A DNA stretch of 64,000 nt, taken from NCBI GenBank assembly GCA_001447805.1, contig CP013099.1:744001-808000 (forward strand). The letters run 5' to 3'. The notes below the pieces were generated by a model that was given only the letters and a program-made list of their open reading frames with translations, searched no databases and was not told the origin of the DNA. Source of the DNA: Candidatus Tenderia electrophaga (GTDB lineage Bacteria; Pseudomonadota; Gammaproteobacteria; Tenderiales; Tenderiaceae). A program made the translations under genes and the position numbers. Below are positions 1 through 64,000 of the stretch, in pieces. Positions within the stretch are counted from its first letter, which is position 1; each line of letters opens with the position of its first letter.

Positions 1-260
1 ATCTGCAGCGCAGCGCCGTGGTGGCCCACCAGCAGATCGTCCAAGCGTTGCTCGATGCGGGGCAGATCGTCATCCGAGCCAAGACCGGCGAGCGACTGCT
101 CCACCGCCCGGGCGACCACTTCGAGTTCCTTCATGTCCCCGGCATGGAAATGCGCCTCAAGGGCGCGCTCAACCACCCAGCCGAAGATCAGGAACACCAC
201 GGTGGCGGCGCCGCCGAACAACAGGGTCAGTCGCGTCGTCAGGGATAAGGGGCGCTTCAT
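1..260 (-). CDS. Heavy-metal sensor histidine kinase, N-terminal part (cut by window edge)
   Basis: Only the first 86 or so codons are in the window; the gene continues beyond base 1. The visible part is a membrane anchor: a basic start (MKRPLSLTTRLTLLF) and one hydrophobic helix at about residues 10-30, then a charged periplasmic segment. The start ATG follows the regulator stop codon with no gap, so the two are translationally coupled, as in CusRS/CopRS/PcoRS pairs. The kinase core (HisKA, HATPase) is outside the window, so the call rests on this anchor, the regulator and the divergent copper genes. It probably senses periplasmic copper or silver. Confidence 0.72.
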   Translation of the reverse strand, partial: MKRPLSLTTRLTLLFGGAATVVFLIFGWVVERALEAHFHAGDMKELEVVARAVEQSLAGLGSDDDLPRIEQRLDDLLVGHHGAALQ

Positions 261-947
261 CTAGGCACTGCCGTCCGGCGCGTCGATCATGTAACCCATG
301 CCGCGTACTGTCTGGATCAGCTTGGTGTCACAGCCATCGTCGATCTTGGCGCGCAGGCGGCGGATCGCCACATCGATGACGTTGCTGTCGCTGTCGAAGT
401 TCATGTCCCAGACCTGGGAGGCGATCAGGGAGCGGGGCAGCACCTCGCCCTGGCGCCGCACCAGCAGTTCCAGCAGGGCGAACTCCTTGGCGCTCAGGTG
501 GATGCGCCGGCCGCCGCGCATGACCCGGCGGCGCGCCAGGTCCAGCTCCAGCTCGGCTACAGCCAGGCGCGTGACCGCCGCATGGCCTGCGCCGCGCCGC
601 AACAGGGTGCGGACACGCGCCAGCAGTTCGGCGAAGACAAAGGGTTTGAGCAGGTAGTCATCCGCCCCCAGCTCCAATCCCTTGACACGATCATCGACAC
701 TGTCGCGGGCGGTCAGAAACAGCACCGGCACCTCCTTGCCCGCCTCGCGCAATGAGGTCAGAATCCGCCAGCCGTCCACATCCGGCAGCATCACATCCAG
801 AATGATCAGGTCGTGGTCTTCCGTCATCGCCCGGTGATGGCCGTCCAGGCCGTTGCGGGCCAGGTCGACCATGAAGCCGGCCTCGCTCAGCCCTTGGCTG
901 AGGTATTCGCCGGTTTTGAGTTCGTCTTCGACGATCAGTATTTTCAT
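261..947 (-). CDS. copR: Copper-responsive OmpR-family response regulator (CusR/CopR-like)
   Basis: The 228-residue length is standard for OmpR/PhoB regulators. A receiver domain fills residues 1-115, with acidic residues near 8-9 (VEDE), the phospho-acceptor Asp at about 51 ([10 protein letters not shown]), the Thr of FLTARDS and Lys of LLKPF. A winged-helix DNA-binding domain follows, ending in the typical RTVRGMGYM stretch. The gene is divergent from copA, and the intergenic region has an 18-bp dyad that could be its operator. It shares an operon with the partial kinase. The family controls periplasmic copper or silver resistance genes; the copper assignment here is inferred from the neighbours. 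Confidence 0.85.
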
Positions 948-1009
948 CGCCCGCCGGTAGATCCTTCTCGTTAAATCAGCGTATGCCGTCTGCAGCCAAA
1001 TTAGCGCAC

Positions 1010-1025
1010 CTCACCTGCCGGTGAG
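1010..1025. promoter_or_regulatory. Inverted repeat CTCACC-N4-GGTGAG in the divergent promoter region
   Basis: A perfect 6-bp dyad with a 4-bp spacer lies between copR (start at 947) and copA, 10 bp before the CATTACAA dyad. It may be a second regulator site or a transcript hairpin. The position is suggestive but no factor can be named. Confidence 0.35.
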
Positions 1026-1035
1026 ATGACTAAAA

Positions 1036-1053
1036 CATTACAAAATTGTAATG
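1036..1053. promoter_or_regulatory. Probable CopR/CusR operator (CATTACAA-AA-TTGTAATG)
   Basis: Two perfect 8-bp arms are separated by AA in the space between the divergent copR and copA genes. CusR/PcoR/CopR boxes are A/T-rich dyads with a TGACAA/TTGTCA or TTACA/TGTAA type core, which this fits. It would control copA-copB and perhaps the regulator itself. No other copy was noticed in the window. Confidence 0.6.
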
Positions 1054-1135
1054 CACACGTCACCTTGGCGACAGGCGCCGGTGATTACGATGGTAACCGC
1101 TAACAGTCACGTACATGACCAGAGGACGGATAAGG

Positions 1136-2923
1136 ATGACACGCAGGACTGCGGATTACCACGACTCTCACCCCTGGAAATCGTCCACTCTGCCGCGCCG
1201 GCGCTTTATCCAGGGTGTCGCTGCGATGGGGTTGCTGGCCGGGCTGGACGCCCTGGTGCCGGCCTGGGCCTGGCAGAAAGGCGGCAACCTGACCGCCGCC
1301 AGGCGGGTCGACGGCGACAGCGACATTTTCGAGCTGGCCATCCGCCGCACGCCGATGAGCATCGGCGGGCAGCCCGCCAGGCCCATCACCCTCAACGGCT
1401 CCATTCCCGGCCCCCTGATCCGCATGCGGCAGGGGCGCGACGCGGTGCTGCGGGTGACCAACCACCTGGACGAGGACACCTCGATCCACTGGCACGGCAT
1501 CCTGTTGCCTTATACCATGGACGGCGTGCCCGGCGTGTCCTTTGCCGGGATCAAGCCGGGCGAGACCTTCGAGTACCGCTATCCGGTCGAACAGAGCGGC
1601 ACCTACTGGTACCACAGCCACTCCGGCTTGCAGGAGCAGCTGGGGCACTACGGCCCGCTCATCCTCGACCCCGCCGAGCCGGAGCCCTTCGAGTACCAGC
1701 GCGACTATGTCGTCATGCTGTCCGACTGGACCTTCGACGATCCGGGCTGGGTGCTGTCCCGGCTCAAGAAGGGCGAGGGCTACTACAACTACCAGAAACG
1801 CACCGTGGGGGATTTCTTCCGCGATGTCGCCGCGCAGGGCTGGAGCCGGACCTGGGCCGAACGCGGCATGTGGGGGCGCATGCGCATGAGCTCGCGGGAT
1901 ATCGCCGATGTCACCGGCGCGGCCTACACCTATCTCATCAACGGCCTGCCCTCGGAGTCCAATTGGACCGGATTGTTTCGTCCGGGCGAGAAGGTGCGCC
2001 TGCGCGTCATCAACGGCTCGGCCATGAGCTTCTTTGACGTGCGCATCCCGGGGTTGAAGATGACCGTGGTGGCCGCCGACGGCCAGAACGTGGAGCCGGT
2101 GCCCGTCGACGAGTTCCGCATCGGCGTGGCCGAGACCTATGACGTCATCGTCGAACCGCAGCAAGACCGCGCCTATACCATTTTCGCCGAGTCCATGGAC
2201 CGCTCCGGCTTCGTGCGCGCCACGCTCGCCCCGCGCGCCGGCATGAGCGGACCGCTGCCCGCGCCCCGGCCCCAGCCGGTGGAGCGCGAGCTGGCGTCCC
2301 TCGGCATGGGGCATGAGATGGACGGCATGGAGATGGGCGCGGGCGCCATGGCCCACCGCATGGATGCGGCCGGGGGGGATTGGGTGCTGGCCGGGCGCAA
2401 GGTGGTCCACGGGCCCGAGAATCACGGCCCCGGCGCCGCCATGGTGGCCACGAATCCGCAGTACCGCATGAGTGATCCGGGCGTGGGGCTGGAGAGCACG
2501 GCCGGACACAGGGTGCTGGTCTACGACGACCTGCGCAGCCTGGCGCCGTGGCCGGACCAGCGCGCGCCGGGGCGGGAAATCGAGCTGCACCTCACCGGCA
2601 ACATGGAACGCTATATGTGGTCCTTCGACGGCAAGAAGTTCTCCGAGGTGGACGGCCCGATCGTCTTCCGCCACGGCGAGCGGCTGCGCCTGATCATGGT
2701 CAACGACACCATGATGGACCATCCCATCCACCTGCACGGCATGTGGATGGAGCTGGAGAACAGGCACGGTGAGTACCGCCCGCGCAAGCACACCATCAGC
2801 CTCAAGCCGGGCGAGATGCTGTCGGCGCAGATCAGCGCCGATGCGCCGGGAGACTGGGCCTTTCATTGCCATCTGCTCTACCACATGAAGGCCGGCATGT
2901 TCCGCGTGGTATCGGTGGTATGA
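1136..2923 (+). CDS. copA: Multicopper oxidase CopA/PcoA, Tat-exported
   Basis: This periplasmic multicopper oxidase confers copper resistance, probably by oxidising or sequestering Cu(I). A twin-arginine signal (LPRRRFIQGV, about residues 19-29) precedes a hydrophobic stretch ending near AWA. All four copper motifs are present: IHWHG, YWYHSHS, HPIHLHG and HCHLLYHMKAGM. A Met-rich loop (MGHEMDGMEMGAGAM) in the middle is typical of CopA/PcoA. The ATG at 1136 is preferred because AGAGG lies about 10 bases upstream; an in-frame ATG at 1115 would add 7 residues. At 595 residues it is full length. copB follows 20 bp downstream. This is not the P-type ATPase also called CopA at 44843. Confidence 0.93.
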   Translation: MTRRTADYHDSHPWKSSTLPRRRFIQGVAAMGLLAGLDALVPAWAWQKGGNLTAARRVDGDSDIFELAIRRTPMSIGGQPARPITLNGSIPGPLIRMRQGRDAVLRVTNHLDEDTSIHWHGILLPYTMDGVPGVSFAGIKPGETFEYRYPVEQSGTYWYHSHSGLQEQLGHYGPLILDPAEPEPFEYQRDYVVMLSDWTFDDPGWVLSRLKKGEGYYNYQKRTVGDFFRDVAAQGWSRTWAERGMWGRMRMSSRDIADVTGAAYTYLINGLPSESNWTGLFRPGEKVRLRVINGSAMSFFDVRIPGLKMTVVAADGQNVEPVPVDEFRIGVAETYDVIVEPQQDRAYTIFAESMDRSGFVRATLAPRAGMSGPLPAPRPQPVERELASLGMGHEMDGMEMGAGAMAHRMDAAGGDWVLAGRKVVHGPENHGPGAAMVATNPQYRMSDPGVGLESTAGHRVLVYDDLRSLAPWPDQRAPGREIELHLTGNMERYMWSFDGKKFSEVDGPIVFRHGERLRLIMVNDTMMDHPIHLHGMWMELENRHGEYRPRKHTISLKPGEMLSAQISADAPGDWAFHCHLLYHMKAGMFRVVSVV

Positions 2924-2943
2924 ATATGAACGGGAGGGACGCG

Positions 2944-3735
2944 ATGTTACAGGATGATTTCCGCTTGCCTCGGGCGCGGGCGGCGACCGCGCTGGCGCTG
3001 GGCTTATTGATGGCAGGCGCCCCGGCGTGGGCCGCCGGTACCGGCCTCCAGGCGCAGCCCGGCTGGCCCCTGCCGATCCACGACGACACCCGCTATGCCA
3101 GCCTGATGCTGGACCGGTTGGAATACAGGGAAAACGACAGTGAAGATGTGCTGTTGTGGGATGCGCAATTCTGGTACGGCGGTGATATCGACCGGCTGTG
3201 GATCGAGACCGAGGGTGAAGACGTGGTGTCCGGCGGCGCAGGCGGCGAGCTGGAAAATTTCGATGTCCAGTTCAGCCATCGCTTCGCCCCCTTCTGGGAT
3301 CTCCAGGCGGGTCTGGGCTACCAGCGCGCCTACGGTTCCGGGTCCGACAAGGATCGTGCCTCGGCCCTGGTCGGGGTGCAGGGGCTGGCGCCGTACTGGT
3401 TCGAGATCGACGCCAATCTGCGCCTCAGCGAGGACGGGGATCTGTCCGCCGATCTCGAGGCGGAGTACGACTGGCTCCTGACCCAACGCCTGATCCTCCA
3501 GCCGCGCTTCGAAACCTCGTATGCCTTCGACGAGGTGCGGGAATTCGGCATCGGTGAAGGGCTCAATGGTGTGACGGCGGGCCTGCGCCTGCGCTACGAG
3601 ATCCGGCGCGAGTTTGCGCCCTATGTGGGCGTCACCTGGTTTCGCAGGTTCGGCGACAGCGCCAATCTGGCCCGGGCGGGCGGCGCAGACGTGGACGCCG
3701 CAGCGGTGGTGGCGGGCGTGCGGTTTTGGTGGTAG
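2944..3735 (+). CDS. copB: Copper resistance outer-membrane protein CopB/PcoB
   Basis: The 263-residue protein starts with a clear signal peptide (hydrophobic LALGLLMAGAPAWA). The mature part has the hallmarks of CopB: a start with WPLPIHDD, a central LLWDAQFWYGGDIDRLWIE block, and repeated amphipathic strands ending in an aromatic C-terminus (GVRFWW), as in outer-membrane barrels. ATG 2944 is chosen because GGGAGG lies 6-7 bases upstream; an ATG at 2920 overlapping the copA stop is possible. CopB pairs with the CopA oxidase in Pco/Cop systems. The Met/His-rich N-terminal repeats of some relatives are absent. Confidence 0.92.
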   Translation: MLQDDFRLPRARAATALALGLLMAGAPAWAAGTGLQAQPGWPLPIHDDTRYASLMLDRLEYRENDSEDVLLWDAQFWYGGDIDRLWIETEGEDVVSGGAGGELENFDVQFSHRFAPFWDLQAGLGYQRAYGSGSDKDRASALVGVQGLAPYWFEIDANLRLSEDGDLSADLEAEYDWLLTQRLILQPRFETSYAFDEVREFGIGEGLNGVTAGLRLRYEIRREFAPYVGVTWFRRFGDSANLARAGGADVDAAAVVAGVRFWW

Positions 3736-3830
3736 GGCGGCATCCGTCCGGCTACGGCAACAACATTGACGGTCCGGATGGTGAAATTCGGTTTGAACGT
3801 TCACCGGGGCGGCAACGAGGAACCACTATC

Positions 3831-3950
3831 ATGAAAAGCATCCATAAGCACTCGCTGGTCTTGACAATGATGTTTGCATTCTCAGTGCCGGCCATGGCGG
3901 ACGAACAACAGCACAACAGCAACGAGCGGGGTGTGAATGATGATGCATGA
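3831..3950 (+). CDS. Small exported protein, 39 residues
   Basis: The protein is MKSIHKHSLVLTMMFAFSV followed by PAMADE, a complete signal peptide with an Ala-x-Ala cleavage site, and then about 16 hydrophilic residues (QQHNSNERGVNDDA). A GAGGAA lies upstream of the ATG. The mature product would be a short Asn/Asp/His-containing peptide. It sits in the copper operon between copB and a small membrane protein and overlaps the latter by 14 bases in another frame. It could be a periplasmic metal-binding peptide or the remains of a longer gene. No family was recognised. Confidence 0.4.
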   Translation: MKSIHKHSLVLTMMFAFSVPAMADEQQHNSNERGVNDDA

Positions 3951-4074
3951 TTCGGGTGATTGGCATTGGGGGGCTGGTTTTGGGCACTGGGCGCTTGGCC
4001 TGCTGTTCTGGTTGCTTGTGGTGCTGGCGTTGGTGGCATTGGTGAAGTATGTGTTCGGTGGCAGGAAGAAATGA
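3937..4074 (+). CDS. Tiny single-pass membrane protein, 45 residues
   Basis: Starting with ATGATGATG, this frame encodes an N-terminus rich in His, Trp and Gly (MHDSGDWHWGAGFGHW), a strong transmembrane helix (LGLLFWLLVVLALVALV) and a basic end (GGRKK). This looks like a real small membrane protein: a hydrophobic core flanked by positive charge on the inner side. GCGGGG lies just upstream. Start may be any of the three Met codons. The operon position between copB and a beta-propeller gene suggests a role in copper handling at the membrane. The His residues could bind metal; that is inference. Confidence 0.6.
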   Translation: MMMHDSGDWHWGAGFGHWALGLLFWLLVVLALVALVKYVFGGRKK

Positions 4075-4084
4075 GGGCGGGACG

Positions 4085-5137
4085 ATGAAAATACTGCTGA
4101 CAGTGGTAATGACTGTGTGGGTGTCGGCGGCGGCCACGGCCACCGCATCCCCGTTTATGTACGTGCCCACGGGTGACGCCGATGATCTTGTCGTCATCGA
4201 TCTCGATGAGGATAAAGTCGTCGGGCGTATCGGTGAACTCGAGAACGCCCATGGTCTGGCGGCCAGTCCAAACAGCGAATACCTGGTGGCAGGGAGCATG
4301 CAGCCTGTGGAGGGCGGTGCTGCGGAGGATATGTCTAAGCCGGCCTCAGTGAGCGAGGATGAACATGCGGCCCATCATGCCGGTGGTGATGCCGCCGCCA
4401 TGAAAAGCCCCGCTTATCTCTCCATCATCGAGCCCAGGCGCGGTCATGTGATACGCCGCGTCGCCGTGCCTGCGCTGGCGCATCATACGGCGATATCGCC
4501 CGACGGGAAGCACGCCATTGCCGTGCACTCCGGCGCGGGCGGTATATCCGTTGTTGACCTGAACACAATGGAGGCCGTGAAAACCATCCAGACCGGGGCA
4601 TTGCCTAACTATGCTGTATTCAGCGGCGACGGCAGGTACCTCTACGTCTCCAATGCCGGAGCGGGGAGTGTCAGTGAGATCGATACGCACGACTGGCGCA
4701 TCAGGCGCCAACTCACGGCGGGTAACGGGCCGGAGCACCTGGTGTTGTCCCCTGACGGTGCCCGCCTGTTTGTGGCGGATGTCGATGACGGGACTGTGAT
4801 CGGCGTGAATCTGAAAAGCGGCGCGTTGACAAACCGTTTCGACGTCGGTGCCGAGCCGCACGGCATCGATATCTCTACAGATGGGCGCTGGTTGTTCGTA
4901 TCCAGCAAAAGCGATCAGACCTTGAGCCGGATCGATTTGACCGACAACAGTGTGGGCAAGATCGATCTTCAGCCCGCACCCTATCACGTTGTCTATGTCG
5001 CCGCAGTGAGCAAACTTTATGTCTCCAGCCGCGAGGCTGCAAAGATTTGGGTGCTCGATCCCGCCGGCATGAACGTTGTCGCTGAGATAGATATCGGCCG
5101 TGGCGTTGCCCATCAGATGGTGATACGGCCGCAATGA
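4085..5137 (+). CDS. Exported YVTN/SMP30-type beta-propeller protein
   Basis: A 350-residue protein with a signal peptide (residues 1-22, ending TATAS) followed by repeats with the beta-propeller pattern (VYVSNAGAGSVSEID, LFVADVDDGTVIGVN, LFVSSKSDQTLSRID). An insertion at about residues 71-108 carries acidic residues, His and Met (EDEHAAHHAGGD) and could bind metal. ATG 4085 has GGGCGGG upstream. It follows the tiny membrane protein closely and overlaps merR by 4 bp (ATGA), so both are in one operon. Such propellers are periplasmic; a copper-binding or electron-transfer partner role is only inferred. Confidence 0.8.
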   Translation: MKILLTVVMTVWVSAAATATASPFMYVPTGDADDLVVIDLDEDKVVGRIGELENAHGLAASPNSEYLVAGSMQPVEGGAAEDMSKPASVSEDEHAAHHAGGDAAAMKSPAYLSIIEPRRGHVIRRVAVPALAHHTAISPDGKHAIAVHSGAGGISVVDLNTMEAVKTIQTGALPNYAVFSGDGRYLYVSNAGAGSVSEIDTHDWRIRRQLTAGNGPEHLVLSPDGARLFVADVDDGTVIGVNLKSGALTNRFDVGAEPHGIDISTDGRWLFVSSKSDQTLSRIDLTDNSVGKIDLQPAPYHVVYVAAVSKLYVSSREAAKIWVLDPAGMNVVAEIDIGRGVAHQMVIRPQ

Positions 5138-5595
5138 AGCACTCGCGCTTGAAGGTCGGCGAACTGGCCAGGCGATCGGGGGTGACCGCTGAAACCGTTC
5201 GTCACTACACCGACAAGGGTTTGTTGCGTCCTGAGCGGGATTCCGCCAACGGTTACCAACTATATCCGGAACAGGATATCGGCCGTGTGCGCTTTATCCG
5301 CCGGGCCAAGCAGCTCGGTTTCACGCTCAGCGAGATTGGCCGGCTGCTGGGTTATGCGGAGCGCGGCACGTCGCCCTGCCCGGAAGTGCGGGACCTGGTT
5401 CAGGCAAGGATCGTGGAAAACCGGCGCAGGTTACAGGCCCTGACGGCGCTGCAGCTGCGCCTGGAACAGGCATTGAATGTTTGGCGGGCGCTCCCCGACA
5501 AGGTGCCCGACGGCGACTCCATTTGTCATCTGATTGAAACGGTTACGGAAATTTCCGATGAAGGGGTTGACCTCGGGGTTACCCCCAGGTTCTAG
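5134..5595 (+). CDS. MerR-family metal-responsive transcription activator
   Basis: The 153-residue protein has the MerR winged-helix domain (KVGELARRSGVTAETVRHY, then YQLYPEQDIGRVRFI) and a long dimerisation helix. Cys82 (SPCPEVRDL) sits where divalent-metal sensors such as ZntR, MerR, CadR and PbrR have Cys and where CueR-type Cu(I) sensors have Ser. Cys131 (DSICHLIE) matches the C-terminal loop Cys. The intermediate loop Cys seen in ZntR or CueR is absent. The ATG overlaps the upstream stop (ATGA). Its 3' end contains a MerR-type promoter facing the next operon, probably its target. Metal specificity is unresolved. Confidence 0.88.
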   Translation: MKHSRLKVGELARRSGVTAETVRHYTDKGLLRPERDSANGYQLYPEQDIGRVRFIRRAKQLGFTLSEIGRLLGYAERGTSPCPEVRDLVQARIVENRRRLQALTALQLRLEQALNVWRALPDKVPDGDSICHLIETVTEISDEGVDLGVTPRF

Positions 5596-5598
5596 AAT
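5567..5598 (+). promoter_or_regulatory. MerR-type promoter/operator with 20-bp spacer inside the 3' end of merR
   Basis: The -35 TTGACC (5567-5572) and -10 TAGAAT (5593-5598) are 20 bp apart, the over-long spacing that MerR-family activators correct. The spacer holds the dyad ACCT-c-GGGG-tta-CCCC-c-AGGT (5570-5590), centred on 5580. The merR stop codon TAG is part of the -10 element. It should drive transcription of the DUF547 gene (5632) and the genes after it. Confidence 0.8.
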
Positions 5599-5631
5599 CA
5601 AACATCCGCCGTAGGGCTCAAGTGACGTGAC

Positions 5632-6432
5632 ATGTTAAGGATTTTATTGGCGATATCGGGACTGGTCATGGTCGGCGCCGCCGCGGCCGGCGATGTCGCC
5701 CGCTTTAATACCCTGTACGGGGAACTGCTGCAACGGTATTGGCGCCCGGCGGTGACCATCAACGGCGTCGAGACCACGGTCTTCGATTACGCCGCCATGC
5801 AGCGCGAGGCCGGACCGCTGATGGACGACATCGCCGACACCCTGGAGGCGATCGACCCCGCGGCGATCGAAGACCCGGACGAACGCAAGGCCTTCTGGAT
5901 CAATGTCTACAATTTTACCGCCATGCGCATGGTGATCGACGCCTACCCGGTCGATTCCATCACCAGTTTCAAGATCAGCCTGATCAAGCATCCCTGGTCC
6001 AAGGATGCAATCAAGGTGGGCGGACGCGACTACAGTCTGAGCGAAATCGAAAAAGAGGTGTTGCTGCAACGCTTCGATGACCCGCGCATCATCTTCGCCG
6101 TCAGTTGCGCGGCGGTGAGTTGCCCCGACCGCAGCGCGGAGCCCTTTGCCGGCGAGCGCCTGGATGCCCGGCTTGACGAACTCATCAGGACCTTTTTTCG
6201 CAACCCCGCGAAGGGTCTCTCTTTAAACCGCCAGACAAATACCTTGACCCTGGCTTGGATACTCGAGAAGGACGACTATCTTTTTGAAGAGTACCCGGAT
6301 GGGGTACTGGGATTCGTCAAACCTTATCTTGATGCCGGGCAACGCGCCTGGCTGGAGACGCATCCGGCCCGGCTCGACTACTTCGATCATGACTGGACGC
6401 TCAATGACCTGGCGCAGGCCGATGGCAGGTGA
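5632..6432 (+). CDS. Exported DUF547 protein
   Basis: A 266-residue protein with a short signal peptide (hydrophobic LLAISGLVMVGAAAA). The body carries DUF547 signatures: FWINVYNFTAMRMV in the middle and IIFAVSCAAVSCPDRSAEPF about 60 residues later. DUF547 has no established biochemical function; a papain-like fold has been suggested for relatives. It is the first gene after the MerR-type promoter and precedes the Met-rich protein, so it is probably metal-induced. The ribosome site before ATG 5632 is weak. Confidence 0.82.
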   Translation: MLRILLAISGLVMVGAAAAGDVARFNTLYGELLQRYWRPAVTINGVETTVFDYAAMQREAGPLMDDIADTLEAIDPAAIEDPDERKAFWINVYNFTAMRMVIDAYPVDSITSFKISLIKHPWSKDAIKVGGRDYSLSEIEKEVLLQRFDDPRIIFAVSCAAVSCPDRSAEPFAGERLDARLDELIRTFFRNPAKGLSLNRQTNTLTLAWILEKDDYLFEEYPDGVLGFVKPYLDAGQRAWLETHPARLDYFDHDWTLNDLAQADGR

Positions 6433-6498
6433 AGCAAGTGGTAACCACGGAGGAATCGCGCTGCGGCGGATTCAAACACGATGACCAAGGAGATCGCT

Positions 6499-6960
6499 AT
6501 GAAGACAATGATGGCACCGATGATTCTGGGGCTCGCCCTGGCCGTTCCCGGCGCCTATGCCGATGACCGCCACCACTCAGACAAGGCGGGGGGGCAAGGC
6601 CAAGGGATGGGACAAGACATGGGCATGATGGACATGGAGCAGATGCAAGAGCGCATGCGCGAGATGCAACAGATGATGGACCGCATCAACAACAGCGACG
6701 ACCCGGAGGAGCGTCGGCGCCTGATGCAGCAGCACATGGAAAAGATGCACCGGATGATGGGCAAGATGAACAAAGGCATGATGATGCAGGGCGATGGTGC
6801 CATGGGCATGAACGGCGATGACAAGGCGGCCGGCATGTCCATGGAGCAGCGGCAGCAGATGATGGAGAAACGCATGGACATGATGCAGGGCATGATGCAG
6901 CAGATGATGGAACAGATGATGCAACAGCAGCGCCACGGTCCGGGCGGAATGAAGAAGTAA
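6499..6960 (+). CDS. Methionine-rich periplasmic protein, probable copper/silver binder
   Basis: Signal peptide KTMMAPMILGLALAVPGAYA is followed by about 130 residues dominated by Met, Gln, Glu, Arg and His, with repeats such as MMDMEQMQERM, MREMQQMMDRI and MQQMMEQMMQQQ. MMxxM and MxxxM spacing on a helix is a known way to bind Cu(I) or Ag(I). A few His residues follow the signal (DDRHHSD). ATG 6499 is chosen over 6481 because AAGGAG lies 8 bases before it. The protein is low-complexity, so no family name is safe. Co-transcription with DUF547 and DUF2933 is likely. Confidence 0.78.
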   Translation: MKTMMAPMILGLALAVPGAYADDRHHSDKAGGQGQGMGQDMGMMDMEQMQERMREMQQMMDRINNSDDPEERRRLMQQHMEKMHRMMGKMNKGMMMQGDGAMGMNGDDKAAGMSMEQRQQMMEKRMDMMQGMMQQMMEQMMQQQRHGPGGMKK

Positions 6961-6962
6961 CT

Positions 6963-7166
6963 ATGGATGCCAGACAAAAAGCACCATGGTGGCGTTCACG
7001 TAGCGGAGTTGTGCTGCTCGGCTTTACCGCGGTGGCGGGGTTCTTCCTGTTCAGCGAGCACCGCGCCCATGCGCTGGGTTGGCTGCCGTGGCTGATCCTG
7101 CTCGCCTGCCCCTTGATGCATCTGTTCATGCACGGCGGCCATGGCGAAGAGCACAAGCATGACTGA
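6963..7166 (+). CDS. DUF2933 small membrane protein
   Basis: A 67-residue protein with two hydrophobic segments (GVVLLGFTAVAGFFLF; LGWLPWLILLACPLMHLFM) and a His-rich tail (HGGHGEEHKHD). The pattern SEHRAHALGWLPWLILLACPLMHLFMHGGHG is the DUF2933 family signature, here noted in parts (CPLMHLFMHGGHG). These proteins are found in heavy-metal and copper clusters; function is unknown. The His tail may bind metal. It begins 2 bases after the Met-rich gene and overlaps the methyltransferase start by 8 bases. Confidence 0.8.
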   Translation: MDARQKAPWWRSRSGVVLLGFTAVAGFFLFSEHRAHALGWLPWLILLACPLMHLFMHGGHGEEHKHD

Positions 7167-7812
7167 AACCGCGCCCGCCTACGGCCTGTGGTCGCTGGTG
7201 ATCATCAACTCGGCGATCTTCATCTTCTTCGCCTTCAGCTTCTTCAAGCCGCAGAGCAAACGCGACTGGCGCAGCTTCGGTGCCTTTTCTGCCTTCCTGG
7301 TAGCGTTGTTCACCGAGATGTACGGCTTTCCTTTGACCATCTATTTTCTCTCCGGCTGGCTGCAGAGCAATTACCCGCAAGTGGACTGGCTCTCCCACGA
7401 TGCCGGGCATTTGCTGGAAATGATATTCGGTTGGAAGGCCAATCCCCACTTTGGGCCGTTTCATATCCTCAGCATGCTATTCATCGGCGCTGGTTTCTGG
7501 TTGCTCGCCGCCGCCTGGCGCGTGCTGTATAAAGCCCAAAAAACCGGCACCCTGGCGACCGAAGGACCCTACGCCCGTGTTCGTCATCCCCAGTACATCG
7601 GCTTCGTCCTGATCATGTTCGGCTTCCTGCTACAGTGGCCGACCATCCTGACGCTGCTGATGTTTCCCGTGCTGGTCTACATGTACCTGCGGCTGGCGCG
7701 TTATGAGGAGAGGGCGGTGCGGGCAGAATTTGGTGCCGTCTATGACCGTTATGCCGCGCGCACACCAGCGTTTCTGCCGCATCTGCGGCTTCACAATCGG
7801 GCTGAAATGTAA
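7159..7812 (+). CDS. Isoprenylcysteine carboxyl methyltransferase-like integral membrane protein
   Basis: A 217-residue multi-pass protein. The C-terminal half has the ICMT/PEMT-type motif GPYARVRHPQYIGFVLIMFG, with the R-H-P-Q-Y cofactor-binding core, then a second element (RYEERAVRAEFGAVYDRYAA). The N-terminal half carries MYGFPLTIYFLSG, shared with the paralogue at 22824. ATG 7159 is preferred (GAAGAG 8 bases upstream) over 7141. Bacterial members often accompany copper or mercury genes; their substrate is unknown. It ends the first metal operon. Confidence 0.8.
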   Translation: MTETAPAYGLWSLVIINSAIFIFFAFSFFKPQSKRDWRSFGAFSAFLVALFTEMYGFPLTIYFLSGWLQSNYPQVDWLSHDAGHLLEMIFGWKANPHFGPFHILSMLFIGAGFWLLAAAWRVLYKAQKTGTLATEGPYARVRHPQYIGFVLIMFGFLLQWPTILTLLMFPVLVYMYLRLARYEERAVRAEFGAVYDRYAARTPAFLPHLRLHNRAEM

Positions 7813-7840
7813 GGAGTGAAGATCATAAGCAAACGACCTA

Positions 7841-7897
7841 AGGGCACCTCTAATAATTGTTTGCGCAGAGGTTACACAATTAATGAGAAGTGTCCCT
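7841..7897. repeat. Imperfect inverted repeat, about 57 bp
   Basis: The left arm AGGGCACCTCTAATAATTGT (7841-7860) and the reverse complement of 7874-7897 (AGGGACACTTCTCATTAATTGTGT) match with a few differences. The element follows the methyltransferase gene. It may be a transcript hairpin, or a remnant of the ends of an IS5-like element or MITE. No transposase is nearby. Confidence 0.45.
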
Positions 7898-7999
7898 AAG
7901 CAGGATTCCAGCAAGCAGTCGGCCAGCCGCAACGACATCGCCGAGGCGGCCTATCTGTTGGCAAAGTGTTTTTGTTGGTCTGCTCGAGAGTTAGGGTGA
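7883..7999 (+). pseudogene. Possible DUF2934 remnant, 38 codons
   Basis: The frame reads MRSVPKQDSSKQSASRNDIA then EAAYLLAKCFCWSARELG. The segment NDIAEAAYLLA resembles the start of the DUF2934 motif (IAEAAY-x-LAEKRGF), after which the similarity is lost. The ATG lies inside the inverted repeat. It may be the 5' end of a gene damaged by an insertion or deletion. Evidence is weak and rests on about ten residues. Confidence 0.25.
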
Positions 8000-8198
8000 C
8001 GGCCGAGAGGTTGGTTTGTCTTGGCCAAATACAAAAAATACCTTTAAGTATTACGAGGAAACTTGCAATTAAATATATGGATAGAGAAGAAGAGAGACGG
8101 AGATAAAAGCCACGGGCATGATTATTATGTTGAGTGGATTGAGAGGGTTAGTGTTGAGCCGTTTCAGATGCTAGAGACCACTTAAATAAGGAGACGGT
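8000..8198. other. AT-rich leader before the cytochrome-barrel gene, no gene seen
   Basis: With 7813-7999 this makes a 386-base gap. It is notably more A/T-rich than the rest of the window (for example the run around 8025-8110), which suits a promoter region for the gene at 8199. I could not pick a single convincing -35/-10 pair. The downstream ribosome site AAGGAGACGG is strong. Confidence 0.4.
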
Positions 8199-9758
8199 AT
8201 GCGTTCAAATATATCTTCTGTAATACGCCGCGGTGCGGTAACGGGGCTTCTCAGTATCGGAGCCATTGGCATGGTTGCCATTGACATGGGGGTCGCCAAG
8301 GCTGTTCCGGCCTTCGCCCGGAAATATGAGGCAAACTGCGCCTTGTGTCATACCAACGAACCGCGCCTGACACCATTCGGTCAGCAATTCAAGGAGAACG
8401 GTTACCAGATGCCCGGCTCGGCCGATGGCGGCACCCAGGCCAAGCATGTCTATGAGGGCGCGCAGGGGTCGGTCGTGGTCGATGACATTTCCAAGATCAT
8501 GGCGGTGCGTATCCGCGCCGACATCCAGCGCCCCACCTTCAAGCAGGAAACCGACGAGATGAAGAATGACGGCGTCCGCGAGCAGGTGGACTTCGAGGTG
8601 CCCAAGATCGTCAACCTGTTCTTCGCCGGCACGGCGCGGGAAAACCTCAGCTACTTTCTGGAGGCGGAGTACAACACCCAGGAGGAAGGTTCCGGCGTGG
8701 CCTTCGAGCGGGCCTTTCTGGTTTTCAGCAACCTGGGCAAGCCGGGCGTGGCCAACGTGCAGGTCGGTACTTTCGATCCCTCCGGCCTCTACGCCTTCCC
8801 CACCCACCGCCAGCAGCTCAACCCGATCGGGCCCAAGGCGGAAACCGACAGCTTCCCGCCCACCATCAACCAGATTCCGCTGCTGCCGCTGGCCTTCTCC
8901 AGCAAGATGTTCGGTCTGACCAAAGGCTCGGCATATGGACCAAGCAGCTCACAGTTGACTGATTCCAATGGTGACACGGTCGCGATAACGAGTGCTGGAG
9001 ATGAGGGCTACGCCATTTTACCCTTCGAACCCCTGCTCTATAACGCGCCCAACCAGACGGGGATCGCCATCCACGGCCGGCCGGGTGGCTTCGGCAGCGG
9101 TTTCCTGTACCAGCTGGGCATGGCGGTCAATGACAAGGTGAACACGGACGGGACCAAAGAGAACCGCTACGACACCTATGTCATGGGCCGTTATGACTTC
9201 ATGGTCGGCGCGGCAAGCTCCCAGGTATCGGCCTTCTATTACAATGCGCCGGACGCGGCCATATCGACCCTGAATATGGGCGGCACGATTGTGTACGCCG
9301 ATCAGGCCACGGATATCACGCGTTGGGGCATCGGCGCCCGCGCCCAGTGGGGCGACTGGGATGTCTACGGCACCTATATCGCCGACTCCATCGATGCGCC
9401 GACCTGGGGCGGCAATATGATGGCGGCCAATTCGGTCTGGGAGACCGATGGCGCCGGCTTCAGTGCCGAGGCGGACTGGCGTATGAACCCGAACTGGATG
9501 CTGGGCCTGCGCTACGACTGGATGGCGCCGGGCGGGTTGGAAAAGCTGCCCATGGGCAGCAGCGAGCCGCTCAACGTGGACGCCTCATTTCTCGCCCCGA
9601 TCGTGAAGTACTATCCCAACCCCAACATCGGGCTGTATGCGCGTGCGCACTTCAATCTCGAGAGCGACAAGAAAACCCCCATCGGCGGCGGTGTCGACGA
9701 GCACCCGGCGACCAATCTCGAGAATATGCTGGCGTTCGGCGTGGATATGGCGTTCTAA
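8199..9758 (+). CDS. Outer-membrane barrel-like protein with an N-terminal c-type heme site
   Basis: The 519-residue protein has an N-terminal export signal (residues 1-35), then a single heme-binding CALCH at about 47-51 within KYEANCALCHTNEPRLTPFG. After this come many alternating polar/hydrophobic segments with aromatic ends (SYFLEAEYNTQEEGSG, WDVYGTYIADSIDAP, IGLYARAHFNLESD), finishing in AFGVDMAF. A terminal Phe is the usual recognition signal for outer-membrane barrels. The likely picture is a porin-like barrel carrying one heme, perhaps for electron transfer across the outer membrane. Related proteins are usually listed only as cytochrome c or hypothetical. It seems to be a single-gene unit. 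Confidence 0.72.
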   Translation: MRSNISSVIRRGAVTGLLSIGAIGMVAIDMGVAKAVPAFARKYEANCALCHTNEPRLTPFGQQFKENGYQMPGSADGGTQAKHVYEGAQGSVVVDDISKIMAVRIRADIQRPTFKQETDEMKNDGVREQVDFEVPKIVNLFFAGTARENLSYFLEAEYNTQEEGSGVAFERAFLVFSNLGKPGVANVQVGTFDPSGLYAFPTHRQQLNPIGPKAETDSFPPTINQIPLLPLAFSSKMFGLTKGSAYGPSSSQLTDSNGDTVAITSAGDEGYAILPFEPLLYNAPNQTGIAIHGRPGGFGSGFLYQLGMAVNDKVNTDGTKENRYDTYVMGRYDFMVGAASSQVSAFYYNAPDAAISTLNMGGTIVYADQATDITRWGIGARAQWGDWDVYGTYIADSIDAPTWGGNMMAANSVWETDGAGFSAEADWRMNPNWMLGLRYDWMAPGGLEKLPMGSSEPLNVDASFLAPIVKYYPNPNIGLYARAHFNLESDKKTPIGGGVDEHPATNLENMLAFGVDMAF

Positions 9759-10064
9759 AAAGGCGTGCATGGCATCAGGTATTGTAAGCGGCGGCCGCGG
9801 CCCGCCTGCTCGACGGCACCGGCTTATCGCGATACCGAATTTGACGGGATTGGCGGCCGGTGCGATCTGTCGCTGCGCGATCCCGTATCCGATCGGTGCT
9901 GTGGGTAGATGAGCGAGTTGGCCGGCGTGTCCGCCCCGGAACAGATCGTCGAGAGTGCCGGCGCAGCGTTGAGAGCCGGCTCAGGCAGCGCGATCATGAA
10001 TAAGGCAATCAATGTGAACGCGAGAGCGCATAAGCGTGACGAAGCGTTGCGAGGGCGATAAGCG
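9759..10064. other. Intergenic stretch, 306 bases, no supported gene
   Basis: Only short frames without a good ribosome site or recognisable motif are present (for example one of 21 codons from about 9996). I see no clear terminator, repeat or RNA. Confidence 0.4.
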
Positions 10065-10694
10065 ATGACTTTCATCATCCAGGGATTGAACGGCGCCGAG
10101 ATCATGCCCCTTGAAAAGCTGTTCAAGCCGGCCGGGGTGGCGAAGACGGAGGCGATTACCGCCTCACGCCCCATAGACGAAGAAGAGCGCCACGACGTTG
10201 GCAGAGAGGGGCGGCAGGCGGGTGCCGAGCGGGCCTACCGGACAGTGAGCGAGTTGCCGCAAGGGGGCGCCGTCCTGTTTGCGCAACGGATCATGAGTAC
10301 GCCGGTGGTGAGCCTGGCGCCCGAAACGACCGTTGATGAAACCTTGAACGTGCTGCGGCAAAGCCGGTTCCGCCATCTGCCTGTCGTTTCGGAATCGGGC
10401 AGGTTGGTGGGTATCGTGTCGGACCGGGACATTCTGCATTACGCGGCAGGCCTTGGCGACAACTACCGGCCGCAGCGGCCGCGCGCGTCGAGCGCTCGTG
10501 TCGAACTGCTGATGAAAACGCCCGTGTTGACGGCAAGCCCGGATACCGATGTGCGCCATGTTGCCCGCCTGCTCGTCGCCCGGCGTGTCGGGGCGATGCC
10601 GATCGTCGAGGCGGGGGTGTTGGCGGGCATCATTACCCGCAACGACATCTTGAACGCGGTGATGTCGAATTTTGTTCTGGAGCTATGGGCATAG
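10065..10694 (+). CDS. Two-CBS-domain protein
   Basis: A 209-residue soluble protein. After a variable N-terminus of about 70 residues come two CBS domains: QRIMSTPVVSLAPETTVDET to LVGIVSDRDILHYA, and LLMKTPVLTASPDTDVRHVA to LAGIITRNDILNAV. The G-I-V/I-S/T-x-x-D-I endings are diagnostic. CBS pairs bind adenine nucleotides and regulate partners. No catalytic domain is attached. The gene lies just before an ion channel gene, so it might modulate that channel; this is inference. An internal ATG at 10104 is an alternative start. Confidence 0.85.
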   Translation: MTFIIQGLNGAEIMPLEKLFKPAGVAKTEAITASRPIDEEERHDVGREGRQAGAERAYRTVSELPQGGAVLFAQRIMSTPVVSLAPETTVDETLNVLRQSRFRHLPVVSESGRLVGIVSDRDILHYAAGLGDNYRPQRPRASSARVELLMKTPVLTASPDTDVRHVARLLVARRVGAMPIVEAGVLAGIITRNDILNAVMSNFVLELWA

Positions 10695-10862
10695 AGGCAA
10701 AGTATGGTGAAGCATGCAGACGATGAAGGCCGGGAGCGGCATGGTGATGGTCGTCTCGTTATCGGCCATGCCGATCATTTCCGCCGGCACAGGTTCTTGT
10801 TGCGCTCAAAGGCAAGAGGAAATGCTCAGCCGCAGCGGTGACAGCTTCGACGGAGTTTGCGC

Positions 10863-11303
10863 ATGTTGGTCACGCTAAGCGTTACATTGATCGTGGTTGT
10901 GGTGTGCGTCATTTTACATTACGAAGCCCTCGGTCTCATGCAGTGGCTGGCCGGCCGGTTGCATCGCAGCTCTACCTGGCATCGCTGGCATTTGTCGATT
11001 GTAGTATGCGGCCTGTTTGTTGCGCATGTGCTCGAGGTGGGGTTGTTCGGTCTGGCCTATTTATGGCTGAACGAGGGAGACGGCTTTGGCGCGATTGCCG
11101 GCGGCCGCGCCGCCGGGCTGGCCGAGTGTATCTATTTCTCGTTCACCAACTATACCTCGCTGGGTTACGGCGACCTGGTGCCGACAGGGCCGTTTCGCTT
11201 CATGGCCGGTATGGAGGCGTTAACCGGCCTGGGATTGATTACCTGGACGGCGTCGTTCATGTATCTGCAGATGCAGCGTCTCTGGAAACACGAGCCGTTG
11301 TGA
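10863..11303 (+). CDS. Two-transmembrane potassium channel
   Basis: 146 residues with an N-terminal hydrophobic helix, a second helix (LSIVVCGLFVAHVLEVGLFGLAYL cut here at VEVGLF), a pore loop with the selectivity filter TSLGYGDLVP, and a final helix (LTGLGLITWTASFMYLQM). T-x-G-Y-G-D is diagnostic of K+ channels. The ATG at 10863 has CGGAG upstream; a TTG two codons earlier is possible. There is no RCK domain, so gating must come from elsewhere. Neighbours are a CBS protein and the large fusion protein. Confidence 0.88.
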   Translation: MLVTLSVTLIVVVVCVILHYEALGLMQWLAGRLHRSSTWHRWHLSIVVCGLFVAHVLEVGLFGLAYLWLNEGDGFGAIAGGRAAGLAECIYFSFTNYTSLGYGDLVPTGPFRFMAGMEALTGLGLITWTASFMYLQMQRLWKHEPL

Positions 11304-11429
11304 TGCCGGGTTCGCCACGCCGCGGATGATCGAAATATCGCAATGGCCGCGGCATTGTGAATGGTCAATGCTTGCGCTGTTCGCACCGGCTACTATCGGC
11401 GCAAAGAGAAATTAAGGAGCCCGCGAATC

Positions 11430-11552
11430 ATGCCGCGAAAATACGAATACACTAGCCCCCGCAAGTTGCCGGCGAACACGACGATGGATCGCCGTTCTGG
11501 CGCATCGATCCCGGTATCGACACGGCACCACTATCCTGATTCCGGAATTTGA
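11430..11552 (+). CDS. Possible small basic protein, 40 residues
   Basis: ATG at 11430 is preceded by AAGGAG at a distance of about 10 bases. The product (MPRKYEYTSPRKLPANTTMD and so on) is basic, polar and has no signal peptide or membrane helix. It ends 14 bases before the start of the fusion gene. No family was recognised; it could be a leader peptide or chance frame. Confidence 0.3.
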   Translation: MPRKYEYTSPRKLPANTTMDRRSGASIPVSTRHHYPDSGI

Positions 11553-11566
11553 AGAGGAGTAACGCC

Positions 11567-14548
11567 ATGGCACCCAAGGGAGATATCGTCCTGATCACCG
11601 GCGCCGCCGGCCGCATCGGGGATGCGGTGATGCAGCGTTTGAAACAACGCTTCGACAACGTCGTCGGTTTCGAACGCAAGGCGCCCTCTCCGCCGCCGCC
11701 CGACTGTGTCTACATACCGGTCGACCTTACGTCGGACGACAGCGTGCGGGAGGGGCTGCGCGTGCTGCGCGCGCACCACGGCGGCCGCATCGCCAGCGTG
11801 ATCCATCTAGCCGCCTATTTCGATTTCCTCGGCAAGCCGAGCCCGAAGTACGACCAGGTCACGGTCGAGGGCACGCGCCGCCTGCTGCGCGGCCTGCGCG
11901 AGGGCGGCTTCGAGGTCGAGCAGTTCATCTTCTCCAGCACCATGCTGGTGCACCGGCCGGGCGAGCCGGGCCAATTCATCACCGAGGACTGGCCGCTGGA
12001 GCCGACCTGGGCCTATCCCGAGTCGAAGGTGCGCACCGAGAAACTCATCCGCGCGGAGCGTGGTGATATTCCCGCCGTGCTGCTGCGTTTCGCCGGCGTC
12101 TACGACGACGTCTGCCACTCGCCGCCGCTGGCACACCAGATCCAGCGCATCTACGAGCGCCAGCTCGCCGGCCACCTCTATTCCGGTGAGACCTCGCACG
12201 GCCAGGCCTACCTGCACCTGGAGGATGCAGTGGACGCCATTGAGCGGGCCGTGGAGCGTCGCGGGCAATTGCCGCCTGAGTCTGTGTTTCTGATCGGCGA
12301 GCCGGAGACGCTCAGCTACGACGAACTGCAGCATACCTTCATGCGTTTGATCCGCGGCGAGTCGTCGGAGACGCATAACGTCCCCGGGCCCATCGCCAAG
12401 GTGGGTGCCTGGGCGCAGGGTCTGCTTCCCGGGGAACAGTTCATCAAGCCGTGGATGATCGACCGGGCCAACGACCACTATGCGCTCAACATCAGCCGCG
12501 CCCGCGACGTGCTGGGCTGGGAACCGCGCCATACGCTGCGCAAGTCGCTGCCGAAAATGGTGGCCGCGTTACAGGCCGACCCGCTCGGCTGGTACCGCGA
12601 GCACGGCCTGGAGTTGCCCGCGTCTTTGGAGAAGAAAGAGGAAACGCCCGCCCGGTCCGAAACGGTCGCCGCGCCGGGCTGCCACTTGCATAGCTGCCCG
12701 ATGCATCCCGAGGTCTGCCAGTCCTCGCCCGGCAACTGTCCGCGCTGCGGCACCGCCCTGGAGCCGGCGGAAACCGCCGACGCGGCGGAGGCGGCCGAGT
12801 ACACCTGCCCCATGCACCCCGAAGTCGTGGCCAGTGAACCGGGCCGCTGCCCCAAGTGCGGCATGGCACTGGAATCGCGCAGCGTGCCGTCCGAAGCACA
12901 AGGCGAACATCACGCACATGACGAACACCGCGAACCTGATGCGCAGGACGCGCACGCCGGCCATCGGCATGCCCGGCCCGGTGGAGGCCAGGCGACCGAA
13001 TACACCTGCCCCATGCACTCGGAGATCGTGCGCAGCGAACCGGGCAGTTGCCCCAAGTGCGGCATGCCCCTGGTGCCGCGTGACGCCGGGGGCAATGGGC
13101 ATGCGGGGCACGGGCACGATGGCGGCGACATGATGGTCGAAAGCCATCGCAACATGCTGTGGCCACATTATCTCAACCTGATGCTCGGCCTGTGGCTGCT
13201 GACCAGCCCGTTCACGCTCGGCTACATGAGCGACTTCGCCCCCGACGCCAACCAGCTGCGGGTCATGGCCGAACGTGACCTGGCGCCGTTCGAGCTGCGC
13301 AACCTGCTGATGAGCTGGAGTGATGTCATCAGCGGTGTCCTGGTGATCGTCTTCAGCGCCCTGTCCGCGGACGCCTGGCGCCGCAACCCCTGGGCGCAGT
13401 GGGCCAACGCCTTCGTCGGCCTGTGGCTGCTGTTCGCGCCGCTGGTGTTCTGGACGCCGTTGCCCGAGGCCTACGCCAACGGCACCCTGGTCGGCGCGCT
13501 GGTGATCGCGCTGTCGGTGCTGATCCCCATGATGCCGGGCATGAGCATGGCCGGCATGATGGGCAAGCCGGACGTGCCGCCGGGCTGGGCCTATTGCCCA
13601 TCGACCTGGCTGCAGCGCATGCCCATCGGGGTGCTGGCGCTGATCGGGTTTCTGATTTCCCGTATTCTCGGCGCCTACCAGCTCGGCCATCTTGATGGTG
13701 TCTGGGAGCCGTTCTTTGCCGGCGTCGGCGAGAAGCAGGGCGTCATGAACGGCACCGAGACCATCATCACCTCGGATGTCTCCAAGGCCTGGCCGATCGC
13801 CGACGGCGCGCTGGGCGCCATCGTCTACACGCTCGAACTGGTGATGGTCTGGATGGCCGGCAAGACCCGCTGGCGCACCATGCCGTGGATGGTGCTGGGC
13901 CTGGCCATCCTGATCCTGCCGCTGGGCGTGGTGAGCATCTATTTCGTCATCATCCAGCCGATCGTGATCGGCACCTGGTGCAGCCTGTGCCTGATCGCCG
14001 CGCTGGCGATGGCGGTGATGATCCCCTATTCGCTCAACGAGTTCGTCGCCATGGGCCAGTTCCTGGTCTGGGCGCGCAGGCAGGGTAAACCCTTCTGGCG
14101 TACCTTCTGGACCGGTGACGCCATGGACGGCGGCAGCGACGATACCTCAAAAGGGCTGGCCGCCACGCCCCGCGAGCAATGGGCGCAGGCCACCCGCGGC
14201 GTGACCTATCCCTGGACGCTGCTGCTCAGCATCGCCATCGGCGTCTGGCTCACCTTCACGCGGCTCAGCTTCGACAGCGCCGGCGCCATGGCCGACAGTG
14301 ATCACCTGGTCGGTCTGTTGGTGGTGACGTTCACCATCATCGCCCTGGCCGAGGTTGGGCGCGCCACGCGCTTTATCAACATCCCGTTTGGCATTTGGCT
14401 GATCGCCGCGCCATGGCTGCTCGACGGCGTCGCCTCGTCGGCGGCGGTCTGGAACAGCGTGATCTGCGGCGCGCTGCTGATCGTCCTGGCCATCCCGCGC
14501 GGGCGGATCAAGGACTCCTATGCGGACTGGGACCGGTTTATTGTTTAG
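11567..14548 (+). CDS. Mosaic protein: NAD-dependent epimerase + three metal-binding motifs + SPW/VKOR membrane domains
   Basis: 993 residues. Residues 1-335 are an extended SDR: the NAD motif TGAAGRIG and the catalytic-type YPESK near residue 150. Residues 371-505 hold three copies of the heavy-metal-binding motif (SCPMHPEV-x-CPRCGTAL, TCPMHPEV-x-CPKCGMAL, TCPMHSEI-x-CPKCGMPL) with a His-rich spacer. A membrane part follows: a first SPW domain ([26 protein letters not shown]), a VKOR-like segment with the redox pair WCSLC near 804, and a second SPW domain to the end. ATG 11567 has GAGGAGT upstream. The metal motifs are usual in copper or silver efflux proteins. It could be a redox- or metal-linked membrane enzyme; its substrate is unknown. 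Confidence 0.85.
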
Positions 14549-14606
14549 CAGGGTGATGAGAAACGCGGGTCAGGCAGCCATGACGAAAAACAGGGAGCAG
14601 ACTGAA

Positions 14607-16016
14607 ATGGAACCCGGCAACGGCGATGCACCGCCGTCCGACGCGCTGGTACTGTTCGGCGCCACCGGGGACCTGGCGTACAAGAAGATCTTCCCGGCGC
14701 TTTACGGCATGGTAAAGCGCGGCGCCCTCAACGTGCCGGTGATCGGCGTGGCGTCCTCCGACTGGAGTGCGGCGCAGCTGCGCCAGCGTGCCACGGACGC
14801 CGTCGAGGACGCCGGCGGCGCCGATGACCGGCAGGCGCTGGAGCGGCTGCGCTCCCTGCTCGACTATGTCAGCGGCGACTACAACGACCCCGGCACCTTC
14901 GACGCCCTCAAACAGGCGCTGGGCGAGGCCCGCCGCCCGGCGCACTATCTCGCCATCCCGCCCGCCCTGTTCGAGACGGTGGTCAGCGGGCTCGATGCCG
15001 CCGGCCTGGCCGGCCAGGCGCGCGTCATCGTCGAAAAGCCCTTCGGCCGCGACCTGGCCTCGGCGCGGCAGCTCAACCGCGTGCTGCGCGCGGTGTTCCC
15101 GCGGGATGCGATCTTCCGCATCGATCACTTCCTCGGCAAGGAAGCGATCATGAACATCCTCTATTTCCGCTTCGCCAATTCCTTCCTGGAGCCGATCTGG
15201 AGCCGTGAGCACGTGGCCGGCGTGCAGATCACCCTGGCCGAGTCGTTCGGCGTGGAGGGGCGCGGCGGGTTTTACGACAGCGCCGGCGCGCTGCGCGACG
15301 TGGTGCAAAACCACCTGTTCCAGATCGTCGCCCTGCTGGCCATGGAGCCGCCGGGCTACCAGGACTACGGCGCCGTGCATGCCGAAAAACACAAGGTGTT
15401 TCGCGCCATGCGCCCGCTCGCGCCCGACGATCTGGTGCGCGGCCAGTACGCCGGCTACCGCGACGAACCGAGGGTGGCGCCGGACTCCGATGTCGAGACC
15501 TTCTGCGCCCTGCGCCTGTGCATCGACTCGTGGCGCTGGCAGGGGGTGCCGTGGTATCTGCGCGCCGGCAAGTGCCTGGCCGGGACGGCGGCCGAGGTGC
15601 TGGTGGAGTTGAAGCCGCCGCCGCAGCGGCTGTTCGACGATTCGGCGCCGGCCGACGGCCGCGCCAACTACCTGCGCATCCGGCTCTCGCCCCGTTCGGC
15701 CATCGCCCTGGCCGCGCGCGTCAAGCGCCCGGGCCAGGAGTTCACCGGCGAGCAGCGCGAGCTCTTCTTGTTGGACGAACAGCCGGAGGAACTAGCGCCT
15801 TACGAGCGCCTGTTGGGGGACGCCATGGCCGGTAACGGCGCGCTGTTCGCCCGCGAGGATTGCCTGGAGGCCGCCTGGGCGGTGGTGGATCCGGTGCTGG
15901 AAACACATCACCCGGCCGTGCCGTACGCATGCGGCAGTTGGGGACCCCCCGCCGCGGACGCGCTCATCGCGGCGCACCGCGGCTGGCACAACCCCGAGCC
16001 GGAGGCGTCCGCGTGA
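14607..16016 (+). CDS. zwf: Glucose-6-phosphate 1-dehydrogenase
   Basis: This enzyme oxidises glucose-6-phosphate to 6-phosphogluconolactone and makes NADPH. The N-terminal dinucleotide motif [19 protein letters not shown] and the substrate/catalytic motif RIDHFLGKE are present, along with [11 protein letters not shown] and [18 protein letters not shown]. The 469-residue length from ATG 14607 is normal; AGGGAG lies about 10 bases upstream. In-frame ATGs at 14580 and 14556 are alternatives, the latter close to the upstream gene end. No pgl or gnd follows. It begins the run zwf, glutaredoxin-like, tal, copZ-like, tkt, glgP. Confidence 0.95.
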
Positions 16017-16077
16017 CGGCGCCGGACGAGACCACTCATTGCGGAACTCGCAGTATGCAGCTTTATAGGAGAAGACT

Positions 16078-16308
16078 ATGGACGTAATGATCATCGCGAC
16101 GAAAGACTGTACACACCGTAAACACCTGGAAAAGGAACTCGAACACTTGCGGATTCCGTACCGTCTGTGTTTCGTGGAAGACTGCGCCGACCTCGTTCAA
16201 AAATTTGGCATACGGCATTCACCGAATTTGATCGTCGACGATCAGGTCGTGTTCCGGAAACAGCCGACGGAGGAAGAACTGCATGCCTATTTTGACACCA
16301 AGGCATAA
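16078..16308 (+). CDS. Small thioredoxin/glutaredoxin-fold protein
   Basis: 76 residues with a single thioredoxin-like fold: a first strand VMIIATKDC, the helix HRKHLEKELEHL, and the cis-Pro segment HSPNLIVDDQVVFR. The active site reads DCTHR, so it keeps the first Cys but lacks the second of CPYC; two further Cys (CFVEDC) are elsewhere. It is thus like a monothiol glutaredoxin. AGGAGAAG precedes ATG 16078. Position between zwf and tal links it to NADPH-based thiol chemistry by context only. Confidence 0.7.
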   Translation: MDVMIIATKDCTHRKHLEKELEHLRIPYRLCFVEDCADLVQKFGIRHSPNLIVDDQVVFRKQPTEEELHAYFDTKA

Positions 16309-16363
16309 ATCCGGCCCGGAGGCGGCGCAATGACGGCGCCGGTCATACACGACAGGAGGAATT

Positions 16364-17455
16364 ATGAAGGTCACACAACAACTGCATGATCTCGGACAGA
16401 GCCTGTGGCTCGACAACATCACGCGCGAGCTGCTGACCGGCGGCACCCTGGAGCGTTATATCCACGAACTGGGCGTGACGGGCTTGACTTCCAACCCGAC
16501 GATCTTCGATAAGGCCGTCCAGCACAGCGACGCCTATGATGACTCCATCCACGACAAGGCGCGCGGCGGCAAGTCGGGCGAGGCCCTGTTCTTCGAACTC
16601 GCCCTGGAAGATTTAGTCCAGGCCGCCGATCTGTTTCGTCCGGTCCACGCCGCCACCGGCGGCGTCGACGGCTGGGTCTCGCTGGAGGTGTCGCCCTCGC
16701 TGGCGGACGACGCGGCCGACACCGTCGAGGCCGCGGTGGAACTGCATGCGCGGGCGCAGCGGCCGAATCTGTTCATCAAGATCCCCGGCACCCCCGCCGG
16801 CCTGGTCGCGGTCGAGGAGGCGATCTTCGCCGGCGTGCCGGTCAACGTCACGCTGCTGTTCTCCCGCGAGCATTATCTCGCCGCTGCCGAAGCGTACATG
16901 CGCGGCATCGAGCGGCGCCTCGCCGCCGGCCTCGATCCGGCGGTCGGTTGCGTGGCCTCGCTGTTCATCAGCCGCTGGGACGTCGCCGTCCAGGATCAGG
17001 TGCCGGACGCGCTGCGCAACCGTCTCGGCATCGCCATCGCCCTGCGCACCTACCAGGCCTATCGCGAGCTGCTGGCAACAACGCGTTGGCAGACACTGGC
17101 CGAGGCCGGCGCCCAACCGCAACGCCTGCTGTGGGCCAGCACCGGTACCAAGGATCCCGCTGCCTCGGACACCCTGTATCTCGAGGCGCTGGCGGCGCCG
17201 GATACCATTAACACCATTCCCGAGAAGACGCTGCTCGCCTTCGCCGATCACGGCAAGATACGAGGTGAATTGCCGGCCGACGGCGGCGACGCCGACGCGC
17301 TGCTCGCCGAGTTTGCACAGGCCGGTGTCGATATCGATGCCCTGGCGGGGCGGTTGCAGGAGGAAGGCGTGGACGCCTTCGCCAGGTCATGGCGCGATCT
17401 GCTGAACCGGGTTGCCGCAAAAGCCAAAGCGCTGACCAAGACCGGACAGACATGA
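16364..17455 (+). CDS. tal: Transaldolase
   Basis: Transaldolase moves a dihydroxyacetone unit between sugar phosphates in the non-oxidative pentose phosphate pathway. The 363-residue protein has GLTSNPTIFDKAV near the N-terminus, the Schiff-base lysine motif NLFIKIPGTPAG, and RLLWASTGTKDP. It is of the longer transaldolase type seen in cyanobacteria and many proteobacteria. A strong ribosome site (GGAGGAATT) precedes ATG 16364. A terminator follows at 17509, so transcription may partly stop before the copZ-like gene. Confidence 0.95.
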   Translation: MKVTQQLHDLGQSLWLDNITRELLTGGTLERYIHELGVTGLTSNPTIFDKAVQHSDAYDDSIHDKARGGKSGEALFFELALEDLVQAADLFRPVHAATGGVDGWVSLEVSPSLADDAADTVEAAVELHARAQRPNLFIKIPGTPAGLVAVEEAIFAGVPVNVTLLFSREHYLAAAEAYMRGIERRLAAGLDPAVGCVASLFISRWDVAVQDQVPDALRNRLGIAIALRTYQAYRELLATTRWQTLAEAGAQPQRLLWASTGTKDPAASDTLYLEALAAPDTINTIPEKTLLAFADHGKIRGELPADGGDADALLAEFAQAGVDIDALAGRLQEEGVDAFARSWRDLLNRVAAKAKALTKTGQT

Positions 17456-17508
17456 GCCAGTTACAGACGTCAGCCTGCGCACAGCGTCACCTTGTTGCTT
17501 GACCCCGA

Positions 17509-17549
17509 CGGCGCGCTGGCCGTGCGAAGGCTATTAGCGCGCCGTTTTT
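17509..17549 (+). terminator. Rho-independent terminator after tal
   Basis: A 9-bp stem (CGGCGCGCT with AGCGCGCCG, 17509-17517 and 17536-17544) with an 18-base loop is followed by TTTTT. It lies between tal and the copZ-like gene. Confidence 0.65.
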
Positions 17550-17577
17550 ATTCAATCCACTGAAAAGGAGCACCACC

Positions 17578-17835
17578 ATGCAAACTGAACATTTGAAAAT
17601 CGCCGGCATGAGCTGCGGCGGCTGCACCGGCAAGGTCACGGACGCGCTCAAAGCCGTCCCCGGGGTCGGCGAGATCAACGTATCGCTGTCGGCCGGCGAA
17701 GCCACGGTGCAATACGACGAGCGGCTGACCTCGCCCGAACAACTGAACGCGGCGGTGCAGGAGGCCGGCTACGCCGTGGATACCGCCGGTACGGCCAAGG
17801 AACCCAAGGGCAAAGGCGGTTGCTGCTGCAGCTGA
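17578..17835 (+). CDS. copZ: CopZ-like heavy-metal-associated (HMA) chaperone
   Basis: An 85-residue protein with one ferredoxin-like HMA domain. The metal site is MSCGGCTGKV, and the fold pattern VTDALKAVPGVGEINVSLSA and LNAAVQEAGYAV follows. These are cytosolic Cu(I) carriers that supply P-type ATPases such as those at 38362 and 44843. An added C-terminal tail (KGKGGCCCS) has three more Cys, which is unusual and could raise metal capacity. AAAGGAG precedes the ATG. The gene sits between tal and tkt. Confidence 0.88.
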   Translation: MQTEHLKIAGMSCGGCTGKVTDALKAVPGVGEINVSLSAGEATVQYDERLTSPEQLNAAVQEAGYAVDTAGTAKEPKGKGGCCCS

Positions 17836-17898
17836 CGCGCAGCGGCAACAACACGACGCGACATTGACGCGCATTGCCTATAACTTCAAGGAGCGAGC

Positions 17899-19965
17899 AT
17901 GGCAGACGAACTCGATCAGCTCTGCATCAACACCGTGCGCTTTCTGTCGGTGGACGCCGTGCAGCAGGCGAACAGCGGCCATCCCGGTCTGCCGCTCGGC
18001 GCGGCGCCGATGGCCTACGTGCTGTGGACCCGCTGGCTCAAGCACAACCCGCGCAATCCGGACTGGATCGACCGCGACCGTTTCGTGCTCTCGGCCGGAC
18101 ACGGCTCGATGCTGCTCTACAGTCTGCTGCACCTGAGCGGCTACGACCTCTCGCTGGACGATATCAAGCAGTTCCGCCAGTGGGGCAGCAAGGCGCCGGG
18201 GCACCCCGAGCGCGGCCAGACACCGGGGGTGGAGGTCACCACCGGGCCGCTCGGGCAGGGGCTGGCCAATGCGGTCGGCATGGCGATCGCCGAGGCGCAA
18301 CTGGCGGCGCGCTACAACCGCCCCGGCTTCGAGGTGATCGACCACGCCACCTATGCGCTGGTCAGCGACGGCGACCTGATGGAGGGGGTCGCCGCCGAGG
18401 CGGCCTCGCTGGCCGGGCACCTCCAGCTCGGCAAGCTGATCTGCCTGTACGACGACAACCGCGTCTCGCTGGCCGCCGGCACCGACATCACCTTCACCGA
18501 AGATCGCGCCCGGCGCTTCGAGGCCTACGGCTGGCAGACGCTGACGGTGGCGGACGGCAACGACCTGGCGGCGATCGACGCCGCGCTGCAGGCCGCCCGG
18601 GCGGAGACGGCGCGGCCCTCGCTGATTCGGGTGCGCACCCACATCGGCTACGGCTCGCCCAACAAACAGGACAGTTTCGCGGCGCACGGCTCGCCGCTCG
18701 GCGCCGACGAGGTGCGCCTGACCAAGCAGAATCTCGGCTGGCCGTCCGAGCCGCCGTTCCTGATCCCCGACGCGGCGCTGGCGCATTTTCGCCAGGCACT
18801 GACGCGCGGGGAGCGCGACGAGGCGGCGTGGCACGAGCGCCTGGCGGCCTATGCCCAGGCCTTCCCCGAGCCGGCCGGGGAACTGCGCCGCAGCCTGCGC
18901 GGCGAGTGGCCGCCGGACTGGGACGCGGACATCCCGGTGTTTCCCGCCGACGCCAAGGGCCTCGCCACGCGGGTCGCCTCGGGTAAGGTGATGAACGCGA
19001 TCGCGGCGCGGCTGCCGGCGCTGACCGGCGGCTCGGCGGACCTCGATCCCTCCACCCATACCGCGCTCGAAGGTTACGGCGATTTCAACCCGCCGGCCGC
19101 GGCGGGCGAGCACAGCGAGGGTTCCGACCGCGGCGGCTGGAGCCATGCCGGGCGCAACCTGCACTTCGGCGTGCGCGAGCATGCCATGGGCGCCATCGTC
19201 AACGGCCTGGCGGCGCACGGTGGCACCCTTCCCTACGGGTCGACCTTCCTGATCTTTTCCGACTACATGCGGCCGCCGCTGCGGCTGGCGGCGCTGATGG
19301 GGCTGCACGTGGTGCATGTGTTCACCCACGACAGCATCGCGCTCGGCGAGGACGGCCCCACCCACCAGCCGGTGGAGCAGCTGGCCGGGCTGCGGGCGAT
19401 TCCGAATCTCACCGTGATCCGCCCCGCCGACGCCAACGAGACCGCGGCCGCCTGGCGGGTCGCCATCGAGACGCGCGGGGGGCCGGTGGCGCTGGTGCTG
19501 AGCCGGCAGACGCTGCCCACCCTCGATCGCGGCCGCTATGCGCCGGCCGACGGCCTGCGCCGCGGGGCGTACCTATTGGAAGATGCGCCGGGCGGCGAGC
19601 CCGCGCTGATCCTGATCGCCAGCGGCGCCGAGGTCGGGCTGATCGTGGCCGCGGCCGAGCGCCTGCGGGACGAGGGCGTCGCCGTGCGCCTGGTCTCCAT
19701 GCCCAGCTGGGAACTGTTCGAGGCCCAAACAAAAACGTATCGCGATTCGGTGCTGCCACCTTCCATCCCGGCGCGGCTGGCGGTCGAGGCCGGCGCGAGC
19801 CAGGGCTGGTGCCGCTACGTGGGCGAGCGCGGCGCGGTGCTGTGCGTGGATCGCTTCGGCGCCTCGGCGCCGGCATCGGACATGCTGCGCCAATACGGCT
19901 TCACGGTGGAGAACGTCTGCCAACGGGCGCGGGTCCTGATCGAAACGACGAAGGAGAACCCATGA
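17899..19965 (+). CDS. tkt: Transketolase
   Basis: Thiamine-diphosphate enzyme of the pentose phosphate pathway. The 688 residues show all parts: [30 protein letters not shown], the ThDP motif [13 protein letters not shown], the Pyr-domain [19 protein letters not shown] and a C-terminal domain ending [19 protein letters not shown] lies 8 bases before the ATG. Its stop overlaps the glgP start (ATGA). A near-copy of the last 161 bp is found at 35367-35527. Confidence 0.96.
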
Positions 19966-22508
19966 ACAATGAAACACCAGTCAGCCAGCCGCTCTACGGC
20001 CTGCTGCATACCGACGTCGGGGGTATCGACGCCCTGGCCGAGCTGGCCCTGGACATGCGGTCGTCATGGAACCATGCCACCGACCAGGTATGGCGGCAAT
20101 TGGATCCGTCACTCTGGGATCTGACCCGCAACCCCTGGGTCGTCCTGCAGACTGTGTCGCGCGAGAAGCTGCGGGATGCCTTGGCCGACGCCGCATTTCG
20201 GCGGAATGTCGATGCGCTGGTGCAGGCCAGGCGCGCGGCGGCGGAGGCGCCCGCCTGGTTTCAGCAGGCCCATCCGCAAGCGCCACTGAACAGTGTCGCC
20301 TATTTCAGCATGGAATTCATGTTGAGCGAGGCGCTGCCCATCTACTCCGGCGGGCTGGGCAACGTGGCGGGCGACCAGCTCAAGGCCGCCGGCGATCTGG
20401 GCGTGCCGGTGATCGGCGTGGGGCTGCTCTACCAGCAAGGCTATTTTCGCCAGCTGATCGACCCGGACGGCGCGCAGCAGGCGCTGTATCCGTACAACGA
20501 TCCGGGGCAGTTGCCGGTCACGCCGTTGCGCCGCCCCGATGGCGAGTGGTTGCGGCTGAAGCTCGACCTGCCGGGCCACCCGATCTGGCTGCGCGCCTGG
20601 CAGGTTCGGGTGGGCCGGGTGCGGCTCTACCTGCTGGACAGCAACGACGCGGCCAACTACCCGCCCTACCGGGGCATCACCAGCGAGCTGTACGGCGGCG
20701 GGCCGGATCAGCGCCTGATGCAGGAGCTGATCCTCGGCATCGGCGGCTGGCGCCTGCTCGCCGCGCTCGGCATCGAGCCGCAGGTCTGCCACCTGAACGA
20801 AGGCCATGCGGCGCTCGCCGTGCTCGAACGGGCGCGCCATTTCATGCAGGCCACCGGCCAGCCTTTCGAAGCCGCGCTGGCGGTCACCCGGGCGGGCAAT
20901 CTGTTCACCACCCACACGGCGGTGGCCGCCGGCTTCGACCGCTTCGCGCCGGCCCAGGTCGAACACCACCTGGGGGGCTACGCCCGCACGCAACTCGGCA
21001 TCAGCCTCCACGAGCTGCTGGCCCTGGGCCGCCGCCATCCGGACGACGCGGCGGAACCGTTCAACATGGCCTACCTGGCGATCCGCGGCAGCGGCGCGGT
21101 GAACGGCGTCAGCCGCCTGCACGGCGAGGTGAGCCGCAGGTTGTTCGCGCCGCTGTTTCCGCGCTGGCCGGTGGACGAGGTGCCGGTCGGGCACGTGACC
21201 AACGGCGTGCATATGCCGACCTGGGACTCGGCGGCCGCCGACGATCTCTGGACCCGGGCCTGCGGCAAGGATCGCTGGCTGGGGCCGACGGAGGCCCTGG
21301 AGCAGGACATTCAGTCTGTCTCCGACGCCGATCTGTGGCGCTTCCGCACGGCCGCCAGCACGGCGCTGATCGACTACGCCCGCGCCCGCGCGGCCCGGCA
21401 GCTGGCCGCCGCCGGCGCGCCGCAAGAGGAGGTCGAGGGTGCCGGGCATAGCTGTGATTGCCATACCCTGACGCTGGGCTTCGCGCGCCGCTTTGCCACC
21501 TACAAGCGGCCGAACCTGCTGCTGCACGACCCGGAGCGACTGCTGCGCCTGCTGACCAACCCGCAACGCCCGGTGCAGCTCATCATGGCCGGCAAGGCCC
21601 ACCCCGCGGACCAAGCCGGGCAGGCCCTGATCCAGCAGTGGATACACTTCACACGGCGGCCCGAGGCGCGCGCCCGGGTCATTTTCCTCAGCGACTACGA
21701 CATGCATGTGGCCGGGCACCTGGTGCAGGGCGTGGATGTCTGGCTCAACACCCCGCGCCGGCCGTGGGAGGCGAGCGGCACCAGCGGCATGAAGGTGCTG
21801 GTCAACGGCGGCCTCAACCTGTCGGAACTGGACGGCTGGTGGGCGGAAGCCTACACGCCGGAGGTGGGCTGGGCGCTGGGCGACGGCCGGGAACACGATG
21901 ACGACCCGGCCCGGGATGCGCTGGAGGCGGAAGCGCTCTATGACCTGCTCGAACGCGAGGTGATCCCCGCGTTCTATAGCCGCGACGCGCAGGGCATCCC
22001 CACCGCCTGGGTGGCGCGGATGCGCGAGAGCATGGCGCGCCTGGCGCCGCGTTTTTCCAGCAATCGGGCGGTGCGCGAATACACCGAGCGATACTACCTG
22101 CCGGCGGCGTCGGCCTACCGCGCGCGGTCTGCCGACCAAGGCAAAATCGGCGCGGACCTGGTCGATTGGCGGCACGCGCTGGACCAGGAATGGGCCGCGC
22201 TGCGCTTCGGCGAGGTGCGGGTGGAGACCGATGACGAGCGGCACGTATTCGAGGCGCAGGTGTATCTCGATGAGCTCGACCCGGACGCCGTGCGGGTTGA
22301 GCTGTATGCCAACGGCGTGAGCGGTACCGCACCGGAGTGCGTGGAGATGATACGGAGTCGACAACTGGTAGGTGCGGCCAACGGCTACGCTTATCGCGCA
22401 GAGGTGCCGGCCGCCCGCCCGGCGGCGGACTATACCGCGCGGCTCCTGCCGCACCGGGATGGCGTGGCGATTCCTCTGGAAGCCGCTCATGTTCTATGGC
22501 AGCGGTGA
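19962..22508 (+). CDS. glgP: Alpha-glucan (glycogen) phosphorylase, DUF3417-containing type
   Basis: This enzyme releases glucose-1-phosphate from glycogen or maltodextrin. The 848-residue protein begins with the DUF3417-type region ([20 protein letters not shown]), then [34 protein letters not shown], and the pyridoxal-phosphate lysine in [19 protein letters not shown]. The ATG overlaps the tkt stop and has AAGGAG upstream. With Zwf, Tal and Tkt it could feed stored glucose into NADPH production, but no phosphoglucomutase is present in the window. Confidence 0.93.
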
Positions 22509-22545
22509 TTCAGCACCGGATTGCAATAACGAGAAGGAGACAGCG

Positions 22546-22749
22546 ATGAAACAACAAAGCAACGAACGCAGCTTCAAGGACCCGGTGTGCGGTATGGAGG
22601 TCAGCCGTACGACCGCCATCGAGGAGTGCGTCTATCAGGGTAAGACTTACTACTTCTGTGCCGGGACCTGCCTGGAGGCATTCGAGGCGGAGCCTGAAAA
22701 ATACCTTCGGCAGCACCGCCAGCATGGGATGAAGAACCAGAAAAAGTAA
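22546..22749 (+). CDS. YHS-domain protein
   Basis: A 67-residue protein that is nearly all YHS domain: FKDPVCGMEVSRTTA, then YYFCAGTCLEAFEAEPEKYL. The C-x-M and F-C-x-x-x-C residues are the family metal ligands. YHS (TRASH-like) domains occur in copper and other metal systems. GAAGGAGA precedes ATG 22546. It lies between glgP and a methyltransferase gene. It is one of four YHS domains in the window. Confidence 0.88.
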   Translation: MKQQSNERSFKDPVCGMEVSRTTAIEECVYQGKTYYFCAGTCLEAFEAEPEKYLRQHRQHGMKNQKK

Positions 22750-22823
22750 GTCTGCATGAGCGTGGCTGTCCGGCGGGCTTTGGTGTGCGCCCGCTGACGC
22801 AGCATCAATGGAAAGAATTTCAC

Positions 22824-23504
22824 ATGAAAGAAAATATTGCGCATTCCGGCGCCTGGGGCATCGCCGCGATCATGATCGTGGTGGCGTCCTGGCTGTTTTA
22901 CCGATATTTCGCCCCCAAAACATGGCGCGAGTGGGCGGGCGCCGGGGTGGTGCAGGCGTTCATCATCGCGCTGTATGCGGAGATGTACGGGTTCCCGCTC
23001 ACCATTTACCTGCTCGCGCGGTTTTCCGGCCTGGACAGATACAATCTCAACGCCAACCTCTGGTCCTCGTTGATCGGCCTGGGCGAGACCGGCATGCTGA
23101 TCTCGATGCTGCTCGGCTATGCGCTGCTGTTTGTCGGTATCGGCATTTTCATACAAGGCTGGCGCGAACTCTACCGCGCGCATCGGCAGAGCCGGCTGGC
23201 GACAACAGGTTTGTACGGCCTGGTGCGACATCCTCAGTATACGGGGTTGTTCGTCGGACTCTTCGGCGAGGGTGTGGTGCATTGGCCGACGCTGTTCTCG
23301 GTGGGCCTGTTTCCCGTCATCGTGCTGGTCTACGGCTTGCTGGCGCGCAGTGAGGAAAAACGGATGGTTGAACGGTTTGGTGACGAATACCGCGCCTATC
23401 GACGGCGGGTGCCGATGTTTTTTCCACGCCCGGGCCAATGGCGGCAGCTGGTGGAACGTTCCAATGCAAGGGAGGAGGACAAAGATGACCCACCCCAACG
23501 GTGA
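22824..23504 (+). CDS. Isoprenylcysteine carboxyl methyltransferase-like membrane protein (second copy)
   Basis: 226 residues, multi-pass. The same layout as the protein at 7159: MYGFPLTIYLLARFSG in the first half, TTGLYGLVRHPQYTGLFVGL with the RHPQY core in the second, and RSEEKRMVERFGDEYRAYRR near the end. The N-terminus differs and is more hydrophobic. It is thus a divergent paralogue. It follows a YHS gene and precedes a membrane cytochrome gene. The substrate is unknown. Confidence 0.8.
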   Translation: MKENIAHSGAWGIAAIMIVVASWLFYRYFAPKTWREWAGAGVVQAFIIALYAEMYGFPLTIYLLARFSGLDRYNLNANLWSSLIGLGETGMLISMLLGYALLFVGIGIFIQGWRELYRAHRQSRLATTGLYGLVRHPQYTGLFVGLFGEGVVHWPTLFSVGLFPVIVLVYGLLARSEEKRMVERFGDEYRAYRRRVPMFFPRPGQWRQLVERSNAREEDKDDPPQR

Positions 23505-23591
23505 TGATGTTGCGAGAACGCAGCGGACAGTCGGATTTGCGGGCCGGGCGTTTCTGAGACGCGGTGCCGGGCATGATAAAGGAGACGATAT

Positions 23592-24347
23592 ATGATGACG
23601 AGAGCGCGTCGTTTCTACGACTGCACGCTGAGCGAGAAGCTGCTCTATACGGCGTTTCTGCTGCTCATGGGCGTCGGCTATCTGATGGCGCTGGTGTATC
23701 TGTACACCAGTTTTGAGGGCTACGATGACAAGCCCGGTGTCTCCATCGAGGATATCGTCTACAACTATTACGGCAACCGCAGCGGCACGCGGCTGGAGGC
23801 GGCGATCCGCGGCCCCATGGCCGGCTATATCCAACAAGCTGAAGACCGCCATCAAATCGTGGCCTGGCTCCAGTCCGGCGCGCCCGAGCGGGGCTACCGC
23901 GACACCGTGCGGCCGATTTTCGAACGCTCGTGCCTGCAATGCCACAGCCCGGCCTCCGGGCTCGACGTCCCCGATCTCTCCACCTACGAGGGGATCCAGT
24001 CGGTCGCCGAGGTGGATACCGGCGAGTCGTTGCATACGCTGATGAAACTGTCCCACATCCACCTGTTCGGCGTCGGACTGGTCGCCCTGGGGATCGGCCT
24101 CATCTTCCGCCTCGCCGCCTTGGCGACCTGGTTCAAGGCGACCCTGATGGTGCTGCCGTTCGCGGTGATCTTTGTCGATATCCTGGCCTGGTTCCTGACC
24201 AAGTGGGACCCGGTCTACGCCTACACGGTGGTGGCGGCCGGTATCCTGCTCGGGCTGGCGTGGGCGGGACAGATCCTGATCTCGCTGTATCAACTCTGGT
24301 TCCTGAGAGCGCCGCAAGAAGAAAAAAATTCAGTCCGCCAGGATTAG
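23592..24347 (+). CDS. Membrane-bound protein with one c-type heme motif
   Basis: 251 residues. One N-terminal transmembrane helix (LLYTAFLLLMGVGYLMALVYL) leads to a periplasmic segment of about 120 residues with a single CLQCH near residue 115, in IFERSCLQCHSPASGLDVPDLSTYEG. Three or four more helices follow (LFGVGLVALGIGLIF, LMVLPFAVIFVDILAWFL, VAAGILLGLAWAGQI). The heme is therefore on the periplasmic side of a multi-pass protein. AAGGAGA precedes the ATG. It may be part of an electron-transfer chain; its partner is not evident here. Confidence 0.75.
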   Translation: MMTRARRFYDCTLSEKLLYTAFLLLMGVGYLMALVYLYTSFEGYDDKPGVSIEDIVYNYYGNRSGTRLEAAIRGPMAGYIQQAEDRHQIVAWLQSGAPERGYRDTVRPIFERSCLQCHSPASGLDVPDLSTYEGIQSVAEVDTGESLHTLMKLSHIHLFGVGLVALGIGLIFRLAALATWFKATLMVLPFAVIFVDILAWFLTKWDPVYAYTVVAAGILLGLAWAGQILISLYQLWFLRAPQEEKNSVRQD

Positions 24348-24358
24348 GGGGGCAAGAC

Positions 24359-24571
24359 ATGTTTGCTCATCATGTAAAGCCATTCTGGAGAGTCGTACCT
24401 TTGGGTGCCGAGCAGAAAAAGCTCGAACCTATGCGCATCGTCGACAGCGTCACCTGCGGCAATTACTTCGATATGCCGGGCGACGACATATACCACGTCA
24501 AGGTGTGGATTCGCCGCGGCGGTGTACGCGTGGCTGAGTGTTTCCCGGTGCAGGCGTTGTCGCAGGTATGA
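24359..24571 (+). CDS. Small soluble protein of unknown function, 70 residues
   Basis: ATG 24359 follows a GGGGGGCAAG ribosome site, 11 bases after the cytochrome gene. The protein (MFAHHVKPFWRVVPLGAEQK and so on to CFPVQALSQV) has no signal or membrane helix and looks folded, with alternating strands (YHVKVWIRRGGVRVAECF). It overlaps the following DUF998 remnant by 4 bases (ATGA). No family was recognised. Confidence 0.5.
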   Translation: MFAHHVKPFWRVVPLGAEQKKLEPMRIVDSVTCGNYFDMPGDDIYHVKVWIRRGGVRVAECFPVQALSQV

Positions 24572-24879
24572 GAAAGGCGCGCGCCCTTACATGGCCGGTG
24601 AGGCGCTATGGGTTGCAGGGCCTGCTGGGTGTTGTGGTGGCGTTCGTCACAGCGCTTGTGGTGATGCACTTGGTGGGCGCTGACATCGACTGGAGGGGCG
24701 GCTATGTCAGCAACCTGGCAAACGAGCCGTTCGGCTGGATCTTTATTGTCGGTACTTTCGTGCATGGGTGGGGCAACCTGGCCCTGACCCTGGGGCTGCG
24801 CGGTGCACTCCATCCCGGTCGATTGCGGACCTGGGCGGTCCTGCTCTTTGGCCTGGCTGCCGTGGGTATTTTGCTGGCG
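24568..24879 (+). pseudogene. 5' part of a DUF998-type membrane protein
   Basis: From ATG 24568 the frame encodes a DUF998-like N-terminus: a first helix (LLGVVVAFVTALVVMHLVGA), IDWRGGYVSNLANEPFGWIF, TFVHGWGNLALTLGLRGAL and a third helix ending GILLAP. At about 24880 similarity stops and the frame runs on into sequence that is antiporter NhaA in another frame. The gene is therefore a truncated 5' fragment. The ATG overlaps the preceding stop codon, so it was once translationally coupled. Confidence 0.65.
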
Positions 24880-24904
24880 CCGCGCGGTTCGCCTCGGCGG
24901 CGAG

Positions 24905-25573
24905 CGCGCCACGTCCTCACTGCTGCTGGCGGCCCTCGGGATTGCGGCACTGGGGCTGTTCAATTTTTACAAGGTCACGCGGATTCCGGCCTCCGTCATC
25001 GTCGGCGTGTTTCTGTGGCTTGCCGTGCTCAAATCCGGCGTGCACGCGACCCTTGCCGGGGTGGCCATCGGTCTCGCGAGTCCGCTGAAGGCAAGCCAAA
25101 ACGGCCGGTCCTTTTCGCCGTTGCGGGAGGCCGAGCATTCACTCTATCCCTGGGCGGCGCTCGGCGTGGTACCGGTGTTCGCGTTTTTCAATTCCGGCAT
25201 CGTGCTCTCCATGGCCACTGTCAGCACATTGGTTTTGCCAGCGTCGTTGGGCATTGTGCTGGGGCTGTTTGTCGGCAAGCAACTGGGCATATTCGGCGCC
25301 GTGTGGCTCGCCGTGCGCGTCGGCGTGGCGCAGCTGCCGGACGGAAGCGGTTGGTGGCAGCTTTACGGCGTGGCGCTGATCGCCGGCATCGGCTTCACCA
25401 TGAGCCTGTTCATCGCCGGCCTGGCGTTTTCCGATCCGGCGCTGTTTCGCAGCGCGCGCTTGAGCGTTGTGGCCGGTTCGCTGGCATCCGCCCTGCTTGG
25501 GGCGGCGGTGTTGTGGTGGGCACGCCGCCGGCGGACCAAGGTGACGGCGAGCGATGTGGAGCCGTTTCCATGA
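24905..25573 (+). pseudogene. nhaA: 3' half of an NhaA Na+/H+ antiporter gene
   Basis: The frame encodes the C-terminal half of NhaA: LAALGIAALGLFNFYKVTRI, LAVLKSGVHATLAGV, HSLYPWAALGVVPVFAFFNS and LIAGIGFTMSLFIAGLAF. The first half of the antiporter, including the conserved Asp-Asp helix (around residues 163-164 in E. coli), is missing. It is joined to a DUF998 fragment in a different frame. A residual product could start upstream near 24803 but would lack the ion site. It is a non-functional remnant unless the join is a sequencing or assembly error. Confidence 0.75.
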
Positions 25574-25683
25574 TTACCGTACTGGCCCTGCTAACCCATG
25601 CGTCTGTACGCCCGACGCAATGAGGAACGTGACATGACCACACAAACCGAGGCAACGGGTCGCACGACGACCGAGGCGCATAC

Positions 25684-26913
25684 ATGGTAACCGTACGGCA
25701 ACACAACGGACTGGCGACGCTGCCGTTCTTTTTGCTCATGGCGGCGGTCTTCACTGTCTATGTGGGGTACGGCATCGTGTTGCCTTTACTGCCCTTCCTG
25801 CTGGAACGCCTGCTGGGCGATGCGGCCCGCTTTTCGGTCGCCTGGCACACCGGCATGATCGCCGCGATCTACATGTTCGCGCTGTTCATGGGTGCGCCGC
25901 TGTGGGGAAGGGTCTCGGACCGTATCGGCCGAAGGCCGGTGATCCTGCTGGGCCTGGGCGGCTGCGTGGTCGCCCTCGCGTCCTTCGGTTTGGCGACCAA
26001 CCTGTGGCTGGCCTACCTGGCGCGCGGTCTCGGCGGAGCCCTGGTGTCCGCCGTCTTGCCCGTGGCCCTGGCCTATGTGAGTGATACGAGCTTACCGGAA
26101 GCGCGGGCACGCCGCTTCGCCTGGATGACTGCCGCCACCACGCTGGGCTTTATGGCGGGGCCCCTGCTCGGCGGTTGGCTCACGGATCTGCAGGTCGGGG
26201 GATTGGTGGAGGTGGGAGCGGGTGGTTCGTTTTCGGCGCCGTTCTTTGCCGCGGCCGCCGGCGGCGGCGTGATCTGGCTGGCGGTCTGGCGCTGGCTGCC
26301 CGCTATTTCGCCCACAACCGGCCCGGTTACGATGCGGCCTGCTGCGCACAACACCCAGTCGGTGAATGTATTGTTATTGCTGGCGCTGCTGGGCATGTTC
26401 GGTCTGGGTGTCTTCGAGGTCGCCATCGCCTTGCAGGGCCAGCAGGTGCTGGGGCTCGATCCGTTGCAGATCGGCTTGATGTTCATGGAGTGCAGCCTGG
26501 TGATGGTGGCGGTCCAGGTGCTGGTGTTCTCACCGCTCGTTCGGCGTGTCGGCTTCCGGTTCATCATCGCGCCGGCCTTCTTGGCGATGGCAGTCGGGGT
26601 AGGTTTACTACCGTCAGTAGCCGATTTGAATTGGCTTGCGCTGCTGGTCGGGTTATTCGCCGCCGGCTCGGGGATTCTGATTCCGATGCTGGCGTACCGG
26701 GTTTCATTGAACGCGGGTTTTGCTCAAGGGGAAGCGCTTGGCAAGCAGACCGCGGCCGCCAGTCTGGGCCAGGGGCTGGGTTCGGCGGCGGCCGGCGGGT
26801 TGTACGGTTTCGCCATCGAGGCGCCGTTCTGGCTGACGGCGACGTTGCTGTTGATTGGGGCGTTGGTTGGCCTGGCGCGTCCCTCTAACAATCAACCAAG
26901 TGCAGACGACTAA
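25684..26913 (+). CDS. Major facilitator superfamily (MFS) drug/efflux-type transporter
   Basis: 409 residues with 12 predicted helices. Between helices 2 and 3 is the MFS motif A (GRVSDRIGRRPVILL), and near helix 5 a motif C-like GFMAGPLLGGWL, which marks antiporters of the drug:H+ kind. A hydrophilic linker in the middle (about residues 205-225) separates the halves. It resembles TetA-like exporters but the substrate cannot be read from the sequence. It follows the broken NhaA gene and precedes an APC permease gene. Confidence 0.85.
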   Translation: MVTVRQHNGLATLPFFLLMAAVFTVYVGYGIVLPLLPFLLERLLGDAARFSVAWHTGMIAAIYMFALFMGAPLWGRVSDRIGRRPVILLGLGGCVVALASFGLATNLWLAYLARGLGGALVSAVLPVALAYVSDTSLPEARARRFAWMTAATTLGFMAGPLLGGWLTDLQVGGLVEVGAGGSFSAPFFAAAAGGGVIWLAVWRWLPAISPTTGPVTMRPAAHNTQSVNVLLLLALLGMFGLGVFEVAIALQGQQVLGLDPLQIGLMFMECSLVMVAVQVLVFSPLVRRVGFRFIIAPAFLAMAVGVGLLPSVADLNWLALLVGLFAAGSGILIPMLAYRVSLNAGFAQGEALGKQTAAASLGQGLGSAAAGGLYGFAIEAPFWLTATLLLIGALVGLARPSNNQPSADD

Positions 26914-26928
26914 CAGGAGTGAGTCCGC

Positions 26929-28266
26929 ATGGATGAGCATTCAGCACACGAAACCGACATCAAGAAAGGCAGCATCTCCCTGCTCGGCGGGATTGCGATG
27001 GGCACCGGCGTCATGATCGGCGCGGGCATCTTTGCGCTCACCGGTCAGATTGCGGAGCTCGCGGGACCGCTGTTTCCGCTTTCCTTCGTCGCCGGCGCGC
27101 TGGTGACGGCGCTCGCCGCCTACAGCTATATCAAAATGTCCAACGCCTGGCCGTCCTCAGGCGGGATCGCCATGATCCTGCAAAAGGCTTACGGTCCCGG
27201 TGTCGTAGCGGCCTCGGCTTCGCTGCTGATGGCGCTCTCGATGGTGATCAACGAAAGCCTGGTCGCGCGGACATTCGCGAGCTATGTCCTGCGGCCCTTC
27301 GATCTCGAGAAAAACGGTCTGCTGATTTCAGCGCTCGCGCTGGCGCTCATCATTTTTGCCTTTTTCGTGAACGCGGCCGGCAACCGATCGGTCAGCGGCG
27401 TTTCGCTGTTCATGTCCGTAATCAAGATCGGCGGCATCGCGACTTTCGCCATCGCCGCGATTTGGGCGAACGGGTTGTCCTCGGGCGCGTTCGCGGAACC
27501 TGTCTCTTTGTCGACAGCCGACGCGCTGCTAGCTTCGGTGGCGTTCTCCATTCTGGCCTTCAAGGGCTTCACGACCATCACCAATAGCGGCGGCGAAATT
27601 GTCGACCCGCATCGCAATGTCGGGAGGACTATCTTCTATTCTATCGCCATTTGCATCGTGATCTACTTGCTCGTCGCGATCGCCGTCGGCTCCAGCCTCG
27701 ATATTTCCGAAATCGTCGCGGCGCGCGACACATCGCTGGCGGCAGCAGCGCGCCCGGCCCTGGGCGACATTGGCTTCTATTTCACCATTGCGATCGCGAT
27801 ATCGGCAACGACCTCGGGGGTTATCGCGAGCGTCTTCGCCGTGTCTCGAATGCTCACGATGCTGACCGAGATGAAGATGATCCCGCACAGCCATTTCGGT
27901 ATGAAAGGCGGCATCCGCAGCCATATGCTGCTCTATACGGTCGTCATTGCCGGCATGCTGGCCGTCCTGTTCGACCTGTCGCGTATCGCATCGCTCGGCG
28001 CCTTCTTCTATCTGGTGATGGACATGCTGGTGCATTGGGGCGTTTTCCGCGGTCTGCGCGAGGAAATTGGTGCGCGGGCCTCGGTGCTCCTCGCGGCTCT
28101 CGCCGCGGACGCCGTCGTGCTCGCCGCATTCACCGCGGTGAAATTGCAGAGCGATCCCGCCGTCGTCGTTTATGCCGTGATCGGTATCGGGGTCGTTTTT
28201 ATGCTCGAATGGGTCTTTCTCTCCCGCAGGCGCTCATCGAGCTCCTCCGATGAGCATGCCCATTGA
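26929..28266 (+). CDS. APC-superfamily amino acid permease (copy 1)
   Basis: 445 residues, about 12 helices. The first helix carries the APC substrate motif GTGVMIGAGIFALTGQ. Others include ALSMVINESLVARTF and FKGFTTITNSGGEIVDP. A close paralogue is at 36950 and shares these blocks. The tail (SRRRSSSSSDEHAH) is Ser/His-rich. Its codon choice differs somewhat from neighbours (many TCG, GCG and ATCGCGAT-type runs), which hints at separate transfer. Likely an amino acid or polyamine importer or exchanger. Confidence 0.85.
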   Translation: MDEHSAHETDIKKGSISLLGGIAMGTGVMIGAGIFALTGQIAELAGPLFPLSFVAGALVTALAAYSYIKMSNAWPSSGGIAMILQKAYGPGVVAASASLLMALSMVINESLVARTFASYVLRPFDLEKNGLLISALALALIIFAFFVNAAGNRSVSGVSLFMSVIKIGGIATFAIAAIWANGLSSGAFAEPVSLSTADALLASVAFSILAFKGFTTITNSGGEIVDPHRNVGRTIFYSIAICIVIYLLVAIAVGSSLDISEIVAARDTSLAAAARPALGDIGFYFTIAIAISATTSGVIASVFAVSRMLTMLTEMKMIPHSHFGMKGGIRSHMLLYTVVIAGMLAVLFDLSRIASLGAFFYLVMDMLVHWGVFRGLREEIGARASVLLAALAADAVVLAAFTAVKLQSDPAVVVYAVIGIGVVFMLEWVFLSRRRSSSSSDEHAH

Positions 28267-28336
28267 TGTTTGCGCTTCTCTTTGCGCACCATCGCCTGAT
28301 CAATGTTTTCACATCGGCTGTCAAAAGAGTTACTTG

Positions 28337-29521
28337 ATGGAGCACACGGTACTCACCGGTATTATCGGTCTTCTCGCCGCCTCAGTGGCGTTGCTGGCCC
28401 TGTTCGAACGTATCGGGCTGCCGATTCTACTGGCTTATCTGCTGGTCGGGATCGTTCTCGGTCCCAGCGGCTTATCCTGGATTCCCCATACCCGGGATCT
28501 GCATTTCCTCGCCGAGTTCGGGGTGGTGCTGCTGCTGTTCACCATCGGCCTGGAATTCTCTCTGGGCCGGCTGTGGACCTTGCGCAAACAGGTATTCGGA
28601 CTCGGGGGCGCCCAGGTGGTGGTCACCGCTGCGCTCGGTGCGCTGTTGGCCTGGGGAGTGGGGCTCGGTCCGGGCGCGGCCTTCGTGGTGGGCGGGGCGC
28701 TGGCCCTGTCCTCGACGGCGGTGGTGTCACGCGAGCTCAGTCGCAGGGATGAACTCGGTCAGCCGCACGGTCGTCTTGCGGTGGCGGTGTTGATCTTTCA
28801 GGACCTGGCCGTGGTTCCTTTCCTGATCCTGATCCCGGTGCTGGCCGGCGACTCGGGCAATGGTGTTTGGGGCGTGATCGGATCGGCCCTGTTGACCGGT
28901 GCCATCGTCATCGCGCTGATGATGGCGGCGGGCCAGTGGATGTTGCGGCCGTTGTTCCGGCGTATCGCCGAACGCGGTTCAGAAGAGCTGTTCACATTGA
29001 CGGCACTGTTGTTTGCACTCGCGGCGTCATGGATTACCGAGTTCGCGGGATTGTCATTGGCCCTGGGTGCTTTTCTCGCCGGCGTGATGCTCGGCGAGAC
29101 CGAGTACAGACACCGTCTCAGTGAAGAGATCCGACCGTTTCGTGATGTGCTGCTGGGATTCTTTTTTGTGGTGATCGGCATGATGCTGGATCTGGCGGCG
29201 ATGGGGGCGCTGTTGCCGTGGGTGCTGCTGGCGCTGGTCATGTTGCTGCTGGTGAAGACATTGACTACCACCGTACTGGCGCGGTTGTTCAGTGTGCCAC
29301 GCGGCGCCGCCCTGCATACGGCGTTATTGTTGTGTCAGGGCGGCGAGTTCGGCCTGGTGCTGGTGATGCTGGCGGCTAAGGAGGGGCTGCTGAGACCCTC
29401 CGTCGAGCAGGTGGTGCTCGGCACGATCATCCTGAGCATTGCGCTGACGCCATTGCTGGTCGTTTGGGCGGGCCCGCTGTCACGCAAGATCTGTTTTCGC
29501 GAGGCCGGCGTTCGCGATTGA
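28337..29521 (+). CDS. CPA2-family monovalent cation/proton antiporter (KefB-like membrane domain)
   Basis: 394 residues with about 12 helices. Motifs typical of Kef/CPA2 antiporters are GLPILLAYLLVGIVLGPSG, LFTIGLEFSLGRLW, ALSSTAVVSRELSR, FQDLAVVPFLIL and LALGAFLAGVMLGETEYRH. Start ATG 28337 has AAAGAG upstream and removes a non-conserved extension. The C-terminal nucleotide-binding TrkA_N domain of KefB/KefC is absent, so glutathione or NAD gating of the Kef kind is unlikely. Probable role: K+ or Na+/H+ exchange. Confidence 0.88.
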   Translation: MEHTVLTGIIGLLAASVALLALFERIGLPILLAYLLVGIVLGPSGLSWIPHTRDLHFLAEFGVVLLLFTIGLEFSLGRLWTLRKQVFGLGGAQVVVTAALGALLAWGVGLGPGAAFVVGGALALSSTAVVSRELSRRDELGQPHGRLAVAVLIFQDLAVVPFLILIPVLAGDSGNGVWGVIGSALLTGAIVIALMMAAGQWMLRPLFRRIAERGSEELFTLTALLFALAASWITEFAGLSLALGAFLAGVMLGETEYRHRLSEEIRPFRDVLLGFFFVVIGMMLDLAAMGALLPWVLLALVMLLLVKTLTTTVLARLFSVPRGAALHTALLLCQGGEFGLVLVMLAAKEGLLRPSVEQVVLGTIILSIALTPLLVVWAGPLSRKICFREAGVRD

Positions 29522-29560
29522 GCGGCGCCAGGTGGCAAATGACCAATGGAGGACACGGCG

Positions 29561-30070
29561 ATGAGACGCGACAGTGAAAAAGTGAAAGACCCGGTGTGCC
29601 ACATGTGGGTGGCGCCGGAGCAGTACGCGATCAACTATCAGGGCATGGACTTCGCCTTCTGCTCGCAGCAGTGCAAGGACCGCTTCCTGGCCAACCCGCA
29701 CTTATATATTGGTGTGCCGGGCGAGCCGGCGCCGAAGCAGCAAGGGCAGGCGGTGGTCAAGCGCCGCCGCCTGCGCCTGGAGCAACCCTTGTCGGCATCG
29801 GCGGCGCAGCAGGTCGGCGAGCAACTCCGCGCCATGATGGGGGTGTATGCGGTGGACATCGATGCGAACGAGTTGACCCTCACCTACGACCTGCTGCAGG
29901 CAACGGCCGGGCAGATCGAGGCGACCCTGCAACAGGCCGGCGCCCGCCTGGGCGGCGGCTGGAGCGAAAAGTTGCGCCGCGCTTTTGTTCACTACCTCGA
30001 AGAGAACGAGGTGGCGAGCCGGGAGGTGCAGCCCGGCCCGCATGGGCACGGCGGCCATCACCATAGCTGA
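29561..30070 (+). CDS. YHS-domain protein with a second HMA-like domain (copy 1)
   Basis: 169 residues. Residues 8-50 are a YHS domain (KDPVCHMWVAPEQYAINY; FAFCSQQCKDRFLANPHLYI). A linker GEPAPKQQGQAVVKRRRLRL leads to a second domain of about 80 residues (LRAMMGVYAVDIDANELTLTYD) with a beta-alpha-beta order like HMA folds but no CxxC. The tail is His-rich (HGHGGHHHS). ATG 29561 is chosen because TGGAGG lies 7 bases upstream. The same architecture recurs at 34845. Possibly a cytosolic metal carrier or sensor. Confidence 0.82.
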   Translation: MRRDSEKVKDPVCHMWVAPEQYAINYQGMDFAFCSQQCKDRFLANPHLYIGVPGEPAPKQQGQAVVKRRRLRLEQPLSASAAQQVGEQLRAMMGVYAVDIDANELTLTYDLLQATAGQIEATLQQAGARLGGGWSEKLRRAFVHYLEENEVASREVQPGPHGHGGHHHS

Positions 30071-30161
30071 AGCGTGCACGCGGGCTTGGTCAAGAGACTT
30101 GTGGCTGGGCGGTCGTCGTTCAGCTGAATCGCGCCACAGAGAATCGTTGGGAGCATACGCG

Positions 30162-31028
30162 ATGGAGACCGAACACCGGATCAGGCTGGCGGACGGCCGC
30201 ACGCTCGCGTGCCTGGAACTGGGTGATCCTGGTGGAGCGCCGGTGTTGTACTTCCACGGCTATCCAGGCTCGCGCCTCGAGGCCCGGTTGGCAGCGCGGC
30301 CCGCGGTACATCTCGGCCTGCGGCTGCTTGCGCCCGACCGTCCCGGCTTCGGCGAATCCAGCTTCCAGCCGGGGCGGACACTGAGCGCCTGGTGCGGCGA
30401 TGTCGCACAGCTGGCGGACCAGCTCGATGTGGAACGCTTCGCCGTTGCAGGGGTCTCCGGCGGCGGACCCTATGCCTTGGCCTGCGCTGCGCGCATCCCG
30501 AAGCGCCTCGCCCGGGTGGCATTGGTAGGCGCCCTGGGACCGCTGGTGGGCATGCGCTCTACACGCGGCATGGTGACACTGAATCGCCTGGCCTTGGCAC
30601 TGGCGGCAAGATCGCCGCCACTGGCACGGCTTGCCATCGATCTGGCGGCGCGATGGCTGCGGCATCGCCCGGAGCGCTTCCTCGCCCATATGTTGGCTGG
30701 AGCGCCCGAGGCGGACCGCAAAGTGCTTGCCGATGCGGATTACCGTGCATTGCTCGCTGCGAGTACGGCGGAGGCGCTGCGCCAGGGCGGGCGGGGTGTC
30801 GCGTGGGAACTGACGCTGTTGGCCCGGCCGTGGGATTTCAGCCTGCAGGAGGTGTCTGTGCCAGTGCGGCTCTGGCAGGGGCTGTCCGACAACATCGTAC
30901 CGCCGGTGATGGCCCGCGGTCTGGTCGGCGCGTTGTCGACCACCGAGGTCCACTACCTGCCCGGGGAGGGCCACCTCTCGCTCATCGCGCGCCGGCTTGC
31001 CCCGGTGCTTGAGAACCTATGTGCCTAA
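30162..31028 (+). CDS. Alpha/beta-fold hydrolase
   Basis: 288 residues. Oxyanion-side motif LYFHGYPGSRLEA and PDRPGFGESS, the nucleophile elbow GVSGGGPYALA, and the catalytic His in LPGEGHLSLI are all in place; an acidic residue probably lies in LSDNIVPP. ATG 30162 is supported by GGGAG upstream. The substrate is unknown. It sits between a YHS gene and an unknown zinc-ribbon protein gene. Confidence 0.88.
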   Translation: METEHRIRLADGRTLACLELGDPGGAPVLYFHGYPGSRLEARLAARPAVHLGLRLLAPDRPGFGESSFQPGRTLSAWCGDVAQLADQLDVERFAVAGVSGGGPYALACAARIPKRLARVALVGALGPLVGMRSTRGMVTLNRLALALAARSPPLARLAIDLAARWLRHRPERFLAHMLAGAPEADRKVLADADYRALLAASTAEALRQGGRGVAWELTLLARPWDFSLQEVSVPVRLWQGLSDNIVPPVMARGLVGALSTTEVHYLPGEGHLSLIARRLAPVLENLCA

Positions 31029-31049
31029 CAACAAAAAAGGAGGCAAGCC

Positions 31050-31724
31050 ATGAATGATTCGCCACGCGGCCACCACCAGGAACCGCCAAGGCCTGAACCC
31101 GAAGTCATCAAGCTTGACATTGACGAGGATGGCTCTCCGGTCACGCTGGAACCGGGAAGCTGGTTCGTCTGTTTCGTGCCGGGTCTCCAGAAACAGTGGT
31201 GGCACCCGTTCGTCAACAAGCGCCACAAGCACGTGTTCGCCCTGCGCCCGGCGGGCAGGGACGAATGGACCCTGTTCGAGCCGTGGTGGCACCGCCTGCT
31301 CACGGCCAGCATCACTGCGGAACAGGCGCGCAAGTTTCTGCTCTGGGGTGCCCAGGGCGACGTCCTGCTGGTGCGCGAGGCCATTCCCGGGCACGGGAGC
31401 CAGGTGCGCGGGTGGATGACCTGCGCGGCGCTGGCCTCCTATCTGCTGGGGCGCAAGTACTGGGTATGGACGCCGCACGGGCTTTACAAGCTGCTGCTGC
31501 AGGAACCCGGTGTTTGCCGGGTGGATGTTTCCGTGCTGTTGGAAAGTGATCTGGCCTCACTCGCCGCACCGGGTACCCGCATGGTCGCGGCCTGCCCGAA
31601 ATGCGCATCGGGTGCCCCCCGGCCGCCCGGTGCGCCAAAGCCGTTCTGCATGAACTGCGGCCGCGACCTGACACCCGGTTGGGGTGACAAGGTGCGGGCG
31701 CAGAGCCGGGGGCGGGCTGCCTGA
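31050..31724 (+). CDS. Unknown protein with C-terminal zinc ribbon
   Basis: 224 residues, soluble, no signal peptide. The C-terminus has two CxxC knuckles (ACPKCASG and FCMNCGRDL) about 16 residues apart, which should hold a Zn. The rest is rich in Trp (PWWHRLL, KQWWHPFVNKRHKHVFAL) and has no motif I know. GGAGG precedes the ATG. The next gene, a membrane transporter, begins 25 bp later, so the two may act together. Confidence 0.65.
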   Translation: MNDSPRGHHQEPPRPEPEVIKLDIDEDGSPVTLEPGSWFVCFVPGLQKQWWHPFVNKRHKHVFALRPAGRDEWTLFEPWWHRLLTASITAEQARKFLLWGAQGDVLLVREAIPGHGSQVRGWMTCAALASYLLGRKYWVWTPHGLYKLLLQEPGVCRVDVSVLLESDLASLAAPGTRMVAACPKCASGAPRPPGAPKPFCMNCGRDLTPGWGDKVRAQSRGRAA

Positions 31725-31749
31725 AGGCGTCCGATAGGGCAATGCAGGC

Positions 31750-32958
31750 ATGTCAGGAATGGAACAGGCGGACATGATGCAGTCGCAGGGCCCTCAGGTA
31801 CAGGCCTGCGCCGCTGAGGAGCGATGGTCTTCGGGGCGGCGAATCATCCCGGCCCTGGGTACGCCGCTGGCCTCCATTTTCGGCAGCGGGTTCCTGGTGA
31901 TCGTGCCGGTGCTGGCCAGCGGCGTGGGGCCGTATGCGGTGTGGGCGATGCTGGCGGTGGCCTTTGTCGCGTTCCATACCGGCGCCATCGTGCGCCATAA
32001 CATCCTGTGCGCCGAGCCGGTGCTGGCGGCGAGCAATCAGCGTGCGACGCTCGTGCTCGAACGGCTGTCGGACGCGGCGCTGGTCCTGGCCTATGTGGTG
32101 TCCGTCTGCCTCTATATTCACATCCTGAGTGCCTTCGTGCTCGGTGCTGTCGGGCTGGATTCCGGTTTCAACAAGAGCCTGCTCACCACAGTGGTGATCG
32201 GGCTGATTACGGTGATCGGCATCCTGGGCGGCTTGAAGCCGCTGGAGCGGCTGGAACGCTGGGCGCTGTATGTGACGTTTCTGATGCTGGCCCTGCTGCT
32301 GATCGGCTTTGCCGTTTACGACGCACAGCTTTACCTGGATACCGGGCGTTTCGCGCTGCCGGCCCTGCCGCAGCGCTCCGGCTGGGAAATGCTGACCATC
32401 GTGGCCGGCACCCTGATCGTGGTGCAGGGCTTCGAGACCCCGCGCTATCTCGGCCGCCGCTTCGACACCGGGACGCGGATCCGGGCCTCGCGCTGGTCGC
32501 AGTACGTCTCCCTCTCGATCTATGTCGCCTTCGTCGCCCTGGCATTGCCCATCGTGCCGGTGCTGAACGGGCACTACGCCGACAACAGTCTCATTCAGCT
32601 GGCCGCGGCGGTCTCGGTGCTGCTGGCGATGCCGCTGGTCCTGGCCGCCGGCCTGTCGCAGTTTTCCGCCGCGGTGGCGGATACCCTGGCGGCCGCGGGC
32701 AATCTTGAGGAGGTCACGCGGCGGCGGCTCAGCCAGCGTTGGGGTTATCTTCTCGTCGCTGTTTCGGCCATGCTGCTCGCCTGGACCGGTTCGACCTTTA
32801 CGGTGATCGCGCTGGCGTCGCGCGCCTTTGCGTTGTACTACCTGTTGCAATGTCTGGTAGCGTTATCGGTGTGCAGGAACCGCCGCGAACGGCTGCGCTT
32901 CTTGCTGGTGGCGCTGGCGCTGGGGTTTGTCCTGCTGTTTGCCGTGCCGGCCGGTTGA
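31750..32958 (+). CDS. Multi-pass membrane transporter-like protein
   Basis: 402 residues with about 11 hydrophobic helices. The first (LASIFGSGFLVIVPVLASGV) has a broken, Gly-rich pattern as in LeuT-fold (APC/Nramp-like) transporters, and WEMLTIVAGTLIVVQGFETPRYLGRR is a conserved-looking block. I could not assign a family. Start may be the first ATG at 31750 or ATG 31759. It follows the zinc-ribbon gene. Substrate unknown. Confidence 0.65.
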   Translation: MSGMEQADMMQSQGPQVQACAAEERWSSGRRIIPALGTPLASIFGSGFLVIVPVLASGVGPYAVWAMLAVAFVAFHTGAIVRHNILCAEPVLAASNQRATLVLERLSDAALVLAYVVSVCLYIHILSAFVLGAVGLDSGFNKSLLTTVVIGLITVIGILGGLKPLERLERWALYVTFLMLALLLIGFAVYDAQLYLDTGRFALPALPQRSGWEMLTIVAGTLIVVQGFETPRYLGRRFDTGTRIRASRWSQYVSLSIYVAFVALALPIVPVLNGHYADNSLIQLAAAVSVLLAMPLVLAAGLSQFSAAVADTLAAAGNLEEVTRRRLSQRWGYLLVAVSAMLLAWTGSTFTVIALASRAFALYYLLQCLVALSVCRNRRERLRFLLVALALGFVLLFAVPAG

Positions 32959-33241
32959 ACGACGGTTGCCATGGGGCATCTTGACGGGCCAATGTGTTCA
33001 CCTGTCTCGTGCCGGCTGGGCCTGGCGATGGGCGTCTTTATTTCACGGTGAGCGGATCGGCATGATGACGATATTGGGCGTGTTGTTGACGCTGGCGGCG
33101 CTGGCCAACGCCGGGGCCGGTGCGCGATAGTTCAGGATGGCGATTGATGACGACACAGGGTATGAAAGGTATGAATGGTTGTAAACAGGACAGATATAGA
33201 CGGGATATGAGCTATTCATTTCAGTACCGGCGGGCGCGCGC

Positions 33242-34834
33242 ATGGCGTACCTGAGCCGCTTCATTCGCATCAGCTGGGCGCTGTGGGCGTACCTGTTGTG
33301 GTGGGGCCTGGTCCGTCTGCACTGGCTGCATCCCAAGCTTTCTCCGGCGCGCAAGTTCGCCGGCATGCTGGCGGGGCTGGGGACGACGTTCATCAAGCTG
33401 GGGCAGGGGCTGAGCCTGCGCCGCGACCTGTTGCCGGACGACTATATCGAGGCCCTGCAGACCCTGCAGGACCGGGTGGCGCCGTTCGACGGCAAGGTGG
33501 CCGAGCTGGAGATCGAGCGGGCGCTGGGTGCGCCGATCCATGAGCTGTTTGCCGAGTTCGATGAACAAGCGCTGGCCGCGGCGTCCATCGCCCAGGTTCA
33601 CCGCGCCCGCCTCCACGATGGCCGGGACGTCGTGGTCAAGGTGCGCCGCCCGGCCATCAAGGCGCAGGTGGCGCGCGACATGCGCCTGCTGAAACTCGCG
33701 GTCAGGCTGCTCGCGGCACTGGTCCCGCGGCTGCGCCAGTTCCAGCCGCTCGCCATCATCGAGGAGATAGATAACGGACTGCAGCAGGAGATGGACTTTC
33801 GGCGCGAGGCGCGCAACGTCAAGCGTTTCGTGCAAATGTTCAAGGATTCGCAGACGATCTATGTCCCCGCCATCGTGGACGATCTCTATACCGACGCGGT
33901 GCTGGTCCAGATACGCAGCGGTGGGCGCCGGATCGATGATCCCGCGGTCAAGGAGCACGGCCCGGCGCTGGCGCAGGCGCTGGTGGACGCCTATTTAAAA
34001 CAGTTTTTTCTACACGGCCTGTTTCACGGCGACCCCCACCCCGGCAACCTGTTCATCATGGACGACGGGCGCATCTGTCTGCACGACTTCGGTCTGGTGG
34101 GATTTCTCGATCAGCGCAGTCGCAAGAACCTCGCCGCCGCCATGCAGGCCTTCGTGCAGCGCGACAGTGGCTGGTTGCTGGATGCCTACCAGGATCTGGG
34201 CTTGATCGCCGGCGACTTGGGCCGCGCCGAATTCATGCGCGGTCTGGAAGAGCTGCTGGAAGACTATGCCGCGCTGCCCATGAAGGACTGGTCGTTCAGC
34301 GAGGCGTTTATCGCCATGATGCGCCTGGGGCAGGGGCGCAACGTGCGGGTGCCGCATAACCTGCTGGTCTACCTGCGGGCGTCCTTGCTCACCGAGTCGG
34401 CGGTGCGGGCCCTGGACCGCGACTTCAACGTCGTGCAGGGCTTAATCGCGGGCGAACGACAGATCAGGGACGCTATCACGTCGCGCGCCAGCGAGGCCAT
34501 GAAGTCGCGTTTGAAATACGAGGCGGCCGAGGCGCTCCAGGAATTGCCCCAGACCCTCGCGGAGGGGGTGCGCAGGCTGCGCCGGGAAGGATTCCAGTGG
34601 CGCTTGCACCACCGGGGCCTGAAGGATCTCGAATCCCATCTCGACCGCAGCAGCAACCGCCTGGCGTTGGCGCTGGTATCCCTCGGTCTGTACATCGCCG
34701 CGTCGTTGCTCATGCAGTTTGAATTGGCGCCCCGCGTGGCGGGCATCCCGGTGCCCGCCTTGATCGGCTACGGGCTGGCATTCTGGTTTACGATTCGACT
34801 GGTGCGCGGCATCTCGCGCTCGGGTCAATTATAG
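33242..34834 (+). CDS. ABC1/UbiB-family atypical kinase
   Basis: 530 residues. The signature FIKLGQGLSLRRDLLP (KxGQ motif), the A-rich loop AAASIAQVHRARL, the ATP lysine VVVKVRRP, the catalytic HGDPHPGNLF and the metal motif HDFGLVG mark it as an ABC1/AarF/UbiB kinase. Two C-terminal helices anchor it (LALALVSLGLYIAASLLM; PALIGYGLAFWFTIRL). UbiB acts in ubiquinone synthesis with ubiD, ubiE or ubiJ as neighbours; here neighbours are YHS and transporter genes, so this may be a paralogue with a different target. Confidence 0.85.
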   Translation: MAYLSRFIRISWALWAYLLWWGLVRLHWLHPKLSPARKFAGMLAGLGTTFIKLGQGLSLRRDLLPDDYIEALQTLQDRVAPFDGKVAELEIERALGAPIHELFAEFDEQALAAASIAQVHRARLHDGRDVVVKVRRPAIKAQVARDMRLLKLAVRLLAALVPRLRQFQPLAIIEEIDNGLQQEMDFRREARNVKRFVQMFKDSQTIYVPAIVDDLYTDAVLVQIRSGGRRIDDPAVKEHGPALAQALVDAYLKQFFLHGLFHGDPHPGNLFIMDDGRICLHDFGLVGFLDQRSRKNLAAAMQAFVQRDSGWLLDAYQDLGLIAGDLGRAEFMRGLEELLEDYAALPMKDWSFSEAFIAMMRLGQGRNVRVPHNLLVYLRASLLTESAVRALDRDFNVVQGLIAGERQIRDAITSRASEAMKSRLKYEAAEALQELPQTLAEGVRRLRREGFQWRLHHRGLKDLESHLDRSSNRLALALVSLGLYIAASLLMQFELAPRVAGIPVPALIGYGLAFWFTIRLVRGISRSGQL

Positions 34835-34844
34835 GAGAGGCGCC

Positions 34845-35336
34845 ATGAAACAAAGCGATCAGGTGGAATGTCCGGTGTGCGGCATGCGGGTGGGCAGGCA
34901 CGACCGCGAGATCAGTTATCGGCAGATGAATTTCGCCTTCTGCTCCGAGCAGTGCCGGGCGCGCTTCCTTGCCCACCCGCATCTCTATGTCGGTTATCCG
35001 GGCCAGGCGGCGCCCAAGCAGAACGGCCAGGTGGCGCTCAAACGCAGGCGCCTGCATCTTCAGCAGCCGCTTTCCACCGAAGGGGAGGTGCTTGTCGGCG
35101 AGATGCTGCGCGGCCTGATGGGGATCGACGCCGTCACGGTCAGTGGCGATACGATCGAGATCACTTACGACCTGCTCCAGGTGAGTCTGGAGGAATTGGA
35201 GAGCGCAATCACCGCCGCCGGAACCCGCCTGGGAGAGGGGTGGCCGGAGCGTTTACGCCGCGCCCTGATCCACGCCAGCGAAGAGTCGGAAATCGAAGCC
35301 CGTGAAGCCACGCCGCCCCATCACTATCTTCCCTGA
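34845..35336 (+). CDS. YHS-domain protein with a second HMA-like domain (copy 2)
   Basis: 163 residues, paralogous to the protein at 29561 over its full length. YHS part: VECPVCGMRVGRHDREISY and FAFCSEQCRARFLAHPHLY. Linker: GQAAPKQNGQVALKRRRLHL. Second domain: LRGLMGIDAVTVSGDTIEIT. It ends in HHYLP in place of the poly-His tail. AGGAGAGG precedes the ATG. It follows the UbiB-like gene; a transketolase remnant begins just after it. Confidence 0.82.
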   Translation: MKQSDQVECPVCGMRVGRHDREISYRQMNFAFCSEQCRARFLAHPHLYVGYPGQAAPKQNGQVALKRRRLHLQQPLSTEGEVLVGEMLRGLMGIDAVTVSGDTIEITYDLLQVSLEELESAITAAGTRLGEGWPERLRRALIHASEESEIEAREATPPHHYLP

Positions 35337-35366
35337 CACGGGGTCCGCCGGTTTTTCCTGTGTGCC

Positions 35367-35538
35367 GCGGCTGGCGGTCGAGGCCGGGGTGAGCCAGGGC
35401 TGGCGCCGCTACGTGGGCGAGCGCGGCGCGGTGCTCGGCGTGGAGCGTTTCGGCGCCTCGGCGCCGGGGCCGGAGCTGCTGCGCCAATACGGCTTCACGG
35501 TGGAGAACGTCTGCCGGCGGGCGCGGGCCCATGAATGA
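35367..35538 (+). pseudogene. tkt: 3' fragment of a second transketolase gene
   Basis: Bases 35367-35527 match the 3' end of tkt at 19773-19933; by hand count about 14 of 161 differ. The frame encodes the Tkt C-terminus (RLAVEAGVSQGWRRYVGERG, then [15 protein letters not shown]). The rest of the gene is absent. It lies between the YHS gene and the glycosidase gene. Most likely a second tkt was removed by deletion, leaving its tail. Confidence 0.85.
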
Positions 35539-35559
35539 ACGTTTTGCGAGGAGAGGTAT

Positions 35560-36819
35560 GTGAATCAGAATATTGACCCGGACGAGGCTTACAACAAGTC
35601 GCTGGCGCTGCTCCAACACAGCGCCACGGCGGACGGTTTCGTCGCCAGCCCCAGCGAGCGTGACAACTACCGGCGCGTGTGGGGCCGTGACGGCACCATC
35701 ATCTCGCTGGCGGCCCTGCTCACGGGTGACAGCGAGCTGATCGGCGCGGCGCGGCGGACCTTCGAGACCCTGGCCGAGTATCAGGGACCCCATGGTGAGA
35801 TTCCCAGTAATGTCGATACCGTGACGCAACGCATCAGCTACGGCGGCACCACCGGGCGCATCGACGCCAATCTCTGGTTTCTCATCGGCTGCGGCGAATA
35901 CTGGCGGGCGACCGGCGATGACGAATTTCTGCAACGCCTGCTGCCCGCCATCGAGAAGGTGCGCTTCCTGCTCGGCGCCTGGGAATTCAACAACCGCGGG
36001 CTCATCTATGTCCCGCTGACCGGCGACTGGGCCGACGAGTACCTGCACAACGGCTACGTGCTCTACGACCAGCTGCTGTACCTGCAGGCGCAACGCACGC
36101 TGGCGCGCATCCACGCCGCGGTGCACGGCTCCCACGACCACGCGCTCAACGAAAAGATCAGCCGCCTGCGCCATCTCCTGCGCGCCAACTACTGGTTCGA
36201 CGACGGCGACGTGCCGGATGACGCCTACCACGAAGTGCTCTACGAAAAGGGGCGCGCCGCCGCCTCGCCCCACTGCGCCGGACGGCACTGGATGCCCTTC
36301 TTCTCGCCCGCCGGCTACGGCTACCGTTTCGACGCCTTTGCCAACGTGCTGGTCTCGCTGCTGGACGTGGCCGACGACGCGCAGCGCGGCAAGGTGGACG
36401 CCTTCATCGCCGGTGAAGTCACCCGTGATGACTTGCCGCTGCTGCCCGCCTTCCACCCGGTCATCGAACCGGTGGACGCGGACTGGGAGGACCTGCAGGT
36501 GATGTTCTCCTATACTTTCAAGAACAAGCCCTATGAGTTCCACAACGGCGGCCTGTGGCCCATGGTCACCGGCTTCTACGTGGCCGACCTGGCGCGGCGA
36601 CAACAAACAGATAAAGCCGAAAAATATCTGCAGGCGATCCATCGCGCCAATGCCATGAGCATGGCGGGTGAAGCCTGGGGCTTCCCCGAATTCGTGCACG
36701 GCCGCAAGCTCACGCCCGGCGGCACCCGACAGCAGGGCTGGAGCGCGGCGGCGGCGATCATCGGCCGCCATGCGCTGGACGGACAAGCTGTTTTGAGGAT
36801 CGATGGCGATGAAAACTGA
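35560..36819 (+). CDS. Glycoside hydrolase with (alpha/alpha)6 barrel, debranching enzyme/invertase-like
   Basis: 419 residues. Motifs RRVWGRDGTIISLAALL, SYGGTTGRIDANLWFLIG, PLTGDWADEYLHNGYVLYDQ and the terminal TRQQGWSAAAAI are like those of GH100/GH63-type and amylo-1,6-glucosidase-type enzymes. The Asp of GRDG and of GDWADE are candidate catalytic acids. The start is GTG at 35560 with GAGGAGAGG upstream. Together with glgP it suggests glycogen or oligosaccharide use. A sucrose (invertase) activity cannot be excluded. Confidence 0.75.
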   Translation: MNQNIDPDEAYNKSLALLQHSATADGFVASPSERDNYRRVWGRDGTIISLAALLTGDSELIGAARRTFETLAEYQGPHGEIPSNVDTVTQRISYGGTTGRIDANLWFLIGCGEYWRATGDDEFLQRLLPAIEKVRFLLGAWEFNNRGLIYVPLTGDWADEYLHNGYVLYDQLLYLQAQRTLARIHAAVHGSHDHALNEKISRLRHLLRANYWFDDGDVPDDAYHEVLYEKGRAAASPHCAGRHWMPFFSPAGYGYRFDAFANVLVSLLDVADDAQRGKVDAFIAGEVTRDDLPLLPAFHPVIEPVDADWEDLQVMFSYTFKNKPYEFHNGGLWPMVTGFYVADLARRQQTDKAEKYLQAIHRANAMSMAGEAWGFPEFVHGRKLTPGGTRQQGWSAAAAIIGRHALDGQAVLRIDGDEN

Positions 36820-36946
36820 CATTCTGCTGTGCCCGGATCTGGACCGCAGCCGGCTGCCCGACGGCGACGGCGCGCAGCCCGAATCGCTCGAGCTGGCGCG
36901 CGCCTACGCAAGCCTGAAATCTCATTGCAGAACAACGGAAATTTGA
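36803..36946 (+). CDS. Possible small protein, 47 residues
   Basis: The frame starts with ATGGCGATG inside the end of the glycosidase gene (overlap 17 bases) and ends 3 bases before the APC gene start. Product: MAMKTDILLCPDLDRSRLPD then LELARAYASLKSHCRTTEI in its last part. No signal or membrane segment. It could be a genuine small protein coupled to both neighbours, or the start of a gene lost when the APC gene was inserted. No family recognised. Confidence 0.3.
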   Translation: MAMKTDILLCPDLDRSRLPDGDGAQPESLELARAYASLKSHCRTTEI

Positions 36947-36949
36947 AGA

Positions 36950-38266
36950 ATGGAGCAATATAAGAAAAACAGTCTGACGCTCACCGGCGCCGTCGCCATG
37001 GGCACCGGAGTCATGATCGGCGCCGGGATATTCGCGCTGACCGGTCAGGTGGCGGAATTGACGGGCGAGCTGTTTCCGCTGGCCTTTGTCGCGGCGGCGG
37101 CGGTGACCGCGTTCAGCGCCTACACTTATATCAAGGTGTCCAGGGCCCACCCTTCGGCCGGCGGCATCGCCATGTATCTGGAAAAGGCCTATGGCAAGGG
37201 CGTGACCACCGCCTTCTGCGCCCTGCTGATGTATTTTTCCATGGTGATCAACGAGAGCCTGGTGGCGCGCACCTTCGGCAGCTACACGCTGCAACTGTTC
37301 GATATCGATCAGAGCAGTTGGCTGGTGCCGTTGCTGGGGGTGGGGCTGCTCGTCTTCGCCTTTGCCGTGAACATTTCCGGTAACCGCCTCATCGGGACAT
37401 TTTCTCTGTGGATGGCCGTCATCAAGATCGGCGGTATCGCCGTGTTCGCGCTGGTTGGTTTGTGGCTGGCCGATTTTTCCTTCACTACCACCCCGCCGGT
37501 CGGGATCAAAGAGGCCTCGGCGGGCGGATTTCTGGCGGCCGTGGCGTTGGCGATCTTGGCCTACAAGGGCTTCACCACCATCACCAACAGCGGCTCGGAG
37601 CTGGTGGAGCCGCAGCGCAACGTCGGGCGCGCCATTATCATCTCCATTGTCCTGTGCACGGTGCTTTATCTAATCGTCGCCCTGGCGGTCAATGCCAACC
37701 TTTCCCTGGCGGAGATCATCCGCGCCAAGGACTTTTCCCTGGCCCAGGCGGCGCGGCCGGCGTTCGGGCAATCGGGCCTGTGGTTCACGGTGCTGCTGGC
37801 CATCGTGGCGACCGTGTCCGGCATCATCGCCAGTGTCTTCGCCGTGTCGCGCATGTTGGCCATGCTGACCGAAATGAAACTGGTGCCTCACCGTCACCTC
37901 GGCATGCCGGGAACCATTCAGCGCCACACGCTGGTGTACACCATCGTGCTGGCCATGGCGCTGACTATCTTTTTCGATCTCAGTCGCATCGCCTCCCTGG
38001 GCGCCATTTTCTATATCGTCATGGACATCGCCGTGCATTGGGGTGTGTTGCGGCATCTGCGCCGGGAGCTGGACGCCAATGGGCTGATCCTGGTGACGGC
38101 GATCGTGCTGGATGTGATCGTGCTCGGCGCCTTTGTGATGGTCAAGGCGTCCAGCGATCCATGGCTGTTGCTGTTCGCGCTGGCGGCCATGCTGCTGATC
38201 CTGGCCGGGACCTGGTTTTATCTGCGCAACGGTGTCCCTGAAGGCGAGGGGCACGAACACGGCTGA
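36950..38266 (+). CDS. APC-superfamily amino acid permease (copy 2)
   Basis: 438 residues, about 12 helices. It is a close paralogue of the permease at 26929: both have GTGVMIGAGIFALTGQ, FSMVINESLVARTFG-type and YKGFTTITNSGSELVEP blocks, and the ending is His-bearing (EGEGHEHG). The ATG is 3 bases after the previous small frame. Substrate is unknown. The His tails on both copies may be only incidental. Confidence 0.85.
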   Translation: MEQYKKNSLTLTGAVAMGTGVMIGAGIFALTGQVAELTGELFPLAFVAAAAVTAFSAYTYIKVSRAHPSAGGIAMYLEKAYGKGVTTAFCALLMYFSMVINESLVARTFGSYTLQLFDIDQSSWLVPLLGVGLLVFAFAVNISGNRLIGTFSLWMAVIKIGGIAVFALVGLWLADFSFTTTPPVGIKEASAGGFLAAVALAILAYKGFTTITNSGSELVEPQRNVGRAIIISIVLCTVLYLIVALAVNANLSLAEIIRAKDFSLAQAARPAFGQSGLWFTVLLAIVATVSGIIASVFAVSRMLAMLTEMKLVPHRHLGMPGTIQRHTLVYTIVLAMALTIFFDLSRIASLGAIFYIVMDIAVHWGVLRHLRRELDANGLILVTAIVLDVIVLGAFVMVKASSDPWLLLFALAAMLLILAGTWFYLRNGVPEGEGHEHG

Positions 38267-38361
38267 TGCCGGATACCTGGACACAGGCGGGTAGGCATGG
38301 CGGCGCATCCTCCGCCACTCCACTTGTTTCCGATGTTCGTCAAAAAAAGGAGATTCGCGTT

Positions 38362-40410
38362 ATGGCAACACAACATGAACACCACGCCGGGCATGGCGGC
38401 CACGAAGCGCAGGGGCGGGGCCACTCGGGCCACGACCATGCCGCCATGATCGCCGACTTTCGGCGCCGCTTCTGGGCGGCGCTGGTGCTGACCGTACCCA
38501 TCCTGGCGCTGTCGCCCATGATCCAGGCCTTTCTCGGTTTGGAGGCGCTGGCATTCGCCGGCGACGCCTACGTGCTGCTGGCGCTGTCCAGCGTGGTGTT
38601 CTTCTACGGCGGCTGGCCCTTCCTCAGGGGGCTGATGAGCGAACTGGGCAAGCGTCAGCCGGGCATGATGACGCTGATCTCGCTGGCCATCAGCGTGGCC
38701 TATTTTTATTCCGCCGCGGTGGTGCTGGGTGTCGCGGGCAAGGTGTTCTTCTGGGAGCTGGCCACCCTGATCGATGTCATGCTGCTGGGCCACTGGATCG
38801 AGATGCGCTCGGTGATGGGGGCCTCCGGCGCGCTGGAAAAACTGGTGAAATTGATGCCCGCCGAGGCCCACCGTGTCACCGACGACGGCACGGAGGATGT
38901 GCCGGTCACCGAACTCAAACGCGGCGACCGCGTGCTGGTCAAGCCCGGCGAGAAGATCCCGATCGACGGCACGGTCGTCGAAGGACGCACGTCCGTCAAC
39001 CAAGCCATGCTCACCGGCGAGAGCCAGCCGGTGGAGAAGGGCGAGGGCGACGATGTCATCGGCGGCGCGGTGAACGGCGAGTCGAGCGTTACGGTGGAGG
39101 TGCACAAGACCGGCGACGAGACCTATCTGTCGCAGGTGATCGACATGGTGCGCAAGGCCCAGGAGAGCCGCTCGCGCACCCAGGACCTGGCCAACCGCGC
39201 CGCCTTTTGGCTGACCATGATCGCCCTCGGCGTGGGCTTCGCCACGCTGGCGGTCTGGCTGCTGCTGGGGCGGGAATTCCAGTTCGCCCTGGCGCGCATG
39301 GTGACGGTGATGGTGATCGCCTGTCCCCACGCCCTGGGCCTGGCCGTGCCGCTGGTGGTGGCGGTCTCCACCTCTTTGTCGGCGCGCCACGGTCTGCTGA
39401 TCCGCGACCGTTCCGCCTTCGAGCGCTCGCGCGGCCTGGAGGCGGTGGTGTTCGACAAGACCGGTACGCTCACCGAGGGGCGCTTCGGCGTCAGCGACAT
39501 CATCCGTCTGGGTGATCAGGACGAAGATGAACTCCTGGCCCTGGCCGCGGCCCTGGAGGGCAGTTCCGAGCACCCCATCGCCGCCGGGATCGTTGACAAG
39601 GCCAAGGAAAAAGCGTTGGCACTGGAGCGCCCCAAAGCGTTCAAGTCCATCCCCGGCAAGGGCGCCCAGGCCCAGGTGGGCGGACGGAATATCAAGGTGG
39701 TCAGCCCCGGCTATCTCAAGGAGAACGACCTGGCTGTGGACCACGACCGGGTGCGCCAGGTGGCGGACGAGGGCAAGACGGTGGTCTATGTCCTGATCGA
39801 CGACCAACCCGCCGGCGCCATCGCCCTGGCCGACATCATCCGCGAGGAGTCGCGCGAGGCCCTGCAGCGCCTCAAGACCATGGGTGTGCAGGTGATGATG
39901 CTCACCGGTGACGCCGAGGCGGTGGCGCGCTGGGTGGCCAAGGAATTGGAACTGGACGACTACTTCGCCGAGGTGCTGCCCGACCAGAAGGCCGACAAGA
40001 TCAAAGAGGTCAAACAGCGCGGCCTGCGCGTGGCCATGGTGGGCGACGGCGTCAACGACGCCCCGGCCCTGGTGGAGGCCGATGTGGGCATCGCCATCGG
40101 CGCCGGCACCGACGTGGCCATCGAATCGGCCGACATCGTACTGGTACGCTCCGACCCGCGCGACGTGGCCGCCATCGTCGAACTGGCGCGCGCCACCTAC
40201 GGCAAGATGATCCAGAACCTGTGGTGGGCGGCGGGCTACAACATCGTCGCCATCCCGCTGGCTGCGGGAGTGTTATACAGCGTCGGCGTGCTGCTGTCGC
40301 CGGCCATGGGCGCGGTGCTGATGTCGGTGTCCACGGTGATCGTGGCCATAAACGCCAAGCTGCTTGAGCGGACAACGCTCTCATCGGAACCGCAAGGCGC
40401 GGCGGCCTAG
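38362..40410 (+). CDS. copB: P1B-type copper/heavy-metal ATPase with CPH motif (CopB type)
   Basis: 682 residues. A His-rich N-terminus ([20 protein letters not shown]) replaces HMA domains. Helices follow, then the actuator loop TGESQP, the ion-binding helix motif [11 protein letters not shown], the phosphorylation site DKTGTLTEG, and [23 protein letters not shown] in place of CPC defines the P1B-3 group, usually exporting Cu(II)/Cu(I) or Ag(I). ATG 38362 has AAAAAGGAGA upstream. The name copB here is the ATPase, not the outer-membrane protein at 2944. An ABC permease gene follows 26 bp later. Confidence 0.92.
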
Positions 40411-40436
40411 CGACGATATCGAGGAAGCGGCGGCCC

Positions 40437-41567
40437 ATGCTCCGTTTGGCATTTCGACAACTCCTGAGCGAGCCGTGGCGGACCCTGATGACCTGCTGCG
40501 CCATCGGCGCCGCCGTGGCGGTGATCCTGTTGTTGGAGGGCTTCCAGCAGGGGTTGTTGATCCAGTTGCGCGAGGCGGTATTGAACCGGGGCGCCGATCT
40601 GATCGTAACGCAATCGGGGGTGAGCAACTTTATCGGCAGTCGTTCTCTGCTGCCGCAGTTGAGCCGTCGCCGCATCGAGGCCGTGGCCGGTGTCAAGGCG
40701 GCGCACCCCATGACCCTGGTGCCGGTGATCTATGAGCAGGCGGGTGAAATGCGCCCCATCTTTTTCGTGGTCTACGATACCGCGGGCGGGCCGGCCCGAT
40801 TGAGCGCCGGCCGGGAGGTGCGCAAGCCGCGCGAGATTGTCATTGACGAGTCCCTGGCGCAGTTTTATCGATTGGCCCCCGGTGATCCCTTTGTGGTGGC
40901 TGATTATGAGTTTCGCATCGCCGGAATCGCACAACAGGCCTCAGCCTTTTTTACCGCCTTTGCCTTCATCAATTACGACGACATGATCGATTTCTACTTC
41001 GACTCGGATCTGGTGGGCGATATCAGCAATCTGCCCCTGCTCAGTTATCTGTTAGTGGAACTGGAGCCGGGTGTGGATCGCAATGTCATCCGGCCGTTGA
41101 TCGAGGCGGCGGAGCCGGCGGGGGATGTCTATACCCCACAGCAGATCGCCAACAACGACATGGCCCTGGGGCGCACCTTGTTCGGGCCGGTGCTGGGGGT
41201 GATGATCGGCGCCGGCTATGTCATCGCCCTGTTGGTCGTGGGCATGATTATGTTCGCCGTCGCCCACGGCCGTCTGCGTAGCCTCGGGGTGCTCAAGGCC
41301 CTGGGTTTCACCAATGGGGCCTTGAGTCGCGAGATGGTGTTGGAGGCTGTGGCCTTAAGCTTGTTGGCCTTGCCCGTGGCCCTGCTGTTGGCGCAGGCGG
41401 CCAGCGGGATGATCGAGACCCAGGCCCCGCTTTATTTGGTGCCGGTGGCGGAACCAGGGCCCTTGCTGCGCACCTTGTTGGGGGCCATGCTGTTGGCCAT
41501 AGTGGGGGCGCTGTTGCCGCTGCGCTACATCGCCCGTCTCGATCCCGCCATCGTATTCAGGGGCTGA
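40437..41567 (+). CDS. FtsX/MacB-like ABC transporter permease (first)
   Basis: 376 residues. Topology: one N-terminal helix (LMTCCAIGAAVAVILLLEG), a large extracytoplasmic domain of about 200 residues, then three C-terminal helices (GVMIGAGYVIALLVVGMIMF; VALSLLALPVALLLAQ; LLGAMLLAIVGALLPL) ending DPAIVFRG. This is the FtsX/LolC/MacB type, which moves substrates in or from the periplasm instead of importing them. CGAGGAAG precedes the ATG. It shares an operon with a second permease and an ATPase. Confidence 0.85.
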   Translation: MLRLAFRQLLSEPWRTLMTCCAIGAAVAVILLLEGFQQGLLIQLREAVLNRGADLIVTQSGVSNFIGSRSLLPQLSRRRIEAVAGVKAAHPMTLVPVIYEQAGEMRPIFFVVYDTAGGPARLSAGREVRKPREIVIDESLAQFYRLAPGDPFVVADYEFRIAGIAQQASAFFTAFAFINYDDMIDFYFDSDLVGDISNLPLLSYLLVELEPGVDRNVIRPLIEAAEPAGDVYTPQQIANNDMALGRTLFGPVLGVMIGAGYVIALLVVGMIMFAVAHGRLRSLGVLKALGFTNGALSREMVLEAVALSLLALPVALLLAQAASGMIETQAPLYLVPVAEPGPLLRTLLGAMLLAIVGALLPLRYIARLDPAIVFRG

Positions 41568-41568
41568 G

Positions 41569-42678
41569 ATGCTGCGTTGGAGCCTGAAAAATCTCCTGGC
41601 CGAACCGCTGCGTTTGCTGGCCGGCGCCATGGCGGTGGCGATCTCCTTCATCCTGGTGATCTTTTTCGATGCCGTGTTCGAGGGGGAATCGGAACAGATG
41701 GTGGCCTACCTGGAGGAGATGGAGGCCGATGTCTGGGTGATGCAGAAGGGGGTCTCCAACATGCATATGGCCTCGTCACTGTTGTGGGACTGGAAGGTGG
41801 ACCGGGTGGCCGAGATGGACGGCGTGGCGCAGACCTCCTCTATCCTCTATCTCAATGCCGCCATCAAGGCGAGTGGACGTGACTGGTTCTCCTACATCAT
41901 CGGCCTCGATCCGGATACCCAGTGGGGCGGGCCCTGGGATGTGGTCGAAGGGGAGGCGATCCCGGGGCCCGGCGAGGCGGTGATCCCGGTGGTGATGGCG
42001 CGCCTGGCGGGACTGGAGTTGGGTGATTGGGTGACCTTGATCGACCGTGAACTGCGCATTGTCGGGCTGACGCGCGGGACCTTCTCCATGTCCAGCGCGG
42101 TGGTCTTCGTCTCCCACGAGGACCTGGGCGATTTGATCGAGGCCAAGGATCAGGTCAGTTACATCATGGTCAAAACGGTGCCGGGGATGGTGCCGGAGAC
42201 CGTAGCGGCGCGCATCCGGCAAGCGGTGGACAAGGTCAACGCCTTGGCCAGCGCTGAGTTTATCGCCCGGGACCGCAAGATGGCACTGCAGATGGGGGCC
42301 GAGATCATCTTTATGATGACTATTATCGGCACCCTGCTGGCCCTGGTGATCGTCGCCTTCAGCGCCTACACTCAGACGGCCCGCAAGCAACGGGAGCTGG
42401 CCATCGCCAAGGCGCTGGGGTTTCACACTGCCCAACTGTTTGGTGCGGCCTTGTTGCAGACCCTGGTGTTGACGCTGTTGGGGCTGTTGTTAGCTAGCGT
42501 GATCGCGTATGCCCTGTTGCCGTTGTTGCCTGAATTGCTGCCCCAGATCACCTTGGCGGTCAAACCGCACACCCTGCTGACCATGGTCGTCGTTGCGCTC
42601 CCCGTGGCCCTGTTGGCCAGTCTGGGGCCGGTGGCCAAGGTGGCCAGGGTGGATCCCCTGTTGGTGTTTAAGCGTTGA
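41569..42678 (+). CDS. FtsX/MacB-like ABC transporter permease (second)
   Basis: 369 residues with the same layout as the preceding permease: a first helix (LAGAMAVAISFILVIFFDAV), a periplasmic domain (with DVWVMQKGVSNMHMASS), three C-terminal helices and the ending VDPLLVFKR. The two are distant paralogues and would form the heterodimer of one transporter with the ATPase that follows. The gap to the first permease gene is 1 base. Met- and Trp-rich patches in the periplasmic part could contact metal or a lipid; that is speculation. Confidence 0.85.
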   Translation: MLRWSLKNLLAEPLRLLAGAMAVAISFILVIFFDAVFEGESEQMVAYLEEMEADVWVMQKGVSNMHMASSLLWDWKVDRVAEMDGVAQTSSILYLNAAIKASGRDWFSYIIGLDPDTQWGGPWDVVEGEAIPGPGEAVIPVVMARLAGLELGDWVTLIDRELRIVGLTRGTFSMSSAVVFVSHEDLGDLIEAKDQVSYIMVKTVPGMVPETVAARIRQAVDKVNALASAEFIARDRKMALQMGAEIIFMMTIIGTLLALVIVAFSAYTQTARKQRELAIAKALGFHTAQLFGAALLQTLVLTLLGLLLASVIAYALLPLLPELLPQITLAVKPHTLLTMVVVALPVALLASLGPVAKVARVDPLLVFKR

Positions 42679-42686
42679 GGTGAGCC

Positions 42687-43535
42687 GTGGCTGAACAACC
42701 GATTCTAAGCGTGCGACAGCTGAGTAAGCGCTTCGGCAGCGGCAAGGCCCTGGTACGTGCGGTGGACAGGGTGGATTTGGATATCGCGTCGGGCGAACTG
42801 GTGTTGATTATGGGACCCTCCGGCTCCGGCAAGACCACGCTGCTCTCCATGCTGGGGGCGCTGCTCAGGCCCACTGAGGGCAAGGTGGCGGTGGCGGGTC
42901 GGGAAATCACCGATTTCGCTCAGGCACAGTTGGCCCGGCTGCGTGCACAGCAGATTGGCTTTGTCTTCCAGGCCTTTAATCTGATGGAGGCGCTGAGCGT
43001 GGAGGAGAACGTGCTATTGCCCGCCCAGCTGGCCCCCGGCGGCGTCAAGGCGGCCCGACCACGGGCGGCGGAGCTATTATCCCGCCTGGGCCTGACAGCG
43101 CGCGCCGGCGCCCTGCCCCACACCCTTTCGGGAGGTGAGCAACAGCGGGTGGCCATCGCCCGTGCCCTGATCAACCGACCACCTATCCTGTTGGCCGACG
43201 AGCCCACCGGTAATCTCGATTCCCATCGCGGCCAGGAGGTGATGATGATCCTCCACGATATTGCCCGTGACGAGGGCTGTGCCGTGGTGATGGTGACTCA
43301 CGATCCCCGGGTGGAAGAGATTGCCGACCGGGTGCTGTGGCTGGAGGACGGGGCCCTGCGGGATCGCCGGAGCGACAGGCACGACTGGGTGCAGGACCCG
43401 GTCTGTGGCATGCGCGTGGATGCCTGGACGGCCATGGTGAAGACGCTGTATCAGGGGCAGCAACATGTGTTTTGTTCGGAGCGTTGTCTGCAGCGGTTCA
43501 ATGAGGCGCCGGAACGATATGTCCACAACGATTAG
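42687..43535 (+). CDS. ABC transporter ATPase fused to a C-terminal YHS domain
   Basis: 282 residues. Residues 1-225 are a LolD/MacB-type ATPase: Walker A GPSGSGKTT (43-51), Q-loop FVFQAFN, signature LSGGEQQRVAIARAL, Walker B ILLADEPTGNLD and switch MVTHD. Residues 233-282 are a YHS domain: VQDPVCGMRVDA and HVFCSERCLQRFNEAPERYV. All YHS Cys/Met ligands are present. GTG start with GAGGTGA upstream. This joins a metal-binding domain to an ATPase of an FtsX-like transporter. The metal domain may sense copper and gate ATP use; this is inference. Confidence 0.9.
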   Translation: MAEQPILSVRQLSKRFGSGKALVRAVDRVDLDIASGELVLIMGPSGSGKTTLLSMLGALLRPTEGKVAVAGREITDFAQAQLARLRAQQIGFVFQAFNLMEALSVEENVLLPAQLAPGGVKAARPRAAELLSRLGLTARAGALPHTLSGGEQQRVAIARALINRPPILLADEPTGNLDSHRGQEVMMILHDIARDEGCAVVMVTHDPRVEEIADRVLWLEDGALRDRRSDRHDWVQDPVCGMRVDAWTAMVKTLYQGQQHVFCSERCLQRFNEAPERYVHND

Positions 43536-43595
43536 GCAAACATGGTTGAATACAGCTCAAACGCAATACTTGATCCGTTTGTTATTATTTAAACG

Positions 43596-44066
43596 ATGAA
43601 TAACTACACGGTTACTCCTATGATTTTGGCCTTGGCGCTCACCGCCTGTGACTCCTCTCCCCAGGATCCGGCTAGCGCCCTGGAGACCCTCTCCGGCCCT
43701 GCCGTGGAGCGTTCTCACGATCCGGAATTGGTCGTACTGGGCGAGTCGGTCTACCGTGAGCACTGCGCCCAGTGTCATGGTGACCGAGGCCAGGGGGATC
43801 CCAATTGGCGTCAACGCGACGCCGAGGGCATGTTCCCGCCACCGCCCTTGAACGGAACCGGTCACGCCTGGCACCACTCCAAACAGTGGTTGAAGCAGAT
43901 GATCCTCAACGGCAGCGCGCCGGGTAAGGGCAAGATGCCGGGCTGGCGCGGGCAATTGAGCGACCGGGAGATCGATGCGGTGATCGAGTGGTTTCAATCG
44001 CGCTGGCCCAATCCCGTCTATGCCGCCTGGTATCAGAATCAGCAGCGTAATCGCGGTCTGCGTTAA
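43596..44066 (+). CDS. Lipoprotein c-type cytochrome
   Basis: 156 residues. Signal MNNYTVTPMILALALTAC has a lipobox with Cys18. The single heme site CAQCHGDRGQG is at 57-61, and a later Met (GKGKMPGWRG) is the likely sixth ligand, as in class I cytochromes c. It probably sits on the outer face of the inner membrane or in the outer membrane. It follows the ABC-YHS gene by 60 bp and precedes a tiny membrane protein and DUF302, which suggests one functional unit. Confidence 0.88.
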   Translation: MNNYTVTPMILALALTACDSSPQDPASALETLSGPAVERSHDPELVVLGESVYREHCAQCHGDRGQGDPNWRQRDAEGMFPPPPLNGTGHAWHHSKQWLKQMILNGSAPGKGKMPGWRGQLSDREIDAVIEWFQSRWPNPVYAAWYQNQQRNRGLR

Positions 44067-44080
44067 GGTGAGGAGCGGCA

Positions 44081-44203
44081 ATGAACGAGGAGTTGATCCG
44101 ACAGAGTTCCGGCATTGGGTTGCACGACATGCCCTGGGGATTTTTGCTCATGGCGGCGATAGTGATCGTCTTGATTATCGTGGTTAAGAATTTGTTGAAG
44201 TAA
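44081..44203 (+). CDS. Tiny single-pass membrane protein, 40 residues
   Basis: ATG 44081 is preceded by AAGGTGAGGAG. The product has a polar N-terminus ([20 protein letters not shown]) and one transmembrane helix ([17 protein letters not shown]) with a basic end (LLK). It ends 16 bases before the DUF302 gene. Its size and form recall the tiny protein at 3937, though the sequences do not clearly align. It may be a small subunit of the nearby transporter or cytochrome. Confidence 0.6.
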
Positions 44204-44219
44204 CGAGAGGAGAACGCTG

Positions 44220-44615
44220 ATGTCTAATTACGGTTTTAGTGTGCAATTGTCCTGTGGTTTTGATGAGGCGGTGGCCAAGGTGACCGAGGCGCTGGGTAAC
44301 GAGGGCTTCGGTGTGCTTACGGATATCGATGTGCAGGCGACACTCAAGAAAAAGCTTGATCATGAGCGTCTGCCCTACCGCATCCTCGGTGCCTGCAATC
44401 CGCCCTTAGCGAAACAGGCCATCGAGGCCGATCCGGATATCGGTTTGTTGCTGCCCTGCAACGTCGTGGTGCGGGAAGAGGATGATGGCGCCATCACAGT
44501 GGCTTTTATGGACCCAGCGGCGGTCTTGCAGCTGGTAGACAAGCCCGGTGTGGCGCAGATCGCCGAGACGGTGCGGGGCAAGTTGGAGAGAGTGGCGAAG
44601 AGTCTGGAGGATTGA
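44220..44615 (+). CDS. DUF302 protein
   Basis: 131 residues, soluble. Typical DUF302 features: an N-terminal [20 protein letters not shown], the middle [18 protein letters not shown], then [20 protein letters not shown] and [14 protein letters not shown]. The conserved Cys of GACNP and LPCNV are present. DUF302 proteins are common in metal and sulfur gene clusters but their reaction is unknown. GAGAGGAG precedes the ATG. Confidence 0.88.
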
Positions 44616-44627
44616 TAAACATTGACC

Positions 44628-44815
44628 GTAGGTTGGGGTAAGCGCAGCGCACCCCAACGCGTCAGACCTGTAGGGGCAGCACCCGGCGCCTGGAAGAAAT
44701 AGGTGGGTTGCAGCCATAAGGCATGAAGGGTAAGCGCATGCCGCGTACCCCAGCGCTTGGGGGCGCGGAAAGGGCGCCGTGTTGGGGTGCGCGGAATGCG
44801 CTTACCCCAACCTAC
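44628..44815. repeat. Inverted pair of GTAGGTTGGGGTAAGCGC-type repeats (MITE-like)
   Basis: Bases 44628-44658 begin GTAGGTTGGGGTAAGCGC and end GCACCCCAAC; 44781-44815 is their reverse complement with a 4-base insertion. Each copy also folds on itself (GTTGGGGT with ACCCCAAC). The 122 bases between them are non-coding. Repeats of this form are scattered in many proteobacterial genomes and behave like small non-autonomous elements. Confidence 0.7.
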
Positions 44816-44842
44816 GCCAAGGCATGGAATTGAGGCATTCTA

Positions 44843-47080
44843 ATGGGCAAAGCGGAAAAGACCATCCATCTCTCCATCGGCGGCATGAGCTGCGCTGGCT
44901 GTGTCGCGACAGTCGAGGAGGCGTTGCAAAAGGCACCGGGAGTGCGGCGCGCCAGTGTCAACTTCGCCGAGCACAGCGCCGACGTGGAAGGTGAGGTGGA
45001 CACCGATACACTGGTCCAGGCTGTCGAGGCGGCCGGTTACGAGGCGGCCGAGTTGCAGGGCACCGCAGCAGAGGCCGAGGAGAAGGAGGCGGCCGAGCAG
45101 GCCCACTACCGCGAGCTGCTGAAGAAGACGGGGGTGGCGGCGGCGCTGGGCGCGCCACTGGTGTTGCTCAGCGTCACCGGCAATATGCCCGAGTTGAGCG
45201 GGGCGGGGCGTTGGTTCTGGGGCGTGGTCGGGCTGATCACCCTCTTCGTCATGCGCTATTCCGGCGGCCGTTTCTTCACCGGCGCCTGGAAGTCATTCCG
45301 CAATCACAACGCCAACATGGATACGCTCATCGCTCTAGGCACCGGCGCGGCCTGGTTGTTCTCCATACTCATCATCCTGGTGCCGACCTTGGTGCCGGAG
45401 CAGGCGCGCCACGTCTATTTCGAGGCGGCGCTGATCATCATCGCCCTGATCAACTTCGGCTCGGCGTTGGAGATGCGCGCCCGCGGCAAGACCTCGGAGG
45501 CGATCAAGCGCCTTATCGGCCTGCAACCGAAAACGGCGCGGGTGGTGCGTGACGGCCGCGAACAGGACGTGCCCATCGAGCAGGTGGGGCTGAACGAAAC
45601 CCTGCGGGTGCGGCCGGGCGAGAAGATCGCCGTGGACGGCGAGATCATCGAGGGTCACTCCAATATCGACGAGTCCATGCTCACCGGCGAGCCCATGCCG
45701 GTGGCGAAGCAGGTGGGTGATGAGGTGGCCGCCGGGACCATGAACAAGTCCGGCACCTTCTTGTACCGCGCCACCCGCATCGGTAAGGACACCGCCCTGG
45801 CGCGCATTATCCAGATGGTGCGCCAGGCCCAGAACGCCAAACCGGCCATCGGCCGCCTGGCCGACAAGGTCTCCGCGGTATTCGTGCCCACGGTGCTGAT
45901 CATTGCCGTGATTACCTTGATAACCTGGTTCAATTTTGGGCCGGACCCCAAGGTCTCCTACATGCTGGTGGCCACCATGACGGTGCTGATCATCGCCTGC
46001 CCCTGCGCCCTGGGGCTGGCCACGCCCATCTCCATCATGGTCGGCGTGGGCAAGGCGGCCGAGTACGGCGTGTTGATCCGCAACGGCGAGGCGCTGCAGC
46101 GCGCCGGCCAGCTCACCACCATCGTGCTGGACAAGACCGGCACCGTGACCGAGGGGCGGCCCGCCGTGACCGAACTGGTACCGATCGAAGGCGATGAATC
46201 ACAGCTGCTGCAATTGGCCGCCAGCCTGGAGGCGGGTTCCGAACACCCGCTGGCCGAGGCCATCGTCACGGCGGCGCAAGCGCGCAATCTGGAATTGGGG
46301 TCGACCCAAAACTTCAATGCCATTACCGGACACGGTGTGGAGGGTGAGGTGGACGGCCGCCGACTATTGCTGGGCAACCGCAAGCTGATGACGGAGCGCG
46401 GCATCGATATCGGCGCCCATGAAGATCAGGCGCAACGGCTGGCCGACCAGGGCCAGACGCCCATGTTCGTGGCCGCCGACGGCCGCTATCTGGGCATCGT
46501 CTCGGTGGCCGACACCATCAAAGAGGATTCGCGGGCGGCCATCGAACGGTTGCATCAAAACGGCCTCAAGGTGGTGATGATTACCGGCGATAATCAAGCC
46601 ACCGCTGCGGCGGTGGCGAAACAGGTGGGCATTGATGAGGTGATGGCCGAGGTGCTGCCGGAAGACAAATCGGACAAGGTGGCCGCACTGCAAAAGCGCG
46701 GTGAGGTGGTGGCCATGGTGGGCGACGGCATCAACGACGCCCCGGCGTTGGCGCGCGCCGACGTGGGCTTCGCCATCGGCTCCGGCACCGACGTCGCTAT
46801 CGAGAGTGCCGACATCACCCTGATGCGCGGCTCGCTGCACGGCGTGGCGGATGCCATCAGTATCTCCAAGGCCACGGTGGGTAACATCAAACAGAACCTG
46901 TTCGGCGCCTTTGTCTACAACAGCCTGGGCATCCCCGTCGCCGCCGGCATCCTGTTCCCCGTCACCGGTCTGCTGCTCAACCCCATGATCGCCGGCGCGG
47001 CCATGGCCATGTCGTCGGTGACGGTGGTGAGCAATGCCAATCGGCTGCGTTGGTTCAAGCCGCACAGGAGCGGGTCATGA
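44843..47080 (+). CDS. copA: Copper-exporting P1B-1 ATPase with one HMA domain
   Basis: 745 residues. One N-terminal HMA domain ([17 protein letters not shown]). After the first helices come TGEPMP (actuator), [12 protein letters not shown] (CPC ion site in helix 6), DKTGTVTEG (phosphorylated Asp), and [23 protein letters not shown] with a CxxC HMA domain defines Cu(I)/Ag(I) exporters of the CopA kind. TGAGG precedes ATG 44843. Its stop overlaps the cupredoxin start (ATGA), so the two are co-translated. Confidence 0.95.
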
Positions 47081-47433
47081 GTCTTTGGGTGAACCTGTTG
47101 GGTCTGTTCTTGATCGGCTTTATCGTCTGGTGGTTTTGGCTGGCCAGGCCCGCACAGGTGCGCGCGGTGAGCGACAGCGTCGACGTGATTGTCGATAACG
47201 GCGTGTATACACCCGCCACCATTGAAGTGAACAGCGGTGCGACGGTCAACTTGAATTTTATCCGCCGTGACGCCTCACCCTGCGCCGAGCAAGTCATTTT
47301 CCCGGATTTGGAGATCAGCGTCGAGTTGCCGCTAAATCAAACTAAGCGGGTGGAGATTACGCCGCCGCAGGCGGGCGAATTTGCGTTTACCTGTCAGATG
47401 GGCATGTATCGCGGCATGCTGATTGTGAAGTGA
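47077..47433 (+). CDS. Membrane-anchored cupredoxin-like protein
   Basis: 118 residues. One N-terminal helix ([17 protein letters not shown]) anchors a small beta domain: [20 protein letters not shown] and the copper-site end [17 protein letters not shown]. Cys and Met in CQMGM are likely ligands; another Cys is in ASPCAEQ. The usual His ligands of plastocyanin are lacking. GGAG lies upstream. As it is coupled to copA, it may accept exported Cu(I) on the periplasmic side. Confidence 0.8.
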
Positions 47434-47476
47434 TTCGTCGCTACCCCAGCGATATATAGATTCATGCGACCCGCTT

Positions 47477-47506
47477 CTGACAAAGCCCAGCCCCCGGGGG
47501 TATAAT
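47477..47506 (+). promoter_or_regulatory. Sigma-70 promoter of sspA
   Basis: CTGACA (47477-47482), an 18-bp spacer and a perfect TATAAT (47501-47506) lie 88 bases before the sspA start. It marks a transcription start separate from the metal operon. Confidence 0.65.
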
Positions 47507-47593
47507 AACCAACCTCACAATGTGACGCGCATGCAGGCGCTGCGCGATCAACATATTCCATGCTTTAGTTATTACGTCCAGGGAGTTTGCATA

Positions 47594-48220
47594 ATGGCGG
47601 TATCTGCAGGTAGAAGGCCGGTGATGATCATTTATTCGGATAGCAATTGTCCCTATAGTCACCGCGCCAGGATGGTCCTGACAGAGAAGAACATCGTCGT
47701 CGAAGTCATCATCTTGAATGACGAACACCTGCCCGAAGACCTGTTGGAGCTCAACCCTTACAACTCCCTACCCACCCTGGTGGATCGAGATCTGGTGCTG
47801 TATCACTCGCGCATCATCATGGAATATCTGGACGAACGGTTTCCCCATCCATCACTGATGCCGGTGGACCCGGTATCGCGTGCCCAGAGCCGCCTGTTTC
47901 TTTACCGTATCGAACGTGACTGGTTCAGCCTGTTGGACGATCTCAGCGGTCCCGATACCAGCCGAGCCGACAAGGCCCGTATCATCCTGCGCGACGGCCT
48001 GATGGCGGTTGCGCCCATCTTCGAGCAAAAGCCCTTTTTTATGAGCGACGAGTTCAGTCTGGTGGATTGTAGCCTGGCGACCCTGTTGTGGCGTCTGCCC
48101 CAGTACCAGATCGAACTCCCGGCCCAGGCCAAGCCCCTGTTGCAATATGCTGAGCGCCTGTTTCAGCGCGATGCGTTTCAGGCCAGTTTGACCGACGAGG
48201 AGCGCGCCATTCGCGCCTAG
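47594..48220 (+). CDS. sspA: Stringent starvation protein A
   Basis: 208 residues with a GST-like fold: N-terminal thioredoxin-like domain (MIIYSDSNCPYSHRARMVLT, with NSLPTLVDRDLVLYHSRII) and helical C-terminal domain (MSDEFSLVDCSLATLLWRLP). SspA binds RNA polymerase and supports stress survival. ATG 47594 has AGGGAG upstream. sspB follows 38 bases later. In many gammaproteobacteria sspA follows petABC (cytochrome bc1); here a copper ATPase and a cupredoxin gene precede it. Confidence 0.93.
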   Translation: MAVSAGRRPVMIIYSDSNCPYSHRARMVLTEKNIVVEVIILNDEHLPEDLLELNPYNSLPTLVDRDLVLYHSRIIMEYLDERFPHPSLMPVDPVSRAQSRLFLYRIERDWFSLLDDLSGPDTSRADKARIILRDGLMAVAPIFEQKPFFMSDEFSLVDCSLATLLWRLPQYQIELPAQAKPLLQYAERLFQRDAFQASLTDEERAIRA

Positions 48221-48258
48221 GTGCCGAATCAGCAACGAGCAGCAAAAGGATTCAAACC

Positions 48259-48666
48259 ATGATTTCATCCCGCCCCTATCTGATCCGGGCCATCCATGAC
48301 TGGATCGTCGACAATAACCTCACCCCCTATCTGTTGGTGAACGCCGAGGCGGCCAATGTCACCGTGCCGGAGCAATATGTGCAGGACGGTCGTATTATTC
48401 TGAATATCGGCCCCCAGGCGGTGCGCAGTCTGGAGTTGACCAATGACTGGGTGATGTTCAACGCCCGTTTCGGCGGTGTTTCCATGCAGGTGAGCGTGCC
48501 GCCAGCGGCGGTGATGGCGGTGTATGCCAAGGAAAACGGCCGCGGCATGGTGTTCTCCGACGAGGACGAGTCCATGGACGACGGGGATCAGGGGCCGCAA
48601 CCGCCGGACAACGAACCCTCGGGGCCGGCGGGTAAACGGCGCCCCAATCTGCGAGTGGTGAAGTAA
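48259..48666 (+). CDS. sspB: ClpXP adaptor SspB
   Basis: 135 residues. The N-terminal substrate-binding domain is clear (YLIRAIHDWIVDNNLTPYLL, then LNIGPQAVRSLELTNDWVMF). An acidic Pro-rich linker (DEDESMDDGDQGPQPPDNEP) leads to the C-terminal ClpX-binding tail RPNLRVVK. SspB delivers ssrA-tagged proteins to ClpXP. It shares the sspA promoter. Confidence 0.95.
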   Translation: MISSRPYLIRAIHDWIVDNNLTPYLLVNAEAANVTVPEQYVQDGRIILNIGPQAVRSLELTNDWVMFNARFGGVSMQVSVPPAAVMAVYAKENGRGMVFSDEDESMDDGDQGPQPPDNEPSGPAGKRRPNLRVVK

Positions 48667-48715
48667 CGCCGCCAATGCGCCTCACGGCGCTGCGTGGTCG
48701 GACCAAGCTGTGCCG

Positions 48716-48748
48716 GCGCCGGGCGAGTCATGGTCCGGCGCTTTTTTT
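48716..48748 (+). terminator. Rho-independent terminator after sspB
   Basis: Stem GCGCCGG (48716-48722) and CCGGCGC (48735-48741) with a 12-base loop, followed by seven T. It lies 50 bases past the sspB stop. Confidence 0.9.
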
Positions 48749-48769
48749 ACGCGAATTACTTTGAATGGT

Positions 48770-48788
48770 AATGATATTGACAATCATT
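48770..48788. promoter_or_regulatory. Fur-box-like dyad overlapping a -35 element
   Basis: AATGAT-ATTGACA-ATCATT is a 19-bp dyad close to the Fur consensus (GATAATGATAATCATTATC core). A TTGACA (48777-48782) lies inside it, with a weak -10 (near 48800, TAAACAT). It is placed to repress the gene at 48913 by iron or another metal. Confidence 0.6.
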
Positions 48789-48912
48789 CGTATTAATGTA
48801 AACATCGCGCTCAGTTGATTGGCCGAAGGCTGTGAAATCGACCGCCGGCTTGGCCTCATGGCACGCCCAGCCGGCCAACCATTATCCGTCCCAGTTAACG
48901 AGAGAGGATCTC

Positions 48913-49290
48913 ATGAAAGTATTAAACCTTGTATTCGCTGCCGTGCTGATGCTCCCGGCATCCATTTCCACCGTGGTTGCTGATGAGCTTCCCGACCACT
49001 TTGAGGGGTTGCCCGCCGAGACGTTGGCGCAGGCGATGACCAACTTCTCCGAATACAACGCCAAGCTCGCCGACATTATCAAGCAGGATAAATTGGTGGA
49101 GAAGGATCTTCATGAAGTGCACCGGCTGACCTACACTCTAGAAAACGCACTTGGTAAAATGGCCAGCGAGGTAAGCGAGTTGGCGGAGACACTGGAAGCG
49201 GTGCACCTGGCCTCGGAAAGCGGCGATGCCGACACCGTAACAGCACAGGGCCAGACCTATCTGGATACTGCCCGGCAGCTGGTGAAGTAA
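48913..49290 (+). CDS. Small exported helical protein (DUF6746/cytochrome b562-like)
   Basis: 125 residues. Signal peptide LVFAAVLMLPASISTVVADE, then an all-helical mature part with heptad character (LAQAMTNFSEYNAKLADIIK; LHEVHRLTYTLENALGKMAS; LAETLEAVHLASESGDADTV). One His near the middle (EVHRLTY) and Met residues could bind a cofactor, but the b562 heme ligands are not evident. AGAGGATC lies before the ATG. A Fur-like site upstream points to metal control. The exact family is uncertain. Confidence 0.7.
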   Translation: MKVLNLVFAAVLMLPASISTVVADELPDHFEGLPAETLAQAMTNFSEYNAKLADIIKQDKLVEKDLHEVHRLTYTLENALGKMASEVSELAETLEAVHLASESGDADTVTAQGQTYLDTARQLVK

Positions 49291-49347
49291 TCCCGTTATG
49301 TAACCCGCTTGGCAAGAGGTCGGCTTGATGCCCATTTAGGGGGCGCG

Positions 49348-49842
49348 ATGATCAAGGTCGTTTGCGAAGAGATCACTCAGCTGCGGGTGGATGCCATTGT
49401 CAATGCCGCTAATACCGCCTTGCGCCCCGGCGGCGGGGTGGACGGCGCCATTCGTCGCGCCGCCGGCCCTGAACTGAACCAGGCCTGCGAACGGCTGGGC
49501 GGTTGCCCCACCGGTGAGGCGCGCCTGACCCCCGGATTTCGCCTGCCCGCCCGCTATGTGATCCATACCGCCGGGCCGGTCTGGCAGGGCGGCGCGCATA
49601 ATGAGGCGGAGCTGCTGAAGAGTTGTTACCGGGAGAGCTTCAAGTGGGCCCTGGACAAAGGCCTGCGCAGCATCGCCTTTCCCTGCATCAGTACCGGTGT
49701 GTACGCCTATCCCAGGGAGGCTGCGGCCAAGATCGCCGTGACCCATATGCAGGCTTTTGAAGATCGTTTTACCGAGATCATCGCCTGCTGCCATTCGGAG
49801 GACGACGAAAAGATCTATCTCAATGCCCTCGGGCGCAGTTAG
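49348..49842 (+). CDS. Macro-domain protein, probable O-acetyl-ADP-ribose deacetylase
   Basis: 164 residues, one macro domain: VDAIVNAANTALRPGGGVDG near the N-terminus, ARYVIHTAGPVW, and the phosphate loop FPCISTGVYAYP. These are the ADP-ribose-binding loops of the MacroD/YmdB class; the Asn of NAAN and the Gly-rich loop are needed for deacetylation. ATG 49348 has TAGGGGG upstream. It faces the minus-strand DUF454 gene, with 15 bases between the two ends. Confidence 0.92.
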   Translation: MIKVVCEEITQLRVDAIVNAANTALRPGGGVDGAIRRAAGPELNQACERLGGCPTGEARLTPGFRLPARYVIHTAGPVWQGGAHNEAELLKSCYRESFKWALDKGLRSIAFPCISTGVYAYPREAAAKIAVTHMQAFEDRFTEIIACCHSEDDEKIYLNALGRS

Positions 49843-49857
49843 GTCTGTTAACAGGCC

Positions 49858-50241
49858 CTAGTGATGGTTGCGCAGTGGGGTCAGTTCTTCAGTGGTGGGT
49901 AATTTCAAGATGATACCAATGGGCACCAGCAATAGGGCGAGCACCAGCAGTTGCAGGCTGCCCGACTCCAGCAGCACAAGCGACACGGTGCCGGCGCACA
50001 GAATACTGGTGATGGCCACCCGCTTGGCGCGCCGGGGCATGGAGCGGGTCGCCTGCCAATCACGGATCATGGGGCCGAAGACGCGACTGGCCAACAACCA
50101 TTGATAAAAACGTTCGGAAGATTTGCCGAAACAGGCCGCCGCCGCCAATACGAAACAGGTGGTCGGCATGAGCGGCAGGATGACGCCCAGTAGCGCCAGT
50201 GCCAGAAAGAAAAAACCCAGAATAACCAAAAAGGGTTTCAT
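49858..50241 (-). CDS. DUF454 (YbaN-type) inner membrane protein
   Basis: 127 residues with about three helices. The family pattern is clear: LGVILPLMPTTCFVLAAAAC, FGKSSERFYQWLLASRVFGP and the following IRDWQATRSMPRRAK. Function is not known. A second, related gene lies just upstream on the same strand (50329), so these are tandem paralogues. Confidence 0.85.
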   Translation of the reverse strand: MKPFLVILGFFFLALALLGVILPLMPTTCFVLAAAACFGKSSERFYQWLLASRVFGPMIRDWQATRSMPRRAKRVAITSILCAGTVSLVLLESGSLQLLVLALLLVPIGIILKLPTTEELTPLRNHH

Positions 50242-50328
50242 TTTTTGTTGTCTCCCGCCTCGGTTTGATCATCGGTCCCTATCTACTAGTATCGGGTGCG
50301 GCGGCCGCAACTATAGGGTTATTCCGGT

Positions 50329-50700
50329 TTAATGACAGTCGGCAGCTGGGCTGCTGGGCAGGCGTAGGAGGATGATGGCGGGAATGAGTAAAAAGCTCGC
50401 CACCAGGAGTTTCAGCAGCAGGCTGTCCATCAGGTAGACGGACAGGGCGCCGCTGGCGATCAGGAGGGCGAGGGCCGCGCGTTTGGCCCGTTTGGGGATG
50501 GAGCGCGTGGTTTGCCAGTGATGAATGAGCGCGCCGAAATGGCGGCTGGCCAGCAGCCACTGATGAAGGCGCTGCGACGATTTGGCGAAGCAGGCGGCCG
50601 CCACCAATACGAAAGGCACGGTGGGTAGCAAGGGCAGGAATATGCCTACAAAACCGAGCCCGACGCAACAAACGCCGATGCACAGTAACACGGGCTTCAT
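50329..50700 (-). CDS. DUF454 (YbaN-type) inner membrane protein, paralogue
   Basis: 123 residues. The same blocks as the gene at 49858: GIFLPLLPTVPFVLVAAACF, FAKSSQRLHQWLLASRHFG and HHWQTTRSIPKRAKRAAL. It begins 5 bases after the stop of the oxidase gene and so is probably in its operon. Function unknown. Confidence 0.85.
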   Translation of the reverse strand: MKPVLLCIGVCCVGLGFVGIFLPLLPTVPFVLVAAACFAKSSQRLHQWLLASRHFGALIHHWQTTRSIPKRAKRAALALLIASGALSVYLMDSLLLKLLVASFLLIPAIILLRLPSSPAADCH

Positions 50701-50705
50701 AGCAG

Positions 50706-52097
50706 TCAGCCCGGTGCCGGGGGCAGCGTTTTGCCCGGGTTGAGGATATTGTGTGGATCGAACTGGGCCTTGATGCGACGCATCAGCTCCAGGGTGGCGG
50801 CGTCGATTTCGCGTGCCACGAAGTCGCGTTTTTCCAGGCCCACACCGTGTTCCCCGGAAATGCTGCCATTGAGTCGCAGCACTAGAGTAAACACCTCGTC
50901 CAGGCAGTGGTCGGCATTCTCCATTTGTTGCGGATCATCCGGGTCGATGAGCAGATTGACGTGGATATTGCCGTTGCCGGCATGGCCGAAATTGACGATA
51001 GTGATGGCGTATTTTTGCGCCAGTTGCTCCAATCCCCCGATCAGAGCCGGCATTTCCGATACCGGCACCACTACGTCTTCATTGATCTTTTTCGGGGCGA
51101 TGTTGCGCAGCGCCGGCGACAGGGCCTTGCGCGTTTGCCATAGCCGCTGCACCTCGGCCTCACTCTGGGCCAAGGTGACGTCGATCACGCCCGCGGTGCG
51201 CGCCGCCGCCGCCACCCGCTCGGCGGCCTGCTCCAGGCCTGCCTCGAGGCCGTCCACCTCAATCATGAGCATGGCGCCGGCGCCTTCAGGCAGCTCGGCC
51301 TGGGAATAGTTGCGAATCATCTCGATGGCCTGGCCGTCGATGAATTCCAGGGCGCAGGGGATGACCGGCTGGGCCATGATGGCCGATACCGCCGCCGCGG
51401 CGCTGCCGATGTCGCGATAGACCGCTTGCAGGGTGAGCTTGGCCTCCGGCAGCGGCGTCAGCTTCAGGGTCGCCTCGGTGATCACCGCCAGGGTGCCCTC
51501 GGAGCCGATCAGCAGTCGGGTCAGGTCATAGCCCACCACCCCCTTGGTGGTATAGACCCCGGTGCGGATCTCGCGACCTTCGCCGGTGACGGCGCGCAGG
51601 CCGAGCACGTTGTCGCGGGTGGCGCCGTACTTCACGGTGCGCGGCCCGGCCGAGTTGTAGGCCAGATTGCCGCCCACGGTGCAGAAGGCGGCGCTGGTGG
51701 GGTCGGGCGACCAGAAGAAACCGTGTTCCTTGGCCGCGTCCTGTACCTGCTGGTTGGTGATGCCCGGCTCTACCACCATGACGCGGTTGGCCGGGTCCAT
51801 CTTGATGAGGCGCGTCATACGCTCCATGGAGAGCACGATGCCACCGTGAACGGGCACAGTGGCACCGGTGGTGCCGGTGCCGCGGCCGCGCGCGATGAGC
51901 GGGATCTTCTCTTGATGGCAGAGCTCGACCAGGCGCTGGATTTGGGCATGGTCGGTGGCCATCACCACGGCCTCGGGCAGGGCCTGGCGGCGGCTGTTGT
52001 CATAGCCGTAGGGCCAGCAGTCCGAGGGCTCGGTGAGGACGTTGTCAGCGCCGCTGGCCTGGATGAGGCGCTTGCGAAAGGCGGGATCGATGCTCAC
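50706..52097 (-). CDS. FAD-linked D-2-hydroxyacid dehydrogenase (GlcD/D-lactate dehydrogenase type)
   Basis: 463 residues. The FAD-binding part shows IARGRGTGTTGATVPVHGGI, VEPGITNQQVQDAAKEHGF and GGNLAYNSAGPRTVKYG. The C-terminal FAD-oxidase domain has NFGHAGNGNIHVNLL and GSISGEHGVGLEKRDF. These oxidise glycolate, D-lactate or similar acids and pass electrons to quinone or cytochrome. It has a GTG start that overlaps the stop of the BON gene (GTGA). No GlcE/GlcF-like partners are nearby, which favours a single-subunit D-lactate dehydrogenase. Confidence 0.9.
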   Translation of the reverse strand: MSIDPAFRKRLIQASGADNVLTEPSDCWPYGYDNSRRQALPEAVVMATDHAQIQRLVELCHQEKIPLIARGRGTGTTGATVPVHGGIVLSMERMTRLIKMDPANRVMVVEPGITNQQVQDAAKEHGFFWSPDPTSAAFCTVGGNLAYNSAGPRTVKYGATRDNVLGLRAVTGEGREIRTGVYTTKGVVGYDLTRLLIGSEGTLAVITEATLKLTPLPEAKLTLQAVYRDIGSAAAAVSAIMAQPVIPCALEFIDGQAIEMIRNYSQAELPEGAGAMLMIEVDGLEAGLEQAAERVAAAARTAGVIDVTLAQSEAEVQRLWQTRKALSPALRNIAPKKINEDVVVPVSEMPALIGGLEQLAQKYAITIVNFGHAGNGNIHVNLLIDPDDPQQMENADHCLDEVFTLVLRLNGSISGEHGVGLEKRDFVAREIDAATLELMRRIKAQFDPHNILNPGKTLPPAPG

Positions 52098-52684
52098 GTG
52101 GCGGAGGGCTGGATGTATTCGAACAGCTTGACGATTTGTTTGATGTCTTTCACCTGGCGCGCCTTATTGGCGGCGATATCGCCCTCTGCGCGCGTCACCA
52201 GGCCCATGAGATAGACAATCTGGTTTTCGGTCACCACCTTGATATTCAGCGCCTTGATGCCCTCGGTATTGAGCAGGGTGGATTTGACCTTGGTGGTGAT
52301 CCAGGTGTCCAGCCGGCGTGAGGCGAACTCGGATTGCGGGGCGACAATGGTCTCGTTGTAGATCTTTTTCACCTTGTCCACATGCTGGGCATGGCGCACC
52401 ACCCGGGCGCGCATCTCGGCCGTGGGCACTTCACCGGTGAGCAATACCACCCGGTTATAACTGGTGACACTGACGTTGACATCGCGTTTCAGGCTGTCAT
52501 CGGTGTAGATGGCCTCCTTGATCTTGAGCTCGATGCTGTTGTCGTCGACCATGGTGGTGGTGGCCCGCCGGTCCACCGCGGCGGCGCCCACCACGGCACC
52601 GCCGGCGATAATGGCCGGGCCGGCGGCGCAGCCGTAGAGTGAGATCAGGCTGACCAGGGCGAGGGTTAAGCGCAGCGCTGGCAT
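52094..52684 (-). CDS. dolP: BON-domain outer-membrane lipoprotein (DolP/YraP-like)
   Basis: 196 residues. Lipobox SLYGCAAG (Cys19). Two BON domains: from IELKIKEAIYTDDSLKRDVN to LTGEVPTAEMRARVV, and from TTKVKSTLLNTEGIKALNIK to LMGLVTRAEGDIAANKA. DolP localises to the division site and keeps outer-membrane integrity. It follows diaA on this strand, as in many gammaproteobacteria. AAGGATAG precedes the ATG. Confidence 0.92.
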   Translation of the reverse strand: MPALRLTLALVSLISLYGCAAGPAIIAGGAVVGAAAVDRRATTTMVDDNSIELKIKEAIYTDDSLKRDVNVSVTSYNRVVLLTGEVPTAEMRARVVRHAQHVDKVKKIYNETIVAPQSEFASRRLDTWITTKVKSTLLNTEGIKALNIKVVTENQIVYLMGLVTRAEGDIAANKARQVKDIKQIVKLFEYIQPSAT

Positions 52685-52690
52685 ACGGGT

Positions 52691-53308
<618 letters not shown>

Positions 53309-53372
53309 TCATTGATTCGGAGTGTAACCCTGGCCCGGATTTCGTGCCATGAGTTGTGGCGGGAAATCCGGG

Positions 53373-53744
53373 CTAGCCCGCTTGAAACGCATCTTGAATC
53401 CATTCGATGTGCAGCGCCTTCGGCGCCGGGCGCATGGAGATGACATCGAAACGGGCCGGTTGTTGCGCCCGGCGCGGTTGCCGCTGCAGGTAATGGGCGG
53501 CAGCGTTAATCAGCTTTTGTTGCTTGCGTCGATCCACCGTTTCGGCGCCGGAGCCAAAGCCGCTGTTGCGCCGGTAACGCACTTCGACGAAGACGGTGGT
53601 ATTGCCGTGCTGCATGATCAGGTCGATCTCGCCCTGGCGGCAGCGGTAGTTGCGTTCCACCAGGCTCAGGCCCTGATCTGCCAGATAGGCACAGGCTTGG
53701 GCTTCGGCGTGGGTGCCGGCGGTCTGCTGCGCGGTCTTGCTCAT
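53373..53744 (-). CDS. yraN: UPF0102 family protein YraN
   Basis: 123 residues with a predicted nuclease-like fold: GTHAEAQACAYLADQGLSLV, RNYRCRQGEIDLIMQHGNTT and VFVEVRYRRNSGFGSGAETV. The GEIDLI and VFVEVRYR elements match the restriction-endonuclease-like core of this family. The ATG overlaps the lpoA stop by 4 bases (ATGA). Its function is not settled. Confidence 0.93.
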   Translation of the reverse strand: MSKTAQQTAGTHAEAQACAYLADQGLSLVERNYRCRQGEIDLIMQHGNTTVFVEVRYRRNSGFGSGAETVDRRKQQKLINAAAHYLQRQPRRAQQPARFDVISMRPAPKALHIEWIQDAFQAG

Positions 53745-55735
53745 GCGCCCGCGTCCGGCGGCGGCGTCGGCTCGATCAGCTCCGGTTTGCCGCCGCGAAA
53801 GCGTGCCCACAGCAGCTGCCGGTGAATGCGGTTGGACTGGTCCATATAGAGCGTGCCGGTGGCGGCATCGAAATGGGCCTGGGGGCTGTCACGCAGCTGT
53901 TGCAGTTGACCGATGAGGCGATAGGCGTCGATACCCAGGGCATACAGCCGTTTAAAGGGAATGGCGTTACTGTGCCAGATGTCGGTAAACGTGTCCCAAG
54001 CGAGTCCGTCTCCCGGCACATGACTCAGCACCCAGGGCATGTCGCAAAACACAATGCCGTCCATGTCGCGGTCCTGGGTCGGATTGGGTTCACCGCTATA
54101 CACGTGCGAGGAGCTGTAGACCGGGATGCCGGCGGCGTAATAGAACTTCAGTTGCGGCCGGATCTGGCGCGCCTGATTGGGGAAGGCGGCCAGGTAGATA
54201 AAATCCACGTCCTGGCGCCGGCGCGGTTCGAATTTGATATCCAGCCCGGTGACCCGCTCCAGGGCGCGCTTGCGCGCGCGGCTGGCGTCGATATTCAACA
54301 GTTCGATCACCGGCGCCGAGAAGTCGTGGCGTGAAGGGTCATAGCGTTGCGCCTCCAGCACTCGGCCGTCGAGTTGTTGCCAGTGCCGCGCGAAGGTGGC
54401 GTACATACGCTCGCCCCATTCACCCTCCGGCGCCAGGATCAGGGCTTGGTCGTAACCCTCGAGCCAGGCGCGTTCCGCCACCTGGCGTGCCTCGTCTTCC
54501 GGCAGCAGGCCGAACTGGTAGAAGTTTTCCGCCACCCGGTTTTCATCGCTCCAGTAATTCAAGGCCAGCGTCGGCACCGCCATGGGTTCGGCTGCGGCGG
54601 GCTGCGCCGGTTCGATCACGGCGGACAGCAGCCCCGGCGGGGCGATGTCTTCCTCGGGCACGGGATTGGCGTGCTGCGCCAGGGCCTCGACCAGGGGTTT
54701 ATGCAGCGGGCCGACGATAAAGTCGGCGCCCTCGTCGACGGCGCGCTGATAGACCGCCAGTCCCGACTCGACGTCGTCGGTGGTGTCATAGATGCGGATC
54801 TCGGGGGTGTAACGCTCGCTGTTGCGGGCGTAATAGGCCGCCAGAAAACCGTCCCGTACCGCCTTGGCCGGGGTGGCGAAGTTGCCGCTCAGGGGCAGCA
54901 GCAGGGCGATATGTTCGGGGCGGTCGAGCTGGATGTCTTCATAGATCAACAGTTCGGCGATGAATTGTTCGGCGGCGGGGTGCGCGGGGTACGCGTCCAG
55001 CCAGGCCTGCAGGCGCCGTTCCAGTTGCTCGGGGTCGCCCAGGGCGGTTTGGTAGATGCGCGCCAACTCCAGCCAGCCGCTCAGGGTGTCCGGCGCCGGG
55101 GCGCTACGCAAAGTGTCGAGCACGGCGCTGTTCAGGCGGTTGAGGGTCTCCCAGATTTGACGGTGATTGCGGCGGATCTCCTCGGCGGCGCTGAGGGTGT
55201 CTTCCAGCAGGATGCGTTCGCGCACCGCCTCCAGATGATTGCCGCTCATGCTATAGGCCTCGGCACGCAGGCTGCGCCATTCACCCATCAGATCGGCAGG
55301 GACAATGGCTTCCGGCAGGCGCAAGTGGTTCAAGGCCAGTTCGGGCTGCAGTTCCAACAGGGCCAGGCGGGCGCGGGCGAACTGGTAACGGATCCGGTCG
55401 GTGGTCGGCAGCTGCGCCGGTTCGATGCGGTCCAGGATGGCGCCGGCACGTTGGGTGTGTTGGCCACGGGTGAGGATGGCGGCGGCGGCGAGCAGGTATT
55501 GTTGCCGCTCCACGCCACTGCTTTGTTGCGCCAGTCTGAGATAGCTTTGCGCGGCGATGACGTAATTGCCTTTGGCGCTGGAGTCCTCGGCCTGGGTCAC
55601 AAACGGTTGGCTGCTAAGCGCCGGGTCCGTCTCAGTGGCTTGGCGCGGCGGCGCGGCACAGGCGCTGACCAAGATGCTGATGGCCAGGGCGCTGCAGAGC
55701 TTGGGAAAACTGGCTGGCGTTACAGGGCGCGGCAT
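53741..55735 (-). CDS. lpoA: Penicillin-binding protein activator LpoA (LppC)
   Basis: 664 residues. Signal and lipobox LAISILVSACAAPP (Cys26), then an N-terminal TPR-like helical domain (about 30-270) and a C-terminal periplasmic-binding-fold domain (from HIALLLPLSGNFATPAKAVR). The block IVFCDMPWVLS and RLYALGIDAYRLIGQL are typical of LpoA. It activates PBP1A from the outer membrane. It is a gammaproteobacterial marker and is divergent from rsmI. Confidence 0.93.
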   Translation of the reverse strand: MPRPVTPASFPKLCSALAISILVSACAAPPRQATETDPALSSQPFVTQAEDSSAKGNYVIAAQSYLRLAQQSSGVERQQYLLAAAAILTRGQHTQRAGAILDRIEPAQLPTTDRIRYQFARARLALLELQPELALNHLRLPEAIVPADLMGEWRSLRAEAYSMSGNHLEAVRERILLEDTLSAAEEIRRNHRQIWETLNRLNSAVLDTLRSAPAPDTLSGWLELARIYQTALGDPEQLERRLQAWLDAYPAHPAAEQFIAELLIYEDIQLDRPEHIALLLPLSGNFATPAKAVRDGFLAAYYARNSERYTPEIRIYDTTDDVESGLAVYQRAVDEGADFIVGPLHKPLVEALAQHANPVPEEDIAPPGLLSAVIEPAQPAAAEPMAVPTLALNYWSDENRVAENFYQFGLLPEDEARQVAERAWLEGYDQALILAPEGEWGERMYATFARHWQQLDGRVLEAQRYDPSRHDFSAPVIELLNIDASRARKRALERVTGLDIKFEPRRRQDVDFIYLAAFPNQARQIRPQLKFYYAAGIPVYSSSHVYSGEPNPTQDRDMDGIVFCDMPWVLSHVPGDGLAWDTFTDIWHSNAIPFKRLYALGIDAYRLIGQLQQLRDSPQAHFDAATGTLYMDQSNRIHRQLLWARFRGGKPELIEPTPPPDAGA

Positions 55736-55856
55736 AGTTGAGCTTGTGGATGCAATGGATAAAATGTAGGTGTCGCTGAGCGGACATACGCCGGCACTCA
55801 GTATATCATGGCATGCTACCCTGTCGCCCCGACCTCAGCGCAGACCGTTTTACTCA

Positions 55857-56705
55857 ATGACGACGCAAGGCATTCTTTATCTGGTCGCCACCCCCATCGG
55901 CAACCTCGGGGATATGACACCGCGCGCGCTGGAGGTGTTGAATGACGTCGACCTGATCGCGGCAGAAGATACCCGCCACAGCGGCAAGCTGCTGCAGCAT
56001 TTCGGCGTGCGTACGCCCTGCCAGGCCTATCATGAGCACAACGAGCGCCAGCTCTGCGACACGCTGGTGGCGCGCTTGCAGGCGGGTGCATCCATCGCCC
56101 TGATCTCGGATGCCGGCACGCCCTTGGTCAGCGATCCGGGTTACCACTTGGTGCAGGCGGCGCGCGCCGCGGGGCTGCAGGTAGTGCCGGTGCCGGGCGC
56201 GAGCGCCTTGATCGCGGCCCTGTCGGCGTCCGGCCTGCCCTCGGATCGCTTTGTCTTCGAGGGGTTCTTGCCGGCCAAGGCCGCGGCACGGCGCCAGCGG
56301 CTGGCGGCGCTGGCCGATGATACGCGCACGCTAATCTTTTATGAATCCACGCACCGTATTGAGAACAGCCTGGCCGACATGCGCGATGTGTTCGGTATTC
56401 ATCGCCGGGCGGTGATCGCGCGCGAGCTGACCAAGCGCTTCGAGACAATTCACGGCGACGCCCTGGGTGCCTTGCTGGTTTGGGTGCAGGGGGATCCGGA
56501 TCAGCGTAAAGGCGAATGTGTGATTCTGGTGCGCGGGGCGGGCAAGCCGGAGACCGGTGAAGCCGATGCTGAAGTGCAGCGTCTGCTGCGCATCCTGATG
56601 GCGGAGTTGCCGCTCAAGCAGGCGGCGGCGCTGGCGGCCCGGATCAGCGGCCAGAAAAAGAACGCCGTGTATCGCCTGGCCCTGGCGCTGAGTACCGGGG
56701 AATAA
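55857..56705 (+). CDS. rsmI: 16S rRNA 2'-O-ribose C1402 methyltransferase
   Basis: 282 residues, tetrapyrrole-methylase fold: [53 protein letters not shown] and [20 protein letters not shown]. It methylates the ribose of C1402 in 16S rRNA; RsmH (61281) acts on the base of the same nucleotide. The start is taken as ATG 55857. Divergent from lpoA, convergent with the GGDEF/EAL gene (4 bases apart). Confidence 0.95.
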
Positions 56706-56709
56706 TGGG

Positions 56710-59700
56710 TTAGGCCGGCTCGGGCGTTTGGTTGTTCTCGACCATGGCGACGAAGGCCGGCCCCGGCAAGGGTTGGCTGAAGTAATAGCCCTGAAAGATG
56801 TAACACAGGTTCTGCTTGAGCGCCTGTAACACCTCGACCGTCTCCACGCCTTCGGCCACGACCCCAAGGCTCAAGTGACGCGCCACTGAAATAATGGTCT
56901 CGACAATGGCGGCGTCATTGCGGTCGGTGGTGAGGTCGAGGACGAAGGATTTATCGATCTTGATCTGATCGATGGGCAGGCGTTTGAGATAGGCCAGCGA
57001 GGAATAGCCGGTGCCGAAATCGTCGATGGCGATGTGTACGCCCAGCTCTCTGAGCGCCTCCATCTTGGCCACCGTGTCGACGATGTCTTCGATGACCAGG
57101 CTTTCGGTCAATTCCAGCTTCAGATAATCCGGTTGCACGCCGTGCCGTTCAAGGGCGCGGGTGATGTCGGCGACGAAGTCGCTTTGATGAAACTGGCGCG
57201 CGCTGATATTAATGGCCATGAAACCGGTCTGCTGCGCCCAGCTATGGGACTGCCATTGCTTTACTTGGGCGATGGCTTGTTGCATGACCCAGTCGCCCAG
57301 GGGGAGGATGATGCCGGTCTCTTCCGCCACGGGAATGAATTCTTCCGGCGAGACCCAGCCGCGTTGCGGATGGTGCCAACGCAGCAGGGCTTCGGCGCCG
57401 ACGACACGATGGTCATTGTCCATCAGCGGTTGATAGTGAAGTTGGAAGGATTCCTCCTGCAACGCTGCGCGCAAATCTTTTTCCAGGCCCAGGCGTTGGT
57501 CCACCGCTTCCTGCATGCTGGGTCGATAGAAGCGAATCTCGTCGCGACCGGCGGCCTTGGCGCGGTACATGGCGGTGTCGGCGTGCTTGAGAATGTCATC
57601 GGCCGATTCGTCGACGAAGGGGAAGATGACAACGCCGATGCTGGGGGTGGTGTGGTACTGATGACCGTTGAGGAAGTAGGGCTGGGAAAGGCTGTGGCGC
57701 AGTTTTTCCGCCACTACGCTGGCCTCGTAGCTGGCCTCGTTGTCGTCGTTTTTGAGTTCCGGCAGCAATACCATGAATTCGTCGCCGCCGAGTCGCGCGA
57801 CACTGTCTTCGGCGCGCACGTGTTGACTCAAGCGCTTCGCCACTTCGCAGAGCACGGCGTCGCCTACGGCATGGCCGAGGGAGTCATTGATGGTCTTGAA
57901 GCGATCGAGATCGAGAAACAGCAGGGCGCCCTTGGTGTGGTGACGCCGGGCGATGGCGAGGCTGTGATCCAGTCGGTCCATCAATAAACGCCGATTGGGT
58001 AGGCCGGTGAGTTCGTCATGATAGGCCAGATGCTGGATCTGGGCCTCATCGCGCTTGCGTTGGGTGATGTCGCGCGTGCTCAGGGTGAGGCCGACGATGT
58101 CGCCGTCGACGATGCGTGGTGCGACCCGCGATTCATAATAGATAATGTCGCCGTCGGGGGCGGTGTGCTCGGTCTCATAGCTGCAGGGCGCGCCTGCGCT
58201 CAGGGTGGTTCTCAGCTTGCTTTCCACCTCGCGGCGTTTGAAGGGGTTTTCGACGTAATCCAGAATGCAAGTGCCGATCAGGTCTTCGACGCGTTGCCCC
58301 GGCGCGGCATGATTGGCGAACTCGATGCGCAGCGCCGCGTTCAGGGTAAGGATGTGGTCCGGAGAGTTCTCGGTCAAGGAGCGCCAGCGTTCCTCTGAAT
58401 CGATCAGTTCCTGCTCGGCCCACTGCCGCTCTTCGCGCGTGCGCAGCATCATGATGCCATACGCCAGATCATCGGTCAGTTCGCGCAACAGGCGCACCTC
58501 TTCCGGGTCGAAGGCGTCGCGTTCAGCGGCATAGATTAGCAGGGTGCCGAAGGCCCTATCCTCGTAAGTCAAGGGCAGGCCGATGACCGAGGCGAAACCG
58601 CGTTGGGTGGCTTCGTCGCGCCAGGGTTCGAAGCGGGCGTCGTTGAGTACGTCGCGCACGATGCAGGGGGCGCCGCTGCGGATCGACGTGCCGCCCGGGC
58701 CGCGGCCGCGCGGGTCGTCTTCGGACCAGCTAAGCCTGGCGTTGTCTAGGTAGTGATCGTCGAACCCCGCCTGCGCCGCGGGCAGCACCGATTTGGCGTC
58801 GTCGTCCTGGGCATAGCCGATCCAGGCCAGGCGATAGCCGCCGACGGCGACGATGATATTGCATATATCGCGCAGCAAATCCTTCTCGTCGCGGGCATGC
58901 ACCAGGGCATTGCTGCACGCGCTGATCGCCGACAGGGCCCGATTGCTGCGTTGCAGGTCGATGGTGTTTTTGTTGATCTGCTGTTGCAATTCGCTGGTGT
59001 GGATCATCATGCGGCCGGTCAGCGGACGCAGTATATGGATGATCAGCGCCATGGCAACGAGGATCAACGCCGCCACGATGATCAATATCACAACGGCCTG
59101 CTCGCGCAGCGGCGCGTAAAGCTTGCTCGCATCAACGCTGAGCGCGAGTGCCCAGGGCGGGTGGCGGGTGATGGGGGCGTAGGCGGTGATTGCCCCTTCG
59201 TTGTTGCCGTTTGTGCCCGGCGCCATGACACCGCTTTCTCCCTGCAGCGCCTTGTCTAAGGCGGTACCAATAAACGGCTGGTCTGGCTGTGCGGTGCCGT
59301 TGTATGGAGAGATGACGGTCAGCTGGCCGTTATCCAAAACACCTAAATAGACGGTTTCGCCGTGGTCAAACGCAAGCGCCGCCGTGAACAGTTGCAGCAA
59401 CGGAGTGGCGGAAAAGGTGACGATGTCGGTGCCGATGCGCTCGCCGTCACTGCTCAGAATGGGCGTGCCGACCAGAAACACCCGCTGCGTCTCAACTTGA
59501 AAAATCGGGCCGATGCTGGGTCCTCTGTCCTCGTCCTGGGGGATGAGCCATGCCTGCTTGGCCGGGGTGTGCCCGACCGCGACTAGCGGCGTAGCATCTC
59601 GATCCAGCCGCGTAATGCCGACGATTTGCGGCGTGCCGGCCATGGCATCCTCGAGTATCGGCCTCGTCTGGCTGCGTAATTCAGCGAGATCGAGTTGCTT

Positions 59701-59967
59701 GTTGCGATACTGCTGCAGCAAGGTACGGGCGTGGCTGCGGCTGGATATCTGAGCGGCGATGATGCCGAGCGTCTTGAGGTGTTCGTTGGCGGCCAGGGCG
59801 AGACTGGTCGTGGCCGCCATCAGGCGCTGTTGATGTTGTTGTTTGTTGTGCTGGTACAGCGGGACGGCTACCGAGATCGCGACTAGCAGCGCTGTAAGAA
59901 TGGTGCCCCCTGCCGCCAGGATAAGGAGACGCCGTTGCAGCTTCCCGGGTTCACGCTGAGTCTGCAT
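56710..59967 (-). CDS. Membrane GGDEF/EAL protein with cache, GAF and PAS sensors
   Basis: 1085 residues from ATG 59967. Order: TM helix (about 14-36, LILAAGGTILTALLVAI), a periplasmic cache-like domain to about 300, a second TM (VVILIIVAALILVAMALIIH), a GAF domain (with DLLRDICNIIVAVGGYRLAW), PAS (WRSLTENSPDHILTLN), GGDEF (RLGGDEFMVLLPEL) and EAL (VGAEALLRWHHPQRG; IDDFGTGYSSLAYLKRLPID). Both active motifs are intact, so it may make or break c-di-GMP. An open frame runs up to 60108 but that is close to rnpB and has no better start. Confidence 0.9.
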   Translation of the reverse strand: MQTQREPGKLQRRLLILAAGGTILTALLVAISVAVPLYQHNKQQHQQRLMAATTSLALAANEHLKTLGIIAAQISSRSHARTLLQQYRNKQLDLAELRSQTRPILEDAMAGTPQIVGITRLDRDATPLVAVGHTPAKQAWLIPQDEDRGPSIGPIFQVETQRVFLVGTPILSSDGERIGTDIVTFSATPLLQLFTAALAFDHGETVYLGVLDNGQLTVISPYNGTAQPDQPFIGTALDKALQGESGVMAPGTNGNNEGAITAYAPITRHPPWALALSVDASKLYAPLREQAVVILIIVAALILVAMALIIHILRPLTGRMMIHTSELQQQINKNTIDLQRSNRALSAISACSNALVHARDEKDLLRDICNIIVAVGGYRLAWIGYAQDDDAKSVLPAAQAGFDDHYLDNARLSWSEDDPRGRGPGGTSIRSGAPCIVRDVLNDARFEPWRDEATQRGFASVIGLPLTYEDRAFGTLLIYAAERDAFDPEEVRLLRELTDDLAYGIMMLRTREERQWAEQELIDSEERWRSLTENSPDHILTLNAALRIEFANHAAPGQRVEDLIGTCILDYVENPFKRREVESKLRTTLSAGAPCSYETEHTAPDGDIIYYESRVAPRIVDGDIVGLTLSTRDITQRKRDEAQIQHLAYHDELTGLPNRRLLMDRLDHSLAIARRHHTKGALLFLDLDRFKTINDSLGHAVGDAVLCEVAKRLSQHVRAEDSVARLGGDEFMVLLPELKNDDNEASYEASVVAEKLRHSLSQPYFLNGHQYHTTPSIGVVIFPFVDESADDILKHADTAMYRAKAAGRDEIRFYRPSMQEAVDQRLGLEKDLRAALQEESFQLHYQPLMDNDHRVVGAEALLRWHHPQRGWVSPEEFIPVAEETGIILPLGDWVMQQAIAQVKQWQSHSWAQQTGFMAINISARQFHQSDFVADITRALERHGVQPDYLKLELTESLVIEDIVDTVAKMEALRELGVHIAIDDFGTGYSSLAYLKRLPIDQIKIDKSFVLDLTTDRNDAAIVETIISVARHLSLGVVAEGVETVEVLQALKQNLCYIFQGYYFSQPLPGPAFVAMVENNQTPEPA

Positions 59968-60143
59968 CGGAACCCGCCCCCCGCCAGCGTCGCTGACACT
60001 TTCCTTATAGTATGATTTTGGCGTTGCCAAACCACCCCACTCTCTTTGTTGGGTTCCTGGCTGACTATATGACGCCCGCGCTGCGGCGTAAAGCGCCAAC
60101 AGCGCCATGGATCTTTGCCGGCAAGCCTGATAGGCTTGCGCCA

Positions 60144-60498
60144 GGAGTCGGCCGGGCGGTCGCTGTAGTCGTGCTGTATGCCGGCTATGGAGGAAAGTCC
60201 GGGCTCCACAGGGCAGGGTGCCAGGTAACGCCTGGGGGGCGCGAGTCTACGGAAAGTGCAACAGAAAGCATACCGCCTAAGCACCGCAAGGTGCCGGTAA
60301 GGGTGAAATGGTGCGGTAAGAGCGCACCGCGCCGGTGGCAACATGCGGCGGCAAGGTAAACCCCACCCGGAGCAAGGCCAAATAGGGGAACAATGGTGCG
60401 GCCCGCACTGTTCCCGGGTAGGCTGCATGAGGTGTGTGGCGACGCACATCCCAGATGAATGACTGCTCTCGACAGAACCCGGCTTACAGGCCGACTCC
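60144..60498 (+). ncRNA. rnpB: RNase P RNA, class A
   Basis: The catalytic RNA of RNase P, which trims tRNA 5' ends. Conserved blocks in order: GAGGAAAGTCCGGGCTCCAC-type start at about 60188, AGGGCAGGGTGCCAGGTAAC, AGGGTGAAATGGTGCGGTAA, AGAGCGCACCGCG, CCACCCGGAGCAAGGCCAAA, GGTAGGCTGCATGAGG, and GATGAATGACTG with ACAGAACCCGGCTTA. The ends form helix P1: GGAGTCGGCC (60144-60153) pairs perfectly with GGCCGACTCC (60489-60498). A T-run (60501-60506) follows P1 and would end transcription. A hairpin GCAAGCCTgatAGGCTTGC lies just before it at 60121-60139. Confidence 0.96.
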
Positions 60499-60723
60499 AA
60501 TTTTTTCTGCTTCCAGAATTTTTCCGCAAATCGTCCTTGTGGGCCGCAAACGTATCATTTCTCCTCTTACACTTAAAGTAAACACTCAAGTCCGCTTTTC
60601 AAGTTGATGATTTGTTAATCCTATCTGTTTGGGCTGCGATGTGATTCCCTTCCGCGCTCTGCTCTGTTCCGCTAAGTGTCTGTCACAAAAGAAAGAATTG
60701 CTGTTTTGAAGTGGTGATTTCGC
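60499..60723. other. Intergenic region between rnpB and the mraZ promoter
   Basis: With the promoter and operator this is a 320-base non-coding stretch. Apart from the T-runs right after rnpB (TTTTTT at 60501-60506), no gene, repeat or extra signal stands out. Confidence 0.5.
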
Positions 60724-60753
60724 TTGACATGAAGGTCTTCTGATTTCTATAGT
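60724..60753 (+). promoter_or_regulatory. Sigma-70 promoter of the dcw cluster (mraZ promoter)
   Basis: A perfect TTGACA (60724-60729), an 18-bp spacer and TATAGT (60748-60753). It lies 67 bases before the mraZ start and directly ahead of the MraZ operator repeats. Confidence 0.85.
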
Positions 60754-60760
60754 GTCAAGA

Positions 60761-60790
60761 AGTGGGGGAAAGTGGTCGATAGTGGGTAAG
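60761..60790 (+). promoter_or_regulatory. MraZ operator: three direct GTGGG/T repeats at exact 10-bp spacing
   Basis: GTGGG at 60762, GTGGT at 60772 and GTGGG at 60782 each start a 10-bp unit (AGTGGGGGAA, AGTGGTCGAT, AGTGGGTAAG). Known MraZ operators consist of three or four TGGG-type repeats one helical turn apart, downstream of the promoter. This gives autoregulation of mraZ and the genes behind it. Confidence 0.85.
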
Positions 60791-60819
60791 ACAGTCTCAA
60801 ACGCTCAGGGAGAAAACAC

Positions 60820-61275
60820 TTGTTCAGAGGGGTGACCCCCATCAATGTCGACGCCAAGGGTCGCATGGCGATCCCTGCCAAATATCGTGAGCGCCTGCAG
60901 GAGCTCTGCGAGGGACGTTTGGTGCTGACGGTCGACTTTGATAAGTGCCTGATGCTGTTCCCGGAGAGTGAGTGGGAGCAGCTGGAGCGCAAGCTTTCCC
61001 GCCTGCCCAGCCTCAATCCGCGCGCCCGGCGCCTGCAGCGTCTGCTGATGGGCTATGCCAGCGAATGCGAGGTGGACGGCAATGGTCGCATCCTGTTGCC
61101 GGCGGTGCTGCGCGAGTACGCCCAGCTGGACAAGCGCATCGTGCTGGTGGGGCAGGGCAACAAGTTTGAGATCTGGAACGAAGAGATCTGGAACGGCAAC
61201 CGCGACGAATGGCTGGCGGCCGAGGCGGCCGGCACGGACGCCATGCCGGAAGAGCTGGAAAATCTATCATTTTGA
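60820..61275 (+). CDS. mraZ: Transcriptional regulator MraZ
   Basis: 151 residues with two SpoVT/AbrB-like domains: FRGVTPINVDAKGRMAIPAK and YASECEVDGNGRILLPAVLR. MraZ binds the repeats in its own promoter and represses the division-cell wall cluster. The start is TTG at 60820 (TTG TTC AGA GGG), as CAGGGAG lies about 8 bases before it and the family starts with MFRG. It overlaps the rsmH frame by 4 bases at TTGA if rsmH starts at 61272. Confidence 0.95.
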   Translation: MFRGVTPINVDAKGRMAIPAKYRERLQELCEGRLVLTVDFDKCLMLFPESEWEQLERKLSRLPSLNPRARRLQRLLMGYASECEVDGNGRILLPAVLREYAQLDKRIVLVGQGNKFEIWNEEIWNGNRDEWLAAEAAGTDAMPEELENLSF

Positions 61276-61280
61276 GCGGG

Positions 61281-62216
61281 GTGAGCGGCGAATACAGCCA
61301 CCGCCCGGTATTGCTGGAGGAGGCCTTGGAGGCGCTGAAGCTTAAACCGGCAGGGGTCTATGTGGATGCCACTTTTGGCAGAGGCGGTCATGCCCAGGCC
61401 ATTTTGCAGCGGCTGGGCAGCGCGGGCCGTCTGCTGGGGCTAGACAAGGACCCTCAGGCCGTCGCCAGCGCGCAGCAGCGTTTCGGCGATGATGCCCGCT
61501 TCAGTATCCACCACGCCAGTTTTGCCGAGCTCGGCGGCGTGGTGTCCGAGGCCGGCCTGATGGGGCGGGTGGATGGCATCCTGATGGACCTGGGGGTCTC
61601 CTCGCCGCAGCTGGACGACGCCGCGCGCGGCTTCAGTTTTATGCGCGAAGGTCCTTTGGATATGCGCATGGACAACAGCCGCGGGCTGTCGGCGGCGGCC
61701 TGGCTGGCCCAGGCCAAGGAGGCCGAAATCGCGCGTGTGCTGAAGGACTACGGCGAGGAACGTTTCGCCAAACGTATCGCGCGCGCCATCGTCGCCGCGC
61801 GCCGGGAAACGGCTATTGAAACCACCGGCCAGTTGGTGGCGATCATCAAGGCGGTCATGCCCAAACAACGCGAGCAGGACAAGCATCCGGCTACGCGCAG
61901 TTTTCAGGGAATCCGCATCTTCATCAATCAGGAGCTGGCGAATCTGCACAGCTGTCTGGAACAGGTGGTGGACGTGCTTGACCGCGGTGGACGCCTGGCG
62001 GTAATCAGCTTTCACTCGCTGGAGGATCGTATCGTGAAGCGCTTTATGCGTGACCAGGCCAGGGGGGATGAATTCCCTCCGGATCTGCCGGTGACCGTGG
62101 ATCAGTTGAACCCCCGCTTGCGTCTGGTGGGCAAGGCGGTGCACGCATCGGCCGCGGAGCTGGCGCACAACGTGCGCGCCCGCAGTGCCGTATTGCGGGT
62201 GGCGGAAAAGGTATGA
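61281..62216 (+). CDS. rsmH: 16S rRNA N4-C1402 methyltransferase
   Basis: 311 residues from GTG 61281. Motifs: YSHRPVLLEEALEALKLKPA, the SAM site VDATFGRGGHAQAIL, GILMDLGVSSPQLDDAARGF, and AVISFHSLEDRIVKRFMRD. It methylates N4 of C1402 in 16S rRNA. Start could also be the TTG at 61272, which overlaps the mraZ stop (TTGA) and adds three residues. The stop overlaps the ftsL ATG. Confidence 0.95.
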   Translation: MSGEYSHRPVLLEEALEALKLKPAGVYVDATFGRGGHAQAILQRLGSAGRLLGLDKDPQAVASAQQRFGDDARFSIHHASFAELGGVVSEAGLMGRVDGILMDLGVSSPQLDDAARGFSFMREGPLDMRMDNSRGLSAAAWLAQAKEAEIARVLKDYGEERFAKRIARAIVAARRETAIETTGQLVAIIKAVMPKQREQDKHPATRSFQGIRIFINQELANLHSCLEQVVDVLDRGGRLAVISFHSLEDRIVKRFMRDQARGDEFPPDLPVTVDQLNPRLRLVGKAVHASAAELAHNVRARSAVLRVAEKV

Positions 62217-62530
62217 AGGCAGCGCTACGGACGAACCCCGCGCCGCGGGGTGACGGCGGCCAGCTGCTGCACGGCGGCGCGATCGCCATGCTCGGCGCGG
62301 TGGTGCTGATGTCGGCCGTGGCGGTGGTCTACGCCAAATACGAGAGCCGCACCTTGTTTGCCGAGCTGCAAAGTTTGAAGCAGGCACAGGACCGTATGGA
62401 TGTGGAGTGGGGGCAATTGCAGTTGGAGCAAAGTACCTGGGCGGCCCACGGCCGTATTGAATCGATTGCGCGCAAGCGCTTGGGCATGGTCTTGCCCGAG
62501 CCGCAACAGGTGGTGGTGATCAAACCTTGA
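62213..62530 (+). CDS. ftsL: Cell division protein FtsL
   Basis: 105 residues. A short cytoplasmic part, one TM helix (GAIAMLGAVVLMSAVAVVYA) and a periplasmic coiled coil (YESRTLFAELQSLKQAQDRM to WGQLQLEQSTWAAHGRIESI), then a conserved end (RKRLGMVLPEPQQ). FtsL joins FtsB and FtsQ in the divisome. ATG 62213 overlaps the rsmH stop (ATGA). Confidence 0.93.
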   Translation: MKAALRTNPAPRGDGGQLLHGGAIAMLGAVVLMSAVAVVYAKYESRTLFAELQSLKQAQDRMDVEWGQLQLEQSTWAAHGRIESIARKRLGMVLPEPQQVVVIKP

Positions 62531-64000
62531 GTGAGTGGGATGTAAAACTGAACGCAGCGCGGCGCTGGCTGTTGCTCGGTGTGCTGTTGCTGGCGGCCGC
62601 CGTGCTGGCTTGGCGCGCCGTGTATCTGCAATGGATCGAGCGCGATTTTCTCCAGGGTCAGGGCGACGCCCGCGCCCTGCGCACCGTGGAGCTGGCCGCC
62701 AATCGCGGTGTCATCATGGATCGCAACGGCGAACCGCTGGCTATCAGCACACCGGTGGACTCGGTGTGGGTCAATCCCCAGCTGTATCTGGGCAACCAGG
62801 GGGCGGCCAAGGCGGAGCCGCTGGCCCAACTGTTGCAAATGGATGCCGCCGAGTTGCAACAACGGGTGGCCGAGCGCGCCGGACGCGAGTTCGTCTATCT
62901 CAAACGTCATGTGTCACCGGAACTGGCCAACAAAGTCACTCGCCTGAAGGTGCCGGGTGTGGCGCTGCAGCGCGAATATCGGCGTTATTACCCCATGGCC
63001 GAGGTGACCGGCCATGTGGTCGGCTTTACCGATATCGATGATCGCGGCCAGGAGGGCATGGAGCTGGCCCTGGACGAACGCCTGCGCGGCATCAAGGGCG
63101 GCAAACGGGTGTTAAAGAACAACATGGGGGACGTGGTGGAGGATGTGGAGAGCATCGCCGAACCGCAGCCCGGTGAAGACATGGTGCTCAGCATCGATCG
63201 GCGTCTGCAGTATCTGGCCTATCGTGAATTGAAGGCGGCGGTACAGACCAATCGTGCCCGCTCCGCTGCGGCGGTGATCCTGGATGTGCACAGCGGCGAG
63301 GTGTTGGCCATGGTCAACCAGCCCAGCTTCAATCCCAACAACCGCGCCAGTTTCGAGTCCGCCAATTACCGCAACCGGGCGGTGACCGATGTCTTCGAGC
63401 CCGGCTCCACCATGAAGCCGTTTACCGTGGCCGCGGCGCTGGAGCTGGGCACGATCACGCCCACCACCACGGTCAACACCGCGCCCGGCTATCTGCGCGT
63501 CGGGTCCAACACCATTCGTGACGCGGTCAACTACGGTGAGATCGACATTACCAAGATTCTGCAGAAATCGAGCAATATCGGCGCCACCAAGATCGCCCTC
63601 TCCATGAGCGCGGAGCAGCTATGGAAGGCTCTGGATCGGAATGGGTTCGGGCTGAGCAGCGGCAGCCGTTTTCCCGGCGAGGCGGACGGCCGCATCGGCG
63701 ACTATTGGCGTTGGTCGCCGGTGCAACAGGCCAGCCGCGCCTATGGTTACGGGATTCAGGTCACGGCCCTGCAACTGGCGCGCGCCTATGCCGTATTGGC
63801 CAATGACGGTCTGCTGAAACCGATTTCGTTTCTCAGGCTGGACGCCGCGCCCCAGGGCGAGCGGGTCATGTCGGCCGACGTGGCCGCCCAAGTGCGCCGC
63901 ATGCTGGAGAGCGTGATTAGCGACGAGGGCACGGGTCGATTGGCCAAGGTGGACGGTTATCGCATCGCCGGCAAGACCGGCACCGTGCATCGCGCCGGTC
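62527..64000 (+). CDS. ftsI: Peptidoglycan transpeptidase FtsI (PBP3), cut at the right edge
   Basis: About 491 codons are in the window; no stop is reached. TTG at 62527 (overlapping the ftsL stop as TTGA) gives MSEWDVKLNAARRWLLLGVL, a short N-terminus and TM anchor; it is the only in-frame start near the anchor. The pedestal domain has NRGVIMDRNGEPLAIS. Active-site motifs are all present: SxxK in EPGSTMKPFTV, SxN in KSSNIGATKI, and KTG in AGKTGTVHRAG, at the very end. FtsI crosslinks septal peptidoglycan. Confidence 0.95.
   Translation, partial: MSEWDVKLNAARRWLLLGVLLLAAAVLAWRAVYLQWIERDFLQGQGDARALRTVELAANRGVIMDRNGEPLAISTPVDSVWVNPQLYLGNQGAAKAEPLAQLLQMDAAELQQRVAERAGREFVYLKRHVSPELANKVTRLKVPGVALQREYRRYYPMAEVTGHVVGFTDIDDRGQEGMELALDERLRGIKGGKRVLKNNMGDVVEDVESIAEPQPGEDMVLSIDRRLQYLAYRELKAAVQTNRARSAAAVILDVHSGEVLAMVNQPSFNPNNRASFESANYRNRAVTDVFEPGSTMKPFTVAAALELGTITPTTTVNTAPGYLRVGSNTIRDAVNYGEIDITKILQKSSNIGATKIALSMSAEQLWKALDRNGFGLSSGSRFPGEADGRIGDYWRWSPVQQASRAYGYGIQVTALQLARAYAVLANDGLLKPISFLRLDAAPQGERVMSADVAAQVRRMLESVISDEGTGRLAKVDGYRIAGKTGTVHRAG

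Follow-up and report, generated by a model that had tools for sequence, protein, structure and literature searches.

The window, a 64,000-nucleotide stretch of the Candidatus Tenderia electrophaga genome (contig CP013099.1, positions 744,001 to 808,000 of the forward strand), carries merR1, which encodes a MerR-family metal regulator of 153 aa. This gene follows copA (multicopper oxidase), copB, and a gene for a YncE-like beta-propeller, and it is succeeded by genes for a DUF547 protein, a Met-rich protein, a DUF2933 protein, and a methyltransferase (Table 1). Because the stop codon of the YncE-like gene overlaps the start codon of merR1, the regulator gene is left without an intergenic promoter of its own. 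The four downstream genes are joined by short or overlapping junctions, and this operon has no P-type ATPase gene of its own. GTAAT half-sites have been reported for CopR, CusR, and CzcR (PMC11195947), and the perfect palindrome upstream of copA is perhaps a CopR/CusR-type box, a putative driver of the genes up to merR1. Elsewhere in the window, positions 11549 to 14548 are occupied by one long ORF in which an NAD-epimerase-like domain, CPMHPE metal-binding repeats, and membrane segments are combined in an unusual fusion; the membrane segments are VKOR-like as judged by eye.

Table 1. Features of the merR1 locus (coordinates of the window)
Feature	Position	Strand	Basis or remark
Perfect 18-bp palindrome CATTACAAAATTGTAATG	1036..1053	none	Between divergent OmpR-type response regulator gene (261-947, -) and copA (1115-2923, +)
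YncE-like beta-propeller gene	4085..5137	+	Stop overlaps merR start (ATGA)
merR1, MerR-family metal regulator, 153 aa	5134..5595	+	Pfam MerR_1 and MerR-DNA-bind
-35 hexamer TTGACC	5567..5572	+	Sequence; relatives share it at their merR edges
Operator dyad ACCTCGGGGTTACCCCCAGGT	5570..5590	none	Centre 5580; centre common to 42 distinct family sites
-10 hexamer TAGAAT	5593..5598	+	Sequence; TAG is the merR stop
Expected transcription start, ~+7 after the -10	5605..5605	+	Promoter geometry only
DUF547 protein, first gene past the promoter	5632..6432	+	Domain match; conserved in L018 (behind the site) and L019 (behind merR2)
Met-rich secreted-type protein	6496..6960	+	ORF list; gene context
DUF2933 protein	6963..7166	+	Domain match
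PEMT/ICMT-type methyltransferase	7159..7812	+	Domain match

At the 3′ end of merR1, the -35 and -10 hexamers are separated by a 20-bp spacer (5573 to 5592), and the merR stop codon (5593 to 5595) doubles as the TAG that opens the -10. The 21-bp dyad is complementary at 9 of its 10 flanking positions, with a C/C pair at ±6 as the sole mismatch. The sequence-only reading had described this combination of hexamers, spacer, and dyad over the merR 3′ end, with the stop TAG forming part of the -10; the coordinates proved exact, and the ORF at 5134 to 5595 confirmed the position of the stop. The palindrome pattern matched once in the window and not at all in 100 dinucleotide shuffles. When 9 or more of the 10 dyad positions had to pair, the pattern TTGAC[CT]-N19/20-TAnnnT likewise occurred once in the window and in none of 300 shuffles, and relaxing the dyad threshold to 8 or more pairs gave 0.003 matches per shuffle. 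When the full pattern was searched across the 3.76-Mb genome with up to three mismatches, only the window site and one paralogous site were recovered; the reversed-pattern control gave no match across the same genome. A third, weaker near-match, TTGACC-TGGGTGTTGCACTATGGAGA-TAGGAT, was noted at C1:2553471-2553502 on the minus strand (locus L082), preceding a gene for a small His-rich membrane protein near YHS-domain genes; the paralogous copper operon is ~17 kb away. The defining feature of MerR-family metal promoters is a palindrome within a 19- to 20-bp spacer (PMC1526738). The window promoter has both the 20-bp spacer and the palindrome in it, with a cognate merR nearby and metal-handling genes downstream. 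The comparative evidence strongly supports a MerR-type promoter. The promoter is of a known type, and only its position inside the end of the regulator gene is uncommon.

MerR1 itself is, from its sequence, a MerR-family heavy-metal regulator. It combines a MerR helix-turn-helix domain with a MerR-DNA-bind domain, the domain composition of metal-sensing MerR proteins (COG0789). Its scores against the models for mercury MerR (TIGR02051; 93 bits, curated cut-off 150.85), ZntR (TIGR02043; 84.9 bits, cut-off 167.95), CadR/PbrR (TIGR02047; 75.1 bits, cut-off 151.45), and CueR (TIGR02044; 70.2 bits, cut-off 147.4) all lie below the cut-offs, so that its branch is left unnamed by these models. Among the 28 to 29 relatives compared, Cys82 is invariant and Cys131, which we take to correspond to C126 of MerR, is nearly invariant; the equivalent of the middle metal-binding cysteine is absent. 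In the effector loop, the first cysteine of the CueR/MerR loop is missing while the Cys82 equivalent, typically absent from Cu(I) sensors of the CueR kind, is kept. With Cys82 and Cys131, MerR1 has at least two of the three metal-binding cysteines used to delimit such regulators (PMC1526738). In the predicted structure, pLDDT exceeds 90 in most of the core; the last two blocks have values of 62 and 41, in that order. Residues 145 to 153, which are encoded by the operator, belong to this low-confidence tail, which can plausibly vary freely; the C-terminal codons of merR1 are apparently dispensable.

We next consider the site across the family. A pattern scan across the class (369 Gammaproteobacteria) gave few matches, being too strict for the family, and loci were therefore collected by protein; this genome scan yielded 59 loci, nearly all from Gammaproteobacteria. 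With sites chosen as TTGAC[CT]-N19/20-TAnnnT and no dyad requirement, a promoter was present at a merR edge in 46 of 60 merR loci, compared with 12 of 5,210 control intervals. It lay on the 5′ side in 39 cases and on the 3′ side in 7, the latter count taking in two Mariprofundaceae/Zetaproteobacteria loci on which we do not rely (L057 and L058; TTGACC over the merR stop, -10 TAAAGT, poor dyad). The 42 distinct family sites share one fixed dyad centre, with a mean of 7.1 of 10 positions paired there and no alternative centre above 3.4, and their spacers are of 20 bp (32/42) or 19 bp (10/42). Double changes that keep the symmetry were observed at ±3 (T-A in 27 sites, A-T in 4, G-C in 3), and a covariation shuffle test gave 300 observed against 278 ± 5 expected, a result that ignores relatedness and is only supportive. 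In Alteromonas macleodii, the same promoter lies 5′ of merR in the merR-copA-cupredoxin-DUF2933-ICMT cluster, and two Rhodocyclaceae bins (L020 and L023) have separate promoter copies before the DUF2933-methyltransferase genes and before a copA-type ATPase gene. Nine Alcanivorax loci (L059, L061-L063, L065, L067, and L069-L071) had no site at either merR edge, and betaproteobacterial plasmid relatives (Acidovorax and Variovorax) had no clear site near merR. The Alcanivorax proteins are nevertheless members of this MerR branch and relatives in the tree.

The dyad is also a GC-rich inverted repeat at the end of a gene, as a transcription terminator or an mRNA hairpin would be. However, no T-run follows it, it was absent from the output of the terminator scan, and the RNA fold of the region was no better than that of shuffles (z 0.06); on these grounds the reading was rejected. 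In most relatives, the same dyad is found upstream of merR, flanked by corresponding -35 and -10 boxes, and we regard a terminator or hairpin as very unlikely.

A promoter at the merR 3′ end, an arrangement that the sequence-only reading had suggested seeking in related genomes, was found outside the window in L006, L018, L019, L020, and a Methylophaga pinxianii plasmid (NZ_CP095734.1; L095). L006 is a paralogous locus of the same genome (C1:2.57 Mb) with the order YncE, MerR1, promoter, MerR2, Met-rich protein, P-type ATPase (CPC motif), DUF2933 protein, and methyltransferase. Its MerR1 is 53 to 54% identical to that of the window, and its operator, within the promoter TTGACC-GTGGTGTTGCACCAAGGTTC-TATACT, lies wholly past the MerR1 stop codon, starting 18 nt after it. 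In L018, also from Candidatus Tenderia, the promoter is identical to that of the window at 27 of 32 positions (84%) and forms the best-conserved stretch, compared with 295/408 (72%) in the core gene, 16/25 (64%) just before the promoter, and 22/33 (67%) just after it. The whole promoter lies inside the L018 ORF, where a 1-nt indel places the operator in another merR reading frame. The merR stop TGA falls inside the -35 TTGACC in L019 and L020 and inside TTGACT in L095. The pattern could alternatively reflect a conserved functional C-terminal peptide of MerR, since a '-D-GV-PRF' reading runs over the site in both the window and the paralogue. This stretch, however, lies past the stop codon in the paralogue and in another frame in L018, the ORF ends at the -35 in L019 and L020, and the MerR1 tail is of low confidence in the structure model; we consider a peptide extremely improbable, and the L018 frame shift, which contradicts it, led us to reject it. 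Conservation of the dyad under changing merR 3′ codons had been proposed beforehand as a test of the promoter, and the site passed it with the shifted frame of L018 and the post-stop operator of L006. Judged from these alignments, the conserved entity is the DNA and not the peptide.

The description of the promoter as built into merR holds for the window, where the overlap is real, but not for the family, in which the site is normally 5′ of merR and the 3′ placement is lineage-specific and occurs in few genomes. In the tree, the four Tenderia-lineage MerR1 proteins group together (92/92) and L020 is placed elsewhere, which makes two or more origins of the 3′ placement probable. The gene order is YncE, promoter, merR in L042, L045, and L053; YncE, merR1, promoter, merR2 in L019 and L006; and YncE, merR1, promoter, DUF547 in the window and L018. 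Since the next gene in both L019 and L006 is merR2, the site probably represents a normal operon promoter, bordered or overlapped by merR1. In the simplest account, which we infer, a copy of merR ended up between YncE and the old operon promoter, with two loci subsequently losing merR2; a tandem duplication can only be presumed, as the tree does not settle the relation of MerR1 to MerR2. In L019, an extra half-site CACCCAGGT after the promoter (~5432-5490) forms a long-range inverted repeat with the left arm of the promoter. A limited literature search found no published case of a regulator gene with its operator located in its own 3′ codons.

These gene orders also bear on which regulator acts at the site. 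A second regulator, MerR2 of the paralogous operon, may act at the window promoter as well. The promoter may even be real but mainly regulated by MerR2 or by another MerR-family protein, with MerR1 as a co-regulator, competitor, or passenger. The operator of L019 and L006 immediately precedes merR2, as is usual for the family; a MerR DNA-binding domain is present in both proteins, and operators of a similar kind are found before both types of gene. By contrast, the window and L018 have no adjacent merR2 and yet keep MerR1 with the operator, and MerR1 has both Cys82 and Cys131, whereas MerR2 of L006 lacks Cys131. We regard control chiefly by a protein other than MerR1 as unlikely.

The best reading is that of a metal-activated MerR-family promoter through which MerR1, bound to the dyad, very probably controls the DUF547, Met-rich, DUF2933, and methyltransferase genes, as first proposed from the sequence and in line with the retention of the dyad as merR codons change; we infer binding, activation, metal, and start site. 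A MerR1 dimer would bind the dyad between the over-spaced -35 and -10, keeping RNA polymerase in an unproductive complex when metal is absent. With metal present, it would distort the DNA and make the 20-bp spacer functional, and transcription would begin near 5605 and proceed into the four genes. In most relatives, the promoter would drive merR and its targets jointly from 5′ of merR; in the window, merR1 appears coupled to the YncE-type gene and no longer behind the promoter. Because it lies upstream, merR1 should not be co-induced by the promoter, and the loss of co-induction by a merR placed ahead of its operator is a measurable prediction. The overlap might itself be a control device, in which operator-bound MerR and trapped polymerase block polymerases finishing merR and limit MerR synthesis without an operator before its gene. 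As the merR stop lies inside the promoter, roadblocked merR transcripts would then have no stop codon. We consider such a device quite improbable. Copper is the likely inducer, because behind this promoter the downstream genes are repeatedly found together with genes for CPC-type copper ATPases, and silver or another soft metal is possible; since the cysteine pattern is unlike that of CueR, the case for copper specificity comes from the gene context. The comparison defines an operator, roughly TTGACC-tgtGtGnngCaCctaggtt-TAnnnT, for an uncharacterised MerR subfamily, together with its likely regulon of DUF2933, Met-rich, and ICMT-type genes in marine copper clusters. It also provides an example of an operator retained while the overlapping reading frame changes.

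Among known systems, the golTSB gene arrangement of Salmonella resembles the window, with a MerR-type regulator, GolS, and a downstream target in the same locus. Control of this target by GolS has been reported (PMC8264917). The ZntR promoter of zntA likewise has a 20-bp spacer with a dyad, but its palindrome is ACTCTGGAGTCGACTCCAGAGT (PMC1526738) and its downstream genes are different. The CueR/HmrR copper promoters (E. coli copA and cueO) share with the window the ACCT...AGGT outer arms, an over-long spacer with a dyad, and downstream copper genes (PMC1526738). They differ in their inner arms (TTCC...GGAA, compared with GnG...CnC in the window family) and in their spacer (19 bp, compared with mostly 20 bp), and the window regulator differs from CueR in having the Cys82 equivalent, lacking the first loop cysteine, and scoring below the CueR cut-off. 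The merR-copA-cupredoxin-DUF2933-ICMT clusters of Alteromonas and relatives are copper-induced, with merR and copA rising together (PMC8478169). Their MerR is 38% identical to that of the window, and they have the same promoter type along with DUF2933 and methyltransferase genes. In these clusters, however, the promoter precedes merR, which is co-induced with copA, whereas in the window merR comes first and no ATPase gene follows.
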